The notes beneath the pieces are model-generated. The model made no database searches, had not been told where the DNA came from, and saw only the letters and a program-made list of their open reading frames with translations. The position numbers and the translations under genes were made by a program. A DNA stretch of 64,000 nucleotides from Lentibacillus halodurans. Lineage in GTDB: Bacteria; Bacillota; Bacilli; Bacillales; Amphibacillaceae. The stretch lies in NCBI RefSeq assembly GCF_900112045.1, contig NZ_FOJW01000008.1:1-64000 (forward strand), written 5' to 3'. Positions 1 through 64,000 of the stretch are shown one piece after another (the stretch's first letter is position 1; each line of letters starts with the position of its first letter).

Positions 1-1
1 A

Positions 2-997
2 ACGACATCACGTGATGAAATAGGACAGCTGGTAACGGCTACAAATGACATGAATCATCACATGCGTGATCTGATCAATCAAATAAACGAGGTTTCGGAA
101 ACGGTCAGTACGCAGAGTGAAGCATTAACACAGTCTGCCAGCGAAGTGAAATCCGGGTCAGAACAAATCGCGACAACGATGCAGGAATTGGCATCCGGTT
201 CGGAAACACAGGCGAATAGTTCAAGTGAGCTGTCTTCTGCCATGTCAACGTTTACGACAAAAGTTCAGGAAGTGAGCGAAAACGGCGAGCAGATTAAAGA
301 CTTTTCCAATAAAGTGCTGGGCATAACAGATGAAGGAACCCAGCTGATGAACGCTTCCAGTGAGCAGATGGAGAAAATCGACCAGATTGTACAGGATGCC
401 GTTCAAAAAGTAGAAGGACTGGATACGCAGTCTCAGGAGATTTCCAAACTGGTATCGGTTATTAAAGATATTGCTGAACAGACGAACCTGTTAGCATTAA
501 ATGCAGCGATTGAGGCAGCCAGGGCAGGTGAGCACGGCAAAGGATTTGCAGTTGTTGCAGATGAAGTCAGGAAATTGGCAGAACAAGTTTCTGAATCCGT
601 TACGGACATTACAAGCATTGTCACGAATATCCAGCGTGAATCCAGTGTGGTCACTGATTCTTTACAGGAAGGCTACAAAGAGGTCGAAAAAGGGACGGAA
701 CAAATTAAGTCCACTGGTGACAAATTTGGCGGAATTGACACGGCTGTAACCGACGTTGTGAGCCGTATTCAAACTGTGTCGGATAGCTTATCTGAAATGG
801 CAGCGAACAGCCAGCAAATGAACAGCTCGATTCAGGAAATTGCAGCCGTTTCTGAGGAGTCTGCGGCTGGCGTTGAGCAAACATCGGCTGCATCACAGCA
901 AACAACTAGCTCGATGGAAGAAGTGGCAGCCAATGCAGACGATCTTGCAAAGCTGGCTGAAGATTTAAATGGACTGGTTCGCCAGTTTAAGTTATAA
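2..997 (+). CDS. Methyl-accepting chemotaxis protein, C-terminal part (cut by window start)
   Basis: The reading frame is open from base 2, so the gene begins outside the window; 331 residues are visible. The first residues (RDEIGQL) match the end of a HAMP domain. The rest is a long coiled-coil signalling domain with the conserved hairpin tip ([19 protein letters not shown], roughly bases 475-535) that contacts CheA and CheW. It would relay ligand binding to the flagellar motor kinase. The sensing domain and membrane segments are missing, so no ligand can be named. The tail ends in LVRQFKL, without an obvious CheR-tethering pentapeptide. A strong terminator follows. Confidence 0.95.
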
Positions 998-1094
998 AGC
1001 ACATGTTGAACAAACCATAACCTTATTTAAAAAGTGAGTGATTCCGCCCTATACTATATCCCTATAGGGTGTGAGATTCGCTTTAGATGATGAA

Positions 1095-1133
1095 AATATG
1101 GAGGGTCATGAAACCGTGACCCTCCATATTTTT
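1095..1133 (+). terminator. Rho-independent terminator after the chemotaxis receptor
   Basis: A 14-bp perfect inverted repeat (1095-1108 with 1117-1130, 8-nt loop) runs straight into a short T run. It closes the chemotaxis gene and separates it from the TetR unit. Confidence 0.85.
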
Positions 1134-1220
1134 AATGGATCACTCAAACACTATATCAAACCATTAAGCTTCTCACTTTTATTATGATAGTCAGCGAAAC
1201 ATGCATATTATGATTCTTAA

Positions 1221-1233
1221 CGTTATAATAACG
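1221..1233 (+). promoter_or_regulatory. Palindrome over the -10 box of the TetR gene
   Basis: CGTTAT-A-ATAACG is a perfect 13-nt palindrome containing TATAAT (1224-1229), 14 bp before the start codon. The likely -10 box therefore sits inside a potential operator. No good -35 box is visible upstream. Autoregulation is an inference. Confidence 0.4.
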
Positions 1234-1246
1234 ATGAGGTGAACAT

Positions 1247-1822
1247 ATGGCGCGTGACCGGAAATTCACAAAAGATTCGTTATTTCAGGCAACAAAAGAT
1301 ATTCTGCTTAATCATGGCTATGAGGGATTTACATTCAGTATTTTGGCTGAACGGCTGAATGTGTCCAGAGGTGCTTTGTACAAATACTATGCGAATAAAG
1401 ACGAATTAGTTATGGATTACATGCTTTATCATATGCATCAGTTTATGGAAGATTTGAGAGGTATTCAGGAATATAATGATTTCACAGCTCAATTTAATTT
1501 TGTAATCCATTTAATGTATAAACATAGTAAAATTCATCAGATTTTAAAAGCTTCTCAGCATATACCAGCTAAAACAAACTTGAAAACCAAAACAAGTAAA
1601 GAGCGTCTCGATCATATGCATCATGATATGTATACACAATTACAGGAGTTAATTGAGCAAGGAAGAAAGGAGAAAATCTTAAAACCCGACATCCCTGATG
1701 AGCTGATTTTAGTGTTGATTTTCCAGCTTGTTGAAATCCCTAATCTTTCCGGCGTTACGCGGGAGGAATGGGTGGAAAAGGTAACAGAAATATTAAGTCA
1801 TGGAATGTTCACAGATACATAG
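1247..1822 (+). CDS. TetR/AcrR family transcriptional regulator
   Basis: The 191-residue protein has the TetR layout: an N-terminal helix-turn-helix (about residues 8-55, with FTFSILAERLNVSRGALYKY as the recognition region) and a helical ligand-binding part. The start follows a good GAGGTG ribosome site. It lies 112 bp upstream of and co-oriented with an MMPL exporter, the usual arrangement for a local repressor of an efflux or lipid-export gene. Two identical palindromes in the gap between them are the likely operators. The inducer is unknown. Confidence 0.9.
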   Translation: MARDRKFTKDSLFQATKDILLNHGYEGFTFSILAERLNVSRGALYKYYANKDELVMDYMLYHMHQFMEDLRGIQEYNDFTAQFNFVIHLMYKHSKIHQILKASQHIPAKTNLKTKTSKERLDHMHHDMYTQLQELIEQGRKEKILKPDIPDELILVLIFQLVEIPNLSGVTREEWVEKVTEILSHGMFTDT

Positions 1823-1853
1823 TTGACACTAGTATTACTATCATGAATGCTAA

Positions 1854-1895
1854 AAGTGACACTTGCGCCATTTTGTTTTACCCAAAGTGACACTT
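1854..1895 (+). promoter_or_regulatory. Paired operator-like palindromes before the MMPL gene
   Basis: The 11-nt palindrome AAGTG-A-CACTT occurs twice, at 1854-1864 and 1885-1895, 31 bp apart (about three helical turns, so on one face of DNA). A TTGACA box at 1823-1828 lies just upstream. Position between a TetR regulator and its likely target suggests these are its binding sites. The assignment is inference from sequence and context. Confidence 0.55.
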
Positions 1896-1934
1896 GTGTA
1901 ACTAAATAGCCTATCCTAAAAGGAGGTTACATAT

Positions 1935-4028
1935 ATGAGAAGCTTTTTACAATCGATAACAGACCGTGTTTCTACAAGAAAAGGAGCGTGGGTCACGCTC
2001 TCAATTTGGTTGGCAGTTATGCTGTTATTAACTTTTTTTGCCCCCACAGCCCAAGAGTATCAGGTTTCGAGTATAGAGACTATTCCGGATGATGCACCTT
2101 CGTCAATTGCTCAGGATAAAGTGGACGCGTATTTTGATGACAGTGATGGTGTACCGGCGATGCTGGTTTTTCAAGCAGATGATGAACAGATGGAACAAGC
2201 GGAACTTGTCAGCTTTTTAGAAACAATGAAACAGGAGAATATTGATGGTCTGCATAATATGGTTCCATTGGCGGACATACCTCCACAAGCTACAGCACAG
2301 TTTTTTTCTAAGGATAAGAGCACTGTCCTCATTCCGATGACGTTTGATAGCTCTTTAGAAAATGCGGCTATAAAGAATTCGCTTGATGACATCTATTCAC
2401 TTGCCGAAGAAGAGGAAGATATGACACTGGAGATTACTGGTCCTGCTGCAATAGGAGCGGATACGATTGAACTATTTTCCCGTGCAGATATTGTTCTTAT
2501 GATGTCGACAGTAGCTATCATATTAGTGTTATTAATTGTTATCTATCGGTCGCCGTTTTTGTCACTGATTCCACTGCTTGCAGCGGGATTTGTGTTCGTG
2601 GTGGTCAATCAGGTACTTGGGCTTATGGGAATAGCTGGATTTACATTAGGACAGCAGTCTTTTTCGATCATGACGATTTTGCTGTTTGCTGCGATTATTG
2701 ACTATTCGCTCTTTGTATTCTCACGCTACAGAGAGGAATTAAAGGAATATGAAAATAAATACGAAGCGATGAAACAGGCCATGCGCGGCACGGGTATTCC
2801 ACTCTTTTATTCAGGTGGAACGGTGCTGGCGGCAATGCTAATGCTATTGTTTGCCGTGTTTGTTGAATATCAGAATTTCGCACCGGTATTTGGTACGGCG
2901 ATTGTTTTTGTATTAATAGCAGTATTAACGCTTGTCCCAGCATTATTTGCTTTGTTTGGCAGGAGATCCTTCTGGCCAAGAGTTCCGCATGTGGGCGATA
3001 AACGTGTAAAGCAAAGTTCTTTCTGGAGCAAAGTTGGCCGTTTCGTGACACAAAAACCTGTCATGTCGGTTGCCTCGATCGGTGTTTTTCTGCTGCTTTC
3101 GACAACTAATGTGTTCAATCTGGAATATGAGTTCAACACGATGAAATCCTTCCCTGAAGATATGCCATCCAGAGAAGGGTATGAACAGTTGGAAGAAACC
3201 TTTGCACCTGGTGAATTAGCACCTACAACGGTATTACTGGAAGCAGGCGAAACAGTCACTGAAGCAGATCGCCAAGCGGTGATGGATGAGCTTACTGAGC
3301 AGTCACTTGTAAGCGATGTCCGGATTCAAAATATGACAGATGATCAGGAAGTCATTTCTTACCAAATGACTTTTGAGATGAATCCATATTCAAGTGAAAC
3401 GATGGATGCATTGGAAGAAATGATGCTGGACGCTGACGGGATTTTGCAAAGCAGTAATGTGCAGGGTGAATTATATTTCGCCGGGGAAACGGCCAAATCT
3501 GTTGATGATCGCTCATTAAACAACCGTGATTTAATCGTGATCGTTATATTGGAAACCGTATTGATTTTCGGTATGCTTATATTTTTGACGAGATCTTTCA
3601 AACTGCCATTGTATATGATGGGGACCATTCTCGTTTCCTTTGTGGCAGCGCTTGGGCTAGGTTCATTCCTGAGTGATCTATTCTTTGGCATTGACACGAT
3701 CAGTAATCGGGTACCGCTTTACGCATTCGTATTTCTCGTTGCACTGGGTATCGATTATAATATCATGCTCGTCTCGCGATTCATGGAGGAAAGGGAGAAA
3801 TACCCTGTTAAAGAAGCGGTGGAAAAGGCAGTTGCCAATACAGGCGGTGTTATTTCATCTGCCGGTATCATTCTTGCTGCAACATTCAGTGTATTGATGA
3901 CACAACCAATACAATTGCTGTTCGTATTTGGCTTTATTGTGGCAGTCGGAATTTTGATTGATACATTCCTGGTCAGAGGCGTATTGCTGCCGGGATTGCT
4001 GGTATTATTTGAAAAAGATAAAAATTAG
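1935..4028 (+). CDS. MMPL/RND family membrane transporter
   Basis: The protein has 697 residues in the duplicated RND/MMPL plan: one N-terminal membrane helix, a large outer domain (about 40-170), a block of helices (about 180-340), a second outer domain (about 395-530) and a second helix block. Each half carries the conserved aspartate-tyrosine in a membrane helix (IIDYSLFVFSRY near 255 and GIDYNIMLVSRF near 606), expected for proton-coupled transport. It resembles Bacillus YdfJ. Substrates of this family include lipids and drugs; the cargo here is unknown. An AGGAGG site precedes the ATG, and the TetR gene upstream is the probable regulator. Confidence 0.9.
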   Translation: MRSFLQSITDRVSTRKGAWVTLSIWLAVMLLLTFFAPTAQEYQVSSIETIPDDAPSSIAQDKVDAYFDDSDGVPAMLVFQADDEQMEQAELVSFLETMKQENIDGLHNMVPLADIPPQATAQFFSKDKSTVLIPMTFDSSLENAAIKNSLDDIYSLAEEEEDMTLEITGPAAIGADTIELFSRADIVLMMSTVAIILVLLIVIYRSPFLSLIPLLAAGFVFVVVNQVLGLMGIAGFTLGQQSFSIMTILLFAAIIDYSLFVFSRYREELKEYENKYEAMKQAMRGTGIPLFYSGGTVLAAMLMLLFAVFVEYQNFAPVFGTAIVFVLIAVLTLVPALFALFGRRSFWPRVPHVGDKRVKQSSFWSKVGRFVTQKPVMSVASIGVFLLLSTTNVFNLEYEFNTMKSFPEDMPSREGYEQLEETFAPGELAPTTVLLEAGETVTEADRQAVMDELTEQSLVSDVRIQNMTDDQEVISYQMTFEMNPYSSETMDALEEMMLDADGILQSSNVQGELYFAGETAKSVDDRSLNNRDLIVIVILETVLIFGMLIFLTRSFKLPLYMMGTILVSFVAALGLGSFLSDLFFGIDTISNRVPLYAFVFLVALGIDYNIMLVSRFMEEREKYPVKEAVEKAVANTGGVISSAGIILAATFSVLMTQPIQLLFVFGFIVAVGILIDTFLVRGVLLPGLLVLFEKDKN

Positions 4029-4039
4029 GGAATCCACCG

Positions 4040-4085
4040 ATGCCTGTCATGCAATATCTTTTGCATGGCAGGTATTTTGTTTTTA
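4040..4085 (+). terminator. Rho-independent terminator after the MMPL gene
   Basis: A 15-bp inverted repeat (4040-4054 with 4061-4075) is followed by TTTTGTTTTT. Confidence 0.85.
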
Positions 4086-4168
4086 GCTTTCTATTAAAAG
4101 ATTATGTTTAATATAACCCTGAAAAAGAAATACAATAATTGTAACTACAAAAATGGGGGTATAAACAT

Positions 4169-4906
4169 ATGGATTGGAGCAGAAAAACAGTTGTCATTAC
4201 CGGAGCAAGCAGCGGGATTGGTGAAGCAACCACTGAGCGATTTGTTAAGGAGGGTGCAAACGTCGTACTTGCCGCGAGAAGAAAGGACAAGTTGGAAGAA
4301 ATACAGCGTCGGTTAAGTGAATACGAAGGTGCCATCGCCATCAAAACAACGGATGTTACGTCGCAGCAGGAAGTGGAAGACTTGATTCAATATGCACTCG
4401 ATGAATTCAATCAGGTAGATGTGCTGTTCAATAACGCAGGTCTTATGCCGCTCAGCTTTATGAAAAATAAGAAGGTGGATGAATGGGAACGAATGGTGGA
4501 TGTCAATATCAAAGGTGTACTGTACGGTATTGGTGCGGTATTGCCGCATATGCTCGAACGGAATGAGGGTCATATTTTAACAACTTCATCTGTTGCAGGA
4601 CATGAAGTATTCCCGACAGGTGCGGTTTATTCAGGCACTAAATTTGCTGCCAGAGTGATTATGGAAGGGTTGGCAAAGGAAGTGGCCAAAAGTAACATTC
4701 GCACGACATCCATATCTCCGGGCGTAGTCGATACGGAATTGCTGGACACCATTACCGACGAGGAAACCCTGGATAACATGGGTAAAGCTGACCGTCAGTT
4801 TACGCCTCTTCAAAGTTCAGACATCGCCAATGCAGTGTTTTATGCTGCTAATCAGCCGCACAATGTTGATGTGAATGAAGTGATCGTCCGGCCGAACAAT
4901 CAGTGA
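4169..4906 (+). CDS. SDR family NAD(P)-dependent oxidoreductase
   Basis: This is a classical short-chain dehydrogenase of 245 residues. The nucleotide-binding motif TGASSGIG lies at about residues 11-18, the NNAG motif near 90, and the catalytic YxxxK as YSGTK near 154-158. A GGGGG ribosome site precedes the ATG. It stands alone between two terminators, so context gives no substrate. Closest in feel to the YdfG/clavaldehyde-reductase-like group that is widespread in Bacillaceae, but the substrate cannot be read from sequence. Confidence 0.93.
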   Translation: MDWSRKTVVITGASSGIGEATTERFVKEGANVVLAARRKDKLEEIQRRLSEYEGAIAIKTTDVTSQQEVEDLIQYALDEFNQVDVLFNNAGLMPLSFMKNKKVDEWERMVDVNIKGVLYGIGAVLPHMLERNEGHILTTSSVAGHEVFPTGAVYSGTKFAARVIMEGLAKEVAKSNIRTTSISPGVVDTELLDTITDEETLDNMGKADRQFTPLQSSDIANAVFYAANQPHNVDVNEVIVRPNNQ

Positions 4907-4921
4907 ATGCTATCGTCTATT

Positions 4922-4955
4922 AAGGGCTCTCCCACATTAGGGAGGGCTCTTTTTT
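4922..4955 (+). terminator. Rho-independent terminator after the SDR gene
   Basis: An 11-bp stem with GU pairs (4923-4933 with 4940-4950) is followed by TTTTT. Confidence 0.8.
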
Positions 4956-5175
4956 AATAACTGGTATTACATGAACGGCTAAAATTACTCATTTATGCCA
5001 CAAATTCACCAAAACCATGCCAATATTCCCATTTATGATAGATATATATTCTGACAACCAGATCAGATTGAGTAGCAGCAAACAAAGGAAACACCAGTTG
5101 AATGGTTTTTCCTATTCATATAGATGATACAAAAGCGGATGCACAAACATGGTGCATCCTGCAAGGAGGTTCATA

Positions 5176-5433
5176 ATGTTTAAACCAGATAGAAAAAAAG
5201 CTAAACCTGGAGAGATCGTCGAATTTGAAATGGGCGGTATGCTTGTTAAAGGAGAAGTCCTGCCATCCAAAACGAAGAACAGTATTATTGTCGATATATC
5301 AGCCATTAAAGGCTATGAAAAAATGAACTACGGGTACCCGAACACAGTTGTTAATCATAAAAAATACAGAATTGTCGATGAGATGCCTGATGAAAACTTG
5401 AATGTCAACCATATGAGGAGTGTAATGGGATGA
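5176..5433 (+). CDS. DUF2187 (YkvS-like) small protein
   Basis: The protein has 85 residues. The start was set at ATG 5176, 8 nt after AAGGAGG, rather than an upstream in-frame ATG with no ribosome site. The sequence matches the YkvS/DUF2187 pattern: KPGEIVEFEMGG, then NSIIVDIS and TVVNHKKYRIVDE. This is a small SH3-like beta-barrel fold expected in the cytoplasm; no function is established. Its stop codon overlaps the ATG of the FbpB-like gene that follows (ATGA), so the two are translationally coupled. Confidence 0.85.
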   Translation: MFKPDRKKAKPGEIVEFEMGGMLVKGEVLPSKTKNSIIVDISAIKGYEKMNYGYPNTVVNHKKYRIVDEMPDENLNVNHMRSVMG

Positions 5434-5573
5434 GAGTGACATCATTAAAATTTGAGCAGCTGGTTCAGGAAAATAAACAGGATATCTTAAAGGATAACCA
5501 GCGTTTATCAGAGATTGAGGCCCGCCTTGATAAGAAACAGGCAGATTTCGTGAAAGAAGAACGGAATGCATAG
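5430..5573 (+). CDS. FbpB-family small basic protein
   Basis: A 47-residue reading frame starts in the ATGA overlap with the DUF2187 gene. It begins MRVTSLKFEQLVQENKQDIL and continues with a charged helix, matching the FbpB pattern (S/KFEELV.ENKQ.IL.D...L..IE..L). In Bacillus subtilis FbpB is a Fur-controlled partner of the FsrA small RNA in the iron-sparing response. No convincing Fur box is visible upstream here, so iron control is unproven. A strong terminator follows. Confidence 0.75.
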   Translation: MRVTSLKFEQLVQENKQDILKDNQRLSEIEARLDKKQADFVKEERNA

Positions 5574-5633
5574 AGTGGACTTGCTCAATTATTGACGGTA
5601 CCTTCACACTTACAATCGTATCAAAATCGGAAT

Positions 5634-5684
5634 AAGTGGCATGATCGGAAAATTTATTTTTCTTTGATCATGCCACTTTTTTTT
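5634..5684 (+). terminator. Rho-independent terminator after the FbpB-like gene
   Basis: A perfect 13-bp stem (5634-5646 with 5666-5678) ends in a run of eight T residues. Confidence 0.9.
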
Positions 5685-5786
5685 GCCTAGGTTTCAATTG
5701 TGTTTAAAAGGGCATTTGCATTTAAAAATTCAGATAGGCTAAAAATCACTCGAAAATTGGAGGGATTTTGCGATATATAGTTTATG

Positions 5787-5816
5787 AAATCTATACAATA
5801 AATATTGTATAGATTT
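5787..5816 (+). promoter_or_regulatory. Perfect 13-bp-arm palindrome upstream of opuCA
   Basis: The arms 5787-5799 and 5804-5816 (AAATCTATACAAT and its complement) flank a 4-nt AT centre. They overlap a possible -10 box (TATACA, 5792-5797) spaced 18 bp from TTGCGA (5768-5773). A GbsR-family regulator gene lies downstream in the same gene group, and GbsR/OpcR proteins control opu operons in Bacillus, so this is the natural operator candidate. A second short inverted repeat (CTCCTAT/ATAGGAG, 5863-5880) lies in the leader. Confidence 0.6.
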
Positions 5817-5918
5817 TTGAAATTGTATGGACTTATATGCTTGTTTTCTCAAATCAGCCATTCTCCTATACTTATAGGAGTGATTTCAGCACGAAAGTAC
5901 TTTTGGAGGTGTAAGATA

Positions 5919-7073
5919 TTGTTACAGTTTAATCATGTAACGAAGCGCTATGATAACGGAAAGCCTGCTGTCAGCAATTTGAACTTAAAAATTGAAAAGG
6001 GCGAATTTGTCTGTTTTATAGGACCGAGCGGATGCGGTAAAACAACAACGATGAAAATGGTTAACCGGCTGATTAACATCAGCGAAGGCTCCATTCTCGT
6101 TGACGGTAAAAGTATTAAGAAACAGGATCCGGTCGAATTGCGGCGGTCGATTGGATATGTCATTCAGCAAATTGGACTGATGCCGCATATGACGATTAAG
6201 GAAAATATCGTGCTTGTCGGTACATTGCTGAAATGGTCGAAAGAAAAGAAAGATAAACGGGCACGTGAGCTATTAAAATTGGTTGATTTACCGGAAGAAT
6301 ATCTAGAAAAATATCCGCATGAGCTAAGCGGGGGACAACAGCAGCGTATTGGTGTTTTGCGTGCTCTTGCTGCCAATCCGCCATTAATCCTGATGGACGA
6401 GCCATTCGGAGCACTCGATCCGATTACGAGGGATTCACTGCAAGAGGAATTTAAAAAACTGCAAAAAGAACTTCATAAAACGATTCTGTTCGTTACCCAC
6501 GATATGGATGAGGCGCTGAAACTTGCTGATCGTGTTGTAATTATGCGTGAGGGGGAAGTTGTTCAGGCAGATACGCCGGATCAAATCCTCCGAAACCCGG
6601 CGAATGAGTTTGTGGAAGAATTTCTTGGTAAAGATCGCTTAATTCAAGGCCGTCCTGATGTCACAACTGTTGGACAAATCATGGAAGGATTTCCGGTTAC
6701 AGTACAAACCGGGACAACCCTAAAATCCGCGATTTACACAATGCGCAACAGACATGTTGATTCACTTCTTGTCGTTGATCCGGGCAATGTTTTAAAAGGG
6801 GTTATTGATATTGAGGCAATTAATCTGAATTACAAAAAAGCCAATCTTGTAGAAGAAATAATGGAGAAGGAAATCTTTTCGGTTACCCAGGACAGCCTGT
6901 TGCGTGACACGGTTCATAAAATTCTTCGCCGCGGGGCTAAATATGTGCCTGTTGTCGATGAACAGCAGCGGCTGACAGGAATTGTTACGCGTGCAACTCT
7001 TGCCAATATTGTTTATGACACGATCTGGGGAGATGGTATGGAACTGGATGAAATGGCAACTGCAGTAGAGTAG
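5919..7073 (+). CDS. opuCA: Osmolyte ABC importer, ATP-binding subunit (OpuCA-like)
   Basis: The start is TTG 5919, 9 nt after GGAGGTG; an upstream in-frame ATG lies inside the operator palindrome and has no ribosome site. The 384-residue length fits OpuCA. Walker A (GPSGCGKTT), the signature LSGGQQQR and Walker B (LILMDEP) are present, and tandem CBS domains occupy roughly residues 250-370, typical of osmoregulatory transporters. It energises uptake of quaternary amines such as carnitine, choline or glycine betaine. It heads the opuCA-CB-CC-CD set, and the downstream carnitine-degrading genes make carnitine the favoured substrate by inference. Confidence 0.92.
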   Translation: MLQFNHVTKRYDNGKPAVSNLNLKIEKGEFVCFIGPSGCGKTTTMKMVNRLINISEGSILVDGKSIKKQDPVELRRSIGYVIQQIGLMPHMTIKENIVLVGTLLKWSKEKKDKRARELLKLVDLPEEYLEKYPHELSGGQQQRIGVLRALAANPPLILMDEPFGALDPITRDSLQEEFKKLQKELHKTILFVTHDMDEALKLADRVVIMREGEVVQADTPDQILRNPANEFVEEFLGKDRLIQGRPDVTTVGQIMEGFPVTVQTGTTLKSAIYTMRNRHVDSLLVVDPGNVLKGVIDIEAINLNYKKANLVEEIMEKEIFSVTQDSLLRDTVHKILRRGAKYVPVVDEQQRLTGIVTRATLANIVYDTIWGDGMELDEMATAVE

Positions 7074-7086
7074 GAGGAGGATGACA

Positions 7087-7731
7087 ATGATGGAATTGTT
7101 TACAGAACATGGTAATGACCTCATTATCAAAACATGGGAACATTTTTATATTTCACTGGCGGCCATTTTACTTGGCGTGCTTGTTGCTGTACCACTAGGC
7201 ATTATACTTTCGAGAGTACCAAACTTCGCCGATCGATTCATATCGTTTATTGGTATTTTACAGACCATTCCAAGCCTGGCGATTCTTGCTTTTTTCATCC
7301 CGATTATGGGTGTGGGGAAAATCCCTGCGATTCTGGCACTGTTTTTTTACTCATTACTGCCGATTTTGCGTAACACCTATATTGGCGTCCGTGACGTTGA
7401 TAAAGGCGTTGTGGAAGCAGGCAAAGGCATGGGAATGAGTAATTGGCAATCGATTTTAAAGATGGAGCTTCCATTGTCACTTCCGGTTATTATGGCTGGT
7501 ATTCGTTTGTCAACGGTCTATCTGATCGGCTGGGCAACATTGGCTGCATTTATCGGCGGCGGTGGTCTTGGTGATTTTATTTTTGATGGATTGAATCTTT
7601 ATCAGCCGTCATTGATTATTGCCGGAACTGTACCAGCGACGATTCTTGCGTTAATCGCTGATCGTTCACTGGCCTTTTTGGAAAATCGATTAACGCCAGA
7701 AGGATTAAAGGATTCTTATAAGACGGCGTAA
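7087..7731 (+). CDS. opuCB: Osmolyte ABC importer permease (OpuCB-like)
   Basis: A membrane protein of about 214 residues with the BPD-transport permease pattern, including the EAA-like loop (DKGVVEAGKGMGMSNWQ) that docks on the ATPase. ATG 7087 gives the best spacing from AGGAGGAGG; ATG 7081 in frame is also possible. It follows opuCA after 13 bases and precedes the binding protein, as in the Bacillus opuC operon. Paired with OpuCD it should form the heterodimeric channel. Confidence 0.92.
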   Translation: MMELFTEHGNDLIIKTWEHFYISLAAILLGVLVAVPLGIILSRVPNFADRFISFIGILQTIPSLAILAFFIPIMGVGKIPAILALFFYSLLPILRNTYIGVRDVDKGVVEAGKGMGMSNWQSILKMELPLSLPVIMAGIRLSTVYLIGWATLAAFIGGGGLGDFIFDGLNLYQPSLIIAGTVPATILALIADRSLAFLENRLTPEGLKDSYKTA

Positions 7732-7748
7732 TGTTGGAGGTGAAAACG

Positions 7749-8675
7749 GTGAAAAAAACGTTGTATAAAGGAAGAATTATATTGCTGCTGGTGTTGCTCA
7801 CAGGTTGTTCACTGCCAGGTCTCGCCAGTACGACCAAAGATACGATTGAAATCGGAGCACTTGGTACATCTGAATCACAAATCATTGCCGAAATACTATC
7901 CATTATGATTGAACGTGAAACAGATGCTGATACCGATCTTGTCACACACCTTGGTTCATCGATCGTCCAGCACCAGGGCATGACAAGAGGGGACCTTGAT
8001 ATAACAAGTACACGTTATACGGGTACAGACCTATCCGGGGCGCTTGGAATGGATCCGATTACCGACTCGGACAAAGCATTGAATATTGTCGAACGTGAAT
8101 TTCAAGAACGTTTTGATCAAACATGGGCTAACACTTATGGATTTGAGAACAGTTATTCAGTCGCTGTTACAAAGGAATTCGCTGAAAAGAATAACATTGA
8201 AACGGTTTCAGACCTGGAGCCATATGCAGATGAGCTGCGTTTTGGAGTCGACAATGCCTGGATAAACCGGGAAGGCGACGGATATGACGGCTTTCAGGAG
8301 ACATACTTCTCATTTGGGGAAGTTTATCCAATGAATGTTGGCTTGGTGTATCAGGCAGCTGCAAGCGGCTATATGGATGTTGTGCTGGCTTATTCCTCGG
8401 ATGGACGAATTAAAGAATTTGATTTGAAAGTACTGGAAGATGACGGGCGGTTTTTTCCGCCATATGATGCTTCTCCTGTTATTGCCAATGAGGTTCTCGA
8501 AAAATATCCCGAAATAAAAGATATTACTGAACGGCTGGCTGGACAAATCTCCACGGAAAACATGCAGGAATTAAATTACAATGCGGATGTTGAACTGATG
8601 AATCCAAGAAAAGTCGCCATACAATTCCTGGAAAATCATAACTACTTTGAGGACATAGAGAAGGGAGGAAATTGA
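7749..8675 (+). CDS. opuCC: Osmolyte-binding lipoprotein (OpuCC-like)
   Basis: The GTG at 7749 follows GGAGG and gives a 308-residue lipoprotein with lipobox LLTGC (Cys20). The mature part is an OpuAC-type substrate-binding protein (IEIGALGTSESQIIAEI early on, then THLGSSIVQHQGM). It would be anchored outside the membrane and deliver quaternary amines to OpuCB/CD. Aromatic residues that usually form the cation cage cannot be assigned safely without a structure alignment. Overall length and position match OpuCC. Confidence 0.9.
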   Translation: MKKTLYKGRIILLLVLLTGCSLPGLASTTKDTIEIGALGTSESQIIAEILSIMIERETDADTDLVTHLGSSIVQHQGMTRGDLDITSTRYTGTDLSGALGMDPITDSDKALNIVEREFQERFDQTWANTYGFENSYSVAVTKEFAEKNNIETVSDLEPYADELRFGVDNAWINREGDGYDGFQETYFSFGEVYPMNVGLVYQAAASGYMDVVLAYSSDGRIKEFDLKVLEDDGRFFPPYDASPVIANEVLEKYPEIKDITERLAGQISTENMQELNYNADVELMNPRKVAIQFLENHNYFEDIEKGGN

Positions 8676-8676
8676 T

Positions 8677-9339
8677 ATGGACACACTGGATCAGTTTATA
8701 AACTACTTCAGCCAGAATAGTGGCTATATTTGGGTGCAATTTTACAGGCATTTTCTGATGGCAGTGTATGGTGTTTTATTTGCGGCGATTATTTCGATTC
8801 CTTTAGGTATTCTGATTGCGAAATATGGAAAATTGAGCAGCTGGGTCTTGGCTTTAGGAAGTATAATCCAGACGATTCCGGCTTTGGGAGCGATGGCTGT
8901 TATCATGATTGTCATGGGACTTGGGACGAATACAGTGATTGTTACATTAATGCTTTATTCGATTCTGCCAATTACACAAAACACGTATGTCGGTATGAAA
9001 GATGTGGATAAAACCGTGGTTGAATCAGGGTTTGCCTCCGGGATGACCCGGTTTCAGCTTTTACGTATGGTTGAACTTCCGCTGGCAGTAAGTGTGATAA
9101 TGGCAGGGCTCAGGACGGCACTGGTGATAGGCATCGGCATTGCAGCAATTGGGGCATTCGTTGGTGCAGGTGGTCTTGGTGCGATTATTTTAACCGGAAC
9201 AAACGCAACCGATGGAACACCGATTATTCTGGCCGGTGCGATTCCAACAGCATTGATGGCTATTATTGCTGATTTGATTATGGGGTGGATTGAACGCAAA
9301 CTTCAGCCTGTCAAGTCATCCAAGCCGCGCACAGCATGA
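8677..9339 (+). CDS. opuCD: Osmolyte ABC importer permease (OpuCD-like)
   Basis: The 220-residue permease starts one base after the opuCC stop, with a GGGAGG ribosome site inside the previous gene. It has the same helix pattern and EAA-like loop (DKTVVESGFASGMTRFQ) as OpuCB. It ends the importer part of the unit; the CocE/NonD hydrolase gene starts 57 bases later with no terminator between, so read-through into the carnitine genes is likely. Confidence 0.92.
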   Translation: MDTLDQFINYFSQNSGYIWVQFYRHFLMAVYGVLFAAIISIPLGILIAKYGKLSSWVLALGSIIQTIPALGAMAVIMIVMGLGTNTVIVTLMLYSILPITQNTYVGMKDVDKTVVESGFASGMTRFQLLRMVELPLAVSVIMAGLRTALVIGIGIAAIGAFVGAGGLGAIILTGTNATDGTPIILAGAIPTALMAIIADLIMGWIERKLQPVKSSKPRTA

Positions 9340-9396
9340 ATTTTTAGGCACCTGGTTTTTGAACACAAGCTCTGATTGTATGAAGAGGTGATATTT

Positions 9397-11079
9397 GTGG
9401 GGAATGAAAGCATGAAAGCAGAAAAAAATATCCCTTGCAGATTATCGGATGGGACCATTCTTCGCTCGAATGTGTACCGTCCGGATGAAGAGGGAGTATA
9501 CCCAGTTCTGATGCTGCGTTTGCCGTATGATAAGGAAGAACGGCGATACTATGATGAGTATCTGGAAGTCCCCAGAATGGTTGAAGCAGGTTATGCCGTG
9601 ATTCTTCAGGATGTCCGCGGACGGTTTGCGTCTGAGGGTGAATTTTACCCATTTATTCATGAAGGAAGAGACGGATATGAGGCGGTCGAATGGGCAGCCG
9701 GACTTCCTTTTTCGAATGGAAAAGTCGGTCTGTTCGGTATGTCCTATCATGGCTTTACACAGCTTGCTGCAGCAGTTGAGAAGCCGCCTTCCTTAAAAGC
9801 AATTGCCCCAGTTATGACAATGGGCGATCCGTGGGGTGATTTTCTTGGCAGAGAAGGTGCTCCCAGTGCAACCGGCAAACTTGAAACATGGGTGTTAGGA
9901 TCCATTATCGAGGATCAGCTGAAGCGACGGAACCACCTTGATGAATCGAAACTGCACGGGTATTTAGAAAACATAGTTGAATGGCTGCATTATGCACCTG
10001 CTGATGAATGGCAGCCGATGAAAGATCTTGATCCGGATTCATTCTTTTTTGACGTGATAAAGGGGAAATTGGCACCTGAATGGAAGGAAGACGTGAAGCT
10101 GACTGAAAAACTTCAAAACGCTAATATTCCTGCTTTGTTTATGGGTGGCTGGTTTGATGCGTTATTAGCGCCTACATTGGAAGCTTATCAGGCTTACAAT
10201 GGGTTGAGCATGCTGTGGATCGGCCCATGGACACATGAGGAAATGACTGGTCGTGCCGGGGATAAATTTTTCAACAATGCTGCGGAAGATATCGGTGTCG
10301 ACCAAATTGCCGACCCGACGGAACTTCACATTAAATGGTTTGATGAATGGCTGAAAGATAAGCCAATGCCTGTCAACAAGTCTGTTCATCTTTATCTGAT
10401 GGGACAGGATAAGTGGGCAGCTTTTGATCAATGGCCGGTTATTGATCATGCGAAAGAATTATATCTTCATTGTAACAGTGTATCACAAACGCATGGAGGT
10501 GATGGGGAACTGGTCTCGCAGCCTTCACGGACACAAGCAGCGAGTCCCCTGAAACTGAACCCTGCCAATCCAGTTCCCACCCGTGGCGGCGGCACATTGA
10601 TTGCCGGACATGAGTCAGGTATGTTTGATGTCAATGATATACAGGACCGTGACGATGTGCTGGTTTATACAACCGGGAGGCTGGAACAGGGTATGCAATT
10701 GCTGGGAACTATAAAAGCGAGTATATGGGGGTCTTCGCCATCAAGTTTATTTGATGTTTCGTTAAGACTTTCTGACGTAGACACATCCGGACGTGTCTAT
10801 AACTTGATTGATTCGTTCCACCGGGAAGAAGTTGGAACAGTCAATCAGCCCTTCTATATGGAAATAGATATTGGAACGACGGCCTATCTGGTTAAAAAAG
10901 GGCATTGTCTGTGTCTGGATATTGCTGCAAGTAACGCACCGCATTATGATATCAATTTGAATAACGGAACAACGACCAAAACACATGCCAATGGAAAAGT
11001 TGCATTCGAAAAAATATATCACGGCGGTGACACGGAATCAAAACTCACATTGCCGCTTGCAGAAGACTTATTTCTGTAA
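9397..11079 (+). CDS. CocE/NonD (S15-type) alpha/beta hydrolase
   Basis: GTG 9397 has GAGGTG six bases upstream; ATG 9412 is a possible alternative. The 560-residue product has an alpha/beta-hydrolase domain with nucleophile motif GMSYHG (Ser about 116), aspartate in GGWFDAL (about 254) and histidine in GPWTHEE (about 280), then a C-terminal jelly-roll domain, the arrangement of CocE and X-Pro dipeptidyl-peptidases. There is no signal peptide, so it is cytoplasmic. It sits between a quaternary-amine importer and carnitine dehydrogenase genes. Inference: it may release carnitine from acyl-carnitines or other esters; an aminopeptidase-like role cannot be excluded. Confidence 0.88.
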   Translation: MGNESMKAEKNIPCRLSDGTILRSNVYRPDEEGVYPVLMLRLPYDKEERRYYDEYLEVPRMVEAGYAVILQDVRGRFASEGEFYPFIHEGRDGYEAVEWAAGLPFSNGKVGLFGMSYHGFTQLAAAVEKPPSLKAIAPVMTMGDPWGDFLGREGAPSATGKLETWVLGSIIEDQLKRRNHLDESKLHGYLENIVEWLHYAPADEWQPMKDLDPDSFFFDVIKGKLAPEWKEDVKLTEKLQNANIPALFMGGWFDALLAPTLEAYQAYNGLSMLWIGPWTHEEMTGRAGDKFFNNAAEDIGVDQIADPTELHIKWFDEWLKDKPMPVNKSVHLYLMGQDKWAAFDQWPVIDHAKELYLHCNSVSQTHGGDGELVSQPSRTQAASPLKLNPANPVPTRGGGTLIAGHESGMFDVNDIQDRDDVLVYTTGRLEQGMQLLGTIKASIWGSSPSSLFDVSLRLSDVDTSGRVYNLIDSFHREEVGTVNQPFYMEIDIGTTAYLVKKGHCLCLDIAASNAPHYDINLNNGTTTKTHANGKVAFEKIYHGGDTESKLTLPLAEDLFL

Positions 11080-11102
11080 TCAGGTCAAAAAGGGAGATTT
11101 AC

Positions 11103-11654
11103 ATGTCAAATCAAAATGAAAAAATTGAAGATGTCAGAACACAATTTATTGAAAAAATAACAGATAATATGAATGCTTTTGGTGCGCCAACAAGCGTTGG
11201 ACGGGTGCTTGGAATTATTTATATGAACAGAGAGCCTATGACGCTGGACGAATTATCAGCCGAAACAGGGATGAGCAAAACACGTATGAGTCAAGTTGTT
11301 CGTGAAATGATTGATATGAATATTGCTGAACGTGTGTTCAAAAAAGGTGTCCGGAAAGATCTTTATCAGGTTGAAGAAGATTATTATCAGACATTCATTT
11401 CGCTTTTTACATCAACATGGCAAAAAGCAATCGGAAGAAGCCGCAATTTTGAACAGCGGCTCATCAAAAAGATGGATGAATTGCAGCAACAGCCGGATTT
11501 GTCGGAAGAAAACGAACAGGCGATTGATGAATTGCTGGCAGAACTGCACGAGTGGAAAGAATACTATGATTGGATACGCCGGATAACCGAGTTTTTTGAA
11601 AGCGGCGAGATTTTCAAGCATGTACCTAAAAAGCAGGGAGGAGATAAACAATGA
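11103..11654 (+). CDS. GbsR-family (MarR-like) transcriptional regulator
   Basis: The 183-residue protein has the GbsR layout: N-terminal winged helix (TLDELSAETGMSKTRMSQVV, about residues 42-61), then the GbsR hallmark KKGVRKDLYQVEEDYYQTF and a helical C-terminal part. GbsR and OpcR repress glycine betaine synthesis and opu transporter genes in Bacillus, GbsR with choline as the inducer. Its place inside the import-and-degradation unit suggests control of this unit, possibly through the palindrome at 5787-5816. The inducer here may be carnitine or a related amine (inference). Its stop overlaps the next start (ATGA). Confidence 0.9.
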   Translation: MSNQNEKIEDVRTQFIEKITDNMNAFGAPTSVGRVLGIIYMNREPMTLDELSAETGMSKTRMSQVVREMIDMNIAERVFKKGVRKDLYQVEEDYYQTFISLFTSTWQKAIGRSRNFEQRLIKKMDELQQQPDLSEENEQAIDELLAELHEWKEYYDWIRRITEFFESGEIFKHVPKKQGGDKQ

Positions 11655-12544
11655 GTAATAAAGTGATTCTATCGTGTGCTTTAACAGGAGCTGGTGATAC
11701 AACAGCAAAAAGTCCGCACGTACCGGTGACTCCGAAAGAGATTGCTGATTCAGCAATTAAGGCCGCACGAGCGGGAGCAACAATTGCCCATATTCACGTA
11801 CGTGATCCGGAAACAGGGCAATTGAGTCATGATGTTAATTTATTTCAGGAAGTGGTGGAACGTATCCGTGAATCAGAGACAGACGTCATTATCAATATTA
11901 CGTCAGGTGGCGGGGGTGATTGGGTACCGAATGATGCCTACCCTACGACAGGTGGTGAAGGAACAGATATTCAAACACCGGAAGAACGCCATGAGCCAGT
12001 AGGAAAACTGCTGCCGGAAATGTGCACACTTGACTGCGGGAGCACCAACTTTGGAAATATGCTGTATGTCAGCCCGACTGACTGGCTTAAAAGACAAGCG
12101 AGACTCGTACAGGAAAGCGGTGTGAAGCCTGAACTGGAATGCTTCGATACAGGCCATGTTCGTTTCGCCAATCAACTGGTTGAGGAAGGATTGATTGACG
12201 GTGACCCGCTCTTTCAGTTTTGTCTTGGCATTCCATGGGGAGCCGCTGCCGATGCAGAAACCCTTTCTTACATGAAGAGCCGGATTCCGGGAAATGGCAA
12301 ATGGGCAGCGTTCGGGATTGGACGGATGCAAATGCCAATGGTTGCCGAATCAGTTCTTCAGGGCGGAAATATCCGTGTGGGCCTTGAAGATAACCTATAT
12401 TTGAAAAAAGGGCAGCTTGCCACTAATGAACAGCTTGTCGATAAAGCAGTCGGCATTGTGCACAGTCTCGGATCTGATATTATGACACCGGCAGAAGCAC
12501 GTAAACATTTAAATATGCTTAATCCGTACGGAAAGGAAGACTAG
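11651..12544 (+). CDS. BKACE family enzyme, probable 3-dehydrocarnitine cleavage enzyme
   Basis: The 297-residue protein belongs to the beta-keto acid cleavage enzyme family (DUF849). Visible family features are the start KVILSCALTGAGDT, the HIHVRDPETG metal-binding strand and the TSGGGGDW region. BKACE enzymes exchange acetyl-CoA with a beta-keto acid, giving acetoacetate and a new acyl-CoA. The adjacent carnitine dehydrogenase makes 3-dehydrocarnitine, so the expected product is betainyl-CoA plus acetoacetate. It is translationally coupled to the GbsR-like gene. Family is secure; substrate rests on context. Confidence 0.9.
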   Translation: MSNKVILSCALTGAGDTTAKSPHVPVTPKEIADSAIKAARAGATIAHIHVRDPETGQLSHDVNLFQEVVERIRESETDVIINITSGGGGDWVPNDAYPTTGGEGTDIQTPEERHEPVGKLLPEMCTLDCGSTNFGNMLYVSPTDWLKRQARLVQESGVKPELECFDTGHVRFANQLVEEGLIDGDPLFQFCLGIPWGAAADAETLSYMKSRIPGNGKWAAFGIGRMQMPMVAESVLQGGNIRVGLEDNLYLKKGQLATNEQLVDKAVGIVHSLGSDIMTPAEARKHLNMLNPYGKED

Positions 12545-12545
12545 C

Positions 12546-13514
12546 ATGACAGCAGAAGGATCGATCAAGCATATTACCGTCGTCGGGACAGGCGTGATCG
12601 GTAACGGATGGATAACACGATTTTTAGCAAATGGCTGCCACGTGACGGCATCAGACCCTGACCCGACAGCTGAAGCCCGTACCCGTGAAGCAGTCCAGCG
12701 GGCATGGCTTTCAATGGAGGAAATGGGGCTGTCTCAAGCGGCATCGCAGGATAATTTATTTTTTGAACAGGATTTGAAAAAAGCTTTATCGAATGCAGAT
12801 TTTGTTCAGGAAAACGTTCCGGAGCGGGAAGAATTGAAACGAAGGGTTATTGCTGATATTGATAAATATTCACCAAACGAAGCGGTTATTGCTTCAAGCA
12901 CATCCGGTATACTGCCGAGCACGTTGCAGGCAGATTGTCACAATCATCCGGAGCGTGTGATGGTCGCTCATCCGTTCAACCCGGTGTACCTTGTACCACT
13001 TGTTGAACTTGTTGGCGGTGAAAAAACGGAATCGCAGTATATCGACAAGGCAAAGAATTTTTATGATGGCATGGGGATGAAGCCGCTTGTTGTTCGTCAG
13101 GAAATTGAAGGACATATTGCCGATCGTCTGATGGAGGCTATCTGGCGCGAATCATTGCACATTGTTAATGATGGCGTTGCAACAACTGAAGAAGTGGATG
13201 CATCTATCATATACGGTCCGGGATTGCGCTGGGCACTGATGGGACCATTCATGACATTGCACATGGGCGGCGGCAAGCAAGGCATGCGCCATCTGCTGGA
13301 GCAATTCGGCCCTGCATTGAAATTGCCATGGACGAAACTGGAAGCACCGGAGTTAACGGATGAACTGGCGTACAAGGTGGTCACTGGTACCGAAGAACAA
13401 ACCAGTGATGTGGAGATGGAAAGGCTGGAAGACCGCCGTGACCAGTTTTTAATCGAACTCCAGCAGCTATTGGAAAAATATTGGCCAGGCGCCAATCTGT
13501 TAGGCAAACTGTAA
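12546..13514 (+). CDS. L-carnitine dehydrogenase (3-hydroxyacyl-CoA dehydrogenase family)
   Basis: The 322-residue protein starts one base after the BKACE stop. It has the NAD-binding motif VVGTGVIGNGW (about residues 12-22), the catalytic stretch SSTSGILPS and AHPFNPVYLVPLVE, and a C-terminal helical domain. These are the marks of the short 3-hydroxyacyl-CoA dehydrogenase group that includes carnitine 3-dehydrogenase, which oxidises L-carnitine to 3-dehydrocarnitine with NAD. In some bacteria this enzyme is fused to a thioesterase; here the two are separate genes. A repeat element follows directly. Confidence 0.9.
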   Translation: MTAEGSIKHITVVGTGVIGNGWITRFLANGCHVTASDPDPTAEARTREAVQRAWLSMEEMGLSQAASQDNLFFEQDLKKALSNADFVQENVPEREELKRRVIADIDKYSPNEAVIASSTSGILPSTLQADCHNHPERVMVAHPFNPVYLVPLVELVGGEKTESQYIDKAKNFYDGMGMKPLVVRQEIEGHIADRLMEAIWRESLHIVNDGVATTEEVDASIIYGPGLRWALMGPFMTLHMGGGKQGMRHLLEQFGPALKLPWTKLEAPELTDELAYKVVTGTEEQTSDVEMERLEDRRDQFLIELQQLLEKYWPGANLLGKL

Positions 13515-13516
13515 AA

Positions 13517-13670
13517 TAAAGTGAAACTTTATTCAGTGGGGCGATTTTCCCCACTGAGGAAAAGGAACAAAGGCTAAGAACGCAACATCGTGTTGCAACG
13601 CCTTTGTGACCTGCGTCGTGCAGGCCCGAACAGAATCGGACAATTACGACGCACAGGACGTGATAGAGTG
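13517..13670 (+). repeat. Modular intergenic repeat, copy A (one double-hairpin unit)
   Basis: An AAAGTGAAAC lead is followed by a hairpin of CAGTGGGG/CCCCACTG arms, then the double-hairpin unit. In that unit the outer stem CAAAGGC/GCCTTTG encloses the small hairpin GCAAC-ATCGT-GTTGC, then TGA and a second hairpin CCTGC-GTCGT-GCAGG, then CCC. It continues with GAACAGAATCGGACA, shared with the tandem copies near 29.3 kb. It sits in the carnitine unit between the dehydrogenase and the thioesterase. No coding potential is seen. Confidence 0.8.
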
Positions 13671-13683
13671 AGGAGGATTTGAT

Positions 13684-14160
13684 ATGGGTGAATCAAAAAT
13701 GATTATTCAGCATGAGGTACCGGAAGAGTGGATCGACTATAACGGTCATATGAACGATGCTGAATTTGTGCGTGTATTTAGCTGGGGTGTTGACCGCTTC
13801 ATGAAAATGATCGGCATTACCGATTATTTTCGTGAACAGAACAAGCATACGATCTATACAATGGAGAGCCACGTTTGCTACTTGGATGAAATGAAACTTG
13901 GCGAACCATTTGAAGTTCATATGCAAATCATTGATTATGATGCCAAACGCGTGCATGTATTTTATGAGCTTTTCGGTGAAAAAGGGAAACGTGCGGCAAC
14001 AAGCGAGCAAATGCTCATGAGTATTGACCAGGCAGCCGGGAAAGCGGCACCATTCCCCGAAGAGGTATTTAAACAGGTGAAGACACTTGCCAAACACTAT
14101 ACACCGGCTGAAAAACCGAAAGAAGCCGGACGTGTCATTGGTATCCGACGGAAAAAATAA
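13684..14160 (+). CDS. 4HBT hotdog thioesterase, probable betainyl-CoA thioesterase
   Basis: The 158-residue protein begins after GAGGAGG and carries the 4HBT active-site pattern WIDYNGHMNDAEF near residues 16-28. Enzymes of this type associated with carnitine dehydrogenase hydrolyse betainyl-CoA to glycine betaine and CoA, completing carnitine conversion to a compatible solute. The gene is separated from the dehydrogenase by a 154-bp repeat element but is co-oriented, with its own ribosome site, so it probably belongs to the same unit. Substrate is inferred from context. Confidence 0.85.
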   Translation: MGESKMIIQHEVPEEWIDYNGHMNDAEFVRVFSWGVDRFMKMIGITDYFREQNKHTIYTMESHVCYLDEMKLGEPFEVHMQIIDYDAKRVHVFYELFGEKGKRAATSEQMLMSIDQAAGKAAPFPEEVFKQVKTLAKHYTPAEKPKEAGRVIGIRRKK

Positions 14161-14169
14161 CACGTAAAA

Positions 14170-14205
14170 AGAGGTTTCCGATGTAACTCGGAAGCCTCTA
14201 TGTTT
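14170..14205 (-). terminator. Bidirectional terminator between the thioesterase gene and appC
   Basis: A 12-bp stem (14170-14181 with 14188-14199). On the minus strand it runs into TTTTT, so it works best for the app operon; on the plus strand the T run is poor. Confidence 0.75.
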
Positions 14206-14297
14206 AAGCAGATCGTAGGTTTATCAGATTCTTTACCGGATCATTAGCTTTTCTATCAACCGATTCGAAAAACACCTAAAAGAATTTCTATTGGAAA

Positions 14298-15221
14298 CTA
14301 ACGCTGTTTACTTTTCGGATCAAAGGCATCACGCAGGCCGTCCCCAATGAAGTTTATGGCCAGAACAGTTACTAAAATCGCAATCCCAGGTGGTATCCAG
14401 GCCTCCGGATGATCACGAAGAATCCGGACATTCATGGCTTCTGAAATCATATTGCCCCATGTCGGTGTTGGCTGCGGAATACCGAATCCGATAAAGCTAA
14501 GACCTGATTCGATAATGATATAGGTTGCCATCATCAGTGTGGCGTTCACAATGATCGGTCCGATTGCATTTGGTATAAAGTGTTTATAGATAATTCGGAA
14601 ATCACTGGCACCGATCGCCCGGGCTCCATGGACAAATTCCTGTTCCCTAAGTGATAAGTATGTCCCTCGGATGATACGTGTCAAATTCGGCCAGGTTGTC
14701 AATGCAATGATGGTAACAAACATTCCGATTGTTATCTCTTCTATAATTGCAATAATTGTAAGAACAAGCACTAAAAACGGCAGCATAAGCATAATATCGG
14801 CGGCACGCATGATGATACCGTCTATTTTACCGCCATAATAACCTGCAAGAGACCCCAGGATAACGCCGATGACTAACGTAAAGAACATCGCACTAAAACC
14901 AACAATTAAAGAAATTCGGCCGCCATACAGTAACCGTGAAAAATTATCCTGACCCTGCCCATTCGTTCCGAGGATATGTTCGTCGCTTGGCCCTTGTTCA
15001 ATTAAAAGCAGGTTGGTTTTTTCCGGATCCTGATCAGTAAAAACAGGAGCCATGACACAAACGATAATCATGAATAATAAGACAAACACACTAATGACAG
15101 CCATTTTATTTTTGATGAAACGGCGCATTGCCAATTGAAACGGACTTTTGCTTTCTTCCTTTTCACTACCCGGCGTATTTTCCGGCTGCGGCGACAGCTG
15201 TTCTTCTGGATTCGATTGCAT
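14298..15221 (-). CDS. appC: Oligopeptide ABC transporter permease AppC
   Basis: The 307-residue inner-membrane protein has the DppC/OppC plan: a cytoplasmic N-terminal tail, one helix, a DQDPEKTN-type outer segment, then the BPD permease core with the EAA loop (EFVHGARAIGASDFRIIYKH). It is the last gene of a minus-strand set in the order D-F-A-B-C, the order of the Bacillus subtilis app operon. It pairs with AppB to form the peptide channel. The start lies 11 bases after the appB stop. Confidence 0.92.
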   Translation of the reverse strand: MQSNPEEQLSPQPENTPGSEKEESKSPFQLAMRRFIKNKMAVISVFVLLFMIIVCVMAPVFTDQDPEKTNLLLIEQGPSDEHILGTNGQGQDNFSRLLYGGRISLIVGFSAMFFTLVIGVILGSLAGYYGGKIDGIIMRAADIMLMLPFLVLVLTIIAIIEEITIGMFVTIIALTTWPNLTRIIRGTYLSLREQEFVHGARAIGASDFRIIYKHFIPNAIGPIIVNATLMMATYIIIESGLSFIGFGIPQPTPTWGNMISEAMNVRILRDHPEAWIPPGIAILVTVLAINFIGDGLRDAFDPKSKQR

Positions 15222-15232
15222 ATGGTTTCACC

Positions 15233-16201
15233 TCAATCGTAACGGATTCTCGGATCGATAATGCTATATAAAATATCGGCCAGCAAATTCCCTATCAGGA
15301 TGAGTACGCCCAGTATGAGAGCAATCGCCATAACAACCGGAAAGTCCCGGTTCATGACTGAACTTAAAAACAAGGTCCCGAGACCTGGATACTGAAACAC
15401 TTGCTCGGTAATGACCGCACCACTTAGTAATACACCGATCTCAAAGCCCATTAACGTAATAATGGGAATCAGTGCGTTGCGAAGTGTATGTTTATAGAGA
15501 ACATTACTGTCACTCATCCCTTTGGCTCTGGCTGTACGGATAAAATCGCTCCCAAGAACATCCAAAACTTCTGAACGCATGTAACGCATATATGTCGCTG
15601 TCCCTGCCAAACCTAGCGTTATACCGGGCAACACCATATGATGAATCCGGTCTGAAAATGCGTTGAAGCCAGACATGCCTGGTGAAGAAAGTGTGCCTTG
15701 TGCAGGGAACCAGCCTAAATGAATGGATAATACATAAATAGCAATCAGTCCAAAAAAGAAGTTCGGAATGGCCAAACCGAGGAATCCAAATCCTGTTGCG
15801 CTATAATCAAGCAGCGAATAGGGATGCCGTGCTGAATAGATACCAATTGGAATTCCTACTATAATTGTAATACCCAGAGAAAAAAGTCCAAGATATAGCG
15901 TATTGGCAAATCTGGCTTCAATTAACTCACTTACGGACCGGCCATTAAAAACAAGCGAATTTCCGAAGTCACCTTGTGCCACGGAACTGACCCATCGCCA
16001 ATATTGCACGGGTACAGGATCATTCAGTCCTAATGCATCGCGCTGTTCCTCGTACACTTCCGGATCGACATTCGGATCAGCGAGTTCGTTTCCCGATATA
16101 GCATCCCCGGGTGCTGACATGGCAAGTCCAAAGACAATAACGGTTAAGGCAAAAAGCATTGGAAAAAACACGAGAATACGGCGGATAATATATTTGTACA
16201 C
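15233..16201 (-). CDS. appB: Oligopeptide ABC transporter permease AppB
   Basis: GTG at 16201 was chosen because GGGAGGGG lies seven bases upstream; a longer in-frame extension has no ribosome site. The 322-residue protein starts MYKYIIRRILVFFPMLFALT, the standard first helix of OppB/DppB permeases, and has the EAA loop (DFIRTARAKGMSDSNVLYKH) and the C-terminal DPRIRYD tail. It forms the channel with AppC. Confidence 0.93.
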   Translation of the reverse strand: MYKYIIRRILVFFPMLFALTVIVFGLAMSAPGDAISGNELADPNVDPEVYEEQRDALGLNDPVPVQYWRWVSSVAQGDFGNSLVFNGRSVSELIEARFANTLYLGLFSLGITIIVGIPIGIYSARHPYSLLDYSATGFGFLGLAIPNFFFGLIAIYVLSIHLGWFPAQGTLSSPGMSGFNAFSDRIHHMVLPGITLGLAGTATYMRYMRSEVLDVLGSDFIRTARAKGMSDSNVLYKHTLRNALIPIITLMGFEIGVLLSGAVITEQVFQYPGLGTLFLSSVMNRDFPVVMAIALILGVLILIGNLLADILYSIIDPRIRYD

Positions 16202-16328
16202 AATTTTCCCCTCCCTGAGCCGGATGTTTTTAGGGACTTTGACAGTCAATAGGTTTGTTTGATGTTAATGAAAAGAAAGAGCATGCGGCGGGAGACACAC
16301 GCTCTTTCACCTTGATCATTCACAACAG

Positions 16329-18131
16329 TTATTCAGATACCCACCATAACTCAGGATCGTTATTGAATGAATATGGCATCGGATCAACGCCATTCAACCG
16401 TTCATTGAAAGCATAAATCTTGTTTTGTGCATACAGAAGAAGTGCAGGTAAATCCTCGGAGAAAAGGGTTTGCCATTCACTGTATTTTTCCGTGCGGTAT
16501 TCTTGCTCAAATGCTTCCGGTGCCTGCATTGCCTCCTGCATTAGCTGGTCGGAATCCGGATTATTCCAGCGAGAGAAGTTGTAGGCTGCCTCTGATTTCC
16601 ATAGTGCAGACGGATCAGGATCACCGCTTCCGAGGCTCCAGCCAAGCAGATAGAGGTCCCAGTCTTCGTTGTTGTTCGTTAAATCTTCCTGGTATGCTGT
16701 CATTTCTTTCGGCTGGCGCAAGTCAATTTGGATGCCCGCTTGTTCAAGGAAATCAGCGATGATTGGTGCTGAATCTTCGCGAAGCTGATTGCCGGTCGGA
16801 TAGTTCAGGTTAACAACCCATTCCTCGCCATCCGGCGTTTCTCTGTACCCGTCATCATTTGTATCTTCATAGCCTGCTTCATCCAGCAGCGCTCCGGCCT
16901 GTTCCGGATCATATTTGTATTGAGTCGCTGCATTCTCATCGTATGCCCAGAATTGCTGTGCGATTGGTGCATTAATAATTGATCCGTGACCGTACAACAG
17001 ATTATCAACAATCGCCTGACGGTCGATGGCATATGCCATAGCCTGCCTTACCTGCTGGTTGCTCATATCTTCGTTTGGAATCCACTCGTCCGGATTAAGC
17101 TCTCCACTTTCGACTTGTTCATCTGGCCGGTGATTCATGATGAATCCCATAAGCTGATAGCCGAAGTCAGTCTGCTCAATGATTTCCACATGATCAAGTG
17201 CATCTACTGTATCAAAGTCAGGTGCCGGTACACCGGTCGGATCTGCTATAAAGTCAATCTCACCATTTTCAAGCAAACCAAGCATGACAGACTGGTCGAC
17301 AATACGCCAGACAATCTGGTCAAGGTAAGGTTCGCTCTTCCAGTAATCGTCGTTCTTTTCCAGTACATATTGTTCGCGTTCCAGCATTTCGGTGAATTTG
17401 AATGGGCCTGTTCCGATCACCTCACCGGCATTTAACGTTGCGGGGTGTTCAGCCATTTCATCGATTGGAACGTCCCCGAAGATATGTTCCGGAATGATTG
17501 GGAAGTTTACATCTTTTAAAATAGTTACGTTCGGCTCAGCAAATTTAAAGGTGACGGTATGGTCATCTTCAGCGACCACGCCTTCAAACTCATCCGTTTC
17601 GCCGCTGTTGAACTCTTCGTAGCCAAGCAGTCTGACAACATACTCTGTACGAATACCCCCCGCTTCCACATAGCCTGGACTGGACATTGCTTTGTACGTA
17701 AAGACAACATCGTCTGCTGTAAACGGTTCCCCGTCATGCCATGTGACACCTTCCTCAAGTGTTAACGTGATTTCTGTCTGGTCGTCATTAATTTCCCAGT
17801 CACTGGCTAAATTCGGTTCAAATTCAAGACTGTCATTTTGACTGAGAAGGGATTCATGTGTGAAATCCAAAATGTTGGCTTCATACGCCTCTTCGTAAAA
17901 AATCGGGTTAAACACACCAGCAGGGGCCGTGTCCATCGCACCCGTCAATGTACCCCCCATCTGTGGTTCATCAGAAGCCGGTTCTTCTTCAGCCGGTTCT
18001 TCCTCTCCGGAATCACTTCCTTCCGCAGGATCTTCCTCACTTGCAGAATCACTGCTGCATGCAGCCAGTAATAATCCAAACGCAAATCCAATAATCAGCA
18101 ATATAAACCAGTTTTTTCTCATTTTCATCAT
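16329..18131 (-). CDS. appA: Oligopeptide-binding lipoprotein AppA
   Basis: A lipoprotein of about 600 residues with lipobox LLAAC (Cys25), a low-complexity acidic linker rich in Glu, Ser and Pro after the cysteine, then the SBP_bac_5 peptide-binding fold (LTLEEGVTWHDGEPFTADDV, then GTGPFKF). The acidic linker fits a halotolerant host. It captures extracellular peptides for AppB/AppC. The start is one of two adjacent ATG codons (18131, 18128) behind AAAAGGGG. Confidence 0.92.
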   Translation of the reverse strand: MMKMRKNWFILLIIGFAFGLLLAACSSDSASEEDPAEGSDSGEEEPAEEEPASDEPQMGGTLTGAMDTAPAGVFNPIFYEEAYEANILDFTHESLLSQNDSLEFEPNLASDWEINDDQTEITLTLEEGVTWHDGEPFTADDVVFTYKAMSSPGYVEAGGIRTEYVVRLLGYEEFNSGETDEFEGVVAEDDHTVTFKFAEPNVTILKDVNFPIIPEHIFGDVPIDEMAEHPATLNAGEVIGTGPFKFTEMLEREQYVLEKNDDYWKSEPYLDQIVWRIVDQSVMLGLLENGEIDFIADPTGVPAPDFDTVDALDHVEIIEQTDFGYQLMGFIMNHRPDEQVESGELNPDEWIPNEDMSNQQVRQAMAYAIDRQAIVDNLLYGHGSIINAPIAQQFWAYDENAATQYKYDPEQAGALLDEAGYEDTNDDGYRETPDGEEWVVNLNYPTGNQLREDSAPIIADFLEQAGIQIDLRQPKEMTAYQEDLTNNNEDWDLYLLGWSLGSGDPDPSALWKSEAAYNFSRWNNPDSDQLMQEAMQAPEAFEQEYRTEKYSEWQTLFSEDLPALLLYAQNKIYAFNERLNGVDPMPYSFNNDPELWWVSE

Positions 18132-18220
18132 ATTCACCCCTTTTAATTTTTCGAAATCTGGACAACATGGATGTCAATCAAATGCCGGACATCACCTCCT
18201 GTTTACTTAAAACCCGCTTG

Positions 18221-19258
18221 TTATGTGGTTGTATCATCGTATAGATGGCACGCCACATAATGGCCGTTACCGTAATGCTTCAGTTCCGGCCGTTCCATGG
18301 AACATCGGTCATGCGCATATGAACAGCGCGTTCGAAATGCACATCCAGAAGGCGGATTGGCAGGGCTCGGCAAGTCCCCTGACAATTTGATTTTCCCGCG
18401 ATGGTTCCGAGTGTCTGTTGATGGTATTGATGAAAGTAATGCTTGTGTATATGGGTGAAGCGGGTTCTTGTAAAGTGAATTTTTTGGTGCAGTCTCGGCA
18501 ATTCGTCCGAGATACATGACAGCTACACGGTCACTGATATGCTTGACGACACTCAGATCATGCGCAATAAACAGATACGTTAAATTGAATTCATCCTGCA
18601 AATCAGCCATCAAGTTCAGCACTTGTGCCTGAATTGAAACATCTAGTGCGGATACCGGTTCATCACAAATAATAAATTTCGGATGAAGGGCCAGGGCACG
18701 TGCAATACTAATACGCTGACGCTGACCGCCGGAAAACTCATGTGGATATTTCATGCGGTCACTTGCGCGCAATCCAACTTTCTCCAATAATTCTACACTC
18801 TTTTCTTTTCTTTCCGATTTACTTGCGGATGATTGCACAAGCAGTGGTTCTTCAATCAGTTCCCCGACACTCATTTTGGAATTCAAAGAGGCAAACGGAT
18901 CCTGGAAGACAATCTGCATGTTTTTTCGGTAATCACGCAGTTTTCGATTACCCAAATAAGATATGTCATTGTTTTCAAACAGGATTTCACCTTCAGTCGG
19001 TTCGAGCAGCCGGAGAATAACACGTCCCAGCGTAGATTTGCCTGAACCTGATTCACCGACGATACCAAGTGTTTCTCCCTTGCTAATTTTTAGTGAAACA
19101 TCATCAACTGCTTTGACATGCCCGACTGTATGTTTAAAAATACCTCCACTAATCGGGAAGTATTTTTTAATATGGTTGGCTTGCACAAGCACTTCATGAT
19201 CATTGTTATCAATATTTTCAGTCTTTTCTTTATGTACTTGCTGCTCGGAAACACTCAT
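18221..19258 (-). CDS. appF: Oligopeptide ABC transporter ATP-binding protein AppF
   Basis: The 345-residue ATPase has Walker A (GESGSGKST), signature FSGGQRQR, Walker B (FIICDEP) and the OppF C-terminal region with cysteines ([15 protein letters not shown]) typical of the peptide-transporter ATPases. It forms a heterodimer with AppD. A 13-base gap separates it from appD; about 90 bases separate it from appA. Confidence 0.93.
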
Positions 19259-19271
19259 TTAATGTACCCCC

Positions 19272-20243
19272 TTATTCGTAGAGAAAACAACGGACTTTAT
19301 GGTTTGGTTCAATTTCATGTAAAACCGGATCTGATTCGTAACAACGATCCATTACGTGCGGGCAACGCGTAGAAAAACGGCAGCCTCTTGGGAAATTGTG
19401 TGCTGGTGGGACGGTTCCTTTAATGGCTCCAAGTCTGTCCATCTCTTTATCAATGTTTGGCAGACTTTCGAGAAGACCGGTTGTATACGGATGTTTCGTA
19501 TTTTCAAATAACTGTTCAACTGACGTTTCCTCAACAATCTGACCACCGTACATCACAAGGACGCGATCGGCATACTCAGCAACAACGCCTAAATCGTGTG
19601 TGATGAGCAGAATGGCCATACCAAGTCTTTCCTTCATCTCTGCCAGTAAATCCAGTATTTGAGCTTGAATGGTTACATCCAATGCAGTCGATGGTTCATC
19701 AGCAATCAACAATTTTGGATCACAGGAAATGGCCATGGCAATCATCGCACGCTGGCGCATGCCGCCCGAGAGTTGATGGGGGTATTCATCGATGATTTTT
19801 TCCGCTCTTGGAAATCCGACAACTTCTAACAGTTCTATTGTTCGTTGCCGTGCTTCTTTTTTTGACAATTTCTTATGTTTTTTGAGGGTTTCAATGATTT
19901 GATTGCCAATCGTATAGACAGGGTTCAATGCGGTCATCGGCTCCTGAAAAATCATGCTGATGTCATTCCCGCGGATTTGAGTCATCTGTTTACCGGATTT
20001 CTGCAACAGATTATTATTTTCCAGTGATATCGTGCCTTCGATAATCTTTCCGGGTTTTTGGATGAGTTGCATGATGGATAGTGAGGTGATACTCTTGCCG
20101 CTTCCCGATTCTCCGACGATTGCCACGGTTTCTCCGGGGGATATCCCGAAATCAACACCATCAACTGCCTTTGCGATCATGTTATCATCCAGGTAAAAAT
20201 AGGTTTTTAATCCTTCAACTTCCAATAATGGTTTTTGTGCCAT
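19272..20243 (-). CDS. appD: Oligopeptide ABC transporter ATP-binding protein AppD
   Basis: The start ATG 20243 is five bases after GAGGTGA. The 323-residue ATPase has Walker A ([10 protein letters not shown]), signature LSGGMRQR, Walker B (LLIADEP) and the OppD C-terminal cysteine cluster ([16 protein letters not shown]). First gene of appDFABC, with a strong promoter about 55 bp upstream. Confidence 0.93.
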
Positions 20244-20296
20244 TCGATTCACCTCGGTAAAATATCGTGCTTTTTAAGTCATCATCTATATTCCAA

Positions 20297-20324
20297 ATTA
20301 TAGCATGATTAGTTTAATTTGCAA
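20297..20324 (-). promoter_or_regulatory. SigmaA promoter of the app operon
   Basis: On the minus strand TTGCAA (20324-20319) and TATAAT (20302-20297) are separated by 16 bp, with an extended TGC before the -10 box. Transcription would start near 20290, giving a leader of about 45 nt before appD. Confidence 0.75.
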
Positions 20325-20456
20325 TACTCTTTTAATTTAAAAATAGGTAATTTTACTTATTGGCAGAAAAATTAAACATAAATTCTATTGTATTCTATGA
20401 TGGGGACGTTAGGCCTGAACTTTGAGGAAGGAATCCTGAACCAACTATTATATTGC

Positions 20457-20493
20457 AGAAAAAAAAGTTTACCCGGGGAGTTCCGGATAAACC
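20457..20493 (-). terminator. Rho-independent terminator after fetB
   Basis: On the minus strand a 10-bp stem (20492-20483 with 20476-20467) is followed by eight T residues. It ends the FetAB unit before the app promoter. Confidence 0.88.
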
Positions 20494-20499
20494 TCTTCG

Positions 20500-21267
20500 T
20501 TAGTCCGCTTCTTCATCTTCGCTTCTTAACAGCTGCATTCGTTGATTAAATAGGGTCGGATATGATAAATAGCCCAGCATGATGCTGGTAACCACGGCAG
20601 TCGTCAATAGAAGGAAAAGGACAAGCAGTTGGAAAAGTACTGCCTGGACAGGGTTGGCTCCTGCAATGATCTGCCCGCTCATCATCCCTGGCAGTTGGAC
20701 AAGCCCGATGGTTTTCTGGCTCTCGATAGTCGGAATGGTACTCGCCTGAATAGAAGCGATCAGCTGTGAATGGATCGCCTGTTTAGGTGTTCCCCCGAGC
20801 GATAAAATGAGTTCGGTTTCGTCCTGATGTGTCTCGATTTCAGATGTGAAACGGTTGAGGAACAGAATGGCCAGGACCATTGAGTTACCGACAACCATAC
20901 CACTGATCGGAATAATATATTGGGCGGTCGGTGGTGTTACATTTAACCCGAGTAAAATAGCTTGTGTCAGGATTTCAACAAAAATAAACGTAACGACCAG
21001 TTTCCAGATGATCCCCTTGATGGCAGCACCTTTTCGCTGGGCATTGTGTGTGGCAGCCACAATCATGAGCGCGACCATCAACACGATATAAATCATGTTT
21101 TCAGAATCGAATACAAATTGCAGAACATATCCAACAGCAAGCAGCTGGATAATGGATCTTACCGATGCAATCATTGTATCCTTTTCCAGGCCAAGGTTCA
21201 GAACCCTGGATAAAACGAGCGGAATAATGACAAATAACAGTGAAATGGATAACGTCAGAAAGCTCAT
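20500..21267 (-). CDS. fetB: UPF0014/FetB-like ABC permease
   Basis: A 255-residue membrane protein of about seven helices, with the UPF0014 pattern (SVRSIIQLLAVGYVLQF near the start, GTPKQAIHSQLIASIQASTI, and GLVQLPGMMSGQIIAG). In Escherichia coli FetA/FetB (YbbL/YbbM) exports iron under oxidative stress. Its start overlaps the stop of the ATPase gene (ATGA), so the pair is coupled. The transported metal here is inferred only from family. Confidence 0.88.
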   Translation of the reverse strand: MSFLTLSISLLFVIIPLVLSRVLNLGLEKDTMIASVRSIIQLLAVGYVLQFVFDSENMIYIVLMVALMIVAATHNAQRKGAAIKGIIWKLVVTFIFVEILTQAILLGLNVTPPTAQYIIPISGMVVGNSMVLAILFLNRFTSEIETHQDETELILSLGGTPKQAIHSQLIASIQASTIPTIESQKTIGLVQLPGMMSGQIIAGANPVQAVLFQLLVLFLLLTTAVVTSIMLGYLSYPTLFNQRMQLLRSEDEEAD

Positions 21268-21998
21268 TCGATTTCACCTCTTACAAATTGCTTGACCCGG
21301 TCATTTTGTGGATCTCTCAGAAAACTGCTCTCACCGGTTTCGACCACTTCTCCATTCATCATCACCCATGTGTAGTCGCCGATCGAGAGTGCCTGCTGCA
21401 AATTATGGGTAATCCATAGAATCGTCGTACTGTATTGACGGTTAATCTTTCCGATAAGTGCCTCAATATCCTGACGGGAGACACTATCCAATGACGAAGT
21501 GATCTCATCAAGCAGCAATATTTCCGGCCGGTTCACAAGTGTACGGGCAATTGATAACTTTTGCCGCTGTCCGCCTGATAAGTCCTTTGTTTTCTTTTGT
21601 AAAAACGTATCTTCCAAACCGACTATTTTCAGCAATTCTTTGGCACGATCTTCCGATAATTCTTTTCCTCGTAGTTTTAATGGAAGCTCCAGATTTTTTT
21701 GGACACTTCCGGTGATCATGGTTGCTTTTTGCAGAGCAATCCCGACATTCCGTCTTAAGTCGACAGGTTCATAGCTGTCAATATTTTTTTCTTTGATAAA
21801 AATGTCGCCTGAATCTGGTGACTGCAGACCATTGCATAATTTGAACAATGTTGTTTTTCCAGCACCTGAAGGCCCGACAAGCGTTGTAATGTTTCCATCC
21901 GGAATGGATCCTGTAATGTTTTTTAAAATTTGGTTTTGGGTGCCATCTGCGGAATAATTCACTTGATCAAATCGGATTGCTATGTCGACTGTTGTCAT
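21264..21998 (-). CDS. fetA: FetA-like ABC transporter ATP-binding protein
   Basis: ATG 21998 follows AAAGGACG; the longer in-frame start has no ribosome site. The 244-residue ATPase has Walker A (GPSGAGKTT), signature LSGGQRQK, Walker B (ILLLDEI, with Ile in place of the usual Pro region) and an H-loop (WITHN). It partners the UPF0014 permease. Related YbbL proteins share this compact form. Confidence 0.88.
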   Translation of the reverse strand: MTTVDIAIRFDQVNYSADGTQNQILKNITGSIPDGNITTLVGPSGAGKTTLFKLCNGLQSPDSGDIFIKEKNIDSYEPVDLRRNVGIALQKATMITGSVQKNLELPLKLRGKELSEDRAKELLKIVGLEDTFLQKKTKDLSGGQRQKLSIARTLVNRPEILLLDEITSSLDSVSRQDIEALIGKINRQYSTTILWITHNLQQALSIGDYTWVMMNGEVVETGESSFLRDPQNDRVKQFVRGEIE

Positions 21999-22140
21999 AT
22001 ATGTCACGTCCTTTTTCATTAGATGCGAACCAGTATTTACCTATTACAATGAGATAACAATTATTCAATCAAGGGTAAAATTCGACATAAATATTATAGA
22101 ATGGATGATAGGATTTTTGAAAGAAAAAGCGGGTGTAATT

Positions 22141-23322
22141 GTGAAAACACGGATATGCTTTCTAATGATTATCTTAGCCTTCAGTCCACTTTTTATGAAT
22201 GTAACTCTTGCTGAATCGGATCCTTCAGAACCCTCCTTAGCAAGTGAAGCTGCGATTATGATTGACGCGGAGACTGGTGATGTGCTCTATGAGAAAAACG
22301 CCGGTGCTTCGATGTACCCGGCCAGTTTAACAAAAATTGCCACAGCCATTTATGTTATCGAAACGGCTAACCTTGATGATACGGTAACAGTCAGTGGGAA
22401 CGCCAGACAAGCTGAGGGAAGCAGCGTTTTTCTCGAAGAAGATGAGCAGGTTGCATTAGAGAAGCTTGTCCAGGGGCTGCTGATTAATTCTGGTAATGAT
22501 GCAGGTGTGGCGATTGCTGAACATGTAGGTGGCAGTGTTGAACAGTTTGTTTCTGACATGAACGGTTATTTGCAAAATAAGATTGGGGTTCAGGATACAC
22601 ACTTTGAAAATCCGCACGGTCTGTTTGACTCCGATCACGTTACAACAGCTCAGGATCTGGCAACAATCACCGAATACGCTATCCGAAATGAAACGTTTCG
22701 GGATATATTCGGGACAGTTGAACTTGAATGGGATGGCAAGTCGTGGGATACAACGCTTTTGACCCATCATAAATTGATGCGGGAAATGCCTTATGAGGGA
22801 GTTAACGGCGGAAAAACAGGCTTCGTCAGCCAGTCGGGTCATACGTTGGCAACAACAGCTAAAAGAGATGACTTAAACCTGATTGTGATTACATTAAATA
22901 CCAATCTGCAGGAAGAGGTCTATCAGGATACAATTAATCTATTAGACTACGGTTTTGCAAACTTCAAGCAGTCTGTCATTGAAGAAGGAACAACATTTGC
23001 AGCCGGAAACGAAGAATATGAAGCAACAGAAACGCTGACATATACGCAAAAGTTGGACGAACAAGTAAGTGAAGAAGTAAGTGATGATGGCTTACTGAAA
23101 CTCACTAATCAAGACGGCCAAGTCATTTCTTCCTTCAAGCTGGAAGATGCTGACCAGGAAACATCTGAAAAGTCGGCAGAAAACGATGTTAAGGGGGATT
23201 CGCTGCTGGGAAGCAACTCACTTAGGATTGTCATTCCGTTCGTTGTTGTAACGATCGGCATTCTGATTATCGTTTGTCGCTGGAGAAGAAAACAAAGACA
23301 GGAAAAAAGGATCTTTATGTAG
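22141..23322 (+). CDS. D-alanyl-D-alanine carboxypeptidase (S11, DacF/DacA-type)
   Basis: GTG 22141 starts a typical signal peptide (cleavage expected near ALA/ESD around residue 25); the upstream in-frame codons have no ribosome site. The 393-residue enzyme has the three S11 motifs: SxxK as SLTK, SxN as SGN and KTG as GGKTG. It trims the terminal D-Ala of peptidoglycan stem peptides outside the membrane. The C-terminus has a hydrophobic helix followed by a basic tail (WRRKQRQEKR), serving as the anchor. Length is close to Bacillus DacF, which acts in sporulation, but no sporulation promoter was identified. Confidence 0.9.
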   Translation: MKTRICFLMIILAFSPLFMNVTLAESDPSEPSLASEAAIMIDAETGDVLYEKNAGASMYPASLTKIATAIYVIETANLDDTVTVSGNARQAEGSSVFLEEDEQVALEKLVQGLLINSGNDAGVAIAEHVGGSVEQFVSDMNGYLQNKIGVQDTHFENPHGLFDSDHVTTAQDLATITEYAIRNETFRDIFGTVELEWDGKSWDTTLLTHHKLMREMPYEGVNGGKTGFVSQSGHTLATTAKRDDLNLIVITLNTNLQEEVYQDTINLLDYGFANFKQSVIEEGTTFAAGNEEYEATETLTYTQKLDEQVSEEVSDDGLLKLTNQDGQVISSFKLEDADQETSEKSAENDVKGDSLLGSNSLRIVIPFVVVTIGILIIVCRWRRKQRQEKRIFM

Positions 23323-23343
23323 ACCTTAACATGAGATCCTTTT
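23305..23343 (+). terminator. Terminator hairpin overlapping the end of the carboxypeptidase gene
   Basis: A perfect 10-bp inverted repeat (AAAAGGATCT at 23305-23314 with its complement at 23334-23343) spans the stop codon and ends in TTTT. Confidence 0.55.
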
Positions 23344-23405
23344 GAATCGGCCGAAACATATGCTGTACATTATCAATTTCTGATCAGATAAGGTTGAAGA
23401 CTTCC

Positions 23406-23906
23406 CTATGTGTTGATGATGTTGTTCTTTTTCAGCCTTTTTAATAACAGCCATCTGATGATTCCGCCAACTATCAAGCCGACCGGTAATCCTCCCAGCA
23501 TAGGCAGCCACATTGGGCCAATCAACTGTCCAAATAAAGTAAAATTCGGCGAAAAAATCAGCCCTAATGTTACAAAATAGGCTGAAAATACAAAGGGTAC
23601 AAAGGCATATGGTTTACTTTCGCCTTCAGCATCCTTATAAGCGTCCCACATTGCATAAAAATAGAGGCACGGATAGAACATCAGCCACCCGTAATTTGTC
23701 TGGTTGATGGCTTCCTGAATTTCGCCGTGAAAGCTTAAAATAATCACTTCATTGAATTTCCCGAATACATTTATAATAAATTCCAGTGCAATCAGTAAAA
23801 AACCTTTAAAGTATTTGTGATTTAAAAGCTGTCCAAATCCTGGCAGGGCAATACTCCATAGCAGCATTTCAAGTTTATTCCTGTTTTTCCCATACTGTTT
23901 TGCCAT
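23406..23906 (-). CDS. Multi-pass membrane protein of unknown function
   Basis: The 166-residue protein has about four hydrophobic segments (around residues 15-45, 75-90, 100-120 and 130-155), a basic N-terminus (KQYGKNRNK) and a basic C-terminus (KRLKKNN). A GFGQLLNHKYFKGFLLI stretch suggests a small TM2-like helical hairpin motif, but I do not recognise the family. It follows the 39-codon small gene by four bases on the minus strand and has an AAAGG site inside that gene's end, so both are probably made together. No function can be given. Confidence 0.7.
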   Translation of the reverse strand: MAKQYGKNRNKLEMLLWSIALPGFGQLLNHKYFKGFLLIALEFIINVFGKFNEVIILSFHGEIQEAINQTNYGWLMFYPCLYFYAMWDAYKDAEGESKPYAFVPFVFSAYFVTLGLIFSPNFTLFGQLIGPMWLPMLGGLPVGLIVGGIIRWLLLKRLKKNNIINT

Positions 23907-23910
23907 ATGG

Positions 23911-24030
23911 TTACCTTTTACTGCAGTTTAATTTGTCTGCTGTAGTTTGTTTCGGTATCCAAACGTTGCTACGTTTCATAGTTGCCCTATTGCCTTCATC
24001 ATGTATATATTGTTGTTGACCTTTCATCAT
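23911..24030 (-). CDS. Small basic protein, 39 residues, coupled to the membrane protein gene
   Basis: An AAAGGAG site eight bases upstream of ATG 24030 (or ATG 24027) starts a frame beginning MMKGQQQYIHDEGN and ending KLNCSKR. It is hydrophilic, basic, with one Cys, and has no membrane segment. Its stop is four bases before the next start. The strong ribosome site and tight spacing argue it is translated; no family is recognised. Confidence 0.5.
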   Translation of the reverse strand: MMKGQQQYIHDEGNRATMKRSNVWIPKQTTADKLNCSKR

Positions 24031-24077
24031 ATTTTCTCCTTTCACAACTCCAACAAACCCGTCCAGCAAAAAAGATC

Positions 24078-25079
24078 CTAATCTTTGGCAAGTTCATTGC
24101 GGTCGACCATCCGGGGTGGTTCTTCAAGCCACCCGTTGTTAATCATAATGTTCGCACCATCTTCGGAATATAACATAATTTCTTCAGCCAGACGCATGTA
24201 ATGTGATGCCAAATCTCTCCGGATGGTCGTGGACATACTTAATCCGTAAAAGCCGATACCAAGTGTTATCATGCCGGTTGTATGAAACATCATTAATTTA
24301 TCCGAAAACGGTGCACTGGTTGATTCTGCAGTGACGAACGTATCGGATCCTGTCGGCGAAACGATGTCATTTTCCCTTAAGACCGAGCTGAATATTTCCA
24401 CATGTTTATTGGCTATCTCCACCCCCCGCTGAAAATACGCACGTACTTCCTTTGATTTTGCCACCTGACTGAATCCGGTAATGGTTGCTGCCCCCAATGC
24501 ATTTCGCTGGATATTTTCAAACAGGTTGGCTATTTCAACTGTGAGCAATGGCCGGCGCTTACCGAACCATCCTGTCAGGAAGTTTTGCTTTTTGACAAAA
24601 TCCCGTTCTGTTGGTGCGGGTACATATGGTGGTTTGGTATAGATCCCTTTTGAAAGCGCAATCGCACCAGCATGCTGATGCAGCTTGTTAAAATCGGTAA
24701 ACCCTTCCGAAAAGTATGCATAAACGTCCTGCCGAGTGGAATAACTGATGGACATGGAATAGGAATGCATGCCCAGAGCCCCCAATTGCAAAATATGCTG
24801 AAGGAAATAATTGTCTGAATAAAGCCTTGGGGCATCCGTATTCAGGTCATCATCTGTAAAACCGTATGGGACAGGCATATCTTCTTTTTCGAACATTACC
24901 GTTAATTGAGCAATATGGGACTGGGACAAATTGAAGGCTTCCTGGATGATTGAGCGAATAGCGTCATCCTCCACTTTTTCAAGAAAGTACGTTAACACTT
25001 TTACTGCTAAACTTGCATTTTGATAGGCTTCCCATACCTGAGACATTTCAGCCGAGGTCAATTTGATGTGTGCCGCCAT
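24078..25079 (-). CDS. DUF3231 family protein (tandem domains)
   Basis: ATG 25079 lies 11 bases after AAGGAGG; an upstream in-frame ATG lies before that site. The 333-residue protein has two copies of the DUF3231 helical domain (about 5-165 and 175-325), each with the H-rich helical pattern (SQSHIAQLTVMF; ANKHVEIFSSVL). DUF3231 proteins are common in spore-forming Bacillaceae and resemble CotF-like/ferritin-like bundles. It lies divergently next to the germination receptor operon, which fits a sporulation link, but no activity is known. Confidence 0.85.
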   Translation of the reverse strand: MAAHIKLTSAEMSQVWEAYQNASLAVKVLTYFLEKVEDDAIRSIIQEAFNLSQSHIAQLTVMFEKEDMPVPYGFTDDDLNTDAPRLYSDNYFLQHILQLGALGMHSYSMSISYSTRQDVYAYFSEGFTDFNKLHQHAGAIALSKGIYTKPPYVPAPTERDFVKKQNFLTGWFGKRRPLLTVEIANLFENIQRNALGAATITGFSQVAKSKEVRAYFQRGVEIANKHVEIFSSVLRENDIVSPTGSDTFVTAESTSAPFSDKLMMFHTTGMITLGIGFYGLSMSTTIRRDLASHYMRLAEEIMLYSEDGANIMINNGWLEEPPRMVDRNELAKD

Positions 25080-25207
25080 GGTTTTGGTATCCTCCTTCAT
25101 AATACATGATGCACATGTTTAGTTTGGCAGGAATGAAAAATCTTATACCGTATAAATCATGAATTTTAGGGAAACCAAAGGGGAGATGAGAGAAATGAGG
25201 TAATGGG

Positions 25208-26752
25208 ATGAGATTTGGATCTTTTTTTAAAAATAGGCAAAAGAATGATGAACAGAAGCAGGAACATCCTGCTGAGCTCAAAAAATCTCTGGATCAAAAC
25301 CTGGCTGTATTAAAACAGTTGATGGAGGAGCCGAATGATCTGGTAATTCGAGCGTTTTCACTCGGACAGACAAACTATCGCTGTGCCATCGTCTATATTG
25401 ACGGTTTAGTAGATAAGCAACAGATCAATAGCAATGTACTGAAAAATCTTCAGCTATTTGCCGAAAAAACAGATCTTCCTAACGGGGCAGACAGTGTCCT
25501 GCATGAAATGGAGAAGGAACTTATTTCGGTTGGTGATGTAATCAAAGCTGATAATCTGGATGAAGCCATCAATGATCTTTTATATGGCAGTACGTTAGTT
25601 TATCTGGATGGAATCGATAAGGTGTTAATGATTGGTATGAAGGGATGGGAAACCCGTACGATTATGGAGCCTGTATCTGAGTCATTGATCCGGGGGCCGC
25701 GTGAAGGGTTTACGGAAAATTTACGGACCAATACGATGATGATCCGCCGGCAAATCCGCGATCCTGATTTGAGGTTCAAAACATATGATATCGGCAGACG
25801 TTCCCGAAAAAAATTAGTTGTAGCCTATTTAGAAGGGGTCGCTCATCCGGATCTGATTAAGGAAGTTAACCGGCGGGTTGAATCGATCGACTTGGACGAT
25901 GCTCCGGAATCGGGTTTCGTGGAGCAATGGATTGAAGACAGTTTTCTATCACCTTTTCCACAGCTGATGAATACGGAAAGGCCTGATAAAGTATCAGCAG
26001 CTATATTGCAGGGAAAAATCGGCATTATTCTTGATGGAACACCATTTGCATTGATTGCCCCTCTTACCATTGGGAACTCCATGCAATCACCTGAAGATTA
26101 TTATGAACGCTGGATGATTGGATCATTTCTTAGGGGTTTAAGATATCTGGCAGCCTTCATTGCCATGTTTTTACCTGCCTTATATATAGCGCTTCTATCT
26201 TTTCATCAAGGGATGATTCCGTCCCAACTTGCCTTTTCGATTGCTGCTACCAGGGAAGGTGTCCCATTTCCGGCAGCTGTTGAAGCGGTCATCATGGCAC
26301 TGACAATGGAACTGCTGCGTGAGGCCGGGGCAAGGCTGCCCACGACAATCGGCAATACAATCGGGATTGTTGGGGGGCTTGTCATAGGTGAGGCGGCTGT
26401 ACAGGCAGGTATTGTCAGCCCGATTATGGTCATTGTGGTCGCGGTAACGGCCATTGCCTCTTTTTCCATTCCATCGTATAGTGTGGCGATTTCATTTCGG
26501 CTGCTCCGGTTTGGTTTCATGCTAGCAGCTGCCTTACTGGGATTGTATGGGATCATACTTGTTTATATTATGATCAATATTCATATCGTTAATCTGAAGA
26601 GTATTGGAGTGCCGTATTCTACCCCATTTTCCCCAAGCTTTTTCAGGGACTGGAAAGATCTTGTTTTGCGGGCGCCGATAACGATGCGTACAAGAAGACC
26701 ATCTTATTTGAAATCAGATGATAACAAATCCGTCAATAAAGGGGAAACATAG
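25208..26752 (+). CDS. GerA-family spore germination protein (A subunit)
   Basis: The 514-residue protein has the GerAA/GerKA plan: a charged N-terminus, a soluble domain (about 30-290, with VRGPREGF-like motif RGPREGFTENLRTNT), then several membrane helices (about 300-460) and a cytoplasmic tail. It is one subunit of an inner-spore-membrane receptor that senses nutrients during germination. Followed immediately by gerB- and gerC-type genes, the standard tricistronic arrangement. The germinant is unknown. Confidence 0.93.
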   Translation: MRFGSFFKNRQKNDEQKQEHPAELKKSLDQNLAVLKQLMEEPNDLVIRAFSLGQTNYRCAIVYIDGLVDKQQINSNVLKNLQLFAEKTDLPNGADSVLHEMEKELISVGDVIKADNLDEAINDLLYGSTLVYLDGIDKVLMIGMKGWETRTIMEPVSESLIRGPREGFTENLRTNTMMIRRQIRDPDLRFKTYDIGRRSRKKLVVAYLEGVAHPDLIKEVNRRVESIDLDDAPESGFVEQWIEDSFLSPFPQLMNTERPDKVSAAILQGKIGIILDGTPFALIAPLTIGNSMQSPEDYYERWMIGSFLRGLRYLAAFIAMFLPALYIALLSFHQGMIPSQLAFSIAATREGVPFPAAVEAVIMALTMELLREAGARLPTTIGNTIGIVGGLVIGEAAVQAGIVSPIMVIVVAVTAIASFSIPSYSVAISFRLLRFGFMLAAALLGLYGIILVYIMINIHIVNLKSIGVPYSTPFSPSFFRDWKDLVLRAPITMRTRRPSYLKSDDNKSVNKGET

Positions 26753-26755
26753 GTT

Positions 26756-27859
26756 ATGGAACGATTTGAATATGCTGATAACTCAATAGGTGACAGGGAA
26801 ATCCTGGTTGCTGTCCCGTCTATCGTGATCGGAGTTGGGGTATTATCAATGCCGAGAGATATAGCAAGCGCGACGATCGCTGTCGACGGAATTATTACAA
26901 TCGTTGCTGGAGGGCTGCTGGCTATACTGCTAACATGGTTTACAGCTAAATTAGCATCACAATTTCCGCAGCAAAACTTTATTGACTATGCCTCCCTCAT
27001 TACAACCAGACCCTTTGGAATCGTGCTGACCTTGTTATTGGCGGTTCAGGGCTTCATGCTGGCGGCTTTTGAAACACGTGTGATTGCCGATGTTGCAAAA
27101 CAATATTTGTTTGACCAGACACCCTATGGTGCAGTTGGTCTATCATTTTTATTAGTAGTCGTATATGCGATTTCAGGTTCGCGGACAGGACTGTTCCGCC
27201 TGAATATGATGTTCTTTCCTATTATTTTGATCATCTCAATACTTGTCATGCTGCTTACAACGGGGCTGTTTGAGGGAGGTAACTTGCTCCCCGTTTTAAA
27301 GACGGGTGTCAGCGGGCATTGGGATGCGCTTAAACAAAGCATTTTTTCCTACATTGGGTTTAGTTTTCTGCTATTTTATACGTCGCTGGTCAAGAAACCA
27401 AAAAATGTTCCTAAAAAGGCTTGTATCGGCATGTCAGTTGCGGTGTTTTTGTATGCTTTAATCTATGTCATGTGTGTTGCTGTATTTGGCAATCTGGCTG
27501 CAGGCAACCTCCTTTACCCCACTATTGAGCTAGCCAAAAATGTGCAAATTCCGGGTGGTTTTTTTGAACGGTTTGAATCATTGTTCTTTGTGATTTGGAT
27601 TATGGCCATTTTTAATACAACGGCAATGGCGTTCGATGCTGGAGTGTTCGCACTGAATTCCATATTTAAGAAAGACCGGAAAATGCAGTTGATTTTTCTG
27701 CTGGCGCCATTGATTTACATTATCGCCATGCTTCCCAATGACATTGCTGAGGTTTCTGCTTTCGGAGTGTTTGTCAGTTATTATGGAACGACCATGACTG
27801 CTATTATCACTATATTACTGTTGATGATTGCAAGATGGAGAGGGGTTACGAAGCAATGA
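26756..27859 (+). CDS. GerB-family spore germination permease-like protein
   Basis: The 367-residue protein has about ten membrane helices and the APC-superfamily pattern of GerAB proteins, beginning with a short cytoplasmic segment (NSIGDREILVAVPSIVIGVG). In this family the subunit binds the germinant. It starts three bases after the gerA-type stop and its stop overlaps the gerC-type start (ATGA). Confidence 0.93.
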   Translation: MERFEYADNSIGDREILVAVPSIVIGVGVLSMPRDIASATIAVDGIITIVAGGLLAILLTWFTAKLASQFPQQNFIDYASLITTRPFGIVLTLLLAVQGFMLAAFETRVIADVAKQYLFDQTPYGAVGLSFLLVVVYAISGSRTGLFRLNMMFFPIILIISILVMLLTTGLFEGGNLLPVLKTGVSGHWDALKQSIFSYIGFSFLLFYTSLVKKPKNVPKKACIGMSVAVFLYALIYVMCVAVFGNLAAGNLLYPTIELAKNVQIPGGFFERFESLFFVIWIMAIFNTTAMAFDAGVFALNSIFKKDRKMQLIFLLAPLIYIIAMLPNDIAEVSAFGVFVSYYGTTMTAIITILLLMIARWRGVTKQ

Positions 27860-29028
27860 CTGTGCGCAGATGTTTCCGTATACTACTCTATTTGTCCATG
27901 ATTTTTGTTTTATCAGGGTGCTGGGACCGGGTGGAAATTGAAGATCGAGGATTTGTGGTCGGTATTACGATCGATTTGGCTGAAAATAGCGGACCTGATG
28001 AAAATAAGGTGGCCATTACAAATCAGTTCGTTGTGCCATCCGGTTTAGGAGGACCAAGTCAAGGCGGAAGTGAAAAACAGGCTTTTGCCAATTTAACAGC
28101 AAGTGGTAAAAGCCTATTCGCCATTGAAAGGGAAATGGCCACGCTTGTAAGCCGCGCGCCCTTTTTACCACATTTACAGCTTATTGCGGTTTCAAGTGAA
28201 CTGGCACAGAAGGAAAATCTGTTTTCTGATGTAATGGATCTGTTCATCCGTGATCATGAAATGCGCAGGGAGGTGGATGTTGTAATTGTTGATGGTGAGG
28301 CCAAACCAATACTCGATATCCGGCCTGAAAATGAACAATTGCCGGTTATGCATATCCAGTCAATTATGGAAAACAGTTTTAAAAACGCAGGGGTCATCCA
28401 GCCGCTAAAGATTGGAGAACTTCATGAACATCTTTTGAACAACAGAAGTTATGTCATTCCGAGAATGATTCAAAATGGAAACACACTGAACTACTCTGGA
28501 ATAGGTGTTTTCCACGGTGACAGTAACCAAATGGTCGGAACGCTTAATCAGGAAGAAACGAGAGGTTACATTTTGATAACTGGAGAGCAGAACGGCGGCA
28601 ATGTGAAAGTTGAAACAGATGATGAGCCAATAACGCTGGAGATCATGAGTATTAATAGTTCGATGAAAATAACGGATAAAACGAAAGCGAATATTGGCGT
28701 CACTGTCAATACGGAAGTGGAAGCGTTAATTGCTGAAACATTTGGGTCAGGAAATATGACAACGAAGGGGAAAATGAAAGAACTCGAGGGAAAGGCTGAG
28801 GCGAAAATGGAAAGGCTTATGAACCAGACGATTCATAAGGTGCAAGAAGAATTAAATGCTGACATATTAGGGGTCAACAGGGTGTTAAATCAGTATCATT
28901 ATGATTTTTGGCAGGAAATCGAGAAAGACTGGGATCACGGCAGAAACTATTTCAGAGATGCCAGTATCGATGTATCGGCTAATGTCAATGTTCAATCATC
29001 CGGTGCTGCGGATCAGACAAAAAATTAG
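27856..29028 (+). CDS. Ger(x)C family germination lipoprotein
   Basis: ATG 27856 was chosen because GAGAGGGG lies upstream and it overlaps the previous stop. The 390-residue lipoprotein has lipobox LSGC (Cys22) followed by the family hallmark WDRVEIEDRGFVVGI. The rest is the Ger(x)C three-domain beta/alpha part, ending in a segment with YHYDFWQEIEKDW. It would be anchored on the outer face of the inner spore membrane. Confidence 0.93.
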   Translation: MTVRRCFRILLYLSMIFVLSGCWDRVEIEDRGFVVGITIDLAENSGPDENKVAITNQFVVPSGLGGPSQGGSEKQAFANLTASGKSLFAIEREMATLVSRAPFLPHLQLIAVSSELAQKENLFSDVMDLFIRDHEMRREVDVVIVDGEAKPILDIRPENEQLPVMHIQSIMENSFKNAGVIQPLKIGELHEHLLNNRSYVIPRMIQNGNTLNYSGIGVFHGDSNQMVGTLNQEETRGYILITGEQNGGNVKVETDDEPITLEIMSINSSMKITDKTKANIGVTVNTEVEALIAETFGSGNMTTKGKMKELEGKAEAKMERLMNQTIHKVQEELNADILGVNRVLNQYHYDFWQEIEKDWDHGRNYFRDASIDVSANVNVQSSGAADQTKN

Positions 29029-29046
29029 AGGGATGTGTGGTAAGGT

Positions 29047-29199
29047 ATGTGGCAATATTTGATGGAACAGTTACCAGAAATATGGGTACTGGTTTGTGCA
29101 GTGCTTGTTTTTGCGATATCCTACACGATTTATAAAGTGAATGAAAAACTGCATAAATTTGGGGATCCTCCTTGGAAAAAAGAGAACGGCCGGCAGTAA
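29047..29199 (+). CDS. Small single-helix membrane protein after gerC, 50 residues
   Basis: ATG 29047 begins a frame starting MWQYLMEQLPEIW, with one membrane helix (VLVCAVLVFAISYTIY) and a charged tail ending KKENGRQ. It lies 18 bases after the gerC-type stop on the same strand. Small membrane proteins accompany several Bacillus germinant receptor operons (the 'D' subunits), usually with two helices; this one has one. The ribosome site (AAGG/GAGGG) is weak. Confidence 0.55.
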   Translation: MWQYLMEQLPEIWVLVCAVLVFAISYTIYKVNEKLHKFGDPPWKKENGRQ

Positions 29200-29257
29200 T
29201 AGAAGCAAACCCACCTCCTGTATCAGAAAATCGGCAACAGCCATGCAACGTGGTACA

Positions 29258-29697
29258 ATAAAGTGAAACTTCATTCAGCGGGTGTACTTTCCGCTGAATG
29301 ATAGTTGAACAGAATCGGACATTTACGGGCAGTTAATCCTACGGTTAAATTTTTGAATATCAAATCAGTTTATAAATGAGGATTTACTGCCCGTTATATG
29401 CGGGATAAAGTGAAACTTCATTCAGCGGGTGTACTTTCCGCTGAATGATAGTTGAACAGAATCGGACATTTACGGGCAGTTAATCCTACGGTTAAATTTT
29501 TGAATATCAAATCAGTTTATAAATGAGGATTTACTGCCCGTTATATGCGGGATAAAGTGAAACTTCATTCAGTCGGGCGTTTCCCCCCACTGAATGTTAG
29601 TTGAATCGAATCGGACATTTACGGACAGTTGCTCTCCGCATAAATTTTTCGCATGTATTAAATCAGGCAGCGGAAGCGTACTGCCTGTTAAGGCGGG
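29258..29697 (+). repeat. Triple tandem repeat, 147-bp unit (intergenic repeat family, copy B)
   Basis: Three head-to-tail units start at 29258, 29405 and 29552. The first two look identical base for base; the third (146 bp) is diverged. Each unit has AAAGTGAAACTTCATTCAG, a short hairpin (CATTCAGCGG/CCGCTGAATG), a constant linker with TTGAACAGAATCGGACAT, and a long terminal hairpin with ACGGGCAGT/ACTGCCCGT arms, ending in CGGG. No frame is conserved. Together with its flanks it fills the gap between the germination operon and the amidase gene. Confidence 0.9.
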
Positions 29698-29729
29698 ATA
29701 AAGAATAACAGTTGACCAGGAGGAATAAG

Positions 29730-31226
29730 ATGAAACTGCAAACATACGTGCAATTGGATGCAACGGATATAGCCGAACTGATACAAATGAAGGAAATAAG
29801 CCCGGCTGAATTTCTGGAGCTTGCTTTTCAGCGGCTTGATGACCTCAATCCATCGTTGAATGCTGTGATCCATCATCATAAAACACGAGCCATGGCTGAT
29901 GCGAAAAGTGTGAATACCGAACAACCCTTTGCAGGTGTGCCAATGTTATTGAAAAACCTTTCACAGTCACTTGAAGGTGATCCGCTCACATCTTCCTCGA
30001 AACTAATGAAGGAGACAATCAGTAACCAGGACTCCAATTTTGTCGGAAAATTGCGTGATGCCGGGTTTTTGTTTATGGGACATACGAATACACCAGAATT
30101 TGGATTGAAAAATATTACCGAACCGGCCTTGTACGGTCCGACACGTAATCCTTGGCATACAAAGCACTCACCGGGTGGCTCCAGTGGTGGATCAGCTGCG
30201 GCGATTGCTGCTGGTATTGTTCCGGCAGCGGGCGCCAGTGATGGCGGGGGATCAATCCGGATTCCTGCTTCATTCACCGGGCTCTTCGGGTTAAAACCGA
30301 CACGCGGACGCACACCGGTCGGGCCTGGTGCTGGACGGCAGTGGCAAGGGGCCTCCATTGATTTTGTGCTGAGCCGGAGTGTGCGTGACAGCGCGGCACT
30401 ACTGGATATCCTGCAAACGGTTCAGCCTGAGGCGGCATTTCAGACACCGGCATTCCCAGGGATTTACAAAGCGGAGATGGCGACACCATATAAGGAACCG
30501 CTCCATATTGCCTATACAACAACATCACCGGTCGGCACACCCGTATCAGATGATGCAAGAGAAGCGGTTGCTAAAACCGTACGCTGGCTGGAAAACACAG
30601 GACATATTATCGAGGAAAAGGATCATGATGTTGATGGCGTTCAGTTAATGCAAGACTATTATCTTATGAACAGTGGTGAAATTTCAGCAGTTACAGCCCG
30701 ACTTGAACGCTCGTTGGGCCGACAGCTGACGCCTGACGATGTTGAATTCGAGACATGGCTATTGCATCAAGCGGGCAAATCGGTATCTGCCGCACAATTT
30801 TCAGCCAGTCTGGCCTCATGGGATGTGGCGGCAGCACATATGGCGGCCTTTCACCGGACGTATGACCTTTTCATCACACCGGCAACAGCTTACACAGCAC
30901 CGGAAGTAGGTGAGCTTACCTATTCACCAACTGAACAACAAGGCTGGCGCGAGAAAATGGAGAAGGCCGATAACACTGAACAGCAGGCGGTCATTTGGGA
31001 TATATTTTTGCCGAGCCTTACGTATACACCATTCACGCAACTGGCAAATCTGACCGGCCAGCCGGCAATGTCCGTACCTGTACATCTTTCAATGGAAGGT
31101 CTGCCATTAGGCGTGCAAGTGATGGCAGGCAAAGGCAGAGAGGACTTGCTGCTGAAACTAGCCTATCAGCTGGAACAATCAGATATTTGGATCGGTATGA
31201 AAGGCAATCCCATGCTGAACGTTTAA
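29730..31226 (+). CDS. Amidase signature family enzyme
   Basis: ATG 29730 follows AGGAGG. The 498-residue protein has the amidase signature: the catalytic lysine region (MLLKNLSQ), the glycine/serine-rich stretch SPGGSSGGSAAAIAAG carrying the Ser-cisSer pair, and DGGGSIRIPASF with the nucleophile. Length and spacing suggest a stand-alone amide hydrolase related to 6-aminohexanoate cyclic dimer hydrolase or GatA-like amidases rather than the tRNA amidotransferase itself. No signal peptide. Upstream is the triple repeat, downstream yeaC, neither of which shows a substrate. Confidence 0.9.
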   Translation: MKLQTYVQLDATDIAELIQMKEISPAEFLELAFQRLDDLNPSLNAVIHHHKTRAMADAKSVNTEQPFAGVPMLLKNLSQSLEGDPLTSSSKLMKETISNQDSNFVGKLRDAGFLFMGHTNTPEFGLKNITEPALYGPTRNPWHTKHSPGGSSGGSAAAIAAGIVPAAGASDGGGSIRIPASFTGLFGLKPTRGRTPVGPGAGRQWQGASIDFVLSRSVRDSAALLDILQTVQPEAAFQTPAFPGIYKAEMATPYKEPLHIAYTTTSPVGTPVSDDAREAVAKTVRWLENTGHIIEEKDHDVDGVQLMQDYYLMNSGEISAVTARLERSLGRQLTPDDVEFETWLLHQAGKSVSAAQFSASLASWDVAAAHMAAFHRTYDLFITPATAYTAPEVGELTYSPTEQQGWREKMEKADNTEQQAVIWDIFLPSLTYTPFTQLANLTGQPAMSVPVHLSMEGLPLGVQVMAGKGREDLLLKLAYQLEQSDIWIGMKGNPMLNV

Positions 31227-31374
31227 AATAAAGTCTATTGGCACATAATAAATCTAGCAGTTATTATTTGAAAGAATTTCTGTAAACAAACTTGAACTTC
31301 TACTGCTTTTACTTCATAAGTCATCTTTAGTATAGTTAAAATGTAATAGTGTATGCTGGGGAGGAGTTTACTGA

Positions 31375-32340
31375 ATGATGCAGGATACTGTAGTCTATAA
31401 TGAGAAGATTGAGAGAGTTTTAGACAATGTAAATAAAGTTATGATTGGTAAAGCGGAAGAAGCAACGCTAAGCATTGTTGCCCTCCTGGCGCAAGGTCAT
31501 ATTTTACTGGAAGATGTACCGGGTGTCGGGAAAACGATGCTGGTCAGGGCGCTGGCGAAATCACTGAATTGTGACTTCAGAAGAATTCAGTTTACACCTG
31601 ATTTGCTTCCGGCTGATGTAACAGGTGTATCTATTTATAATCCGAAAGATCTGGAATTCGAATTTCGTCCAGGGCCGATTCTTGGCAATATTGTGCTTGC
31701 TGATGAGATTAACCGTACGTCACCAAAGACACAATCTGCGCTGCTTGAAGGTATGGAAGAAAAGAATGTGACCGTGGATGGCAATACGATTTCGCTAAAA
31801 AGTCCATTCTTTGTGATGGCCACACAAAACCCGATCGAGTATGAAGGGACTTATTCGCTTCCTGAGGCACAGCTTGACCGGTTCATTTTAAAGATGAAAC
31901 TGGGTTATCCTTCAGCCAGCGAGGAAATGCAGATGCTTGAAATGACATCCAAAAACCATCCGATTGAGGACATTTCAGCTGTGATGGAGAAAGAGGAATT
32001 GTTGTCTGTTCAGGAAGAAGTTAAAAATGTTTATATTGATCAGAATGTGCAGCGATATATTATCAATCTGGTAAGCGGGACACGGAGTCATCATGCTATT
32101 TATCTCGGAGTAAGTCCACGTGGTTCAATTGCTTTAATGAAAGCAGCGAAGGCATACGCTTATATTCATGGCCGTGATTATGTATTGCCGGATGACGTTA
32201 AGTATTTAGCACCATTCATACTGGCCCACAGGATCATTTTAAATCCCGAAGCAAAATATGATGGGTTTACGAGTGATTCGATTATTGAACATATCGTCAA
32301 AAACACGCATGTTCCGATTCGAAAGGAATTCAATTCATGA
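31375..32340 (+). CDS. yeaC: MoxR-type AAA ATPase YeaC
   Basis: The 321-residue AAA+ protein has Walker A (GVGKTM), Walker B (VLADEINR) and the MoxR segment SPKTQSALLEGMEE. MoxR ATPases act as chaperones for maturing protein complexes, normally coupled to DUF58/VWA-type proteins. The start follows GGGGAGGAG. Its stop overlaps the yeaD start. Order yeaC-yeaD-yebA-guaA matches Bacillus subtilis. Confidence 0.92.
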   Translation: MMQDTVVYNEKIERVLDNVNKVMIGKAEEATLSIVALLAQGHILLEDVPGVGKTMLVRALAKSLNCDFRRIQFTPDLLPADVTGVSIYNPKDLEFEFRPGPILGNIVLADEINRTSPKTQSALLEGMEEKNVTVDGNTISLKSPFFVMATQNPIEYEGTYSLPEAQLDRFILKMKLGYPSASEEMQMLEMTSKNHPIEDISAVMEKEELLSVQEEVKNVYIDQNVQRYIINLVSGTRSHHAIYLGVSPRGSIALMKAAKAYAYIHGRDYVLPDDVKYLAPFILAHRIILNPEAKYDGFTSDSIIEHIVKNTHVPIRKEFNS

Positions 32341-33605
32341 ACGGTACGCTCAGGTTTGCAGGCAAATTAAGTCTTGTTATCGCTCTGCTCTTGCTGCTTT
32401 TGTCCTATGCTATGTTCCAGGGCGGATTTGTAAGCTGGTTTCTGTTTTTTGGCGCTTTACCGATTTTCCTGTACCACCTAGGGCTTTTGTTTTATCCGAT
32501 AAAAAATTGGCGTGTAACAAGGAGTCTTTCCCGGCACGTCACCAGAGCCGGAGACCATGTGCAGGTGAACCTTCTTATCAAACGATCCATTCCATTTCCA
32601 TTATATTATTGTATTTGTGAGGAAATTTTCCCGGACTCACTGCAGAAAGTGGATGATTCTCATGAGCGTTATCGCTATCTGGCGCAGCCGGGCAAACTGC
32701 ACATCGCCCGCAAAATCAAAAAAATCGTCTTCCCAGGATTCCGCCGTGTGATCGAGTTGCCCTATTTTATTGAGCAGCTGCCGCGTGGTGAACATCAGCT
32801 GCAGGCAGTGCGGATCCGGACTGGTGATGTATTCGGAATCATTACAAAAGAGCATATTTTTCATGTTGAAGACCAGATAGCAGTTTTTCCAAATGAACGC
32901 CCTGTTCAGCTGGGAGAAAACATGAATAGCTATGAGCAAGGGTCAGTTTCCTCACAATCTATAAATCTAAAAAATACAAATGTCGCAACTGGTATCCGGG
33001 AGTATACACCGGGTGATAAGTTTTCCTGGATTGACTGGAAGCAGACTGCAAGGAAGAATACTGTCATTACAAAAGAATTTGAACAGGAAAAAAGTACAGA
33101 TACCGTGGTTGTATTGGACGCCTGCTACCACCAAGGAATCAATGACCTGGCATTTGAAACGGGGATTGAACTGACCATGTCGCTGCTTGGATCAATTCAG
33201 AAACGGACGTCACAGGCAGGCTTTTTGTCAATCGGGGGCAATACCGTTTATCTTCCACTGCATCATGATCCAGCCAAGAAAGACTGGATCAAACAGCATT
33301 TGACGAGGATTCAGCCTGGTGGAACGATTCGGACTTCTGTGAAATTAAGGGAAGAAATGATGCAAATCACTCCTGGTGCCAATATCATTCTCGTTACGAC
33401 CCATTTGGAAAATGAATTCCAGAATGCAGTCAGGCAGATCAGACAACGCAACAAAAAATTCATCATTATTTTCATCCAAGCTTCAGAACTAATATCAAAG
33501 CATGAACTAAACATGATCAGGCAGCTGCGGGCTGATGGTATCGTGATCAATGTACTGACGGAAAATGAATTAGCCAGGAAAATCATTGAGGTGAGTATTG
33601 TATGA
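32337..33605 (+). CDS. yeaD: DUF58 domain protein YeaD
   Basis: The 422-residue protein has two N-terminal membrane helices (about 8-55) and a DUF58 domain with the hallmark IREYTPGDKFSWIDWKQTAR, followed by a VWA-like fold (VVVLDACYHQ). It overlaps yeaC upstream and yebA downstream by four bases each, so the three are translated in step. The MoxR-DUF58-transglutaminase set is widely conserved; its biochemical role is poorly known. Confidence 0.92.
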   Translation: MNGTLRFAGKLSLVIALLLLLLSYAMFQGGFVSWFLFFGALPIFLYHLGLLFYPIKNWRVTRSLSRHVTRAGDHVQVNLLIKRSIPFPLYYCICEEIFPDSLQKVDDSHERYRYLAQPGKLHIARKIKKIVFPGFRRVIELPYFIEQLPRGEHQLQAVRIRTGDVFGIITKEHIFHVEDQIAVFPNERPVQLGENMNSYEQGSVSSQSINLKNTNVATGIREYTPGDKFSWIDWKQTARKNTVITKEFEQEKSTDTVVVLDACYHQGINDLAFETGIELTMSLLGSIQKRTSQAGFLSIGGNTVYLPLHHDPAKKDWIKQHLTRIQPGGTIRTSVKLREEMMQITPGANIILVTTHLENEFQNAVRQIRQRNKKFIIIFIQASELISKHELNMIRQLRADGIVINVLTENELARKIIEVSIV

Positions 33606-35791
33606 GTACAAAAATTCCGTTCCTATACACCTCACTTTTATATATTTGTGCCTTTATTTTATTTCTGGAGTGGCTTTATCCTGTTAATCAAATCGGTGAC
33701 GTGACGAATATGACGGTATTCATTATATATACACTGTTCTGCTTCTTTATTTCGATGCTTGGTGTGAAATGGTGGCTGTCTATGCCATTGAAAGGATTTG
33801 GACTGCTGTTTGTGATTGACAGTCTCTTTATGGCACCCCCGATGTTAAGCAGAATGTGGGTTGAACAATTACTGGCGGAACTCGGGTTCAACCTGAATGC
33901 TTTATTTGCGCAGCAATGGTATGAAATGACCCCATTGTTTCGCAGTGTGTTATTTTTGCTGCTGATTTGGATGCTGAGCTACTTATTATACTATTGGTTT
34001 ATCGTCATGAAGCGCATTTTTATATTCATCTTGCTGACATTTATTTACTTGAGTCTATTGGATACATTTACGGTTTATGACGCAAATGCTGCCATTGTGC
34101 GCACGTTTATCGTATCGTTTACAGCATTGGGTATGTCGAATTTTTTCAAAGAGATGAACCGGGAGTCAATCCGTTTCCCGTGGGTGAAAAAAGCTCCAGT
34201 GTGGGTAGTTCCGCTTGCTGCGGTTGTTCTATTTTCGACATTAATCGGTTATGCTGCACCAAAATTTGATTCGCAATGGCCTGATCCGGTTCCATTTATC
34301 CACAGTGCTGCCGAAAATGCAGGTGGATTAGGCAATGGAGCAGGTATACAAAAAGTCGGGTATGGTGAAAATGACAGCAGGTTAGGCGGATCCTTCGTAC
34401 AGGATTATTCGCCTGTTTTTCAGGCGGCAGCTCAAGATGAACACTACTGGCGTGTGGAAACAAAGGATGTATATACCGGGAAAGGCTGGGAAAAGTCCCG
34501 TGATCCACAATTTGAATTGCAGCAACACAGCAATATTACGTTTACAACATTTTCAGAAAATGTGGAGACAGAAGAATTCAATACCATACTGGATTTTCAG
34601 GACGAGCGTTACATGGAAAAACTCGTCTATCCGTACGGTATTTCGCAGGTAGAGCCGGAAGAAAACGTCGATTTGCAATTGGAGAACCGCTTCGGGGAAA
34701 TCCGGACAGAGCGTAATGGAGATGGAATACATCTTGATCAATATACGATCACTTATGAAACACCGTCATTTGCGATTGATGAACTGCGTGAAGCAAGTCC
34801 TGAAGATGATCCGGAGACGATTAAAGAGCACTATACGCAGCTCCCGGACGATTTGCCGGATCGCGTAGGCGAGTTGGCAGCAGATGTGACGGAAGCGGAT
34901 AACAATCGTTATGATCAGGCCCGTTCCATTGAGTCTTATTTTGGGAGGAATGGGTTTGCGTATCAGATCAGTGATGTGCCTGTTCCTGAAGAAAATCAGG
35001 ATTATGTCGATCAGTTTCTGTTTGAATCACAGGTCGGTTATTGTGACAATTACTCTACTTCCATGGTTGTGTTGCTGCGGTCTCTCGATATCCCGGCCCG
35101 CTGGGTAAAAGGGTTTACAAGTGGCGAAGTTGTTCAGCATGGTGACACAGAGGATGACTATGATATTTATGAGGTAACCAATGCCAATGCTCATTCCTGG
35201 GTTGAAGTTTATTTTCCGGGTTCAGGCTGGGTGCCGTTTGAGCCGACACAAGGCTTTTCGAACTTGACTGACTTTCATATGAATTTGGATGAAACAGATC
35301 AGGACGATACGGAAGATTCTCCAGACCTGGAGACGCCTGAAGAGCAATCGGAAGAGCAGCTTGAGGAAGAGGAAACAACACCTGCTGCAGCTCAAAACGA
35401 TAACAACTTTGGCAATTTTGAAATGAATTGGTGGTATGTGCTGATTAGCGTGGCAGTCGCTTCACTGATAGTCTTCCTTTTCTACAGAACAAGATTTCGC
35501 TGGAAAACAGCGTATTTATTCCGGAAGCTGCAGCGGAGGAATGATGCCAAAACATTTCAGGATGCCTATCATTGTCTGCTGGATCTGCTCGCACATCAGG
35601 GTCTTGCCAAAAAGCCTGACCAGACATTGCGGGAATTCGCCAATCGGATTGACGCTCGTTATAGCACAGATACGATGAATCATTTAACCAAACATTATGA
35701 ACAAATACTTTATAAAAATGAAGTAAACGATCAGGAAACAGTCAAATTAAGCCAATTATGGAAAAATTTAATGAAGCAGATCATGGCTTGA
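33602..35791 (+). CDS. yebA: Transglutaminase-like membrane protein YebA
   Basis: The 729-residue protein has about six N-terminal membrane helices, a large outer region, a transglutaminase-like core with Cys near residue 481 (SQVGYCDNYSTSMV) and His near 530 (NAHSWVEVYF), followed by PFEPT, one more helix near 610 and a cytoplasmic DUF4129-like tail. An acidic low-complexity stretch (about 560-600) precedes the last helix. The catalytic Cys and His are present, so peptide cross-linking or hydrolysis is possible. Substrate unknown. Confidence 0.9.
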   Translation: MSTKIPFLYTSLLYICAFILFLEWLYPVNQIGDVTNMTVFIIYTLFCFFISMLGVKWWLSMPLKGFGLLFVIDSLFMAPPMLSRMWVEQLLAELGFNLNALFAQQWYEMTPLFRSVLFLLLIWMLSYLLYYWFIVMKRIFIFILLTFIYLSLLDTFTVYDANAAIVRTFIVSFTALGMSNFFKEMNRESIRFPWVKKAPVWVVPLAAVVLFSTLIGYAAPKFDSQWPDPVPFIHSAAENAGGLGNGAGIQKVGYGENDSRLGGSFVQDYSPVFQAAAQDEHYWRVETKDVYTGKGWEKSRDPQFELQQHSNITFTTFSENVETEEFNTILDFQDERYMEKLVYPYGISQVEPEENVDLQLENRFGEIRTERNGDGIHLDQYTITYETPSFAIDELREASPEDDPETIKEHYTQLPDDLPDRVGELAADVTEADNNRYDQARSIESYFGRNGFAYQISDVPVPEENQDYVDQFLFESQVGYCDNYSTSMVVLLRSLDIPARWVKGFTSGEVVQHGDTEDDYDIYEVTNANAHSWVEVYFPGSGWVPFEPTQGFSNLTDFHMNLDETDQDDTEDSPDLETPEEQSEEQLEEEETTPAAAQNDNNFGNFEMNWWYVLISVAVASLIVFLFYRTRFRWKTAYLFRKLQRRNDAKTFQDAYHCLLDLLAHQGLAKKPDQTLREFANRIDARYSTDTMNHLTKHYEQILYKNEVNDQETVKLSQLWKNLMKQIMA

Positions 35792-35844
35792 CGCCATCCT
35801 GATTGATTAGTAGAATAAATGAGTATTAAAAGATGACTATAATG

Positions 35845-36010
35845 CCATTCATATATCCTCGATAATATGGTTCGAAAGTTTCTACCGGAGCACCGCAAAT
35901 GCTCTGACTATGAAGGCGGAATTTCAATAGGTGATGTATGATTCAACCTGGATTTCTGCCTTCGTGTAGCTATAGGCTGCATATTGGCAGGGGTTCAGGT
36001 TATTTTAATA
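35845..36010 (+). promoter_or_regulatory. Guanine-class purine riboswitch with terminator, upstream of guaA
   Basis: The aptamer (about 35845-35918) shows the purine riboswitch core: ATAATATGG, GTTTCTACCGG, the P3 stem GAGCA/TGCTC, and CTGACTATGAAG. The discriminating base in GACTA is C, as in guanine-binding members (adenine binders have GATTA). A 16-bp GU-rich stem (35945-35960 with 35986-36001) followed by ATTTTAAT forms the terminator, and GAAGGCGGAAT of the P1 side can pair with ATTTCTGCCTTC to prevent it. Guanine should therefore switch guaA off. Confidence 0.88.
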
Positions 36011-36127
36011 GGAGACTGGGCGAACACGAGGATAGCAGTATATATAAATCTTTCAATTTAATCGCGTGAACAACCAACAGTGTCATCATAATGAAGAAAA
36101 ACGCAGATTTGTTAGGAGCGGACGTAC

Positions 36128-37663
36128 ATGGGACAGAACGAAATGATTTTAGTATTAGACTTTGGCAGTCAATATAATCAGCTGATCACCAGGCGTATCA
36201 GGGAGCATGGTGTATACAGTGAATTGCACTCCCGTCAGATAACAGCTGAAACGGTCAGACAGATCAATCCAAAAGGTATTATTCTATCCGGTGGTCCGCA
36301 CAGTGTCTATGATGACAACAGTTTTCGGTGTGATCCGGACATTTTTGAACTGGGGATCCCAATTCTCGGTATTTGTTATGGGATGCAGCTGATGGCGCTG
36401 CAATTTGACGGTGAAGTTGCCAAAGCAACAAACCGTGAATACGGCAAAGCTGTCATGGACTTGCAGCAAGATCCACTATTGTTTAAGGATACGCCAAACA
36501 AGCAAACGGTCTGGATGAGCCATGGAGATAAAGTCATGAAGGCTCCGGGTTCCTTTCAAATTGACGCAACGAGTCCGTCAACACCAATTGCAGCTATGAG
36601 TGATCAGGACCGAAAGTTGTATGGTGTACAGTTCCATCCGGAAGTGCGCCATTCAGAATACGGTCATCAGCTGCTGAAGCACTTTGTTTATGATGTATGT
36701 GGCTGTCAGGGTGACTGGACAATTGAAAACTTTATCGAAATGGAAGTTGACGATATCCGGAGTAAAGTCGGTGACCGGAAAGTGTTGTGCGCCCTCAGCG
36801 GCGGTGTTGATTCATCGGTTGTAGCCGCATTGATTCATAAAGCCATTGGAAAACAGCTCACATGTATTTTTGTTGATCATGGATTGCTTCGGAAAAATGA
36901 AGCAGATGAGGTTACGAAAACATTTGTGGATGACTTTGATATGAATTTCATTAAAATTGATGCTGCTGACCGCTTTTTATCCAAATTAAAACATGTCGAT
37001 GATCCGGAGCAGAAACGGAAAATCATCGGCAACGAATTCATTTATGTATTTGATGATGAAGCAGCCAAATTAACCGACATCGACTTTCTGGCGCAGGGAA
37101 CACTTTATACCGATATTATCGAAAGCGGCACGGAAACAGCTCAGACAATCAAGTCGCATCATAATGTCGGCGGGCTTCCTGACAACATGCAATTTGAGCT
37201 GATTGAACCGCTCAATACATTATTTAAAGATGAAGTACGTGAACTGGGCCTCCAGCTAGGCCTGCCGGAAAGCATTGTCTGGCGCCAGCCATTCCCTGGT
37301 CCAGGCCTGGCAATCCGGGTGCTTGGCGAAGTAACAGAGGAAAAATTGGCGATTGTTCGTGAATCGGATGCTATTTTGCGTGAAGAGATTGCCGCTGCCG
37401 GTTTGGATCGTGACATCTGGCAATACTTCACTGTCCTGCCCGATATCCGCAGTGTCGGTGTGATGGGGGATGCCCGCACATATGACTACACAATCGGCAT
37501 CAGAGCGGTTACGTCAGTTGATGGCATGACATCTGACTGGGCACGGATTCCGTGGGATGTGCTGGAAAAAATATCGACACGTCTGGTAAATGATGTCGAG
37601 CATATTAACCGGGTTGTTTATGATGTTACTAGCAAACCGCCTGCAACGATTGAATGGGAATAA
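36128..37663 (+). CDS. guaA: GMP synthase (glutamine-hydrolysing)
   Basis: A complete 511-residue GuaA. The N-terminal class I glutamine amidotransferase has the nucleophile in GICYGMQLM and the His/Glu pair in [11 protein letters not shown]. The ATP pyrophosphatase domain has the P-loop [11 protein letters not shown], and the C-terminal dimer domain ends KPPATIEWE. It converts XMP to GMP with ATP and glutamine. A guanine-class riboswitch precedes it and the ATG follows AGGAGC. Confidence 0.97.
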
Positions 37664-37754
37664 CGAACGTTGAAAAGAGTTAATAACAAAAATATTCGTA
37701 TTTTAATTGACGGTATTGAATTTTTATAGTATCTTAATAGTACAATTTAATCGT

Positions 37755-37922
37755 TGCGTATAATTTCGGGAATATGGCCCAAGAGTTTCTACCGGACCAC
37801 CGTAAATGGTCTGACTACGCAGGATGAACTATGATGATGAGCATTATGATGTCTCTTCTGATTGCTTTATCTTGCAACGTTTTACAGCACTCTTGCCCCG
37901 GCAGGAGTGTTTTCATTTTTTT
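37755..37922 (+). promoter_or_regulatory. Guanine-class purine riboswitch with terminator, upstream of pbuG
   Basis: The aptamer spans 37755-37821: P1 TGCGTA/TACGCA, core TAATTTCGGGAATATGG, AGAGTTTCTACCGG, P3 GACCA/TGGTC, and CTGACTAC, with C at the position that selects guanine. A 10-bp terminator stem (37888-37897 with 37900-37909) runs into TTTTCATTTTTTT. Regulation of a purine permease by guanine through early termination follows from the class. Confidence 0.9.
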
Positions 37923-37964
37923 GCAGAAGATTGTTTTTGTATCGTTTATTGCTATTATCATCAC

Positions 37965-38090
37965 AGTTGGGAATACACTTCGCTTTCCGTGTGGACGAAC
38001 TATAGGTCTCCTCGCTCTTCTTTCACTGCTGGTACTTGTTTCGGTGGTTTTGCCGCAGAAGTCTGCGTGTAATTCAACTGCTGATTATAA
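37965..38090 (+). repeat. Degenerate copy of a common Bacillaceae intergenic repeat (in the pbuG leader)
   Basis: The stretch includes CACTTCGCTTTCCGTGTGG, CTCCTCGCTCTTCTTTCACT, and GCAGAAGTCTGCGTG. It resembles from memory the GC-rich palindromic repeats found between genes in many Bacillus genomes. It lies between the riboswitch terminator and the pbuG start and has no credible reading frame. Assignment is tentative. Confidence 0.35.
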
Positions 38091-38191
38091 AATAGCCATA
38101 CTGAAAAGATGGTTTTGTCTATATGAACCCAATTTTGCATATATCAACCGAATTTCAGCAAAATCAACCAATTTTTAAGGGAGGAGAAACA

Positions 38192-39526
38192 TTGAAAAAA
38201 TATTTTCGCTTTGAAGAATATGGCACGAATTACAAGCGTGAATTCATCGCAGGATTGACCACCTTTTTGGCTATGGCCTATATTCTGTTTGTGAATCCGT
38301 CAACATTGGCGCTGGTTGGTGTGGAGGAATTGCCTGAAGGCGTAACGCGGATTGACCAGGGTGCGGTCTTTACGGCTACCGCAATTGCCGCTGCTTTAGG
38401 TACATTAATCATGGGTGTACTTGCGAAATATCCGATTGCTCTGGCGCCAGGAATGGGACTTAACGCATTTTTCTCATATACTGTTGTACTGGGATTTGGA
38501 ATACCATGGGAAACAGCGCTTGCCGGTGTATTGGCATCCGGACTTATTTTTATCGTTTTGACATTTACCGGCCTGCGCCAAAAAGTCATTAATGCGATTC
38601 CATCCAATCTGAAAATGGCAGTCGGCGCCGGAATTGGAGTTTACATTGCCTTTATCGGTTTTCAGAATGCGGGAATAATTGTCGGGGATGATGCGACACT
38701 TGTAGCATTGGGTGATTTGACGTCACCAACTGTAATGCTGGCTATTTTTGGTATTGTCATTTCGGTTATTTTATTGAGCCTGAATATTAAAGGCGGTATT
38801 TTTTACGGGATGATTATTACGGCGGTCCTCGGCATGCTATCCGGCTTGATTGACCCGCCATCCGGTATCAGCGGAATTGTCGGGGAAGTGCCCAGTGTAG
38901 CGCCGACATTCGGTGAGGCCATTATGCATTTTGGTGACATCTTTACGATTGAAATGCTTGTCGTTATACTGACGTTTTTATTTGTTGATTTCTTTGACAC
39001 GGCCGGAACACTTGTGGCGGTCGCTAACCAGGCAGGATTAATGAAAGACAATAAACTGCCGCGAGCAGGAAAAGCATTATTTTCCGACTCTGCTGCCACT
39101 GTTGCCGGCTCGGTAATCGGTACATCGACAACAACTTCCTATATTGAGTCGACAGCAGGTGTTGGGGCAGGCGGCCGGACTGGATTTGCATCGGTTGTCA
39201 CCGCGGGATTTTTTGTCCTGGCATTGTTTTTCTCACCGTTATTGAGCGTGGTAACAGCTGAAGTGACCGCACCAGCGCTGATCATTGTCGGTGTGATGAT
39301 GTCAGCTTCGTTAAAAGATATCGATTGGGATCAGTTTGAAATTGCGGTGCCGGCGTTTTTAACAGTCGTTTCCATGCCGCTTGCTTACAGTATTGCAACC
39401 GGGATCGCAATCGGATTTATTTTCTATCCAATCACGATGTTGCTAAAAGGACGAATGAAAGAGATCAATCCGGTTATGTACGGTTTGTTTGTCATATTTA
39501 TTTTATACTTTATCTTCCTGAGCTAG
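38192..39526 (+). CDS. pbuG: Guanine/hypoxanthine permease (NCS2/AzgA-like)
   Basis: TTG 38192 was chosen because GGAGGAG lies eight bases before it; an in-frame ATG upstream lies in untranslated leader. The 444-residue protein has 12-14 membrane helices and the AzgA/PbuG pattern (GLTTFLAMAYILFVNPSTL, ALAPGMGLNAFFSYTVV, LFVDFFDTAGTLVAVANQAG). It imports hypoxanthine and guanine by proton symport. The riboswitch upstream fits that role, and guaA-pbuG order matches Bacillus subtilis. Confidence 0.95.
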   Translation: MKKYFRFEEYGTNYKREFIAGLTTFLAMAYILFVNPSTLALVGVEELPEGVTRIDQGAVFTATAIAAALGTLIMGVLAKYPIALAPGMGLNAFFSYTVVLGFGIPWETALAGVLASGLIFIVLTFTGLRQKVINAIPSNLKMAVGAGIGVYIAFIGFQNAGIIVGDDATLVALGDLTSPTVMLAIFGIVISVILLSLNIKGGIFYGMIITAVLGMLSGLIDPPSGISGIVGEVPSVAPTFGEAIMHFGDIFTIEMLVVILTFLFVDFFDTAGTLVAVANQAGLMKDNKLPRAGKALFSDSAATVAGSVIGTSTTTSYIESTAGVGAGGRTGFASVVTAGFFVLALFFSPLLSVVTAEVTAPALIIVGVMMSASLKDIDWDQFEIAVPAFLTVVSMPLAYSIATGIAIGFIFYPITMLLKGRMKEINPVMYGLFVIFILYFIFLS

Positions 39527-39534
39527 TTATAATC

Positions 39535-39567
39535 GAGCGGAATCATCCCAGGTGGTTCCGCTTTTAT
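39535..39567 (+). terminator. Bidirectional terminator between pbuG and the MFS gene
   Basis: The stem AGCGGAA..CA with TG..TTCCGCT (39536-39545 with 39553-39562) is followed by TTTTAT. It overlaps the end of the convergent MFS gene by a few bases. Confidence 0.7.
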
Positions 39568-40727
39568 TGTTCGCGAACCCGATTTTTGGATGTGAGCGCG
39601 TGATAGGTGATCAGGAATATTGCTCCTGCAGCAGCAGAGTAGCCCAATACAGCATATAATGTTCCGCCGCCATACGAATCAATCAGTGCTCCTCCAATAA
39701 GTGATCCGGCAATTCCGGATATTCCAAAAAAGATTGCGTAAAACATCAAATGCCCGGTTGACTGCAACAGCTTCGGGATAAGACGTGTAACATATTCAAG
39801 TGCAGCTAGGTAAAACACGCCGAAAGTAATGCCGTGCAGAAACTGCAGTATAATAATATAAATCGGTTCATTGACGGCCGCGTAGACAAACCAGCGTACG
39901 CTATATAATATACCAGCAATAATAACAAACATAAGCGTATGATATTTGCGAAACCATCTGCCGGCCAAGGCAAAGACCAGTGCTTCACTGGCCACTCCGA
40001 CAAACCATGCGACACCAACCATACCTTCACTTCCGCCAAGTTGTGTAATATATAATCCGATAAAACTATCACTTGCACGGTGTGTCATGGTGATAAACAT
40101 GATGAAAAACAAAAACAGCATTAACGGTTTGTTTTGAATAAGCATTTTGATGTCACGAAATTGCACCGGATCTGAATCAACCTTTACATCAGTCAATCTA
40201 AAGGTGACAAGAAGCGCGACGGTTCCAAAAAACAAGTAAGGCCAGATCATATACTGAATGCCAATTTCAGTAAGAATTTGCCCCACAATTAACGATGATA
40301 CCGCAAATCCAATCGATCCCCATGTACGAATCGACCCGAATGATATATTGAGTTCATCTGCACGACGCTGACCTAGACTATCACCAAGCCCGCCGATTGG
40401 TGAAGTAAAGAAGTAAAATACGAAACCAGCCAGCAAAATAGCAACAAGACTATTCATCTGAAAAAATACAACACTGCTTATCAGCAGTCCTGAAATACAG
40501 ATAAATAGTATATATTTTACAGTTTTGTACTTATCACTCATATAACCCCAAAACGGCTGGGCAACAATGGCTGCTAATGGCCCTACTGCCAGCACCCAGC
40601 CAATTTCTGTGCCATTTAGTCCTTTATACTCCAGATAAAGCGGCAAAAAACTGATTATAATCGTATTCGTTGCGTGAAAACTGAATAATAGCATTTTTAA
40701 CGGTGTGAGTGATTGATTGTCCGGCAA
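39564..40727 (-). CDS. MFS transporter (MFS_1-like, YwbF/LacY-branch)
   Basis: TTG 40727 lies nine bases after CAGGAG; the longer in-frame start reads through non-conserved sequence. The 387-residue protein has 12 membrane helices in two halves. LGDSLGQRRADELNISFGSIRTWGSIGFA is split over the loop between helices 4 and 5 and matches the MFS_1-like family that contains nucleoside and phenylpropionate transporters (YwbF-like). The substrate is not evident from sequence or context. Confidence 0.85.
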   Translation of the reverse strand: MPDNQSLTPLKMLLFSFHATNTIIISFLPLYLEYKGLNGTEIGWVLAVGPLAAIVAQPFWGYMSDKYKTVKYILFICISGLLISSVVFFQMNSLVAILLAGFVFYFFTSPIGGLGDSLGQRRADELNISFGSIRTWGSIGFAVSSLIVGQILTEIGIQYMIWPYLFFGTVALLVTFRLTDVKVDSDPVQFRDIKMLIQNKPLMLFLFFIMFITMTHRASDSFIGLYITQLGGSEGMVGVAWFVGVASEALVFALAGRWFRKYHTLMFVIIAGILYSVRWFVYAAVNEPIYIIILQFLHGITFGVFYLAALEYVTRLIPKLLQSTGHLMFYAIFFGISGIAGSLIGGALIDSYGGGTLYAVLGYSAAAGAIFLITYHALTSKNRVREQ

Positions 40728-40880
40728 TGTAGTTCGCTCCTGACTAGAAAACGTAATTGTTTTATGCTGAAACTCTAGTATATTCCAGTAAAAGATTTTA
40801 AACAAGGAGCAATGGCGGGGCACCTGCTGAAAAGAGAGTATCAAAAGAAGCACAAAAAGAATCTGCAAAAGAATGGAAAT

Positions 40881-40940
40881 ATCGGTAGAAGAAGAGAAGT
40901 ATCGATAGAAGAAGAGTAATATCGACAGAAGAATGGGAGA
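40881..40940. repeat. Short tandem repeat, 3 x 20 bp
   Basis: Three 20-bp units start at 40881, 40901 and 40921, with consensus TATCGRTAGAAGAAGAGNAN; a more degenerate fourth unit may precede. They lie in the gap between the msrA gene and the MFS gene. Confidence 0.7.
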
Positions 40941-40978
40941 AACAACAGGAAATTTTTAACATTAAAGAGGGAGCGGAT

Positions 40979-41515
40979 TTAAACCTGTTCCCCCCATGTT
41001 TTCTCAATGTATTCATCACGGCCGGATGCAGCTCGATCCTTTTGATAGTGCTCTGCGTTTTTTTTATAGTAATCCTGATGCTGGTCCTCAGCCGGATAAA
41101 AAGTTGAGGCAGGCAAAATCTTCGTAACGATCGGATCCTTGAATTTTCCGCTATCTTCAATCGACTGCCTGGACTGTTCGGCAAGCTCTTTCTGTGCATC
41201 ATCATGGTAAAAAATAGCTGTCCGGTATGAATCACCACGATCATGAAACTGGCCGCCATCATCTGTTGGATCAATCTGCCGCCAATAGATAGTCAAAATT
41301 TCCTTATACGTTATAACATCAGGGTCATAAGTGATTTCGACCGATTCATAATGCCCCGTTGCACCACTTTTAACGTCTTCATAAGTTGGATTGGCAGTAT
41401 GACCTCCAGTATAACCTGAAACAACACCATAAATCCCGTCCCATTGATCGAACGGTTTGACCATACACCAAAAGCAGCCCCCGGCAAACGTTGCTTTCTT
41501 CAACTTGTCTGTCAT
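40979..41515 (-). CDS. msrA: Peptide-methionine (S)-S-oxide reductase MsrA
   Basis: ATG 41515 is preceded by a GGGGGGA site. The 178-residue protein has the MsrA active site GGCFWC near residues 10-15, [30 protein letters not shown] and the C-terminal region with [16 protein letters not shown]. It repairs oxidised methionine using thioredoxin. No msrB lies next to it. Confidence 0.96.
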
Positions 41516-41717
41516 GTTTGTCCCCCCAAAGAGCAATCAATTTATTCATTTACTATAACATAGATCGAATGGTATAAGGTAACAATTGATATGCAGAAAC
41601 AAGCCTATTTCATAGTTTCTACTTGGGTAACACAAGGATACTTCCAAAAGTGGACGTGCCGTTTTTCTTTTTCCGTTAATAAAGATACAATAATGACAGG
41701 GAAAGGGAGTGGCTCAG

Positions 41718-42428
41718 TTGACGAAACCAATTGTAAATAAAATCCTGACAGGAAAAGTGAAGCAAATGGGTATTCCCAACGCTGAAAATCGGATGGATCG
41801 GCCGTGGCAAAGCGGCATGTTTAAAAAGTCAGTGGATGTTCCACAGTGGCTTGGATTCACGGGATTTTCCGAAGATGAGGTAGCAGATACGAAAAATCAT
41901 GGCGGCGCGGAAAAAGCCGTCTTCGCTTATCCGGCAACACATTATAGATATTGGCGTGAAGATCTGAAAATGGATGATATCGACATTGGTGCGATGGGTG
42001 AAAATTTGGTACTTGAACATGCTGATGAATCAAACGTATGCATTGGCGATACATATCGGTTCGGTGAAAGCGTTATTCAGGTATCACAACCCAGGAGGCC
42101 TTGCTGGAAGCCTGCCCGTCGTTACCGGGTGATGGACTTTGCGTTGCGTATTCAGAATTCGGGTCGGACAGGCTGGTATTATCGCGTGCTGCAGGAAGGA
42201 TATACAAAGGCTGGTATGGAGCTGGAGCTCATTGAAAGGCCATATCCCGAGTGGACAATCGCTGCCTGCAATGATGTCATATATGTGAAAAAGGAAGCGC
42301 TTCGTCTTGCTGAGCAGCTAGCATCGTGTGAGTTGCTCGCTGACAGCTGGAAAAGAACACTCCGTAAACGACTGCGTGGAAAGCGGTCATCAGATGAAAA
42401 ACGTGTGTATGGTCCGAACAAAGCCTAA
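41718..42428 (+). CDS. MOSC domain protein (YiiM/YflK-like)
   Basis: TTG 41718 lies eight bases after AAGGGAG; GTG 41709 in frame would place the start against the ribosome site. The 236-residue protein has a MOSC domain (about 20-165), with NHGGAEKAVFAYP and the conserved cysteine in SQPRRPCWKPARRY, and a C-terminal 3-alpha domain (RLAEQLASCELLADSWK). MOSC proteins handle sulfur or molybdenum cofactor; YiiM-type members reduce N-hydroxylated substrates. It converges with and overlaps the Hsp20-like gene by four bases. Confidence 0.9.
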   Translation: MTKPIVNKILTGKVKQMGIPNAENRMDRPWQSGMFKKSVDVPQWLGFTGFSEDEVADTKNHGGAEKAVFAYPATHYRYWREDLKMDDIDIGAMGENLVLEHADESNVCIGDTYRFGESVIQVSQPRRPCWKPARRYRVMDFALRIQNSGRTGWYYRVLQEGYTKAGMELELIERPYPEWTIAACNDVIYVKKEALRLAEQLASCELLADSWKRTLRKRLRGKRSSDEKRVYGPNKA

Positions 42429-42859
42429 GAATCATCCGACAGTTGGATGCTTACTTTGCTGCGGCTGCTCTCATCAGATATGAGCCGGTGCAGATGAATG
42501 ATCACCAACCCATTTTGATAGGTTGCATTGATTTTGTCTCTTCGTACGGGAAACGGCAACGTAATATTTCGTTCAAACACACCTTGAAGGATTTCTTCTT
42601 TGACAACTGTTCCACCGGTATAAGCAACATCAATGACGCCTTTCAATTCAAGTGTTGTATGATCAACAAAGATATCAATTTTATTCAGATCTGTTAAACC
42701 TGGAATGCTGGCAATACAAATCAGTTCATGATTGTATTGGTAAATGTTGATTTGTGGAATAGTTGGCTTTATAATATTTTCAAATTCATTCCAGAAATGA
42801 TCACCAAAAAAATGATCCATGTTTTTCCGCCAGTCAGTCATTTGTTTAAATGGATCCAT
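42425..42859 (-). CDS. Hsp20/alpha-crystallin-like protein (CotP/CotM-type)
   Basis: The 144-residue protein has a short N-terminal segment and an alpha-crystallin-like beta domain (about 38-125) with SIPGLTDLNKIDIFVDHTTL and a diverged GVFERNITLPFPV where canonical sHsps have FxRxxxLP. The final strand NGLVIIHL is present. Spore-formers use such proteins in the coat or as small chaperones. Role not fixed. Convergent with the MOSC gene. Confidence 0.85.
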   Translation of the reverse strand: MDPFKQMTDWRKNMDHFFGDHFWNEFENIIKPTIPQINIYQYNHELICIASIPGLTDLNKIDIFVDHTTLELKGVIDVAYTGGTVVKEEILQGVFERNITLPFPVRRDKINATYQNGLVIIHLHRLISDESSRSKVSIQLSDDS

Positions 42860-42896
42860 GATGACACCCCATTCTGATAAGAAATGCGCTTATTCC

Positions 42897-43110
42897 GTAT
42901 ATAACGGGCAGTAAGAACCTCCATTTTTAATGTAAGTAAATATAAGGAAGAATAAATGGAGACTCAGCTATACGTAAATGCCCGATTTGTTCAACTATCA
43001 ATCAGTGGGGGTGAGACAGACTAGTTCGCCTTGTTCAATGCTTGGCTAGCACGTCCTCTGTATCGAACTCCCACTGGTTGAAGGTTCACTTTACAATGTA
43101 TGCATCAGCA
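42897..43110 (-). repeat. Modular intergenic repeat, copy D (minus orientation)
   Basis: Read on the minus strand this has AAAGTGAACCTTCAACCAGTGGG, split here as lead plus CAGTGGG arm, an insert with AGTTCG/CGAACT arms (43064-43069 and 43023-43028), the CCCCCACTGAT arm, TAGTTGAACAAATCGGGCAT, and the terminal TACTGCCCGTTATA. It fills the gap before yebE. The internal small hairpin (AGCACGTCCTCTGTA) is degraded. No gene is seen in this gap. Confidence 0.75.
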
Positions 43111-43172
43111 TTATACTAGGTGAATATCATGGTCGTATAGAATAAGAGCTATCATCGGCAGGAGGTATAAAG

Positions 43173-43796
43173 TTGTTCAGTAATGCATTTATCATGGTGG
43201 CCATTATATTAGTAATCAATATTGTTTATGTGTCACTATCCACCATGCGTATGATTCTGACGTTAAAAGGGCGGCGTTACATGGCTGCTTTTGTCAGTAT
43301 GTTTGAAATCGTTATTTATGTTCTTGGGCTTGGTCTTGTACTGGATAATTTAAATGAGATCCAAAATATCATTGCCTATGCGCTCGGTTTTGGACTTGGT
43401 GTGATCGTCGGAACTAAAATTGAAGAAAAACTGGCGCTGGGCTATATTACTGTCAATGTTATTTCATCCGACCCGAATATTGACTTTACACGACAGCTGC
43501 GGGAAAAAGGGTATGGTGTAACAAGTTGGTTTGCCTATGGAATGGAGGGCGATCGTCTTGTTATGCAAATTCTGACCCCTCGGAAATATGAACTGAAGCT
43601 ATATGAAACAATCAAAACGATTGACCCGAAAGCATTTATTATCTCCTATGAACCGAAACAGATTAATGGTGGTTTTTGGGTGAAGCAAGTACGGAAAGGC
43701 CGGCTGGTCAACAACCATAATAAGAATAGTGAAGGCGGGACCCCATCAGCAGCACAGCAGTCGATTTCGAAACCGGAGGATAACCGAAAATTATAG
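43173..43796 (+). CDS. yebE: UPF0316/DUF2179 membrane protein YebE
   Basis: TTG 43173 follows AGGAGG by eight bases. The 207-residue protein has three membrane helices (about 3-25, 35-57 and 62-80), then a soluble DUF2179/DUF5698 part with [19 protein letters not shown] and a charged tail. It matches Bacillus YebE, which lies in the same chromosomal neighbourhood (near guaA-pbuG). The family may bind a small nucleotide-like ligand, but no role is proven. Confidence 0.92.
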
Positions 43797-43857
43797 CCTG
43801 ATTACATTCGGTCCGTGTTAATCATCAACTGATATATAGAGTATTATTTATGTTGGA

Positions 43858-43912
43858 AAAAGGTCTAACCAAATTACCTATTATCTTTGGTTAGACCTGT
43901 TTTCTATTTTTC
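43858..43912 (+). terminator. Rho-independent terminator after yebE
   Basis: A perfect 13-bp stem (43862-43874 with 43887-43899) is followed by TTTTCTATTTTT. Confidence 0.85.
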
Positions 43913-44009
43913 TCCTGGAAAATTGACATTTAATAGTTTTTCTCGCTACTTTATATTACTTTAGGGATAGTACTATTTTATCAATTTTCTAAAAAATCTA
44001 TCATTATAT

Positions 44010-44064
44010 TTGAAAGCGATTCCGTTTTTGCTAAGATTAAGATACACAAGGTCTTGTGAATCTT
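44010..44064 (+). promoter_or_regulatory. cre-like site and hairpin before the M64 peptidase gene
   Basis: TTGAAAGCGATTCCGT (44010-44025) matches the CcpA operator consensus at all but one fixed position. Next to it is an inverted repeat with CACAAG/CTTGTG and AAGAT/ATCTT arms (44039-44064) that ends 20 bp before the start codon and could be an operator or mRNA-stabilising hairpin. Catabolite repression of a secreted protease would make sense; it is inferred. Confidence 0.4.
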
Positions 44065-44084
44065 ATTAAGAAAGGAATTCGTCC

Positions 44085-46805
44085 ATGATAAAAAGACGCA
44101 TTGGTATGATTTCCATGTTTCTTGTGTTGACGCTTTTGCTGTCAAATCTAGGTTTTATTGGAAATAACCTAGGAATTCAAGAAACATCAACTGTTTCAGG
44201 AGAAGAATTGGAAGTTGGCGATGTGAACATTGTTCCTCTTCAAGAGACTGGTCCAGCCGATGAACGACTTAATTTAGTTATTTTCGGTGATGGTTATACA
44301 GCAGACGAAATGGATAAGTTTCATGAGGATGTGGACAGGAACCAAAACGTTCAATGGAGTGTAGAACCATTCCGCAGCTACCGAAATTACTTTAATGTAT
44401 ACATGGTTGAAACTCCTTCAAAGGATTCTGGCATTAGCTGTGATCCTGATGACGGTAATGTTCGACGTGATACCGTTTTCAATCTCCAATATGTTTGGTC
44501 AGGTGATTGTCCTGCAGATGAACTGGCACGTGGTATTTACTATGGGGATGGCGGTGCAGAAAAACGTAATGAAATTATTAGAGAACACTTAGCACCAGAA
44601 CTTGGAATATCCCCTGATGCCCAAAACATCCAGACATTGGCAATTGCCAATACCTTTACGTATGGTGGAATCGGAGGCGTACATGCCACTACTTCAGGAG
44701 GAAGTCCACAAGGCCCGCTTATTTCACTGCATGAGCTAGGACATTCATTAGGTAACTTACAGGATGAATATCCTTACAATGATCGTGACGTTCCAGGTGG
44801 TCCTCATGACGATGATGAACCGAACTCTATTCATCACACTCGCTTATCATCTGATGAAATGATGGAGCAACAAGCAAAATGGTGGCGATGGTTAGGAGAA
44901 GAAAGTGAATCCGGTGGAATTATTCGCGCCGCTGATCCTGATGGGTATGAAAGCGGGGCATACACTAGTTCAAATGTCTGGCGTCCGAGTGAACATTCCA
45001 TGATGCGTTGGATCGGTTTTTACTTTGATCAAGTAGGAAGAGAGCACATGACACAACGTATTACGGGTATGCGTGATGCAGGAGAAATGCCATTACAGTC
45101 AACCCCAGAAGGTGAAGTTGGCTCTGACGAAATTATCTGGGTTCAAACGATGCACCCTAGGTTCCATTTATTAGACGTAACATGGGAAGTAAATGGTACT
45201 AAACTGGATGATACGAATAACAGTCGCTATCTAGATCTTGCTAACTTAGAATTAGAAAATGGGGATACAGTTAAAGTAACAGTGAAAGACCAGACTGAAT
45301 TTGTCCGAAATCCAGATTTCCTGGATGGTTCTAGAATGACACAAACAAGAGAATGGGTAATTGGTTCATCTCAAGAAAATACGTTTAACGAAGTGAAATT
45401 TACCAATCATTCTCCAACTGGATATGCATTAGCAAATGATGAGGTTGCTTTTGTTGAAACCACTAATCCAAATGACCGTATTTTAGACGTGACATGGAAT
45501 TTAAATGGTGAGGAAATTTCAGATTCAAATCATACGAGACATCTAGACCTTAGTGAATTTGACTTGCCAAGTGGTGCATCGGAGCTGACTGCAATTGTAA
45601 CAGATCCATCAGATCCAGAAGGTGAATCCGATACCATTACCTGGACTGTTGATAATGGACTTCCAACGGCACCTAAAACTTTATCAGATCCTCTCACCAC
45701 TGTATCTGGAAATGATGAGCATCATATTTACTTCAACGAATTTGATATGCTGCTTGAACCAGAAGATGATCAACCAGGTTTTGTTGTAGGGGAATTCCGT
45801 CTAAATAAAGATGGATGGTTTAACTATTTTGGTTTCCCAGATGAACCTGAAGGAACACCATTTAAATTCTCGCATTCAGGTACTGAGAAAAAAGCTTTAG
45901 TTTATGGTAATTTAGGAACAGGTGGTTTATCGAAAGCTGCCTTTGAGCAGGAATATACAGAAGATGATCCGGGAGGTCCATTTATTCCTGGATTTGGCAG
46001 TCACATTATAGAACACCGTGCGATTGATGCAGCGGGCAATATTGGTGAAGCAGAAGACTTCCAAGTGACTGTTCTTCCCGGAGAATCACCAGAATGTACC
46101 GAGGTTATTTCCGACGATCACAACGGTCCATTAATCATAAGCGAAGGGGTCACATGTCTTGAGGATACTGTTGTGAACGGTGGTGTCACGGTACAAGATG
46201 GTGCTTCGCTCGTGGCTTTCGACAGTTCGATAAATGGTGGTTTGAATGCTGATAATGCGAATGTTTTACAAATGTTTGGAACTGCTGTGAGCGGTGCATC
46301 CACGATACATGGAACAGCCAGTGACACCACACTTGCAGGAAATGAATTCAATGGAAGCCTCACACTTTCCAATAATCACCAGATTTCTCACAATGAGCAG
46401 TATGGAGAGTATGGACCCATTTTGGCGGGAAACACGCTCAATGGTTCGTTGGTGTGTAATGGAAATAACACTGAAATTAACGATTTTGGTGCTTCTAATG
46501 ACATCAATGGTCCAGCAATTGGACAATGTGCAGAGCTTGGCGTTAGTGCACCCAGCATTCAAAACCTTGTGGAAGAACTCGAAGAAGAGGGTGCATTCTC
46601 AAACGGGGAATCTATCCAAGCTTTGCAACGCCATTTAATGGCAGTTGCTCATTATGAAAACCAAGAAGAAGCAGAAAAAGTTGTACAACATATGGATGGT
46701 TTCCAATACCTACTTGATCATCAACTAGAGAACGGGATAATCACTAATGAGGCTTATGAGAGTCTATCGATTCAGGTTGATGCACTGAAGGAAGTTTGGA
46801 GTTAG
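44085..46805 (+). CDS. Secreted M64-family metallopeptidase with C-terminal FIMAH domain
   Basis: A 906-residue protein with a signal peptide (about residues 1-32), then a peptidase M64 domain: NLVIFGDGYTADEMDKF near the start and the zinc motif HELGHSLGNLQDEY near residues 216-229, matching the HExGHxxGxxxDEY family pattern of IgA-cleaving M64 enzymes. Two Ig-like repeats follow, each with LDVTW..NG and R..LDL (about 365-400 and 465-500), then a repetitive beta region (about 670-820) and a terminal FIMAH-type helical domain (about 826-906). It should be secreted and degrade extracellular protein. The same C-terminal domain occurs in the next gene. Confidence 0.88.
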   Translation: MIKRRIGMISMFLVLTLLLSNLGFIGNNLGIQETSTVSGEELEVGDVNIVPLQETGPADERLNLVIFGDGYTADEMDKFHEDVDRNQNVQWSVEPFRSYRNYFNVYMVETPSKDSGISCDPDDGNVRRDTVFNLQYVWSGDCPADELARGIYYGDGGAEKRNEIIREHLAPELGISPDAQNIQTLAIANTFTYGGIGGVHATTSGGSPQGPLISLHELGHSLGNLQDEYPYNDRDVPGGPHDDDEPNSIHHTRLSSDEMMEQQAKWWRWLGEESESGGIIRAADPDGYESGAYTSSNVWRPSEHSMMRWIGFYFDQVGREHMTQRITGMRDAGEMPLQSTPEGEVGSDEIIWVQTMHPRFHLLDVTWEVNGTKLDDTNNSRYLDLANLELENGDTVKVTVKDQTEFVRNPDFLDGSRMTQTREWVIGSSQENTFNEVKFTNHSPTGYALANDEVAFVETTNPNDRILDVTWNLNGEEISDSNHTRHLDLSEFDLPSGASELTAIVTDPSDPEGESDTITWTVDNGLPTAPKTLSDPLTTVSGNDEHHIYFNEFDMLLEPEDDQPGFVVGEFRLNKDGWFNYFGFPDEPEGTPFKFSHSGTEKKALVYGNLGTGGLSKAAFEQEYTEDDPGGPFIPGFGSHIIEHRAIDAAGNIGEAEDFQVTVLPGESPECTEVISDDHNGPLIISEGVTCLEDTVVNGGVTVQDGASLVAFDSSINGGLNADNANVLQMFGTAVSGASTIHGTASDTTLAGNEFNGSLTLSNNHQISHNEQYGEYGPILAGNTLNGSLVCNGNNTEINDFGASNDINGPAIGQCAELGVSAPSIQNLVEELEEEGAFSNGESIQALQRHLMAVAHYENQEEAEKVVQHMDGFQYLLDHQLENGIITNEAYESLSIQVDALKEVWS

Positions 46806-46812
46806 ATTACAA

Positions 46813-46850
46813 GGGTCTCTGCAGGTACCAACTGCAGAGACCCAATATAT
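46813..46850 (+). terminator. Hairpin after the M64 peptidase gene
   Basis: A perfect 12-bp inverted repeat (46813-46824 with 46832-46843, GGGTCTCTGCAG arms) is followed by an AT-rich but interrupted T stretch. Confidence 0.65.
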
Positions 46851-46937
46851 TGTATTTATTTTATCCCTTTTAAGTGTTATAGGCTATGAATCTATGAATA
46901 TAGAATCTTAGAATCTAAATGATAGGAGTTGAAAGTA

Positions 46938-48766
46938 TTGAGAAAAAAGATACTCATTTTTTTGTTGATGTGTTTACTCCTTTCCCTCACTCCCATAGCA
47001 GGTGTAGAGATTTCGTTTGCCAATGCCGATGGCAAAGGAGAACATTTAAACCTTAATGACCTTATTCCAGAAACTGCATCGGATTCGACAAGCATTGAGG
47101 TTAAGGATGGCATGACGCAACCGATTTATTCAACAGATGATGTGATTATTGAAAATTTATTTGTCGAAACGACGGTTGATAGTGATGGTGACGGTAATCC
47201 CGATCAAGTTGAGATCGAAGTCATGCGTCCGAATACTGAGCCGAACATTCAGGTGCCAGTGATTTTCGAAATGAGTCCGTATCGAGGTGGGATGATGGCG
47301 AGGAAGTTACCGCCGATTGGTCAACCGGGAATGTGGGTATGACTGGAGTTTCGTACAATGGCACACTTCCCAATGGTGTTGCTACCACCGGTGTTGAGGG
47401 GCTTCAGACGATTATACCGATCGCCTCCATAAGCAGCTGGTATGATTACTATCGTGCCAACGGTGCTGTATCTGGCAATCCTTTTTGGGACGCTAACCTT
47501 TTGGCTGAATATGTTTAAACTCGGGAAAACCCGGAAGTGTGTGATGATGTATTATTAGAGCTTGTTCAAAACCAAGATCGTAAAACAGGTGACTATAACG
47601 ACTTTTGGGATGAGCGTAACTATGTGAAGGACGCGGAAAACGTCGAGGCCAGTGTTTTTGTAGTCCATGGTCTTCATGACTGGAATACGAAGACTAAGCA
47701 TTTTTCGCAATGGTGGGAGGCTTTAGGGGAGAACGATGTGGACCGAAAACTGTGGCTTCACCAAGGTGAACATGAAGAACCAGACTATCATGATTGGCAA
47801 GAAACAAAACATAGATGGTTTGATTACTGGCTGTATGGTATTGAGAATGGCATCATGGATGAGCCAATCGTTGACGTCCAGCGCGAAGACGGTACATGGC
47901 ATCAACAAGATGATTGGCCGCAAGATGAGACAACACTTCATTTCAAGGCTGGAACAGACGGTGAAAGCGGTATTCTAAGTGTTGATTCAATTGTAAACAA
48001 CCCCATGGATACTGAATATTTTTTGGACAACCAATCTATGAGGGACGATGAAATTATTGATGATATCGAATTAAGCAATTCAGATCGTTTGGCCTATCTT
48101 TCCCCAGAGCTAACGGAACAAGTTCGAATCAGTGGAACCCCGGAAATAAAAATAGAAGCTAGTATTGATCGCCCAGTGACTAACTTGACTGCATTACTTG
48201 TTGATTATGATGGAGAAAGTCCCGAGATTATAACACGCGGTTGGATGGATCCACAGAATTTGGAGTCATCTTCAGAGTCGGTACCGCTTACTCCAAATCA
48301 GGAGTACACTTTCACATGGGACATGCAGCCGCATGACTATGTATTTGAGCCAAGAAACCAAATCGGTATCGTTCTTGATCAGAGTGATTGGGGAGAATTT
48401 CAATACACTATTCGCCCAGATCCTGGCGCTGAACTTACAGTACTTCCAGCTCTTAGTGAGTTAACATTACCAATTGTAGGGGATGATGATGCATTAAGGG
48501 TGACAGCAGATAGTATGGAGTCACTAGTTGAAAGTTTAGAGGAAGAAGGCGAGTTTGGGAACTCTGACGATGCCCGTTCCTTGATGCTTCATTTGACATC
48601 AGTAAGCCATTACGAAAATCAAGAAGAAGCTGAAAAGGTTGTTAAGCATATGGAGGAAGGATTTCAGGATTTGCTTGAATATCAGCGAGATAATGAGTTG
48701 ATTTCCGAACGTGCATATAACACTCTTATCGCTCATACTGATTACTTGATAAAGAAATGGCAATGA
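46938..48766 (+). pseudogene. Broken Xaa-Pro dipeptidyl-peptidase (S15, PepX-like) gene with FIMAH domain
   Basis: Reading begins at TTG 46938 after AGGAG with a signal peptide and a normal S15 N-terminus up to [10 protein letters not shown] near 47290. There the frame shifts and sequence jumps to [20 protein letters not shown], which holds the nucleophile serine in GVSYNG; the segment normally lying between these (well over 100 codons) is absent. The second frame then meets an in-frame TAA at 47516-47518 before continuing through VVHGLHDWNTKTKHF (catalytic Asp region), the jelly-roll domain and a C-terminal FIMAH-type domain (about 48517-48766). Two lesions make this a pseudogene. Intact, it would release X-Pro dipeptides from peptides outside the cell. 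Confidence 0.85.
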
Positions 48767-49319
48767 AGTCAAAGAAGAAGGTACATTCTTAATTAATTGT
48801 TTTCTTTGAAGAAAGCCTCATTGACCAACCGAAAACATAGAATACAAGCATTTCCCAAAAGGACAGACTCATCAATGGAAAAATGGAGTTTCTAGTCCTT
48901 TTGGTATGGATAGCGTTAAAGATAAATCCTGACTTTTTCGTCAATGCTTGGATAATAAACAGCATCAACGTATTTTACGGTAGCGCTTTTTCTCTTTTTT
49001 AAGCCCCTTCTCTCATTTCGCCTGAGGTTCCAAGGCTCGGCCAGAAGTCATAAAGATCATTTCCGAATACGGACCAATTGTATCCAATCCTTTAAAAAAT
49101 CCCCGGAATACAAAAATCTTCTGCTTCCTGCTGTTAAATGGCGTTGACACGTTCGGGTAAATATCAATCCCAACACTTTGATCAATGCCTTTCGCTTGTC
49201 TGTCATGAAAGGGTCACGACTTTCCCGTTTTTCCCACAGAGATCTGCATATTTCTTCTGTTATCACTTCATCAGTTTTTCGTTATGTCAGAAACACTAAG
49301 ATAGAATTTTAGAGTCGCA
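48767..49319. other. Gene-poor gap with a hairpin and a probable degraded coding remnant
   Basis: A 10-bp inverted repeat (CCAAAAGGAC at 48855-48864 with its complement at 48895-48904) may terminate the preceding unit. On the minus strand between about 49270 and 49000 two overlapping frames look protein-like (for example FFKGLDTIGPYSEMIF in one and TDKRKALIKVLGLIF in another) but neither has a ribosome site or continuity. I read this as the remains of a gene I cannot identify. Confidence 0.4.
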
Positions 49320-50426
49320 TTATATAATTTGTAATGTTTTTGGATAGGACGTTAAAACTTCTGCTTCTCCACTTTCATCAATATACACTTCATCTTCTAT
49401 GCGAATTCCGCCATATCCCGGGATGTATATACCAGGCTCAATCGTGAAAAGTAAACCGCCTTCAGCAATCTGTTCATTATTTTCATGAATAGATGGTTCC
49501 TCATGAACTTCAATACCCAGTCCATGTCCGACACGATTATTGAAATACGCAGCATAGCCATTTTCTTTGATTACATTTCTTGCTTCGATGTCAAAAGACT
49601 TGAGTTGATTCCCTGCTTTTACAGCATTTATGCCTGCCTGATTAGATTGCAAAACAATGTCATATATTTCTTTTTGTTTATCAGTGGGTTCTCCCAGAAT
49701 AAAAGTTCTCGTTATATCAGAGCAATATCCTTCTTTTATTTCCACGCCCATATCGATTAATAAGAAGTCTCCCTTTTGGAAGACACGGTTTCCAGGAATC
49801 CCATGAGGCAATGCAGCCTTCTCGCCTGATAATACAATTGTCGAAAAAGAAGGTCCCACTGCTCCATGCTTTTTCATCAAAAATTCGAACTCGGCTGTCA
49901 ACTCCAGTTCTGTCATACCCGGTTTTACTTTTTTAATGCCATCTGCTAGAACTGTTTCAATAATGTCGACAGCTTTTTGAGCAGACACAATTTCACTCTG
50001 GGATTTCCTTAGCCGTTGGGTGTTCACAAGAGGTTGTATATCTTCATATGTAGTGTTAGGAAATACAGTTGACAATTGCTCATGCTGAAACATACTCACT
50101 GATTTCATTTCCAGACCGAAATTTTTTATATTATTTCCTAGTTTTTCTTTCAGTTTAAGAAAAGGATCTTCTTCATCAGAAATGGGTACCACATTTTTTA
50201 CAAACGAATCGGTGTCAGCAAGTGCTTTATCTAACGCTGGGACAAATAAGATGAATTCCTGTGTGCGGTTATCAATAAGTAAAGCCATGAATCGTTCGTG
50301 TGGGTCTGAATTGAAGCCAGTATAATAGAAAACATTTGCAGGTGATGTGATCATAGTTACATCAATTTTTTCTTCATCTAATCGTTCTTGAAGTGTTCCC
50401 AGTCTATTTTGGTAATTGGCTTTCAT
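49320..50426 (-). CDS. M24 family metallopeptidase, Xaa-Pro dipeptidase/aminopeptidase type
   Basis: A 368-residue protein with an N-terminal creatinase-like domain (ITSPANVFYYTGF at about 25-37) and a pita-bread M24 catalytic domain. The five metal ligands are recognisable in LLIDMGVE, CSDITRTF, GHGLGIEVHEEP, TIEPGIY and GIRIEDEV. No signal peptide, so it works in the cytoplasm, cleaving Xaa-Pro dipeptides or related substrates. It is divergent from the XRE-cupin regulator and near secreted proteases, which fits use of proline-rich peptides. Confidence 0.92.
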   Translation of the reverse strand: MKANYQNRLGTLQERLDEEKIDVTMITSPANVFYYTGFNSDPHERFMALLIDNRTQEFILFVPALDKALADTDSFVKNVVPISDEEDPFLKLKEKLGNNIKNFGLEMKSVSMFQHEQLSTVFPNTTYEDIQPLVNTQRLRKSQSEIVSAQKAVDIIETVLADGIKKVKPGMTELELTAEFEFLMKKHGAVGPSFSTIVLSGEKAALPHGIPGNRVFQKGDFLLIDMGVEIKEGYCSDITRTFILGEPTDKQKEIYDIVLQSNQAGINAVKAGNQLKSFDIEARNVIKENGYAAYFNNRVGHGLGIEVHEEPSIHENNEQIAEGGLLFTIEPGIYIPGYGGIRIEDEVYIDESGEAEVLTSYPKTLQII

Positions 50427-50670
50427 AAAAATACCCCTTCCAGTCTTATTTCATGAATTTAAAAAAGTTGAGAATGAACGGTTAGCGTATATTGTGAATT
50501 TGGAATAATAGTAGGATTAATTATAAATATTTATATAATATTGTCAAGAGATTGAAGAATATAAACTAAACACACTGATTCAAATTTTTAAAATAAATAA
50601 ATTATTCTTTCAATTCTATAATTTATATGTTAATATAATAAAAAATTTAATGGAGGTGAAAAAATTCCGT

Positions 50671-50690
50671 TTGTACTTAAATAAGTACAA
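50671..50690 (+). promoter_or_regulatory. Perfect inverted repeat in the leader of the XRE-cupin gene
   Basis: TTGTACTT-AAAT-AAGTACAA is an 8-bp perfect inverted repeat located 20 bases before the preferred start codon (50710). It could be the operator for the regulator itself or a hairpin affecting translation; a strong but mis-spaced GGAGGTG (50652-50658) lies just before it. Confidence 0.5.
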
Positions 50691-50709
50691 TAAAAAGGAC
50701 GTAATCGTA

Positions 50710-51252
50710 ATGGAAAATATTCATAGAAAAATTAAGGGCTTGCGGTTAAAAAAGGAAATGACGCTTAAAGACTTGAGCGAAAAAACAGGATTGTCAGTAA
50801 GCTTTCTTTCGCAAATTGAGCGAGGATCATCATCACTTGCAATAACTTCTTTAAAAAAAATCTCAGATGCTTTCAACATTAGTATTACTTATTTCTTCAG
50901 GGAAATTGAAAATCATAATTATGCTGTCCGTGAAACGGAACAAAAACCATTTAAGCTAGAAGGGTCTAATGTTCAGCATATCCGTTTAGCCGGGAAGTTT
51001 CCAGAGCGAAAAATGGAACCTATGCTGGTAACATTACCTCCAAACAAGTTGTTTGTTGAAAAATACAGTCATCCTGGAGAAGAATTTTATCATGTAATAA
51101 AAGGTATGGTTATATTCAAAATTGAAGAAAAGGAATACATTTTAAATTCGGGTGATTCAATTCATTTCCCTTCTGAGAAAGTACATGAGTGGAAAAATCC
51201 TTTGAATGAAAAAGCAGTATTGTTGAGTGTATTGACACCGATTATTTTTTAG
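50710..51252 (+). CDS. XRE-family regulator with C-terminal cupin domain
   Basis: From ATG 50710 (AAAGGACG site about ten bases before) the protein has 180 residues, the usual size of HTH-cupin regulators. The helix-turn-helix covers about residues 8-62 (TLKDLSEKTGLSVSFLSQIE, then ISITYFF) and the cupin about 105-180 (HPGEEFYHVIKG, SGDSIHFPS, HEWKNP). Such proteins sense small metabolites and often control amino-acid or polyamine catabolism. A longer frame from ATG 50650 would run through a perfect palindrome, which argues against it. It precedes hyuA by 42 bases, so it may regulate hyuAB and the divergent peptidase. Confidence 0.88.
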   Translation: MENIHRKIKGLRLKKEMTLKDLSEKTGLSVSFLSQIERGSSSLAITSLKKISDAFNISITYFFREIENHNYAVRETEQKPFKLEGSNVQHIRLAGKFPERKMEPMLVTLPPNKLFVEKYSHPGEEFYHVIKGMVIFKIEEKEYILNSGDSIHFPSEKVHEWKNPLNEKAVLLSVLTPIIF

Positions 51253-51294
51253 AAAACTTATCTGAAAAGGCAGATCTAGGAAAGGGTGGGAAAT

Positions 51295-53340
51295 ATGAGG
51301 GTTGCTACTGATATTGGAGGAACATTTACAGACTTGGTATATGTTGATGACAGCGGACATGTTGAAATTGCCAAAGGCCCTACGACACCTCCAAACTTTG
51401 AACAGGGTGTAATTGATATATTGGATAAAAGCGACATCAATAAAGAAGCTATGTCTACATTTATTCATGGCACTACTGTTATCATTAATGCTTTAACAGA
51501 GAGAAAAGGTGCAAGAACTGGATTGATTACTACAGAAGGGTTCAGAGATGTTTTAGAAATTGCCAGAGGAAATCGCCCTGACTTATTCAATATTCGCTAT
51601 AAAAAGCCTGAACCGTTTGTTGAAAGATATCTGCGAAAGGAAGTAAGTGAACGACTTAATTATAAAGGGAAGGTTATCACTCCCTTGGATAAAGAACAGG
51701 TAAAAGATATAATTAATTATTTCAAGCAACAAGATGTGGAAGCAATAGCAGTGGCTTACTTGCACGCCTACGTCAATCCGGATCATGAAAAAGAGACGGT
51801 TAATTTAATCAAAGAGCTGTGGCCAGAGGTTTCAGTATCGGCTTCACATGATGTTACAAAGGAATGGCGCGAATATGAAAGGACAAATACTGTCGCATTG
51901 AATTCTTACGTTCAACCGATCGCAACTTCTTACGTCAATAGGTTGGATAATAAATTAGCAGATTTCAATACAGGGAGCCAAAATTTTATTATGCAATCGA
52001 ATGGTGGCACAACCACCTTTGAAGAAGCTAAAAAAGTTCCGATTAACATGGTGGAGTCCGGGCCTGTTGCAGGAATTTATGGTGCTGCCGTACTTGGAGA
52101 CTTAATAGGCGAAGAAAATATGATAGCATTTGATATTGGTGGCACAACCGCTAAATGTTCCCTGATTGAAAAAGGTGAAGTGAAGGTTTCTACAGATTAT
52201 TATATTGAAAGAAATGATCGTAATGCGGGTTATCCAATTAAAGCACCAGTAGTTGATATTGTCGAAATCGGCAATGGCGGAGGATCCATTGCTTGGCTGG
52301 ATGAAGCTGGTGCTCTTAAAGTGGGACCGGAGTCAGCCGGAGCTATTCCTGGCCCCGTATCGTATGGACAAGGCGGGACAGAACCTACTACGACGGATGC
52401 CAATTTAATAACTGGCCGCCTTTCAGCTGATAATTTCGACTATGATGTCGATTTAAGTTTAGTAAGGGAGGTCATCCAGAAAAAAATAGCTGATAATTTT
52501 GCTATGACTGCTGAAGAGGCTGCTCTTGGCATTATTCGAATCGCTAACTCAAATATGTTGAACGCACTTAAACTTATATCGGTCAGGAAAGGACATAACC
52601 CCCAAGATTTCACATTAGTTGCGTTCGGTGGCGGTGGATCAATGCACGCTCCTGCGCTTGCAAAGGAATTAGGAGTCAAGAAAGTCGTTATCCCTGTTGC
52701 ATCACCGGTATTCTCTGCATGGGGCATGTTGATGAGTGATCTTCGTCATGATTATATAAAAACATTTATTAAACGACTGATAAACCTTGATAAAAAGGAA
52801 ATTTTGGAGCAGTGGAATCAGATTGACAATGAGGCATATGATCAATTTAGTCATGAAGGCATTAGGAAAGAAGATGTCGTATTCAATCGCTATGCTGATA
52901 TGCGTTATCTTGGTCAGGAGCATACGGTAAAAGTACCTATTCCAGATGGTAACTGGTCGGACAATCATTTACAAAAAATCATCAAAAAATTCCATGAATT
53001 ACATGAGCAAAATTATACCTTTAGACTTGATGATACCGAAACAGAGATTGTTAACTTGCACGTTACAGCTTTTGGTGAAGTTGAAAAGCCTGAATTTAAG
53101 AAAAGAGAAACAACTACAACGTTGGAGGATGCGAAAATAGAAACGAGAAATGTTTATTTTGAATCTCCAGGAGGATGGAATCAAACTGATGTCTATCAAA
53201 GAGAATTGTTGCCTGCGAACGAAATAATTCAAGGGCCAGCAATTGTTGAAGAAAAAGCAGCGGTTACCGTACTTTATCAAGGCCAAACACTTGAAGTGGA
53301 TGATTATGGAAACTTAATAATCGAAACGGGGGCGAGATAA
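51295..53340 (+). CDS. hyuA: Hydantoinase/oxoprolinase A subunit (HyuA)
   Basis: A 681-residue protein starting at ATG 51295. N-terminal actin-like ATPase motif VATDIGGTFTDLV (residues 3-15), a second phosphate motif AFDIGGTTAKCSL (about 280), IEIGNGGGSIAWLD, and AFGGGGSMHAPALAKELG. It matches the HyuA half of N-methylhydantoinase, 5-oxoprolinase and acetophenone carboxylase, all ATP-dependent. Its stop is immediately followed by the hyuB start. The ring substrate here is unknown; 5-oxoproline or a hydantoin fits the peptide-catabolic surroundings. Confidence 0.92.
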   Translation: MRVATDIGGTFTDLVYVDDSGHVEIAKGPTTPPNFEQGVIDILDKSDINKEAMSTFIHGTTVIINALTERKGARTGLITTEGFRDVLEIARGNRPDLFNIRYKKPEPFVERYLRKEVSERLNYKGKVITPLDKEQVKDIINYFKQQDVEAIAVAYLHAYVNPDHEKETVNLIKELWPEVSVSASHDVTKEWREYERTNTVALNSYVQPIATSYVNRLDNKLADFNTGSQNFIMQSNGGTTTFEEAKKVPINMVESGPVAGIYGAAVLGDLIGEENMIAFDIGGTTAKCSLIEKGEVKVSTDYYIERNDRNAGYPIKAPVVDIVEIGNGGGSIAWLDEAGALKVGPESAGAIPGPVSYGQGGTEPTTTDANLITGRLSADNFDYDVDLSLVREVIQKKIADNFAMTAEEAALGIIRIANSNMLNALKLISVRKGHNPQDFTLVAFGGGGSMHAPALAKELGVKKVVIPVASPVFSAWGMLMSDLRHDYIKTFIKRLINLDKKEILEQWNQIDNEAYDQFSHEGIRKEDVVFNRYADMRYLGQEHTVKVPIPDGNWSDNHLQKIIKKFHELHEQNYTFRLDDTETEIVNLHVTAFGEVEKPEFKKRETTTTLEDAKIETRNVYFESPGGWNQTDVYQRELLPANEIIQGPAIVEEKAAVTVLYQGQTLEVDDYGNLIIETGAR

Positions 53341-55074
53341 ATGATGTTAAATGAGACGAAGGTAGATCCATTTACACTGGAAATTGTAAAAGATTCATTG
53401 CTTGCTACTGGGGATGAAATGTTTATTGCTCTAGCAAAAACATCGATGAGCCCAATAATTTATGAAGTATTAGACTATGCGAGTGGTTTAACGGACTCAA
53501 AAGGTCAGTTGTTAACACAAGGCAATGGGGTTACAGGGTTTATTGGAATGCTTTCTTTCATGGTTAAACAAACTTTGAAAAAATACGGTGATAAGGGTGA
53601 GTTAAAACCAGGGGATATCATTGTCATTAATGATCCATATGGTGGAGGGGGATCTCATTTATCAGACGTTGGATTAGTCATGCCTATATTCTACGATAAT
53701 GAGCTTATTGCTTTTTCTGCCAACAAGGCACATTGGACTGAAGTTGGTGGAAAAGATCCTGGTTCATTTACAAATGATTCAAGGGATATCTTTCAGGAGG
53801 GATTACAATTTCCATCTGTAAAGTTGTATGATGGTGGCCAACTAAATGAGGGACTCGTTGAGATCATCCGTGCCAATGTTCGTTTCCCTGACTTATCTAT
53901 TGGTGATATGTGGGCACAAGTGGCAGCGCTTAAAACGGGAGAGAGAAGGGTCAGGGAAATTTGTGAAAAGCACGGCAAAGACACGGTACTCTCCGCTATT
54001 AATAACCAGTTGGACCATGGTGAAACAATATCGAGACAGGAACTTGAGAAATTACCGAAGGGTACGTTTAAGGCAGATGGCTATGTAGAAACAGATGGCA
54101 TTGGAAATGGCCCTTTCCCAATACAAGTTGATGTGACTGTAACAGATGATGAATTTGTTTGCGATTTCAGAGGCAGCAATCCACAAGTTCCTGGTCCTGT
54201 AAATTGTTCGTTTACTGGCCTTGCATCAGCTGTTAGAACAATTTTCTTAGCAATTACAAATCCTGATCAAAATATAAATGATGGTGTATTTAGACCACTA
54301 AGGATTATTACTGATGAAAAATCGATTATGTCAGCTGAAAGACCTGCCCCAACGTCAAATTATTTTGAAACGATGCTCGGGTGTACGGATTTAATATGGA
54401 AAGCATTGGCTCCACATATACCAGATAGGCTTGCGGCTGCGCATTTGCTATCAGTTTGTTCTGTTACTTTATCCGGTTCACATCAAGATACTGATGAACC
54501 ATTTTTGATTGTAGAACCTTCTGTTGGCGGGTGGGGCGGAGCTGATGGCCAGGATGGAGCAAGCGGACAATTCTGTATTTTAGATGGTGAAACCTATAAT
54601 GTCCCTGTAGAAGTTGCGGAAACACGATATGGTGTAATGATTGATGAGTATAGCCTGAGAGTTGATGGCACGGGAGCTGGTGAGTATATCGGTGGTAAGG
54701 GAGTTATCAGGTCGTATCGAGCCTTGACTGATGGACAGGAAGCTACAGTCACCTATGGACGTAATCAATATCGTTTATGGGGAACAGGGGGTGGATTGGA
54801 AGGATCGGTCAACGAATTTTATATTAATAAAGCTAATGGAGAAGTAGATGGACCATATGGGGTGTATCCCCGTTATACACTACAGAAAAATGATGTTTTA
54901 AAATTGATGACCGCAACTGGTGGCGGTTATGGAGATCCATTAAAACGTCCAGCAAAACAAGTTGCTAGTGATGTAAAGAATGAATATTATACTGTCGATG
55001 AAGCAAAGATTTTATTTGGTGTTGCAGTTGATCCAACAACATTCGAGTATCAGGAGTTGAATGCCAGAAAGTGA
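53341..55074 (+). CDS. hyuB: Hydantoinase/oxoprolinase B subunit (HyuB)
   Basis: The 577-residue protein starts at the base after the hyuA stop. It has the HyuB features: DPFTLEIVKDSL at the N-terminus, DIIVINDPYGGGGSHLSDVG, ANKAHWTEVGG, and a C-terminal TATGGGYGDPLKRP. It forms the active complex with HyuA. Substrate as for HyuA. Confidence 0.93.
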   Translation: MMLNETKVDPFTLEIVKDSLLATGDEMFIALAKTSMSPIIYEVLDYASGLTDSKGQLLTQGNGVTGFIGMLSFMVKQTLKKYGDKGELKPGDIIVINDPYGGGGSHLSDVGLVMPIFYDNELIAFSANKAHWTEVGGKDPGSFTNDSRDIFQEGLQFPSVKLYDGGQLNEGLVEIIRANVRFPDLSIGDMWAQVAALKTGERRVREICEKHGKDTVLSAINNQLDHGETISRQELEKLPKGTFKADGYVETDGIGNGPFPIQVDVTVTDDEFVCDFRGSNPQVPGPVNCSFTGLASAVRTIFLAITNPDQNINDGVFRPLRIITDEKSIMSAERPAPTSNYFETMLGCTDLIWKALAPHIPDRLAAAHLLSVCSVTLSGSHQDTDEPFLIVEPSVGGWGGADGQDGASGQFCILDGETYNVPVEVAETRYGVMIDEYSLRVDGTGAGEYIGGKGVIRSYRALTDGQEATVTYGRNQYRLWGTGGGLEGSVNEFYINKANGEVDGPYGVYPRYTLQKNDVLKLMTATGGGYGDPLKRPAKQVASDVKNEYYTVDEAKILFGVAVDPTTFEYQELNARK

Positions 55075-55225
55075 TTTGCAAGGTTGGAGCGAAATAATAA
55101 GGGTTTTTTGACGTTATTGTTAAAGGGAACATAGAAAATGAAAGTTCAGCATTGACCTGCAAACTCAGGTGAAAACCCATGCTAAGTTGTCTGGGTACTT
55201 GTGAAGGAAAATAGACCGGAAACGA

Positions 55226-55254
55226 GTAGTAGAAAAGTTAAACTTTTCTACTAC
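55226..55254 (+). other. Strong hairpin in the hyuB-permease gap
   Basis: A perfect 13-bp inverted repeat (55226-55238 with 55242-55254) with a 3-nt loop. It has no T run directly after it, so it may be an inefficient terminator, a processing site or an operator. The remaining gap (55075-55373) shows no gene. Confidence 0.5.
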
Positions 55255-55373
55255 AATTACTTCCTTTATTTCTGAATATTATTGATATTTGTTAAGTGTT
55301 CTGTTTACTGTATTAATGAGCTTTCAAGATAAACACAAAAAAATACAATTAAAAAAAGGAGTATGTACAAAAA

Positions 55374-56714
55374 ATGAGTGATAAAAATGCAGGTAGTATC
55401 GTAAAAGATGAAGCATTGCAAGCCATTCCAGATGATAAAAGGCAACATTGGATCACTCCCGCCATGATCTTTGGTGGACTTGAATTTACGATTCCTGTTT
55501 TAATGGTGGGAGCAACCTTGGCAGGAAGCTATGGCCTTAGTGAGATTTTCTTTATTCTAATCATCGCTCTTTTTGGTATCCAGTGGATCGGGAACGCATT
55601 ACAAGGCTATATTGGAGCAAAAACAGGTCGATCTTCTTCGGTCATTGCGCGTACTAGTTTTGGAGCAAAGCAGGCACGATTTATTGTCGGTCTAACCATT
55701 TTTGTTGTTTCGCTTGGTTGGTGGGCTGTACAAACATCGGTCGCAGGAAACGCAATTTCTGCAATGTTAGGTGTTGATTATACTTCACAATGGGGATTAT
55801 GGGCACTGATTACAATAGTGGCAGGCTTGCTATTTGCTATCCCATCAATTATTGGTTATAGTTCGATGAAGTGGACGGATTATATTGCAGTTCCTGCTGG
55901 TTTACTATTAGTTGTTGCTGGTATTTATTATGCTTTAGATAGTAATGGATTGGAAACGGTATCCAATTGGAATCCAGAACCCACAATAGGTATTTTTGCT
56001 GCGATTAGTCTTATTATTGGAGCAAATGTTTCTCAATGGGTAATAGCTGCTGACTATACGCGCTATGCAAAGCCATCAATCAAAGATAATGCACTGATTC
56101 CTACAGGTATTGTTCTTGTAGGATTTCCATTATTTATGGTTGGAGCAGTTATGTCTGTAGGAGTAGGAGATGCTGACATTGTTAACGTAATGATGAATTT
56201 AGGATTTCCTTTTTGGGGCTTTTTAATTTTATGGTTTGCTACTTGGACGAGCCAACTAGTGAATAACTACAGTATGGGACTGGCTTTTTCCAATATGCTT
56301 AATGTTAATTCGAATAAAGGCAGAGCATTTCTTACTTTTGCGGGAACTGTACTTGCTATCATTGTGGCACTTGCAGGAATCCTTGATTACTTTACAGATT
56401 TTTTGAATATGACAGCAATCGTATACCCCGCAATTGCAGGCGTAATGATGGTTGACTTCTTTTTTATTCGAAAACAGACATGGAAAGATAACGATGGATG
56501 GAACTGGATGGCAACAATTGCGATGGCAGCGGGAACATTAGTAGGTTATTTAACACAATATGTGATTGTTTTTGGAATCCCGGCTGTACAGTCGTTAATT
56601 GTTACCGGAGTAGTTTATTATATAGCGATGAAAGTTAAAGCGCGGAGAGCTCCAGATCAGTTTACTCAAAACATTGATAACGATGACATTGATACTAAAT
56701 TAGAAGCAAATTGA
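55374..56714 (+). CDS. NCS1 family permease (purine/cytosine/allantoin/hydantoin type)
   Basis: A 446-residue protein with about 12 membrane helices. The N-terminus (HWITPAMIFGGLEFTIPVLM) and the AKTGRSSSVIARTSFG and ANVSQWVIAADYTRYAKPS loops match the CodB-like branch of NCS1 transporters. These bring in nucleobases or hydantoin-like rings with a cation. Its place after hyuAB suggests it imports the HyuAB substrate. ATG follows AAAGGAG-like sequence. Confidence 0.9.
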   Translation: MSDKNAGSIVKDEALQAIPDDKRQHWITPAMIFGGLEFTIPVLMVGATLAGSYGLSEIFFILIIALFGIQWIGNALQGYIGAKTGRSSSVIARTSFGAKQARFIVGLTIFVVSLGWWAVQTSVAGNAISAMLGVDYTSQWGLWALITIVAGLLFAIPSIIGYSSMKWTDYIAVPAGLLLVVAGIYYALDSNGLETVSNWNPEPTIGIFAAISLIIGANVSQWVIAADYTRYAKPSIKDNALIPTGIVLVGFPLFMVGAVMSVGVGDADIVNVMMNLGFPFWGFLILWFATWTSQLVNNYSMGLAFSNMLNVNSNKGRAFLTFAGTVLAIIVALAGILDYFTDFLNMTAIVYPAIAGVMMVDFFFIRKQTWKDNDGWNWMATIAMAAGTLVGYLTQYVIVFGIPAVQSLIVTGVVYYIAMKVKARRAPDQFTQNIDNDDIDTKLEAN

Positions 56715-56725
56715 TTCTAGTATTT

Positions 56726-56770
56726 AAAGTCAAACAGCACACTAGTGTTTAATGTACTGTTTGACTTTTT
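56726..56770 (+). terminator. Rho-independent terminator after the NCS1 permease
   Basis: The stem AAAGTCAAACAG/CTGTTTGACTTT (56726-56737 with 56757-56768) is followed by TT and further T residues. Confidence 0.8.
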
Positions 56771-56818
56771 GGTTTGGTATAAAAAAAGTCCGATTAAGGA
56801 GACAGAGGAAGAAAAAGG

Positions 56819-57208
56819 ATGAATTTTAACCAATACTATCAAATGCTGGTATACATGTTGCTGGAGCAATTAAGAATCATAATGGATGGCCTTCCTGAAA
56901 TAAAAGGAGATACACAGGCAGACAGCAGAGCAACATCTTGAAAATCTTAATGAATGAATTGCGTGGACATTATGGAATGTTTGAGACTGGGACAAGTGCA
57001 GGGTGGCAAATCTGTATGAACGCCAGGAAATATTTGAAGTGGATATTTTCTTCCATGAAAGTATTTTAAAAGAGACATTAGGAATACGGAAGTGAGAAAT
57101 TATAAAGCAGTTGTACCAAAGATTACAGGTACAGCAAAAATCACAGATTTCATCAATTTTCTAGTGGATGAACGGGATGAGATACCAGAGGGATTTTTGT
57201 TTGAATAA
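56819..57208 (+). pseudogene. Remnant of a proline racemase / 4-hydroxyproline epimerase gene
   Basis: Fragments of the family appear in order but in different frames: IHVAG, then IIMDGLPEIKGDTQAD, then ILMNELRGHYGMF (family motif LMxEPRGHxxMFG), then FFHESIL (compare HESIlG), then [17 protein letters not shown] and PEGFLFE before a TAA. The whole spans 390 bp, whereas intact members need about 1 kb, so the central part with both catalytic cysteines is gone. Several frameshifts are present. The intact enzyme would interconvert L- and D-(hydroxy)proline for the dehydrogenase encoded nearby. Confidence 0.8.
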
Positions 57209-57235
57209 TTTATCATGAACGGTTGGGATCTGAGA

Positions 57236-57288
57236 ATTATTCAAAAAAATATACATATCATGGCATATGTCAAAGTTATTTGAATAAT
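57236..57288 (+). promoter_or_regulatory. Nested inverted repeat upstream of the sigma-54 promoter (candidate activator site)
   Basis: Outer arms ATTATTCAAA (57236-57245) and TTTGAATAAT (57279-57288) enclose inner arms ACATAT (57253-57258) and ATATGT (57265-57270). The centre lies about 110 bp upstream of the -24 box, a normal distance for a sigma-54 enhancer-binding protein. Confidence 0.5.
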
Positions 57289-57369
57289 AAATATATAGTT
57301 TCATGTAGGTTATTAAAAAATTCTTGCCCCTATCAGTGTTTGTTAAGCTTCCAAAAAAATCTGTAAAAT

Positions 57370-57385
57370 TGGCACAAAACTTGCA
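57370..57385 (+). promoter_or_regulatory. Sigma-54 (-24/-12) promoter of the peptide-binding protein gene
   Basis: TGGCAC-AAAAC-TTGCA matches the sigma-54 consensus (TGGCAC-N5-TTGCW) exactly, GG and GC being 12 bp apart. It drives the substrate-binding protein gene after a leader of about 240 nt in which I see no gene. Confidence 0.9.
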
Positions 57386-57636
57386 TAATCATATAGAGAG
57401 TAATACCTATATTTCACAACAGTAAAATGATTAAATTTGCAAGACTAGTCATTATTCAATGTATTTTAAATACATTCCATACGAGATGTCCGCAAGCAAT
57501 GGCTATTTGTAAAGAAGTAGGCCACAGTTTGAAAAGATTGAAGATAATCATTTTGTTGCATGCCATTTATATACTTAGGTAACTGTAACAAGATGGAATC
57601 TTATATTATTTTATTTTAAAAGGGGGAGAGAGAAGT

Positions 57637-59310
57637 ATGAAGTGGAAGTATTCATTTTTAATCACCCTAGTGCTGGCATTTCTATTAGTGATAGTAGCCT
57701 GCAGCGGTGATGGTGGAGCAGATACGAGTTCTGCAGATGAGGAAAGTGAAGAAGGCTCGGAAGAAAACGCAGATGGTGATACAGCATCAGATGAGGAGCA
57801 AGTATTAGTATATGCACGTGGCGGAGATTCTACAAGTTTAGACTTTGCTAGTGTATCAGACGGGGAATCATCCCGTGTAACGAAGAATATCTTTGAGAGT
57901 CTACTAGATTATGAAAAGGATTCGTTTGAAGTTGTCCCAGGATTGGCACATGACTGGGAAGTTTCTGATGATGGTCTAAAGTATACCTTTCAATTGGAAG
58001 AAGGGGTTACATTCCATGACGATACTGACTTCAATGCAGAAGCAGTAAAGATAAATTTCGAGCGTTGGGCAGACCCGGAACATGAATATGCATTTAAAGA
58101 TGAAGGCTATGCCTATCCTTTGTATGGAACCATGTTTGGTGGTTACAAGGGCGATGAAGGTCATATCATTGAAGAAATCAATGTTGTAAATGATTATGAA
58201 ATCGAGTTTGTATTAAAACAGCCACAAGGATCATTTTTACAGAACATGGCAATGCATTATTTTGCAATTACGTCTCCAACAGCTTTAGAGGAATATGGAC
58301 CTGATATTGGTGAAAACCCAGTTGGTACTGGACCATTTCAATTTGTCAGCTGGAGTAAAGATGATCAGATTGTTTTAGAGAAATTTGAGGATTATCGTAA
58401 AGAGGACTTACCGAAATTAGATCAAGTTATCTATGAAGTGATTCCGGAAAATTCTGCACGTCTCATTGCACTACGATCCGGTGATGTGGACCTTATTGAT
58501 GGTGTTAATCCAGATGATGCAGCTGGAATTGAATCAGAAGATGGATTGGAACTATATGTACGCGGTGAAAACAACATTGGATTTTTAGGTATGAATGTTG
58601 AAAAAGAACCTTTAGATGACAAATTAGTTCGTCAAGCCATCAACCACGCAGTAGATAATCAATCCATTGTAGATGCACTTTATGCAGGTTATGCAACCCC
58701 TGCTGTAAACTTAACTCCACCTAACTATATGGGTTATAACGATGAAATCGAAGGATATGATTATGATACGGACCGTGCTAAAGAATTGTTGGCAGAAGCT
58801 GGGCATGGTGACGGATTTGAAATGGACCTTTGGGTAATGCCTGTTGCCAGACCATACATGCCTGATCCTGAGACAGTTGCTGAAATTGTTCAAAGTAACC
58901 TATCAGAAGTTGGAATCACGACCAATATTGTTCGTGAAGAATGGGCACCTTATTTAGAAAAAACATCTCAAGGTGAACAAGAACTGTATCTGTTAGGATG
59001 GTCCGGTTCTAATGGGGACCCGGATTATTTCTTCGGCAGTTTATTACATGGCGATAGTATTGGCGGTGAAAACCGTTCCTTCTATCAAAATGAGGAAGTT
59101 GATGAATTAATTGATCAGGCAGCAACAACAATTGACCAAGATAAACGCGCAGAATTGTATAAAGAAGTCCAAGTTTTACTTCATGAAGATGCTCCAGGAG
59201 TGAATTTGGTGCATTCTACACCTCTCGCAGCAGCTAAGAGTGAAGTGAAAGGTTTCATTCCACATCCATCTACGAGTGATCCATTGGAAGAGGTATATAT
59301 TGAGAATTAA
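57637..59310 (+). CDS. Peptide-binding ABC lipoprotein (SBP_bac_5 family)
   Basis: A 557-residue lipoprotein with lipobox VIVAC (Cys22), an acidic linker, then the DppA/OppA fold (LEEGVTFHDDTDFNAEAVKINF, quoted in part: LEEGVTFHDD; later GTGPFQF and YLLGWSGSNGDPD). It should bind di- or oligopeptides outside the membrane. No permease or ATPase genes lie next to it, so it either serves another transporter or its partners lie elsewhere. Transcribed from a consensus sigma-54 promoter, it belongs with the (hydroxy)proline dehydrogenase genes. Confidence 0.9.
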   Translation: MKWKYSFLITLVLAFLLVIVACSGDGGADTSSADEESEEGSEENADGDTASDEEQVLVYARGGDSTSLDFASVSDGESSRVTKNIFESLLDYEKDSFEVVPGLAHDWEVSDDGLKYTFQLEEGVTFHDDTDFNAEAVKINFERWADPEHEYAFKDEGYAYPLYGTMFGGYKGDEGHIIEEINVVNDYEIEFVLKQPQGSFLQNMAMHYFAITSPTALEEYGPDIGENPVGTGPFQFVSWSKDDQIVLEKFEDYRKEDLPKLDQVIYEVIPENSARLIALRSGDVDLIDGVNPDDAAGIESEDGLELYVRGENNIGFLGMNVEKEPLDDKLVRQAINHAVDNQSIVDALYAGYATPAVNLTPPNYMGYNDEIEGYDYDTDRAKELLAEAGHGDGFEMDLWVMPVARPYMPDPETVAEIVQSNLSEVGITTNIVREEWAPYLEKTSQGEQELYLLGWSGSNGDPDYFFGSLLHGDSIGGENRSFYQNEEVDELIDQAATTIDQDKRAELYKEVQVLLHEDAPGVNLVHSTPLAAAKSEVKGFIPHPSTSDPLEEVYIEN

Positions 59311-59376
59311 AGACAACAAACGGGGCACTCGGTATTGTCCAAGTTCATTAAGGGGCTTATGAGTCCATAACCCGAT

Positions 59377-59426
59377 AATAAATGTCAACTACCCTATACA
59401 GAAAGGGGAGTTGACATTTATTTTTA
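59377..59426 (+). terminator. Rho-independent terminator after the peptide-binding protein
   Basis: A 14-bp stem (59377-59390 with 59409-59422) overlaps a TTTATTTTT run. It lies between two converging units; the T run favours the plus strand. Confidence 0.8.
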
Positions 59427-59498
59427 GGTCAAAACAATCCTTAACCAATTGTTACCTGCTAGTTAAGTTGCTATTGGGGCATTCCCCTAACTTTATCT

Positions 59499-60713
59499 CT
59501 AATCTGACACGGTTCCCACATAATTCCCCCACCTATCCTGAACCTTTTTTCTGCCTTTTTTCACTTTTGGATGGAATTGAATGTAAGCATTATCCCTTGT
59601 CTCCTCCACCACTTGAATAGACTCTTTAATCTCATCTTCCAATCCATCAACTCCAGCATGTTGTGCTATCGAAAGCCCGGCTGTTGTTCCCTGTGCAATC
59701 GCGACTTTGGCACCTTCAATACCAGTAATGTTTCCGGCGACAAATAAACCATTTAAAGGGGTCTCCATCTTTTCATTGTGTAATGGAACATAGCCACCCA
59801 ATTCTTCTATTAAATAAAAGGGACAATCTGCAACAGCGGCTAACTCTGTCAGTGGATAAAGGCCCCCTGCTATACAAACAAAATCTGTAGCAACATTTTC
59901 CTCACTTCCTGCAACTAGGTCACCATTCGTGTCGATGTTTGCCAGTGTGACGCCTTCGACTTGTTTATTCCCGTAGATGTTGACAACTGCCTTGCGTAAT
60001 TGAATGGGAATGTCCCACATTGTTACACCGTTTTTAGGATAAAAGCTAACCCCTAACTTTTTCATAAAATCATTTTTCATTAGCTTACTTCCCATTTTGA
60101 CAAATTGAGATGGTGCCATATGGGAGACATGAAGCAAGGAATCGAGTACTTTTTTTGGATGTGCTTGCTGATTGGTTATGGCATTCATTTTAGGTAATGC
60201 CATACACGCAATATCAACTCCAGCGAGTTTCAATTCCATTGCTATAGCAGAAGAGAGGACATTTACACCGATGATGACACCTCGCTCACCTGGCTTGACA
60301 CGATGCACATTAGTCATGACTTGTGCTGCTCCAACTGACATGACACCAGGTAATGTCCAACCAGGTACCGGAACCGGGGACTCTGCAGCTCCTGTTGCAA
60401 GCAACAGATGATTAGTGGACAATGTTTTATTTTCTGTGTAAATTATCCAATGATCACCGAGTTTCTCAATATTGTTAACAGGTGTATTTAATTCAAACTG
60501 AACCCCAAGATTCATTGCTTGCCGATGTAATTTATCGGACTCGCTGATCCCGTTCCACCATGACCCGTTTGGTTCCTCATAAAGCTGACCAAGTAATCTC
60601 CCACCTGCTTCCAAATATTCATCCAAGACAAGAACTTCCAATCCTTTTTGAGCGCATGAAATTGCTGCAGAAATCCCAGCAGGGCCTGCACCAATCATAA
60701 TGACGTCATTCAT
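59499..60713 (-). CDS. FAD-dependent oxidoreductase subunit (HcnB/D-hydroxyproline dehydrogenase alpha-like)
   Basis: ATG 60713 lies seven bases after GGAGG and overlaps the previous gene; a longer in-frame extension runs backwards through that gene. The 404-residue protein has an FAD motif (MIGAGPAGISAAI, residues 6-18), a second nucleotide motif (VIGVNVLSSAIAMELK), and VAGNITGIEGAKVAIAQG near the C-terminus. It resembles the alpha subunit of heteromeric D-hydroxyproline dehydrogenase/opine oxidase (HcnB, OoxA). It would pass electrons between the amine-oxidising flavin subunit and an acceptor, with its two iron-sulfur partners encoded upstream. Confidence 0.88.
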   Translation of the reverse strand: MNDVIMIGAGPAGISAAISCAQKGLEVLVLDEYLEAGGRLLGQLYEEPNGSWWNGISESDKLHRQAMNLGVQFELNTPVNNIEKLGDHWIIYTENKTLSTNHLLLATGAAESPVPVPGWTLPGVMSVGAAQVMTNVHRVKPGERGVIIGVNVLSSAIAMELKLAGVDIACMALPKMNAITNQQAHPKKVLDSLLHVSHMAPSQFVKMGSKLMKNDFMKKLGVSFYPKNGVTMWDIPIQLRKAVVNIYGNKQVEGVTLANIDTNGDLVAGSEENVATDFVCIAGGLYPLTELAAVADCPFYLIEELGGYVPLHNEKMETPLNGLFVAGNITGIEGAKVAIAQGTTAGLSIAQHAGVDGLEDEIKESIQVVEETRDNAYIQFHPKVKKGRKKVQDRWGNYVGTVSD

Positions 60714-61044
60714 GACTTGACCTCCAATCTCTGACAGGAGTTGGAAGCTGACCACCACTTTCAATAACCATTCCTTCTTCGAGTGGAGTAAGACACGAAC
60801 GGACACCTTGTTTGCCATCGACTGTGACACGACATTCAAAACAATGGCCAATGTTACAGTAAATCCCTCTAGGTGTATCCTTTTCTTCATGATGTCGCAG
60901 TGTCCGAACATCATTAGCCAGCAATGCGGCAGCAATTGGTTCGCCTTTCATACCGCAATATTTTTTTTCATTAAACGTAAAGGAAACCGGCTCCTTTTCA
61001 TTGAGTGACCCTAGTACAGGGTGATCTACAACACGACGGCTCAT
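60706..61044 (-). CDS. (2Fe-2S)-binding subunit, HcnA-like
   Basis: The 112-residue protein has the Fer2_4 pattern with cysteines in CNIGHCFECRV and RSCLTP, and an N-terminal VSFTFNEKKYCGMKGE beta part. Such small subunits are part of HCN synthase, opine oxidase and D-hydroxyproline dehydrogenases. It overlaps the ferredoxin-like gene upstream (ATGA) and the FAD subunit gene downstream by eight bases, so all three are coupled. Confidence 0.9.
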   Translation of the reverse strand: MSRRVVDHPVLGSLNEKEPVSFTFNEKKYCGMKGEPIAAALLANDVRTLRHHEEKDTPRGIYCNIGHCFECRVTVDGKQGVRSCLTPLEEGMVIESGGQLPTPVRDWRSSHE

Positions 61045-61307
61045 GACTCATCCGCTCCTAGGTGGCCAAAGCTAATTGGACGGATTGGAGGTTGATATTT
61101 CAACGTGATATCTGTTTGTTTCGTGATGGTTAAGTCGGCAGCCATCTTGTCGACCATATGACGGCATGTTCTGCCTCCACAATAGCCCATTCCAGCTCTT
61201 GTCCGCAGTTTTAGTTCTCTTGCTGAACAGTTATACTGGTTTGCAGTTTCGACTAGTGCTTTATATGTAACTTCTTCGCATCTGCAGATAATCATGTTTT
61301 CTGTCAA
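61041..61307 (-). CDS. BFD-like (2Fe-2S) protein
   Basis: TTG 61307 lies six bases after GGAGTG and gives 88 residues; a longer ATG-started frame would run through the sigma-54 promoter and the repeat element. The core is a BFD-like 2Fe-2S domain, with CRC in MIICRCEEVTYKAL and CxxxxC in GMGYCGGRTCRHMV. In many related dehydrogenases this domain is fused to the FAD subunit; here it is a separate gene, first in the operon. Confidence 0.85.
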   Translation of the reverse strand: MTENMIICRCEEVTYKALVETANQYNCSARELKLRTRAGMGYCGGRTCRHMVDKMAADLTITKQTDITLKYQPPIRPISFGHLGADES

Positions 61308-61345
61308 TCGAATCACTCCAATGTAATGTCTGTACTGATGATTCA

Positions 61346-61361
61346 TGCAAGAATGATGCCA
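61346..61361 (-). promoter_or_regulatory. Sigma-54 (-24/-12) promoter of the dehydrogenase operon
   Basis: On the minus strand TGGCAT-CATTC-TTGCA (61361 down to 61346) fits the sigma-54 consensus with one change. It lies 39 bp before the TTG start of the BFD-like gene. Confidence 0.85.
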
Positions 61362-61379
61362 AAGTTTACATTTTGTGTT

Positions 61380-61715
61380 TTGATCCCGCATGTAACGGGC
61401 AGTAAGACTCCCCAATTATAACGTGGCGTCTATTAATAGCTGATAAGGGGGGGGGGCAACTGCCAGGCAGGTTAATTTCGTCACGTCCTGTGACAACGCC
61501 TGCACTAGCACGTCCTGTGCGTCGTAATGCCTATTCTGTTCGGGCCTGCACGATGCAAGTCACAAAGGCGTTGCAACACGATGTTGCGTACTTAGCCATT
61601 GTTCCTTATGATCAGTGGGGGATAAAGAAACGCAGACTTAAACCGCTACGTCCCGTGGCAACGTCTGCATGACCTACATCCTGTAGGCCCAACCCCCACT
61701 GATTGAAGTATCACT
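61380..61715 (-). repeat. Composite intergenic repeat, copy E (three double-hairpin units)
   Basis: The outer frame, read on the minus strand, starts AAGTGATACTTCAATCAGTGGG at the regulator stop codon (only parts are quoted: AAGTGATACTTC, CAGTGGGGG) and ends TTACTGCCCGTTACATGCGGG (TTACTGCCCGTTAC). Inside are three double-hairpin units: 61467-61520 (plus), about 61545-61601 (minus) and 61632-61687 (plus). A G10 run lies at 61447-61456. It fills the gap between the sigma-54 activator gene and the promoter of the dehydrogenase operon; no gene is seen. Confidence 0.8.
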
Positions 61716-63423
61716 TGATGCCCAACTTATTCAGTCGGTTGTACAGTGTTGCCCTTGTGATTTGCAGGTTTTTGGCACAGGATAATTTGTTGCCATCCAC
61801 TTTTTTTAATTCCTTTAGAATAATTTCTCGTTCCACCTCTTGTAATCGAGCATTCAGGGAGCGACGATCGTTATATAGGGTGAAGTTGGGATCTGTTTGT
61901 TGTGTTTGTTCTGCATCAAACGGAAGATCTTCCAGTTTGATCTCCCCATTCTCTGAAAAGACGACGAGTCGTTCGATAACATTTTTCAATTCACGTATGT
62001 TGCCTGGCCATTGGTGGTTGAGAAGTGCTTGCATGACAACTTGAGATATACCATGCAGTGGCCGATTGTACTTGATGGAAATCTCATGCAGAAAATAATG
62101 AGTCAGTTCAATGATATCTTCTGGTCTTTCTCGTAACGGTGGAATTTTTACACTGACTACATTCAGCCGATAGTAGAGGTCTTCACGGAATTTGCCCTCT
62201 TGGATCAGTTCTTTCAGATCACGGTTTGTGGCAGCAACTACCCGAAAGTCGACTTCGATTTCTTTCGTTCCGCCAACTGGATAAAATTTCTTTTCCTGCA
62301 GTAATCTTAAAATCTTCACTTGCATATCTAAAGGCATTTCACCAATCTCGTCTAGAAACAAGGTGCCACTTTTTGCAAGTTCTACTTTACCCTTTTTCCC
62401 TTTTTGGTCAGCACCGGAAAATGCACCCTTTTCATAACCGAAGATTTCACTCTCAAATAAGGCATAAGGAATAGCGCTGCAGTTGATTGCGACAAATGGT
62501 GCGTTTTTCCCTTCTCGAATATGGTGTACGGCTTTTGCAAATAATTCCTTGCCAACACCACTATCGCCTTGTATTAAGATGTTTGTATCAGTGGATGCTG
62601 CCTTGGTTATTTTTTTCTTTGTTTTTTCCAGTACACTACTATTGCCTCGGATCGAGCCGAATGGGTTCTCTGTCTCCATGAATCTTTTCACTTCTTTTTC
62701 CAAATGAAACAGTCGCTCGGATGTGTTATACAATTCTTTATTCAGTTTTATCTGACTTGTGATATCTGTTTCGGACACAACTGCTCCAATTATTTGGTTA
62801 TCGTGTTGAACTGGGTTCGAATTAATCAAAACAACCTGGTTTTCACGTGCAGTATGTTGATTATGGTAGACAGAAGTTTCGTTTTGCAGCGTTTTTAAGA
62901 TTTCCAGACGTTCAGGATTGAAAAAATCAGTTATTGGCTTACCGATAATATCGTCGCTTTTAACGGAAAAGAGTTTTTCTGCTCCTTTTGACCAAACTAA
63001 TACGCGTTTTGTGGCATCGATCACTGTGCAGGATTCATCGATGGTGGTTAATATAGCCGAAGTGTAAGCATGTAAATGGTTGTATTGTGTTACCAACTTT
63101 TTGCAAAACGATTCAGAATCAATAAATCCAGCCATTTTTCGGTTTTGTTTAATGATAACGGTTTCATATTTTTGTAATAAATAAAAGCTATCCTGAATGG
63201 TGTCTCGATTGGAAAGTTCCCCGCAACGGATGCAGCGGACTTTATTTGTCTCAGTTTCTGTCTTTGCCCGATAAAAGGATTCCCCTTTAGTGACAAAAAC
63301 ATTTAAGGAGGAGTCCGATCCCAGAAGTGTTCGCAGTTGATTTTCTGTATTATTTTCTTCTCGTACAAGCTTAAACTGATCGTTCATTATGTCACTTACC
63401 GTAGTTGGTTTGATAGACATCAT
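61711..63423 (-). CDS. Sigma-54-dependent activator (PAS, AAA+, Fis-type HTH)
   Basis: A 570-residue enhancer-binding protein. The N-terminal ~105 residues look like a degenerate CBS-type region with a CIRC pair (about 64-67); a PAS domain follows (about 115-225). The AAA+ domain has Walker A GDSGVGKE (about 287-294), the sigma-54 contact loop as GAFSGA (about 333-338, Ser replacing the usual Thr), Walker B GTLFLDEIGEM, and RELKNVIERL. A Fis-type helix-turn-helix ends the protein. Three sigma-54 promoters nearby are its obvious targets. The signal is probably proline or hydroxyproline (inference). Confidence 0.93.
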   Translation of the reverse strand: MMSIKPTTVSDIMNDQFKLVREENNTENQLRTLLGSDSSLNVFVTKGESFYRAKTETETNKVRCIRCGELSNRDTIQDSFYLLQKYETVIIKQNRKMAGFIDSESFCKKLVTQYNHLHAYTSAILTTIDESCTVIDATKRVLVWSKGAEKLFSVKSDDIIGKPITDFFNPERLEILKTLQNETSVYHNQHTARENQVVLINSNPVQHDNQIIGAVVSETDITSQIKLNKELYNTSERLFHLEKEVKRFMETENPFGSIRGNSSVLEKTKKKITKAASTDTNILIQGDSGVGKELFAKAVHHIREGKNAPFVAINCSAIPYALFESEIFGYEKGAFSGADQKGKKGKVELAKSGTLFLDEIGEMPLDMQVKILRLLQEKKFYPVGGTKEIEVDFRVVAATNRDLKELIQEGKFREDLYYRLNVVSVKIPPLRERPEDIIELTHYFLHEISIKYNRPLHGISQVVMQALLNHQWPGNIRELKNVIERLVVFSENGEIKLEDLPFDAEQTQQTDPNFTLYNDRRSLNARLQEVEREIILKELKKVDGNKLSCAKNLQITRATLYNRLNKLGIK

Positions 63424-63437
63424 ATTCACCCTTTTTA

Positions 63438-63476
63438 GTGTATAAATTTATTTACACGTTATAAATATTTTTACAC
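63438..63476 (+). promoter_or_regulatory. Direct/inverted repeat between the activator gene and the DadA-like gene (candidate enhancer)
   Basis: Two 17-nt copies, TATAAATTTATTTACAC (63441-63457) and TATAAATATTTTTACAC (63460-63476), are offset by 19 bp; the first is part of an inverted repeat with GTGTA/TACAC ends (63438-63457). They lie 50-90 bp upstream of the -24 box at 63527 and just before the activator's own start. Confidence 0.5.
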
Positions 63477-63526
63477 AATTATTTTGGAAAAGCAATACTT
63501 TTTCGAATAATCTAGCCTGTTGAAGT

Positions 63527-63542
63527 TGGCATAAAAATTGCA
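63527..63542 (+). promoter_or_regulatory. Sigma-54 (-24/-12) promoter of the DadA-like gene
   Basis: TGGCAT-AAAAA-TTGCA fits the sigma-54 consensus with one change, 35 bp before the ATG. Confidence 0.88.
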
Positions 63543-63576
63543 TAAAAATAGACAGACAGCATAAGAGGAGGATTGG

Positions 63577-64000
63577 ATGACGAATTCAATACATGGTGAT
63601 GTGGTTGTCATTGGCGGGGGCATTATGGGAGCGGCGGTTGCTTATTATTGTTCAAAGGCTGGCATTGATATAACCGTTCTTGAAAAGAAGGAAATAGCAA
63701 GTGGCACCTCATCCAGATGCGATGGGAACATTTTAGCGATAGATAAGGACCCAGGATTTGACAGCCAAATGTCCTTAAAGAGCCAGCAATTGGTGCATGA
63801 ATTAGGTAAAAAACTGGATATTCCATTCGAGTACCGAAATCCCGGAAGTATATTGGTTTGTGAGAATGATATGGAAATGGAAGCCGCACAAAAATGGGTA
63901 AATCAACAACAAGAAGCAGGGCTTGATTTCAGCATGCTGGACCGTGAAGATTTGCGTAACGAATCCGACTATTTTGCGGATGATTTGTACGGAGGGTTAG
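63577..64000 (+). CDS. FAD-dependent D-amino-acid oxidase/dehydrogenase (DadA-like), cut by window end
   Basis: The gene starts at ATG 63577 after GAGGAGG and runs off the window after 141 codons. The N-terminus has the FAD-binding motif VVVIGGGIMGAAVAYYCSKAG followed by an acidic residue in VLEKKEIASGTSSR, the DAO/DadA superfamily pattern. It is divergent from the activator gene and has its own sigma-54 promoter. It probably encodes the amine-oxidising flavin subunit of the dehydrogenase whose partners lie at 59.5-61.3 kb; D-(hydroxy)proline is the likely substrate by context. Confidence 0.88.
   Translation, partial: MTNSIHGDVVVIGGGIMGAAVAYYCSKAGIDITVLEKKEIASGTSSRCDGNILAIDKDPGFDSQMSLKSQQLVHELGKKLDIPFEYRNPGSILVCENDMEMEAAQKWVNQQQEAGLDFSMLDREDLRNESDYFADDLYGGL

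Follow-up and report, generated by a model that had tools for sequence, protein, structure and literature searches.

The locus and its double-hairpin units

The window analysed here, a stretch of 64,000 nucleotides from contig NZ_FOJW01000008.1 of Lentibacillus halodurans, contains four double-hairpin units at two intergenic sites (Table 1). One unit lies at 13.5 kb and is flanked by genes of the 3-hydroxyacyl-CoA-dehydrogenase and thioesterase types; the other three form an array at 61.5 kb, with a sigma-54 activator gene on one side and a gene of the BFD-like [2Fe-2S] type on the other, these gene types being taken from Pfam. A scan of the window with the Rfam 15 covariance models assigns all four units to RF01690 (Bacillaceae-1 RNA) with scores of 48.9-75.2 bits, the gathering score being 35 bits, and the E-values obtained in this 64-kb search argue against chance matches. 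The first-pass annotation had described the shared plan of the four units correctly, including the stems and linkers that it quoted, but had stated that no named family has such a plan; this was mistaken, since RF01690 is a described family that fits and that is listed in Table 1 of an earlier survey (Weinberg et al., 2010; PMC2864571).

Table 1. Bacillaceae-1 units and accompanying repeat elements in the 64-kb window
Feature	Position	Strand	Evidence or remark
Carrier repeat, 5' part: AAAGTGAAACTT..CAG lead and CAGTGGGG/CCCCACTG hairpin	13515-13557	+	Lead 13518-13536, 1 mismatch
Bacillaceae-1 unit, loops ATCGT (inner hairpin, followed by AAC) and GTCGT (second hairpin)	13558-13624	+	RF01690, 75.2 bits, E 4.9e-12
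Outer stem of unit 13558-13624, with leader 5' of it and TAAGAAC linker after it	13568-13574/13600-13606		
Carrier repeat, 3' part: CCCGAACAGAATCGGAC..	13625-13646	+	Exact carrier word at 13625-13641
Isolated fragment resembling the second hairpin of the unit: CACGTCCTGTGCG	13650-13662	-	Read from sequence; same letters at 61509-61521
Three head-to-tail carrier repeats, ~147-bp period, without Bacillaceae-1 unit	29257-29701	+	No RF01690 match there
Bacillaceae-1 unit, loops GTCCT and GTCCT	61456-61521	+	RF01690, 48.9 bits, E 6.5e-06
3' carrier word after unit 61545-61611	61528-61544	-	3 mismatches to CCCGAACAGAATCGGAC
Bacillaceae-1 unit, loops ATCGT and ATCGT	61545-61611	-	RF01690, 68.4 bits, E 1.8e-10
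Inverted repeat ATCAGTGGGGG/CCCCCACTGAT around unit 61621-61687	61611-61621/61693-61703		
Bacillaceae-1 unit, loops GTCCC and ATCCT	61621-61687	+	RF01690, 68.1 bits, E 2.2e-10
Carrier lead, overlapping the stop codon of regulator gene 61711-63429 (sigma-54 type)	61699-61717	-	3 mismatches

According to its consensus line, as displayed at locus L125, RF01690 consists of a 7-bp outer stem, a 7-nt linker of the type CUAAGauC, a 5-bp hairpin with a 5-nt loop, AAC, the closing stem, UGA and a second 5-bp hairpin with a 5-nt loop. The plan of structure and loops is the same in the four window units, although unit 13558-13624 has ATCGT and GTCGT where the commoner loop of the family is RTCCT. Unit 61545-61611 is a near copy of this unit, but its outer stem (CAATGGC/GCCTTTG) contains a T.T mismatch. 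Folded individually and compared with shuffled sequences, units 13558-13624 and 61621-61687 adopt the planned structure (z -2.82 and -3.82), and the single folds of units 61545-61611 (z -0.84; 41/200 shuffles at least as good) and 61456-61521 (z -1.73; 11/200) are unremarkable, the minimum-energy fold of the latter being without the second hairpin. A run of ten G residues (61447-61456), possibly a slippage tract, leads into the start of unit 61456-61521. Elsewhere in the window two purine riboswitch matches (35829-35930 and 37736-37837) are separated by about 1.8 kb.

Covariation and conservation

From the search tables 231 units were collected by their coordinates, 195 distinct ones were parsed, and 50 representatives with less than 75% identity, drawn from 29 genomes, were used to assess covariation. 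Standard pairs occupy 95.6% of the stem cells in these representatives, compared with a mean of 65.9% and a largest value of 69.6% in 500 shuffles, and displacing the partner by 1-2 nt lowers pairing to 24-43%. As the parser favours paired registers and a structure model was used to find the units, the percentage itself is somewhat too high, but the gap to the controls far exceeds that inflation; a pairing filter applied before thinning was failed by 6 of the 195 units, and without it pairing over all 195 is 95.7%. The covariation score of 0.381 exceeds all shuffled values (mean 0.060, maximum 0.087), and several stem positions show all four Watson-Crick types. The pattern of covarying stems with fixed loops and linkers, proposed in the first-pass annotation from four sequences, is thus upheld on the larger set. 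Its further reading, that selection acts on structure and not on sequence, holds in its first half, as the stems covary, and fails in its second, as the single-stranded parts are strongly conserved too: TAA is present in 184/195 units, AAC in 173/195, and the loops are chiefly RTCCT or RTCGT, the latter type occupying the first loop in 23/195 units and the second in 39/195.

Two further ideas on the structure were dropped. A pairing between an AGGA leader and the TCCT loops is without support, since no co-change was seen: AGGA occurs in 53 of the 123 units with C at the fourth position of both loops and in 3 of the 6 with G. The balance of G.U and A.C mismatches was considered as a discriminator between RNA and DNA. 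In 189 redundant units, 35 G.U and 33 A.C were counted in 2,646 cells; the tRNA acceptor stems used for comparison gave 33 and 6, respectively, in 658 cells (Fisher p 0.0007). After thinning to 47-51 representatives in five draws the counts were 19-21 and 8-13 (p 0.03-0.23 against the tRNAs), with a G.U rate of 2.7-3.0% compared with 5.0% in the acceptor stems (p 0.03-0.09); the initial difference was mostly redundancy and faded on thinning.

Copy number and taxonomic distribution

The covariance-model search proposed in the first-pass annotation returned 36 RF01690 matches at E <=0.001 in the L. halodurans genome (3.67 Mb, 31 contigs), 33 of them above the cut-off. With L. halodurans included in each sample, matches are present in 29/40 genomes, with 0-86 each among at most 95 candidates scored per genome, in 46/200 genomes of the class under strict filters with at most 24 candidates scored each, and in 4/299 genomes of a phylum sample, one of the four lying outside the class. 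Genome G013 yields 122 matches with more candidates scored. Occurrence in Bacillaceae and their kin, as known for the family, holds for the window units as well; for the gene at 12546-13514 the best matches are five Lentibacillus records (84-88% identity), one Oceanobacillus record also reaching 84%. Used as sole query in a blastn search that is insensitive for a family of this kind, window positions 13530-13665 matched 1/72,556 plasmid records (B. subtilis) and 0/50,697 phage records, and carriage on plasmids or phages was rejected at that sensitivity. A 190-bp repeat of B. subtilis was reportedly described in the 1997 genome paper; a literature search found no such repeat. A genome note on Brevibacillus reuszeri mentions 10 Bacillaceae-1 motifs (PMC5764928), and the 17 annotations that BSGatlas describes as new to B. 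subtilis resources include 8 Bacillaceae-1 structures (PMC8208703).

The loci of the 30 best of the 36 L. halodurans matches were read individually. None of these units lies within an ORF of more than 400 nt as predicted by a simple caller, and the neighbouring genes are both in the same orientation as the unit in 13 cases, both opposite in 9, mixed in 6 and incomplete in 2, which amounts to no preference (13 vs 9, p 0.52). Identity among the L. halodurans units averages 0.66 and identity to units of other genomes 0.67, so that the L. halodurans units look old. Genomes G002 and G032 show within-genome means of 0.89 and 0.91 and a mean of 0.70 to other genomes, a lineage-specific likeness that is inflated by the choice of loci from the best matches. 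The units of G032 are strongly clustered on contig C1, where 41/57 by hand count lie within the first 1.15 Mb of 3.87 Mb. At locus L128 (G091), upstream of position 1501, tandem copies of a unit of ~56 bp represent a satellite-like form of the motif.

Insertion at both window sites and a mosaic of repeats

Both window sites are insertions, since the same gene junctions in relatives are without a unit. At the 13.5-kb junction a short spacer without a unit was found by reading and cmscan in 17/17 relatives (17 of 78 loci, namely L219-L236 minus L231 and L234, plus L296). At the 61.5-kb junction the three closest homologues of the BFD-like gene in the genus (60-65% identity) were compared, and in 3/3 the end of a regulator gene of the same kind is followed by a short spacer without RF01690 match. 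The only match in the cmscan of these 20 loci is in L221 (Lentibacillus sediminis), where a unit of 48.4 bits at 3146-3213 on the minus strand lies off the junction, beyond the thioesterase gene. No target-site duplication was established from the unit-less junctions, in which the exact borders cannot be fixed.

The L. halodurans units often lie next to a larger and more abundant element, a palindromic repeat referred to here as the carrier, whose lead sequence has 109 matches in the genome at <=2 mismatches while a reversed control pattern has none. The lead AAAGTGAAACTTCAWTCAGYG (<=4 mismatches) lies within 250 nt of 18/30 L. halodurans units. In occupied carriers the unit follows the first hairpin and precedes the GAACAGAATCGGAC word, and unoccupied carriers have a short ATGATAGTT-like link at that place instead; the same genome thus holds carriers with and without the unit. 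In other genomes units are found between different flanking repeats. The arrangement is a mosaic of palindromic modules and in this respect resembles BIMEs.

Bacillaceae-1 units in rRNA and tRNA operons

Bacillaceae-1 motifs can occur near rRNA operons. A cmscan of 20 loci and then of 60 regions spanning the listed matches of genomes G228, G218, G187 and G133 (90 units), plus one region of G103, revealed units within rRNA and tRNA operons; rRNA ends were extrapolated from blastn alignments and tRNAs located by ARAGORN. In a scripted count over 231 units, 106 are in sense to the nearest stable RNA within 300 nt, 1 is antisense and 124 have no such neighbour; 89 of the 106 come from G218, G187, G228 and G133, genomes chosen after the first operon loci had appeared, and operon units are not independent, the operons of one genome being for the most part duplicates. 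The antisense unit lies at a 16S 5' end in L106 (G199), and L107 (G053), from the same genus, has the sense form.

Forty-six units end between -3 and +2 nt from the 5' end of a tRNA (Gly, Val, Thr, Asn, Met or Lys), 5S or 16S, in ten genomes from five families (G000, G014, G053, G103, G133, G187, G198, G217, G218 and G228). They are 46 of the 90 units that are followed by such a 5' end at a distance of up to 150 nt, so that in these selected genomes the second hairpin abuts the mature 5' end in about half of the cases. The spacing before 16S varies between families: a further 18 units, from G218 and G187, are not flush but stand 61-81 nt upstream of 16S (66-68 nt in 16 cases). In G228, 4/25 units abut a 5' end. 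None of the 21 units fetched from G002 and none of the 28 from G032 is near a stable RNA, and in L. halodurans 1/30 is, a unit of 38.6 bits that is flush with a 5S gene. RNase P normally meets a single-stranded leader, which makes a flush hairpin unexpected. In the accessible literature, which included few subscription journals and no supplementary files, neither the strand ratio nor the placement flush with 5' ends was found described. The family RF01690 itself is known, with its function unexplained; new here are the strand ratio and the flush 5' ends of the operon copies.

A unit can also lie inside a stable RNA gene. In L125 (G052) a 5S-like gene at 1446-1672 is interrupted twice, the second time by a Bacillaceae-1 unit (1501-1568, minus strand) that follows core residue 48 of 5S and replaces core residues ~49-61; cmscan calls no 5S there. 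The 5S rRNA expansion of the Thermoanaerobacterium group is alike in consisting of two unequal hairpins (Stepanov and Fox, 2021; PMC7812874), and the interruption of a 5S-like gene in L125 adds to this likeness. By description, which is the level at which the two were compared, the Thermoanaerobacterium-group insert measures 41-46 nt compared with ~65 nt for Bacillaceae-1, and the same source mentions similar two-hairpin motifs in intergenic regions of other genomes, including leaders and spacers of rRNA operons (PMC7812874).

The first-pass annotation had left it between RNA and extruded DNA. For the copies near rRNA and tRNA genes the 106:1 sense bias points to RNA as the form in which the structure acts. 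Two competing readings of the bias are that the unit acts in stable-RNA maturation and that operons under heavy transcription are cleared of antisense insertions.

Possible explanations for the spread and placement of the units

The explanation that we regard as likely, taken as a whole, is that Bacillaceae-1 is an inserted double-hairpin module, dispersed in some genomes and resident in operons in others, that spread as DNA and does not represent one trans-acting sRNA gene. The module of ~65 nt has entered many sites. In L. halodurans it is scattered over intergenic regions, often adjoining the larger and more abundant palindromic carrier, and in selected genomes of other Bacilli families it sits in rRNA and tRNA operons, almost always in sense. 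Its spread would be non-autonomous and would depend on an external mobiliser. The dispersed copies would have no single regulatory target and would act at most as local mRNA hairpins, while the operon copies would be transcribed in the Rfam orientation and would persist as a leader hairpin that either is removed as the 5' end of the stable RNA matures or assists this maturation, a role that may be passive or mildly useful. A more specific version, which we hold to be somewhat unlikely, makes the unit a mobile leader cassette that in several lineages of Bacilli has come to serve as the immediate sense 5' leader of tRNAs, 5S and 16S and can interrupt 5S, with the dispersed copies lying outside its niche; the second hairpin would then stack on the mature RNA and set or protect the 5' maturation point.

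Several alternatives assign the unit a function as RNA. Both the 106:1 sense bias and the 46 flush positions at tRNA, 5S and 16S 5' ends would suit a dedicated processing signal, that is, a conserved RNase site separating stable RNAs, with the dispersed copies as escaped duplicates. However, different enzymes make the 5' ends of tRNA, 5S and 16S, so that one shared signal is not expected, the spacing before 16S differs between families, and most genomes do without the unit, as 154/200 of the class have no match under strict filters with at most 24 candidates scored each; we therefore consider such a signal unlikely. The same strand bias bears on the proposal that the reverse complement of Bacillaceae-1, with loops of the type AGGAY, is a CsrA-binding small RNA, made in a study that found matches to the CsrA motif on that strand and whose text describes the discoverers of the motif as not confident of its strand (PMC4333381). 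RNAs of the CsrB kind present GGA in the hairpin loops of the transcribed strand, whereas 106/107 Bacillaceae-1 units near rRNA or tRNA genes have the opposite strand sense to that required, with RTCCT-type loops on the strand of those genes. RTCGT loops, the type of both loops of unit 13558-13624, complement to ACGAY, without GGA. CsrA (PF02599) is encoded in 27/27 searched genomes that carry RF01690 but also in 9/10 searched genomes without matches, and its presence (36/37 genomes) hence does not discriminate. The strand evidence concerns the copies adjacent to stable RNAs, the dispersed ones showing no strand preference; on balance a CsrA sponge appears very unlikely. In G025, contig C5, a unit at 415369-415435 lies ~0.5 kb upstream of csrA (415945-416100) on the same strand, possibly by chance. 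An ordinary trans-acting sRNA would agree with the Rfam type label "Gene; sRNA" and with the table of Weinberg et al., in which Bacillaceae-1 is marked "Y" as RNA and "n" as cis-regulatory (Weinberg et al., 2010; PMC2864571), but it is extremely unlikely in view of the dozens of non-allelic copies, the insertions missing from relatives and the indifference to gene orientation. A consensus scan of one locus, 13.4-13.8 kb, gave one promoter-like and one terminator-like site, which does not exceed what shuffles yield (means 0.6 and 0.4).

Other alternatives concern the way in which the module moves as DNA. The units are small, palindromic, intergenic, present in high copy number, mosaic and found in both orientations, features shared with REP/BIME repeats, and Y1_Tnp matches occur in 33/40 genomes, L. 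halodurans included. This would suit a REP/RAYT-like element whose hairpins, as single-stranded DNA, are moved by a tyrosine transposase of the Y1 (HUH) kind. Counting as RAYT-like those Y1 genes that are intact, long (>=180 aa) and low-scoring (<70 bits), G013, G030 and G036 each have at least 45 units without any such gene, and no unit occurs in G033, which has two; in the position lists of G004, G007 and G032 more than 25 kb separates long Y1 genes from the nearest unit, and L. halodurans holds a single Y1_Tnp fragment, interrupted by stops. By inspection, then, Y1 transposases show no linkage to the units and no co-distribution with their copy number; they were rejected as mobiliser, no mobiliser was found, and a REP/RAYT-like element is distinctly unlikely. 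Bacillaceae-1 also differs from REP/RAYT palindromes, which have a GTAG or CGTC tag at their foot (tags named in the title of PMC3733652), in its two-hairpin unit, enclosing stem and conserved loops. Among dispersed structured intergenic repeats of Bacillaceae, bcr1 is comparable and has been likened to MITEs (PMC3446304; PMC3733652), but it is ~150 bp long and different in sequence, and neither terminal inverted repeats nor a target duplication were established for the Bacillaceae-1 unit itself.

The operon data suggest the strand of the transcribed copies, which had been in doubt (PMC4333381), and they weaken the idea of a CsrA sponge. Dozens of "sRNA genes" annotated in one genome can be repeats, a caution for genome annotation, and whether a hairpin flush with the 5' end of a tRNA or 5S RNA alters its maturation has become a testable question.
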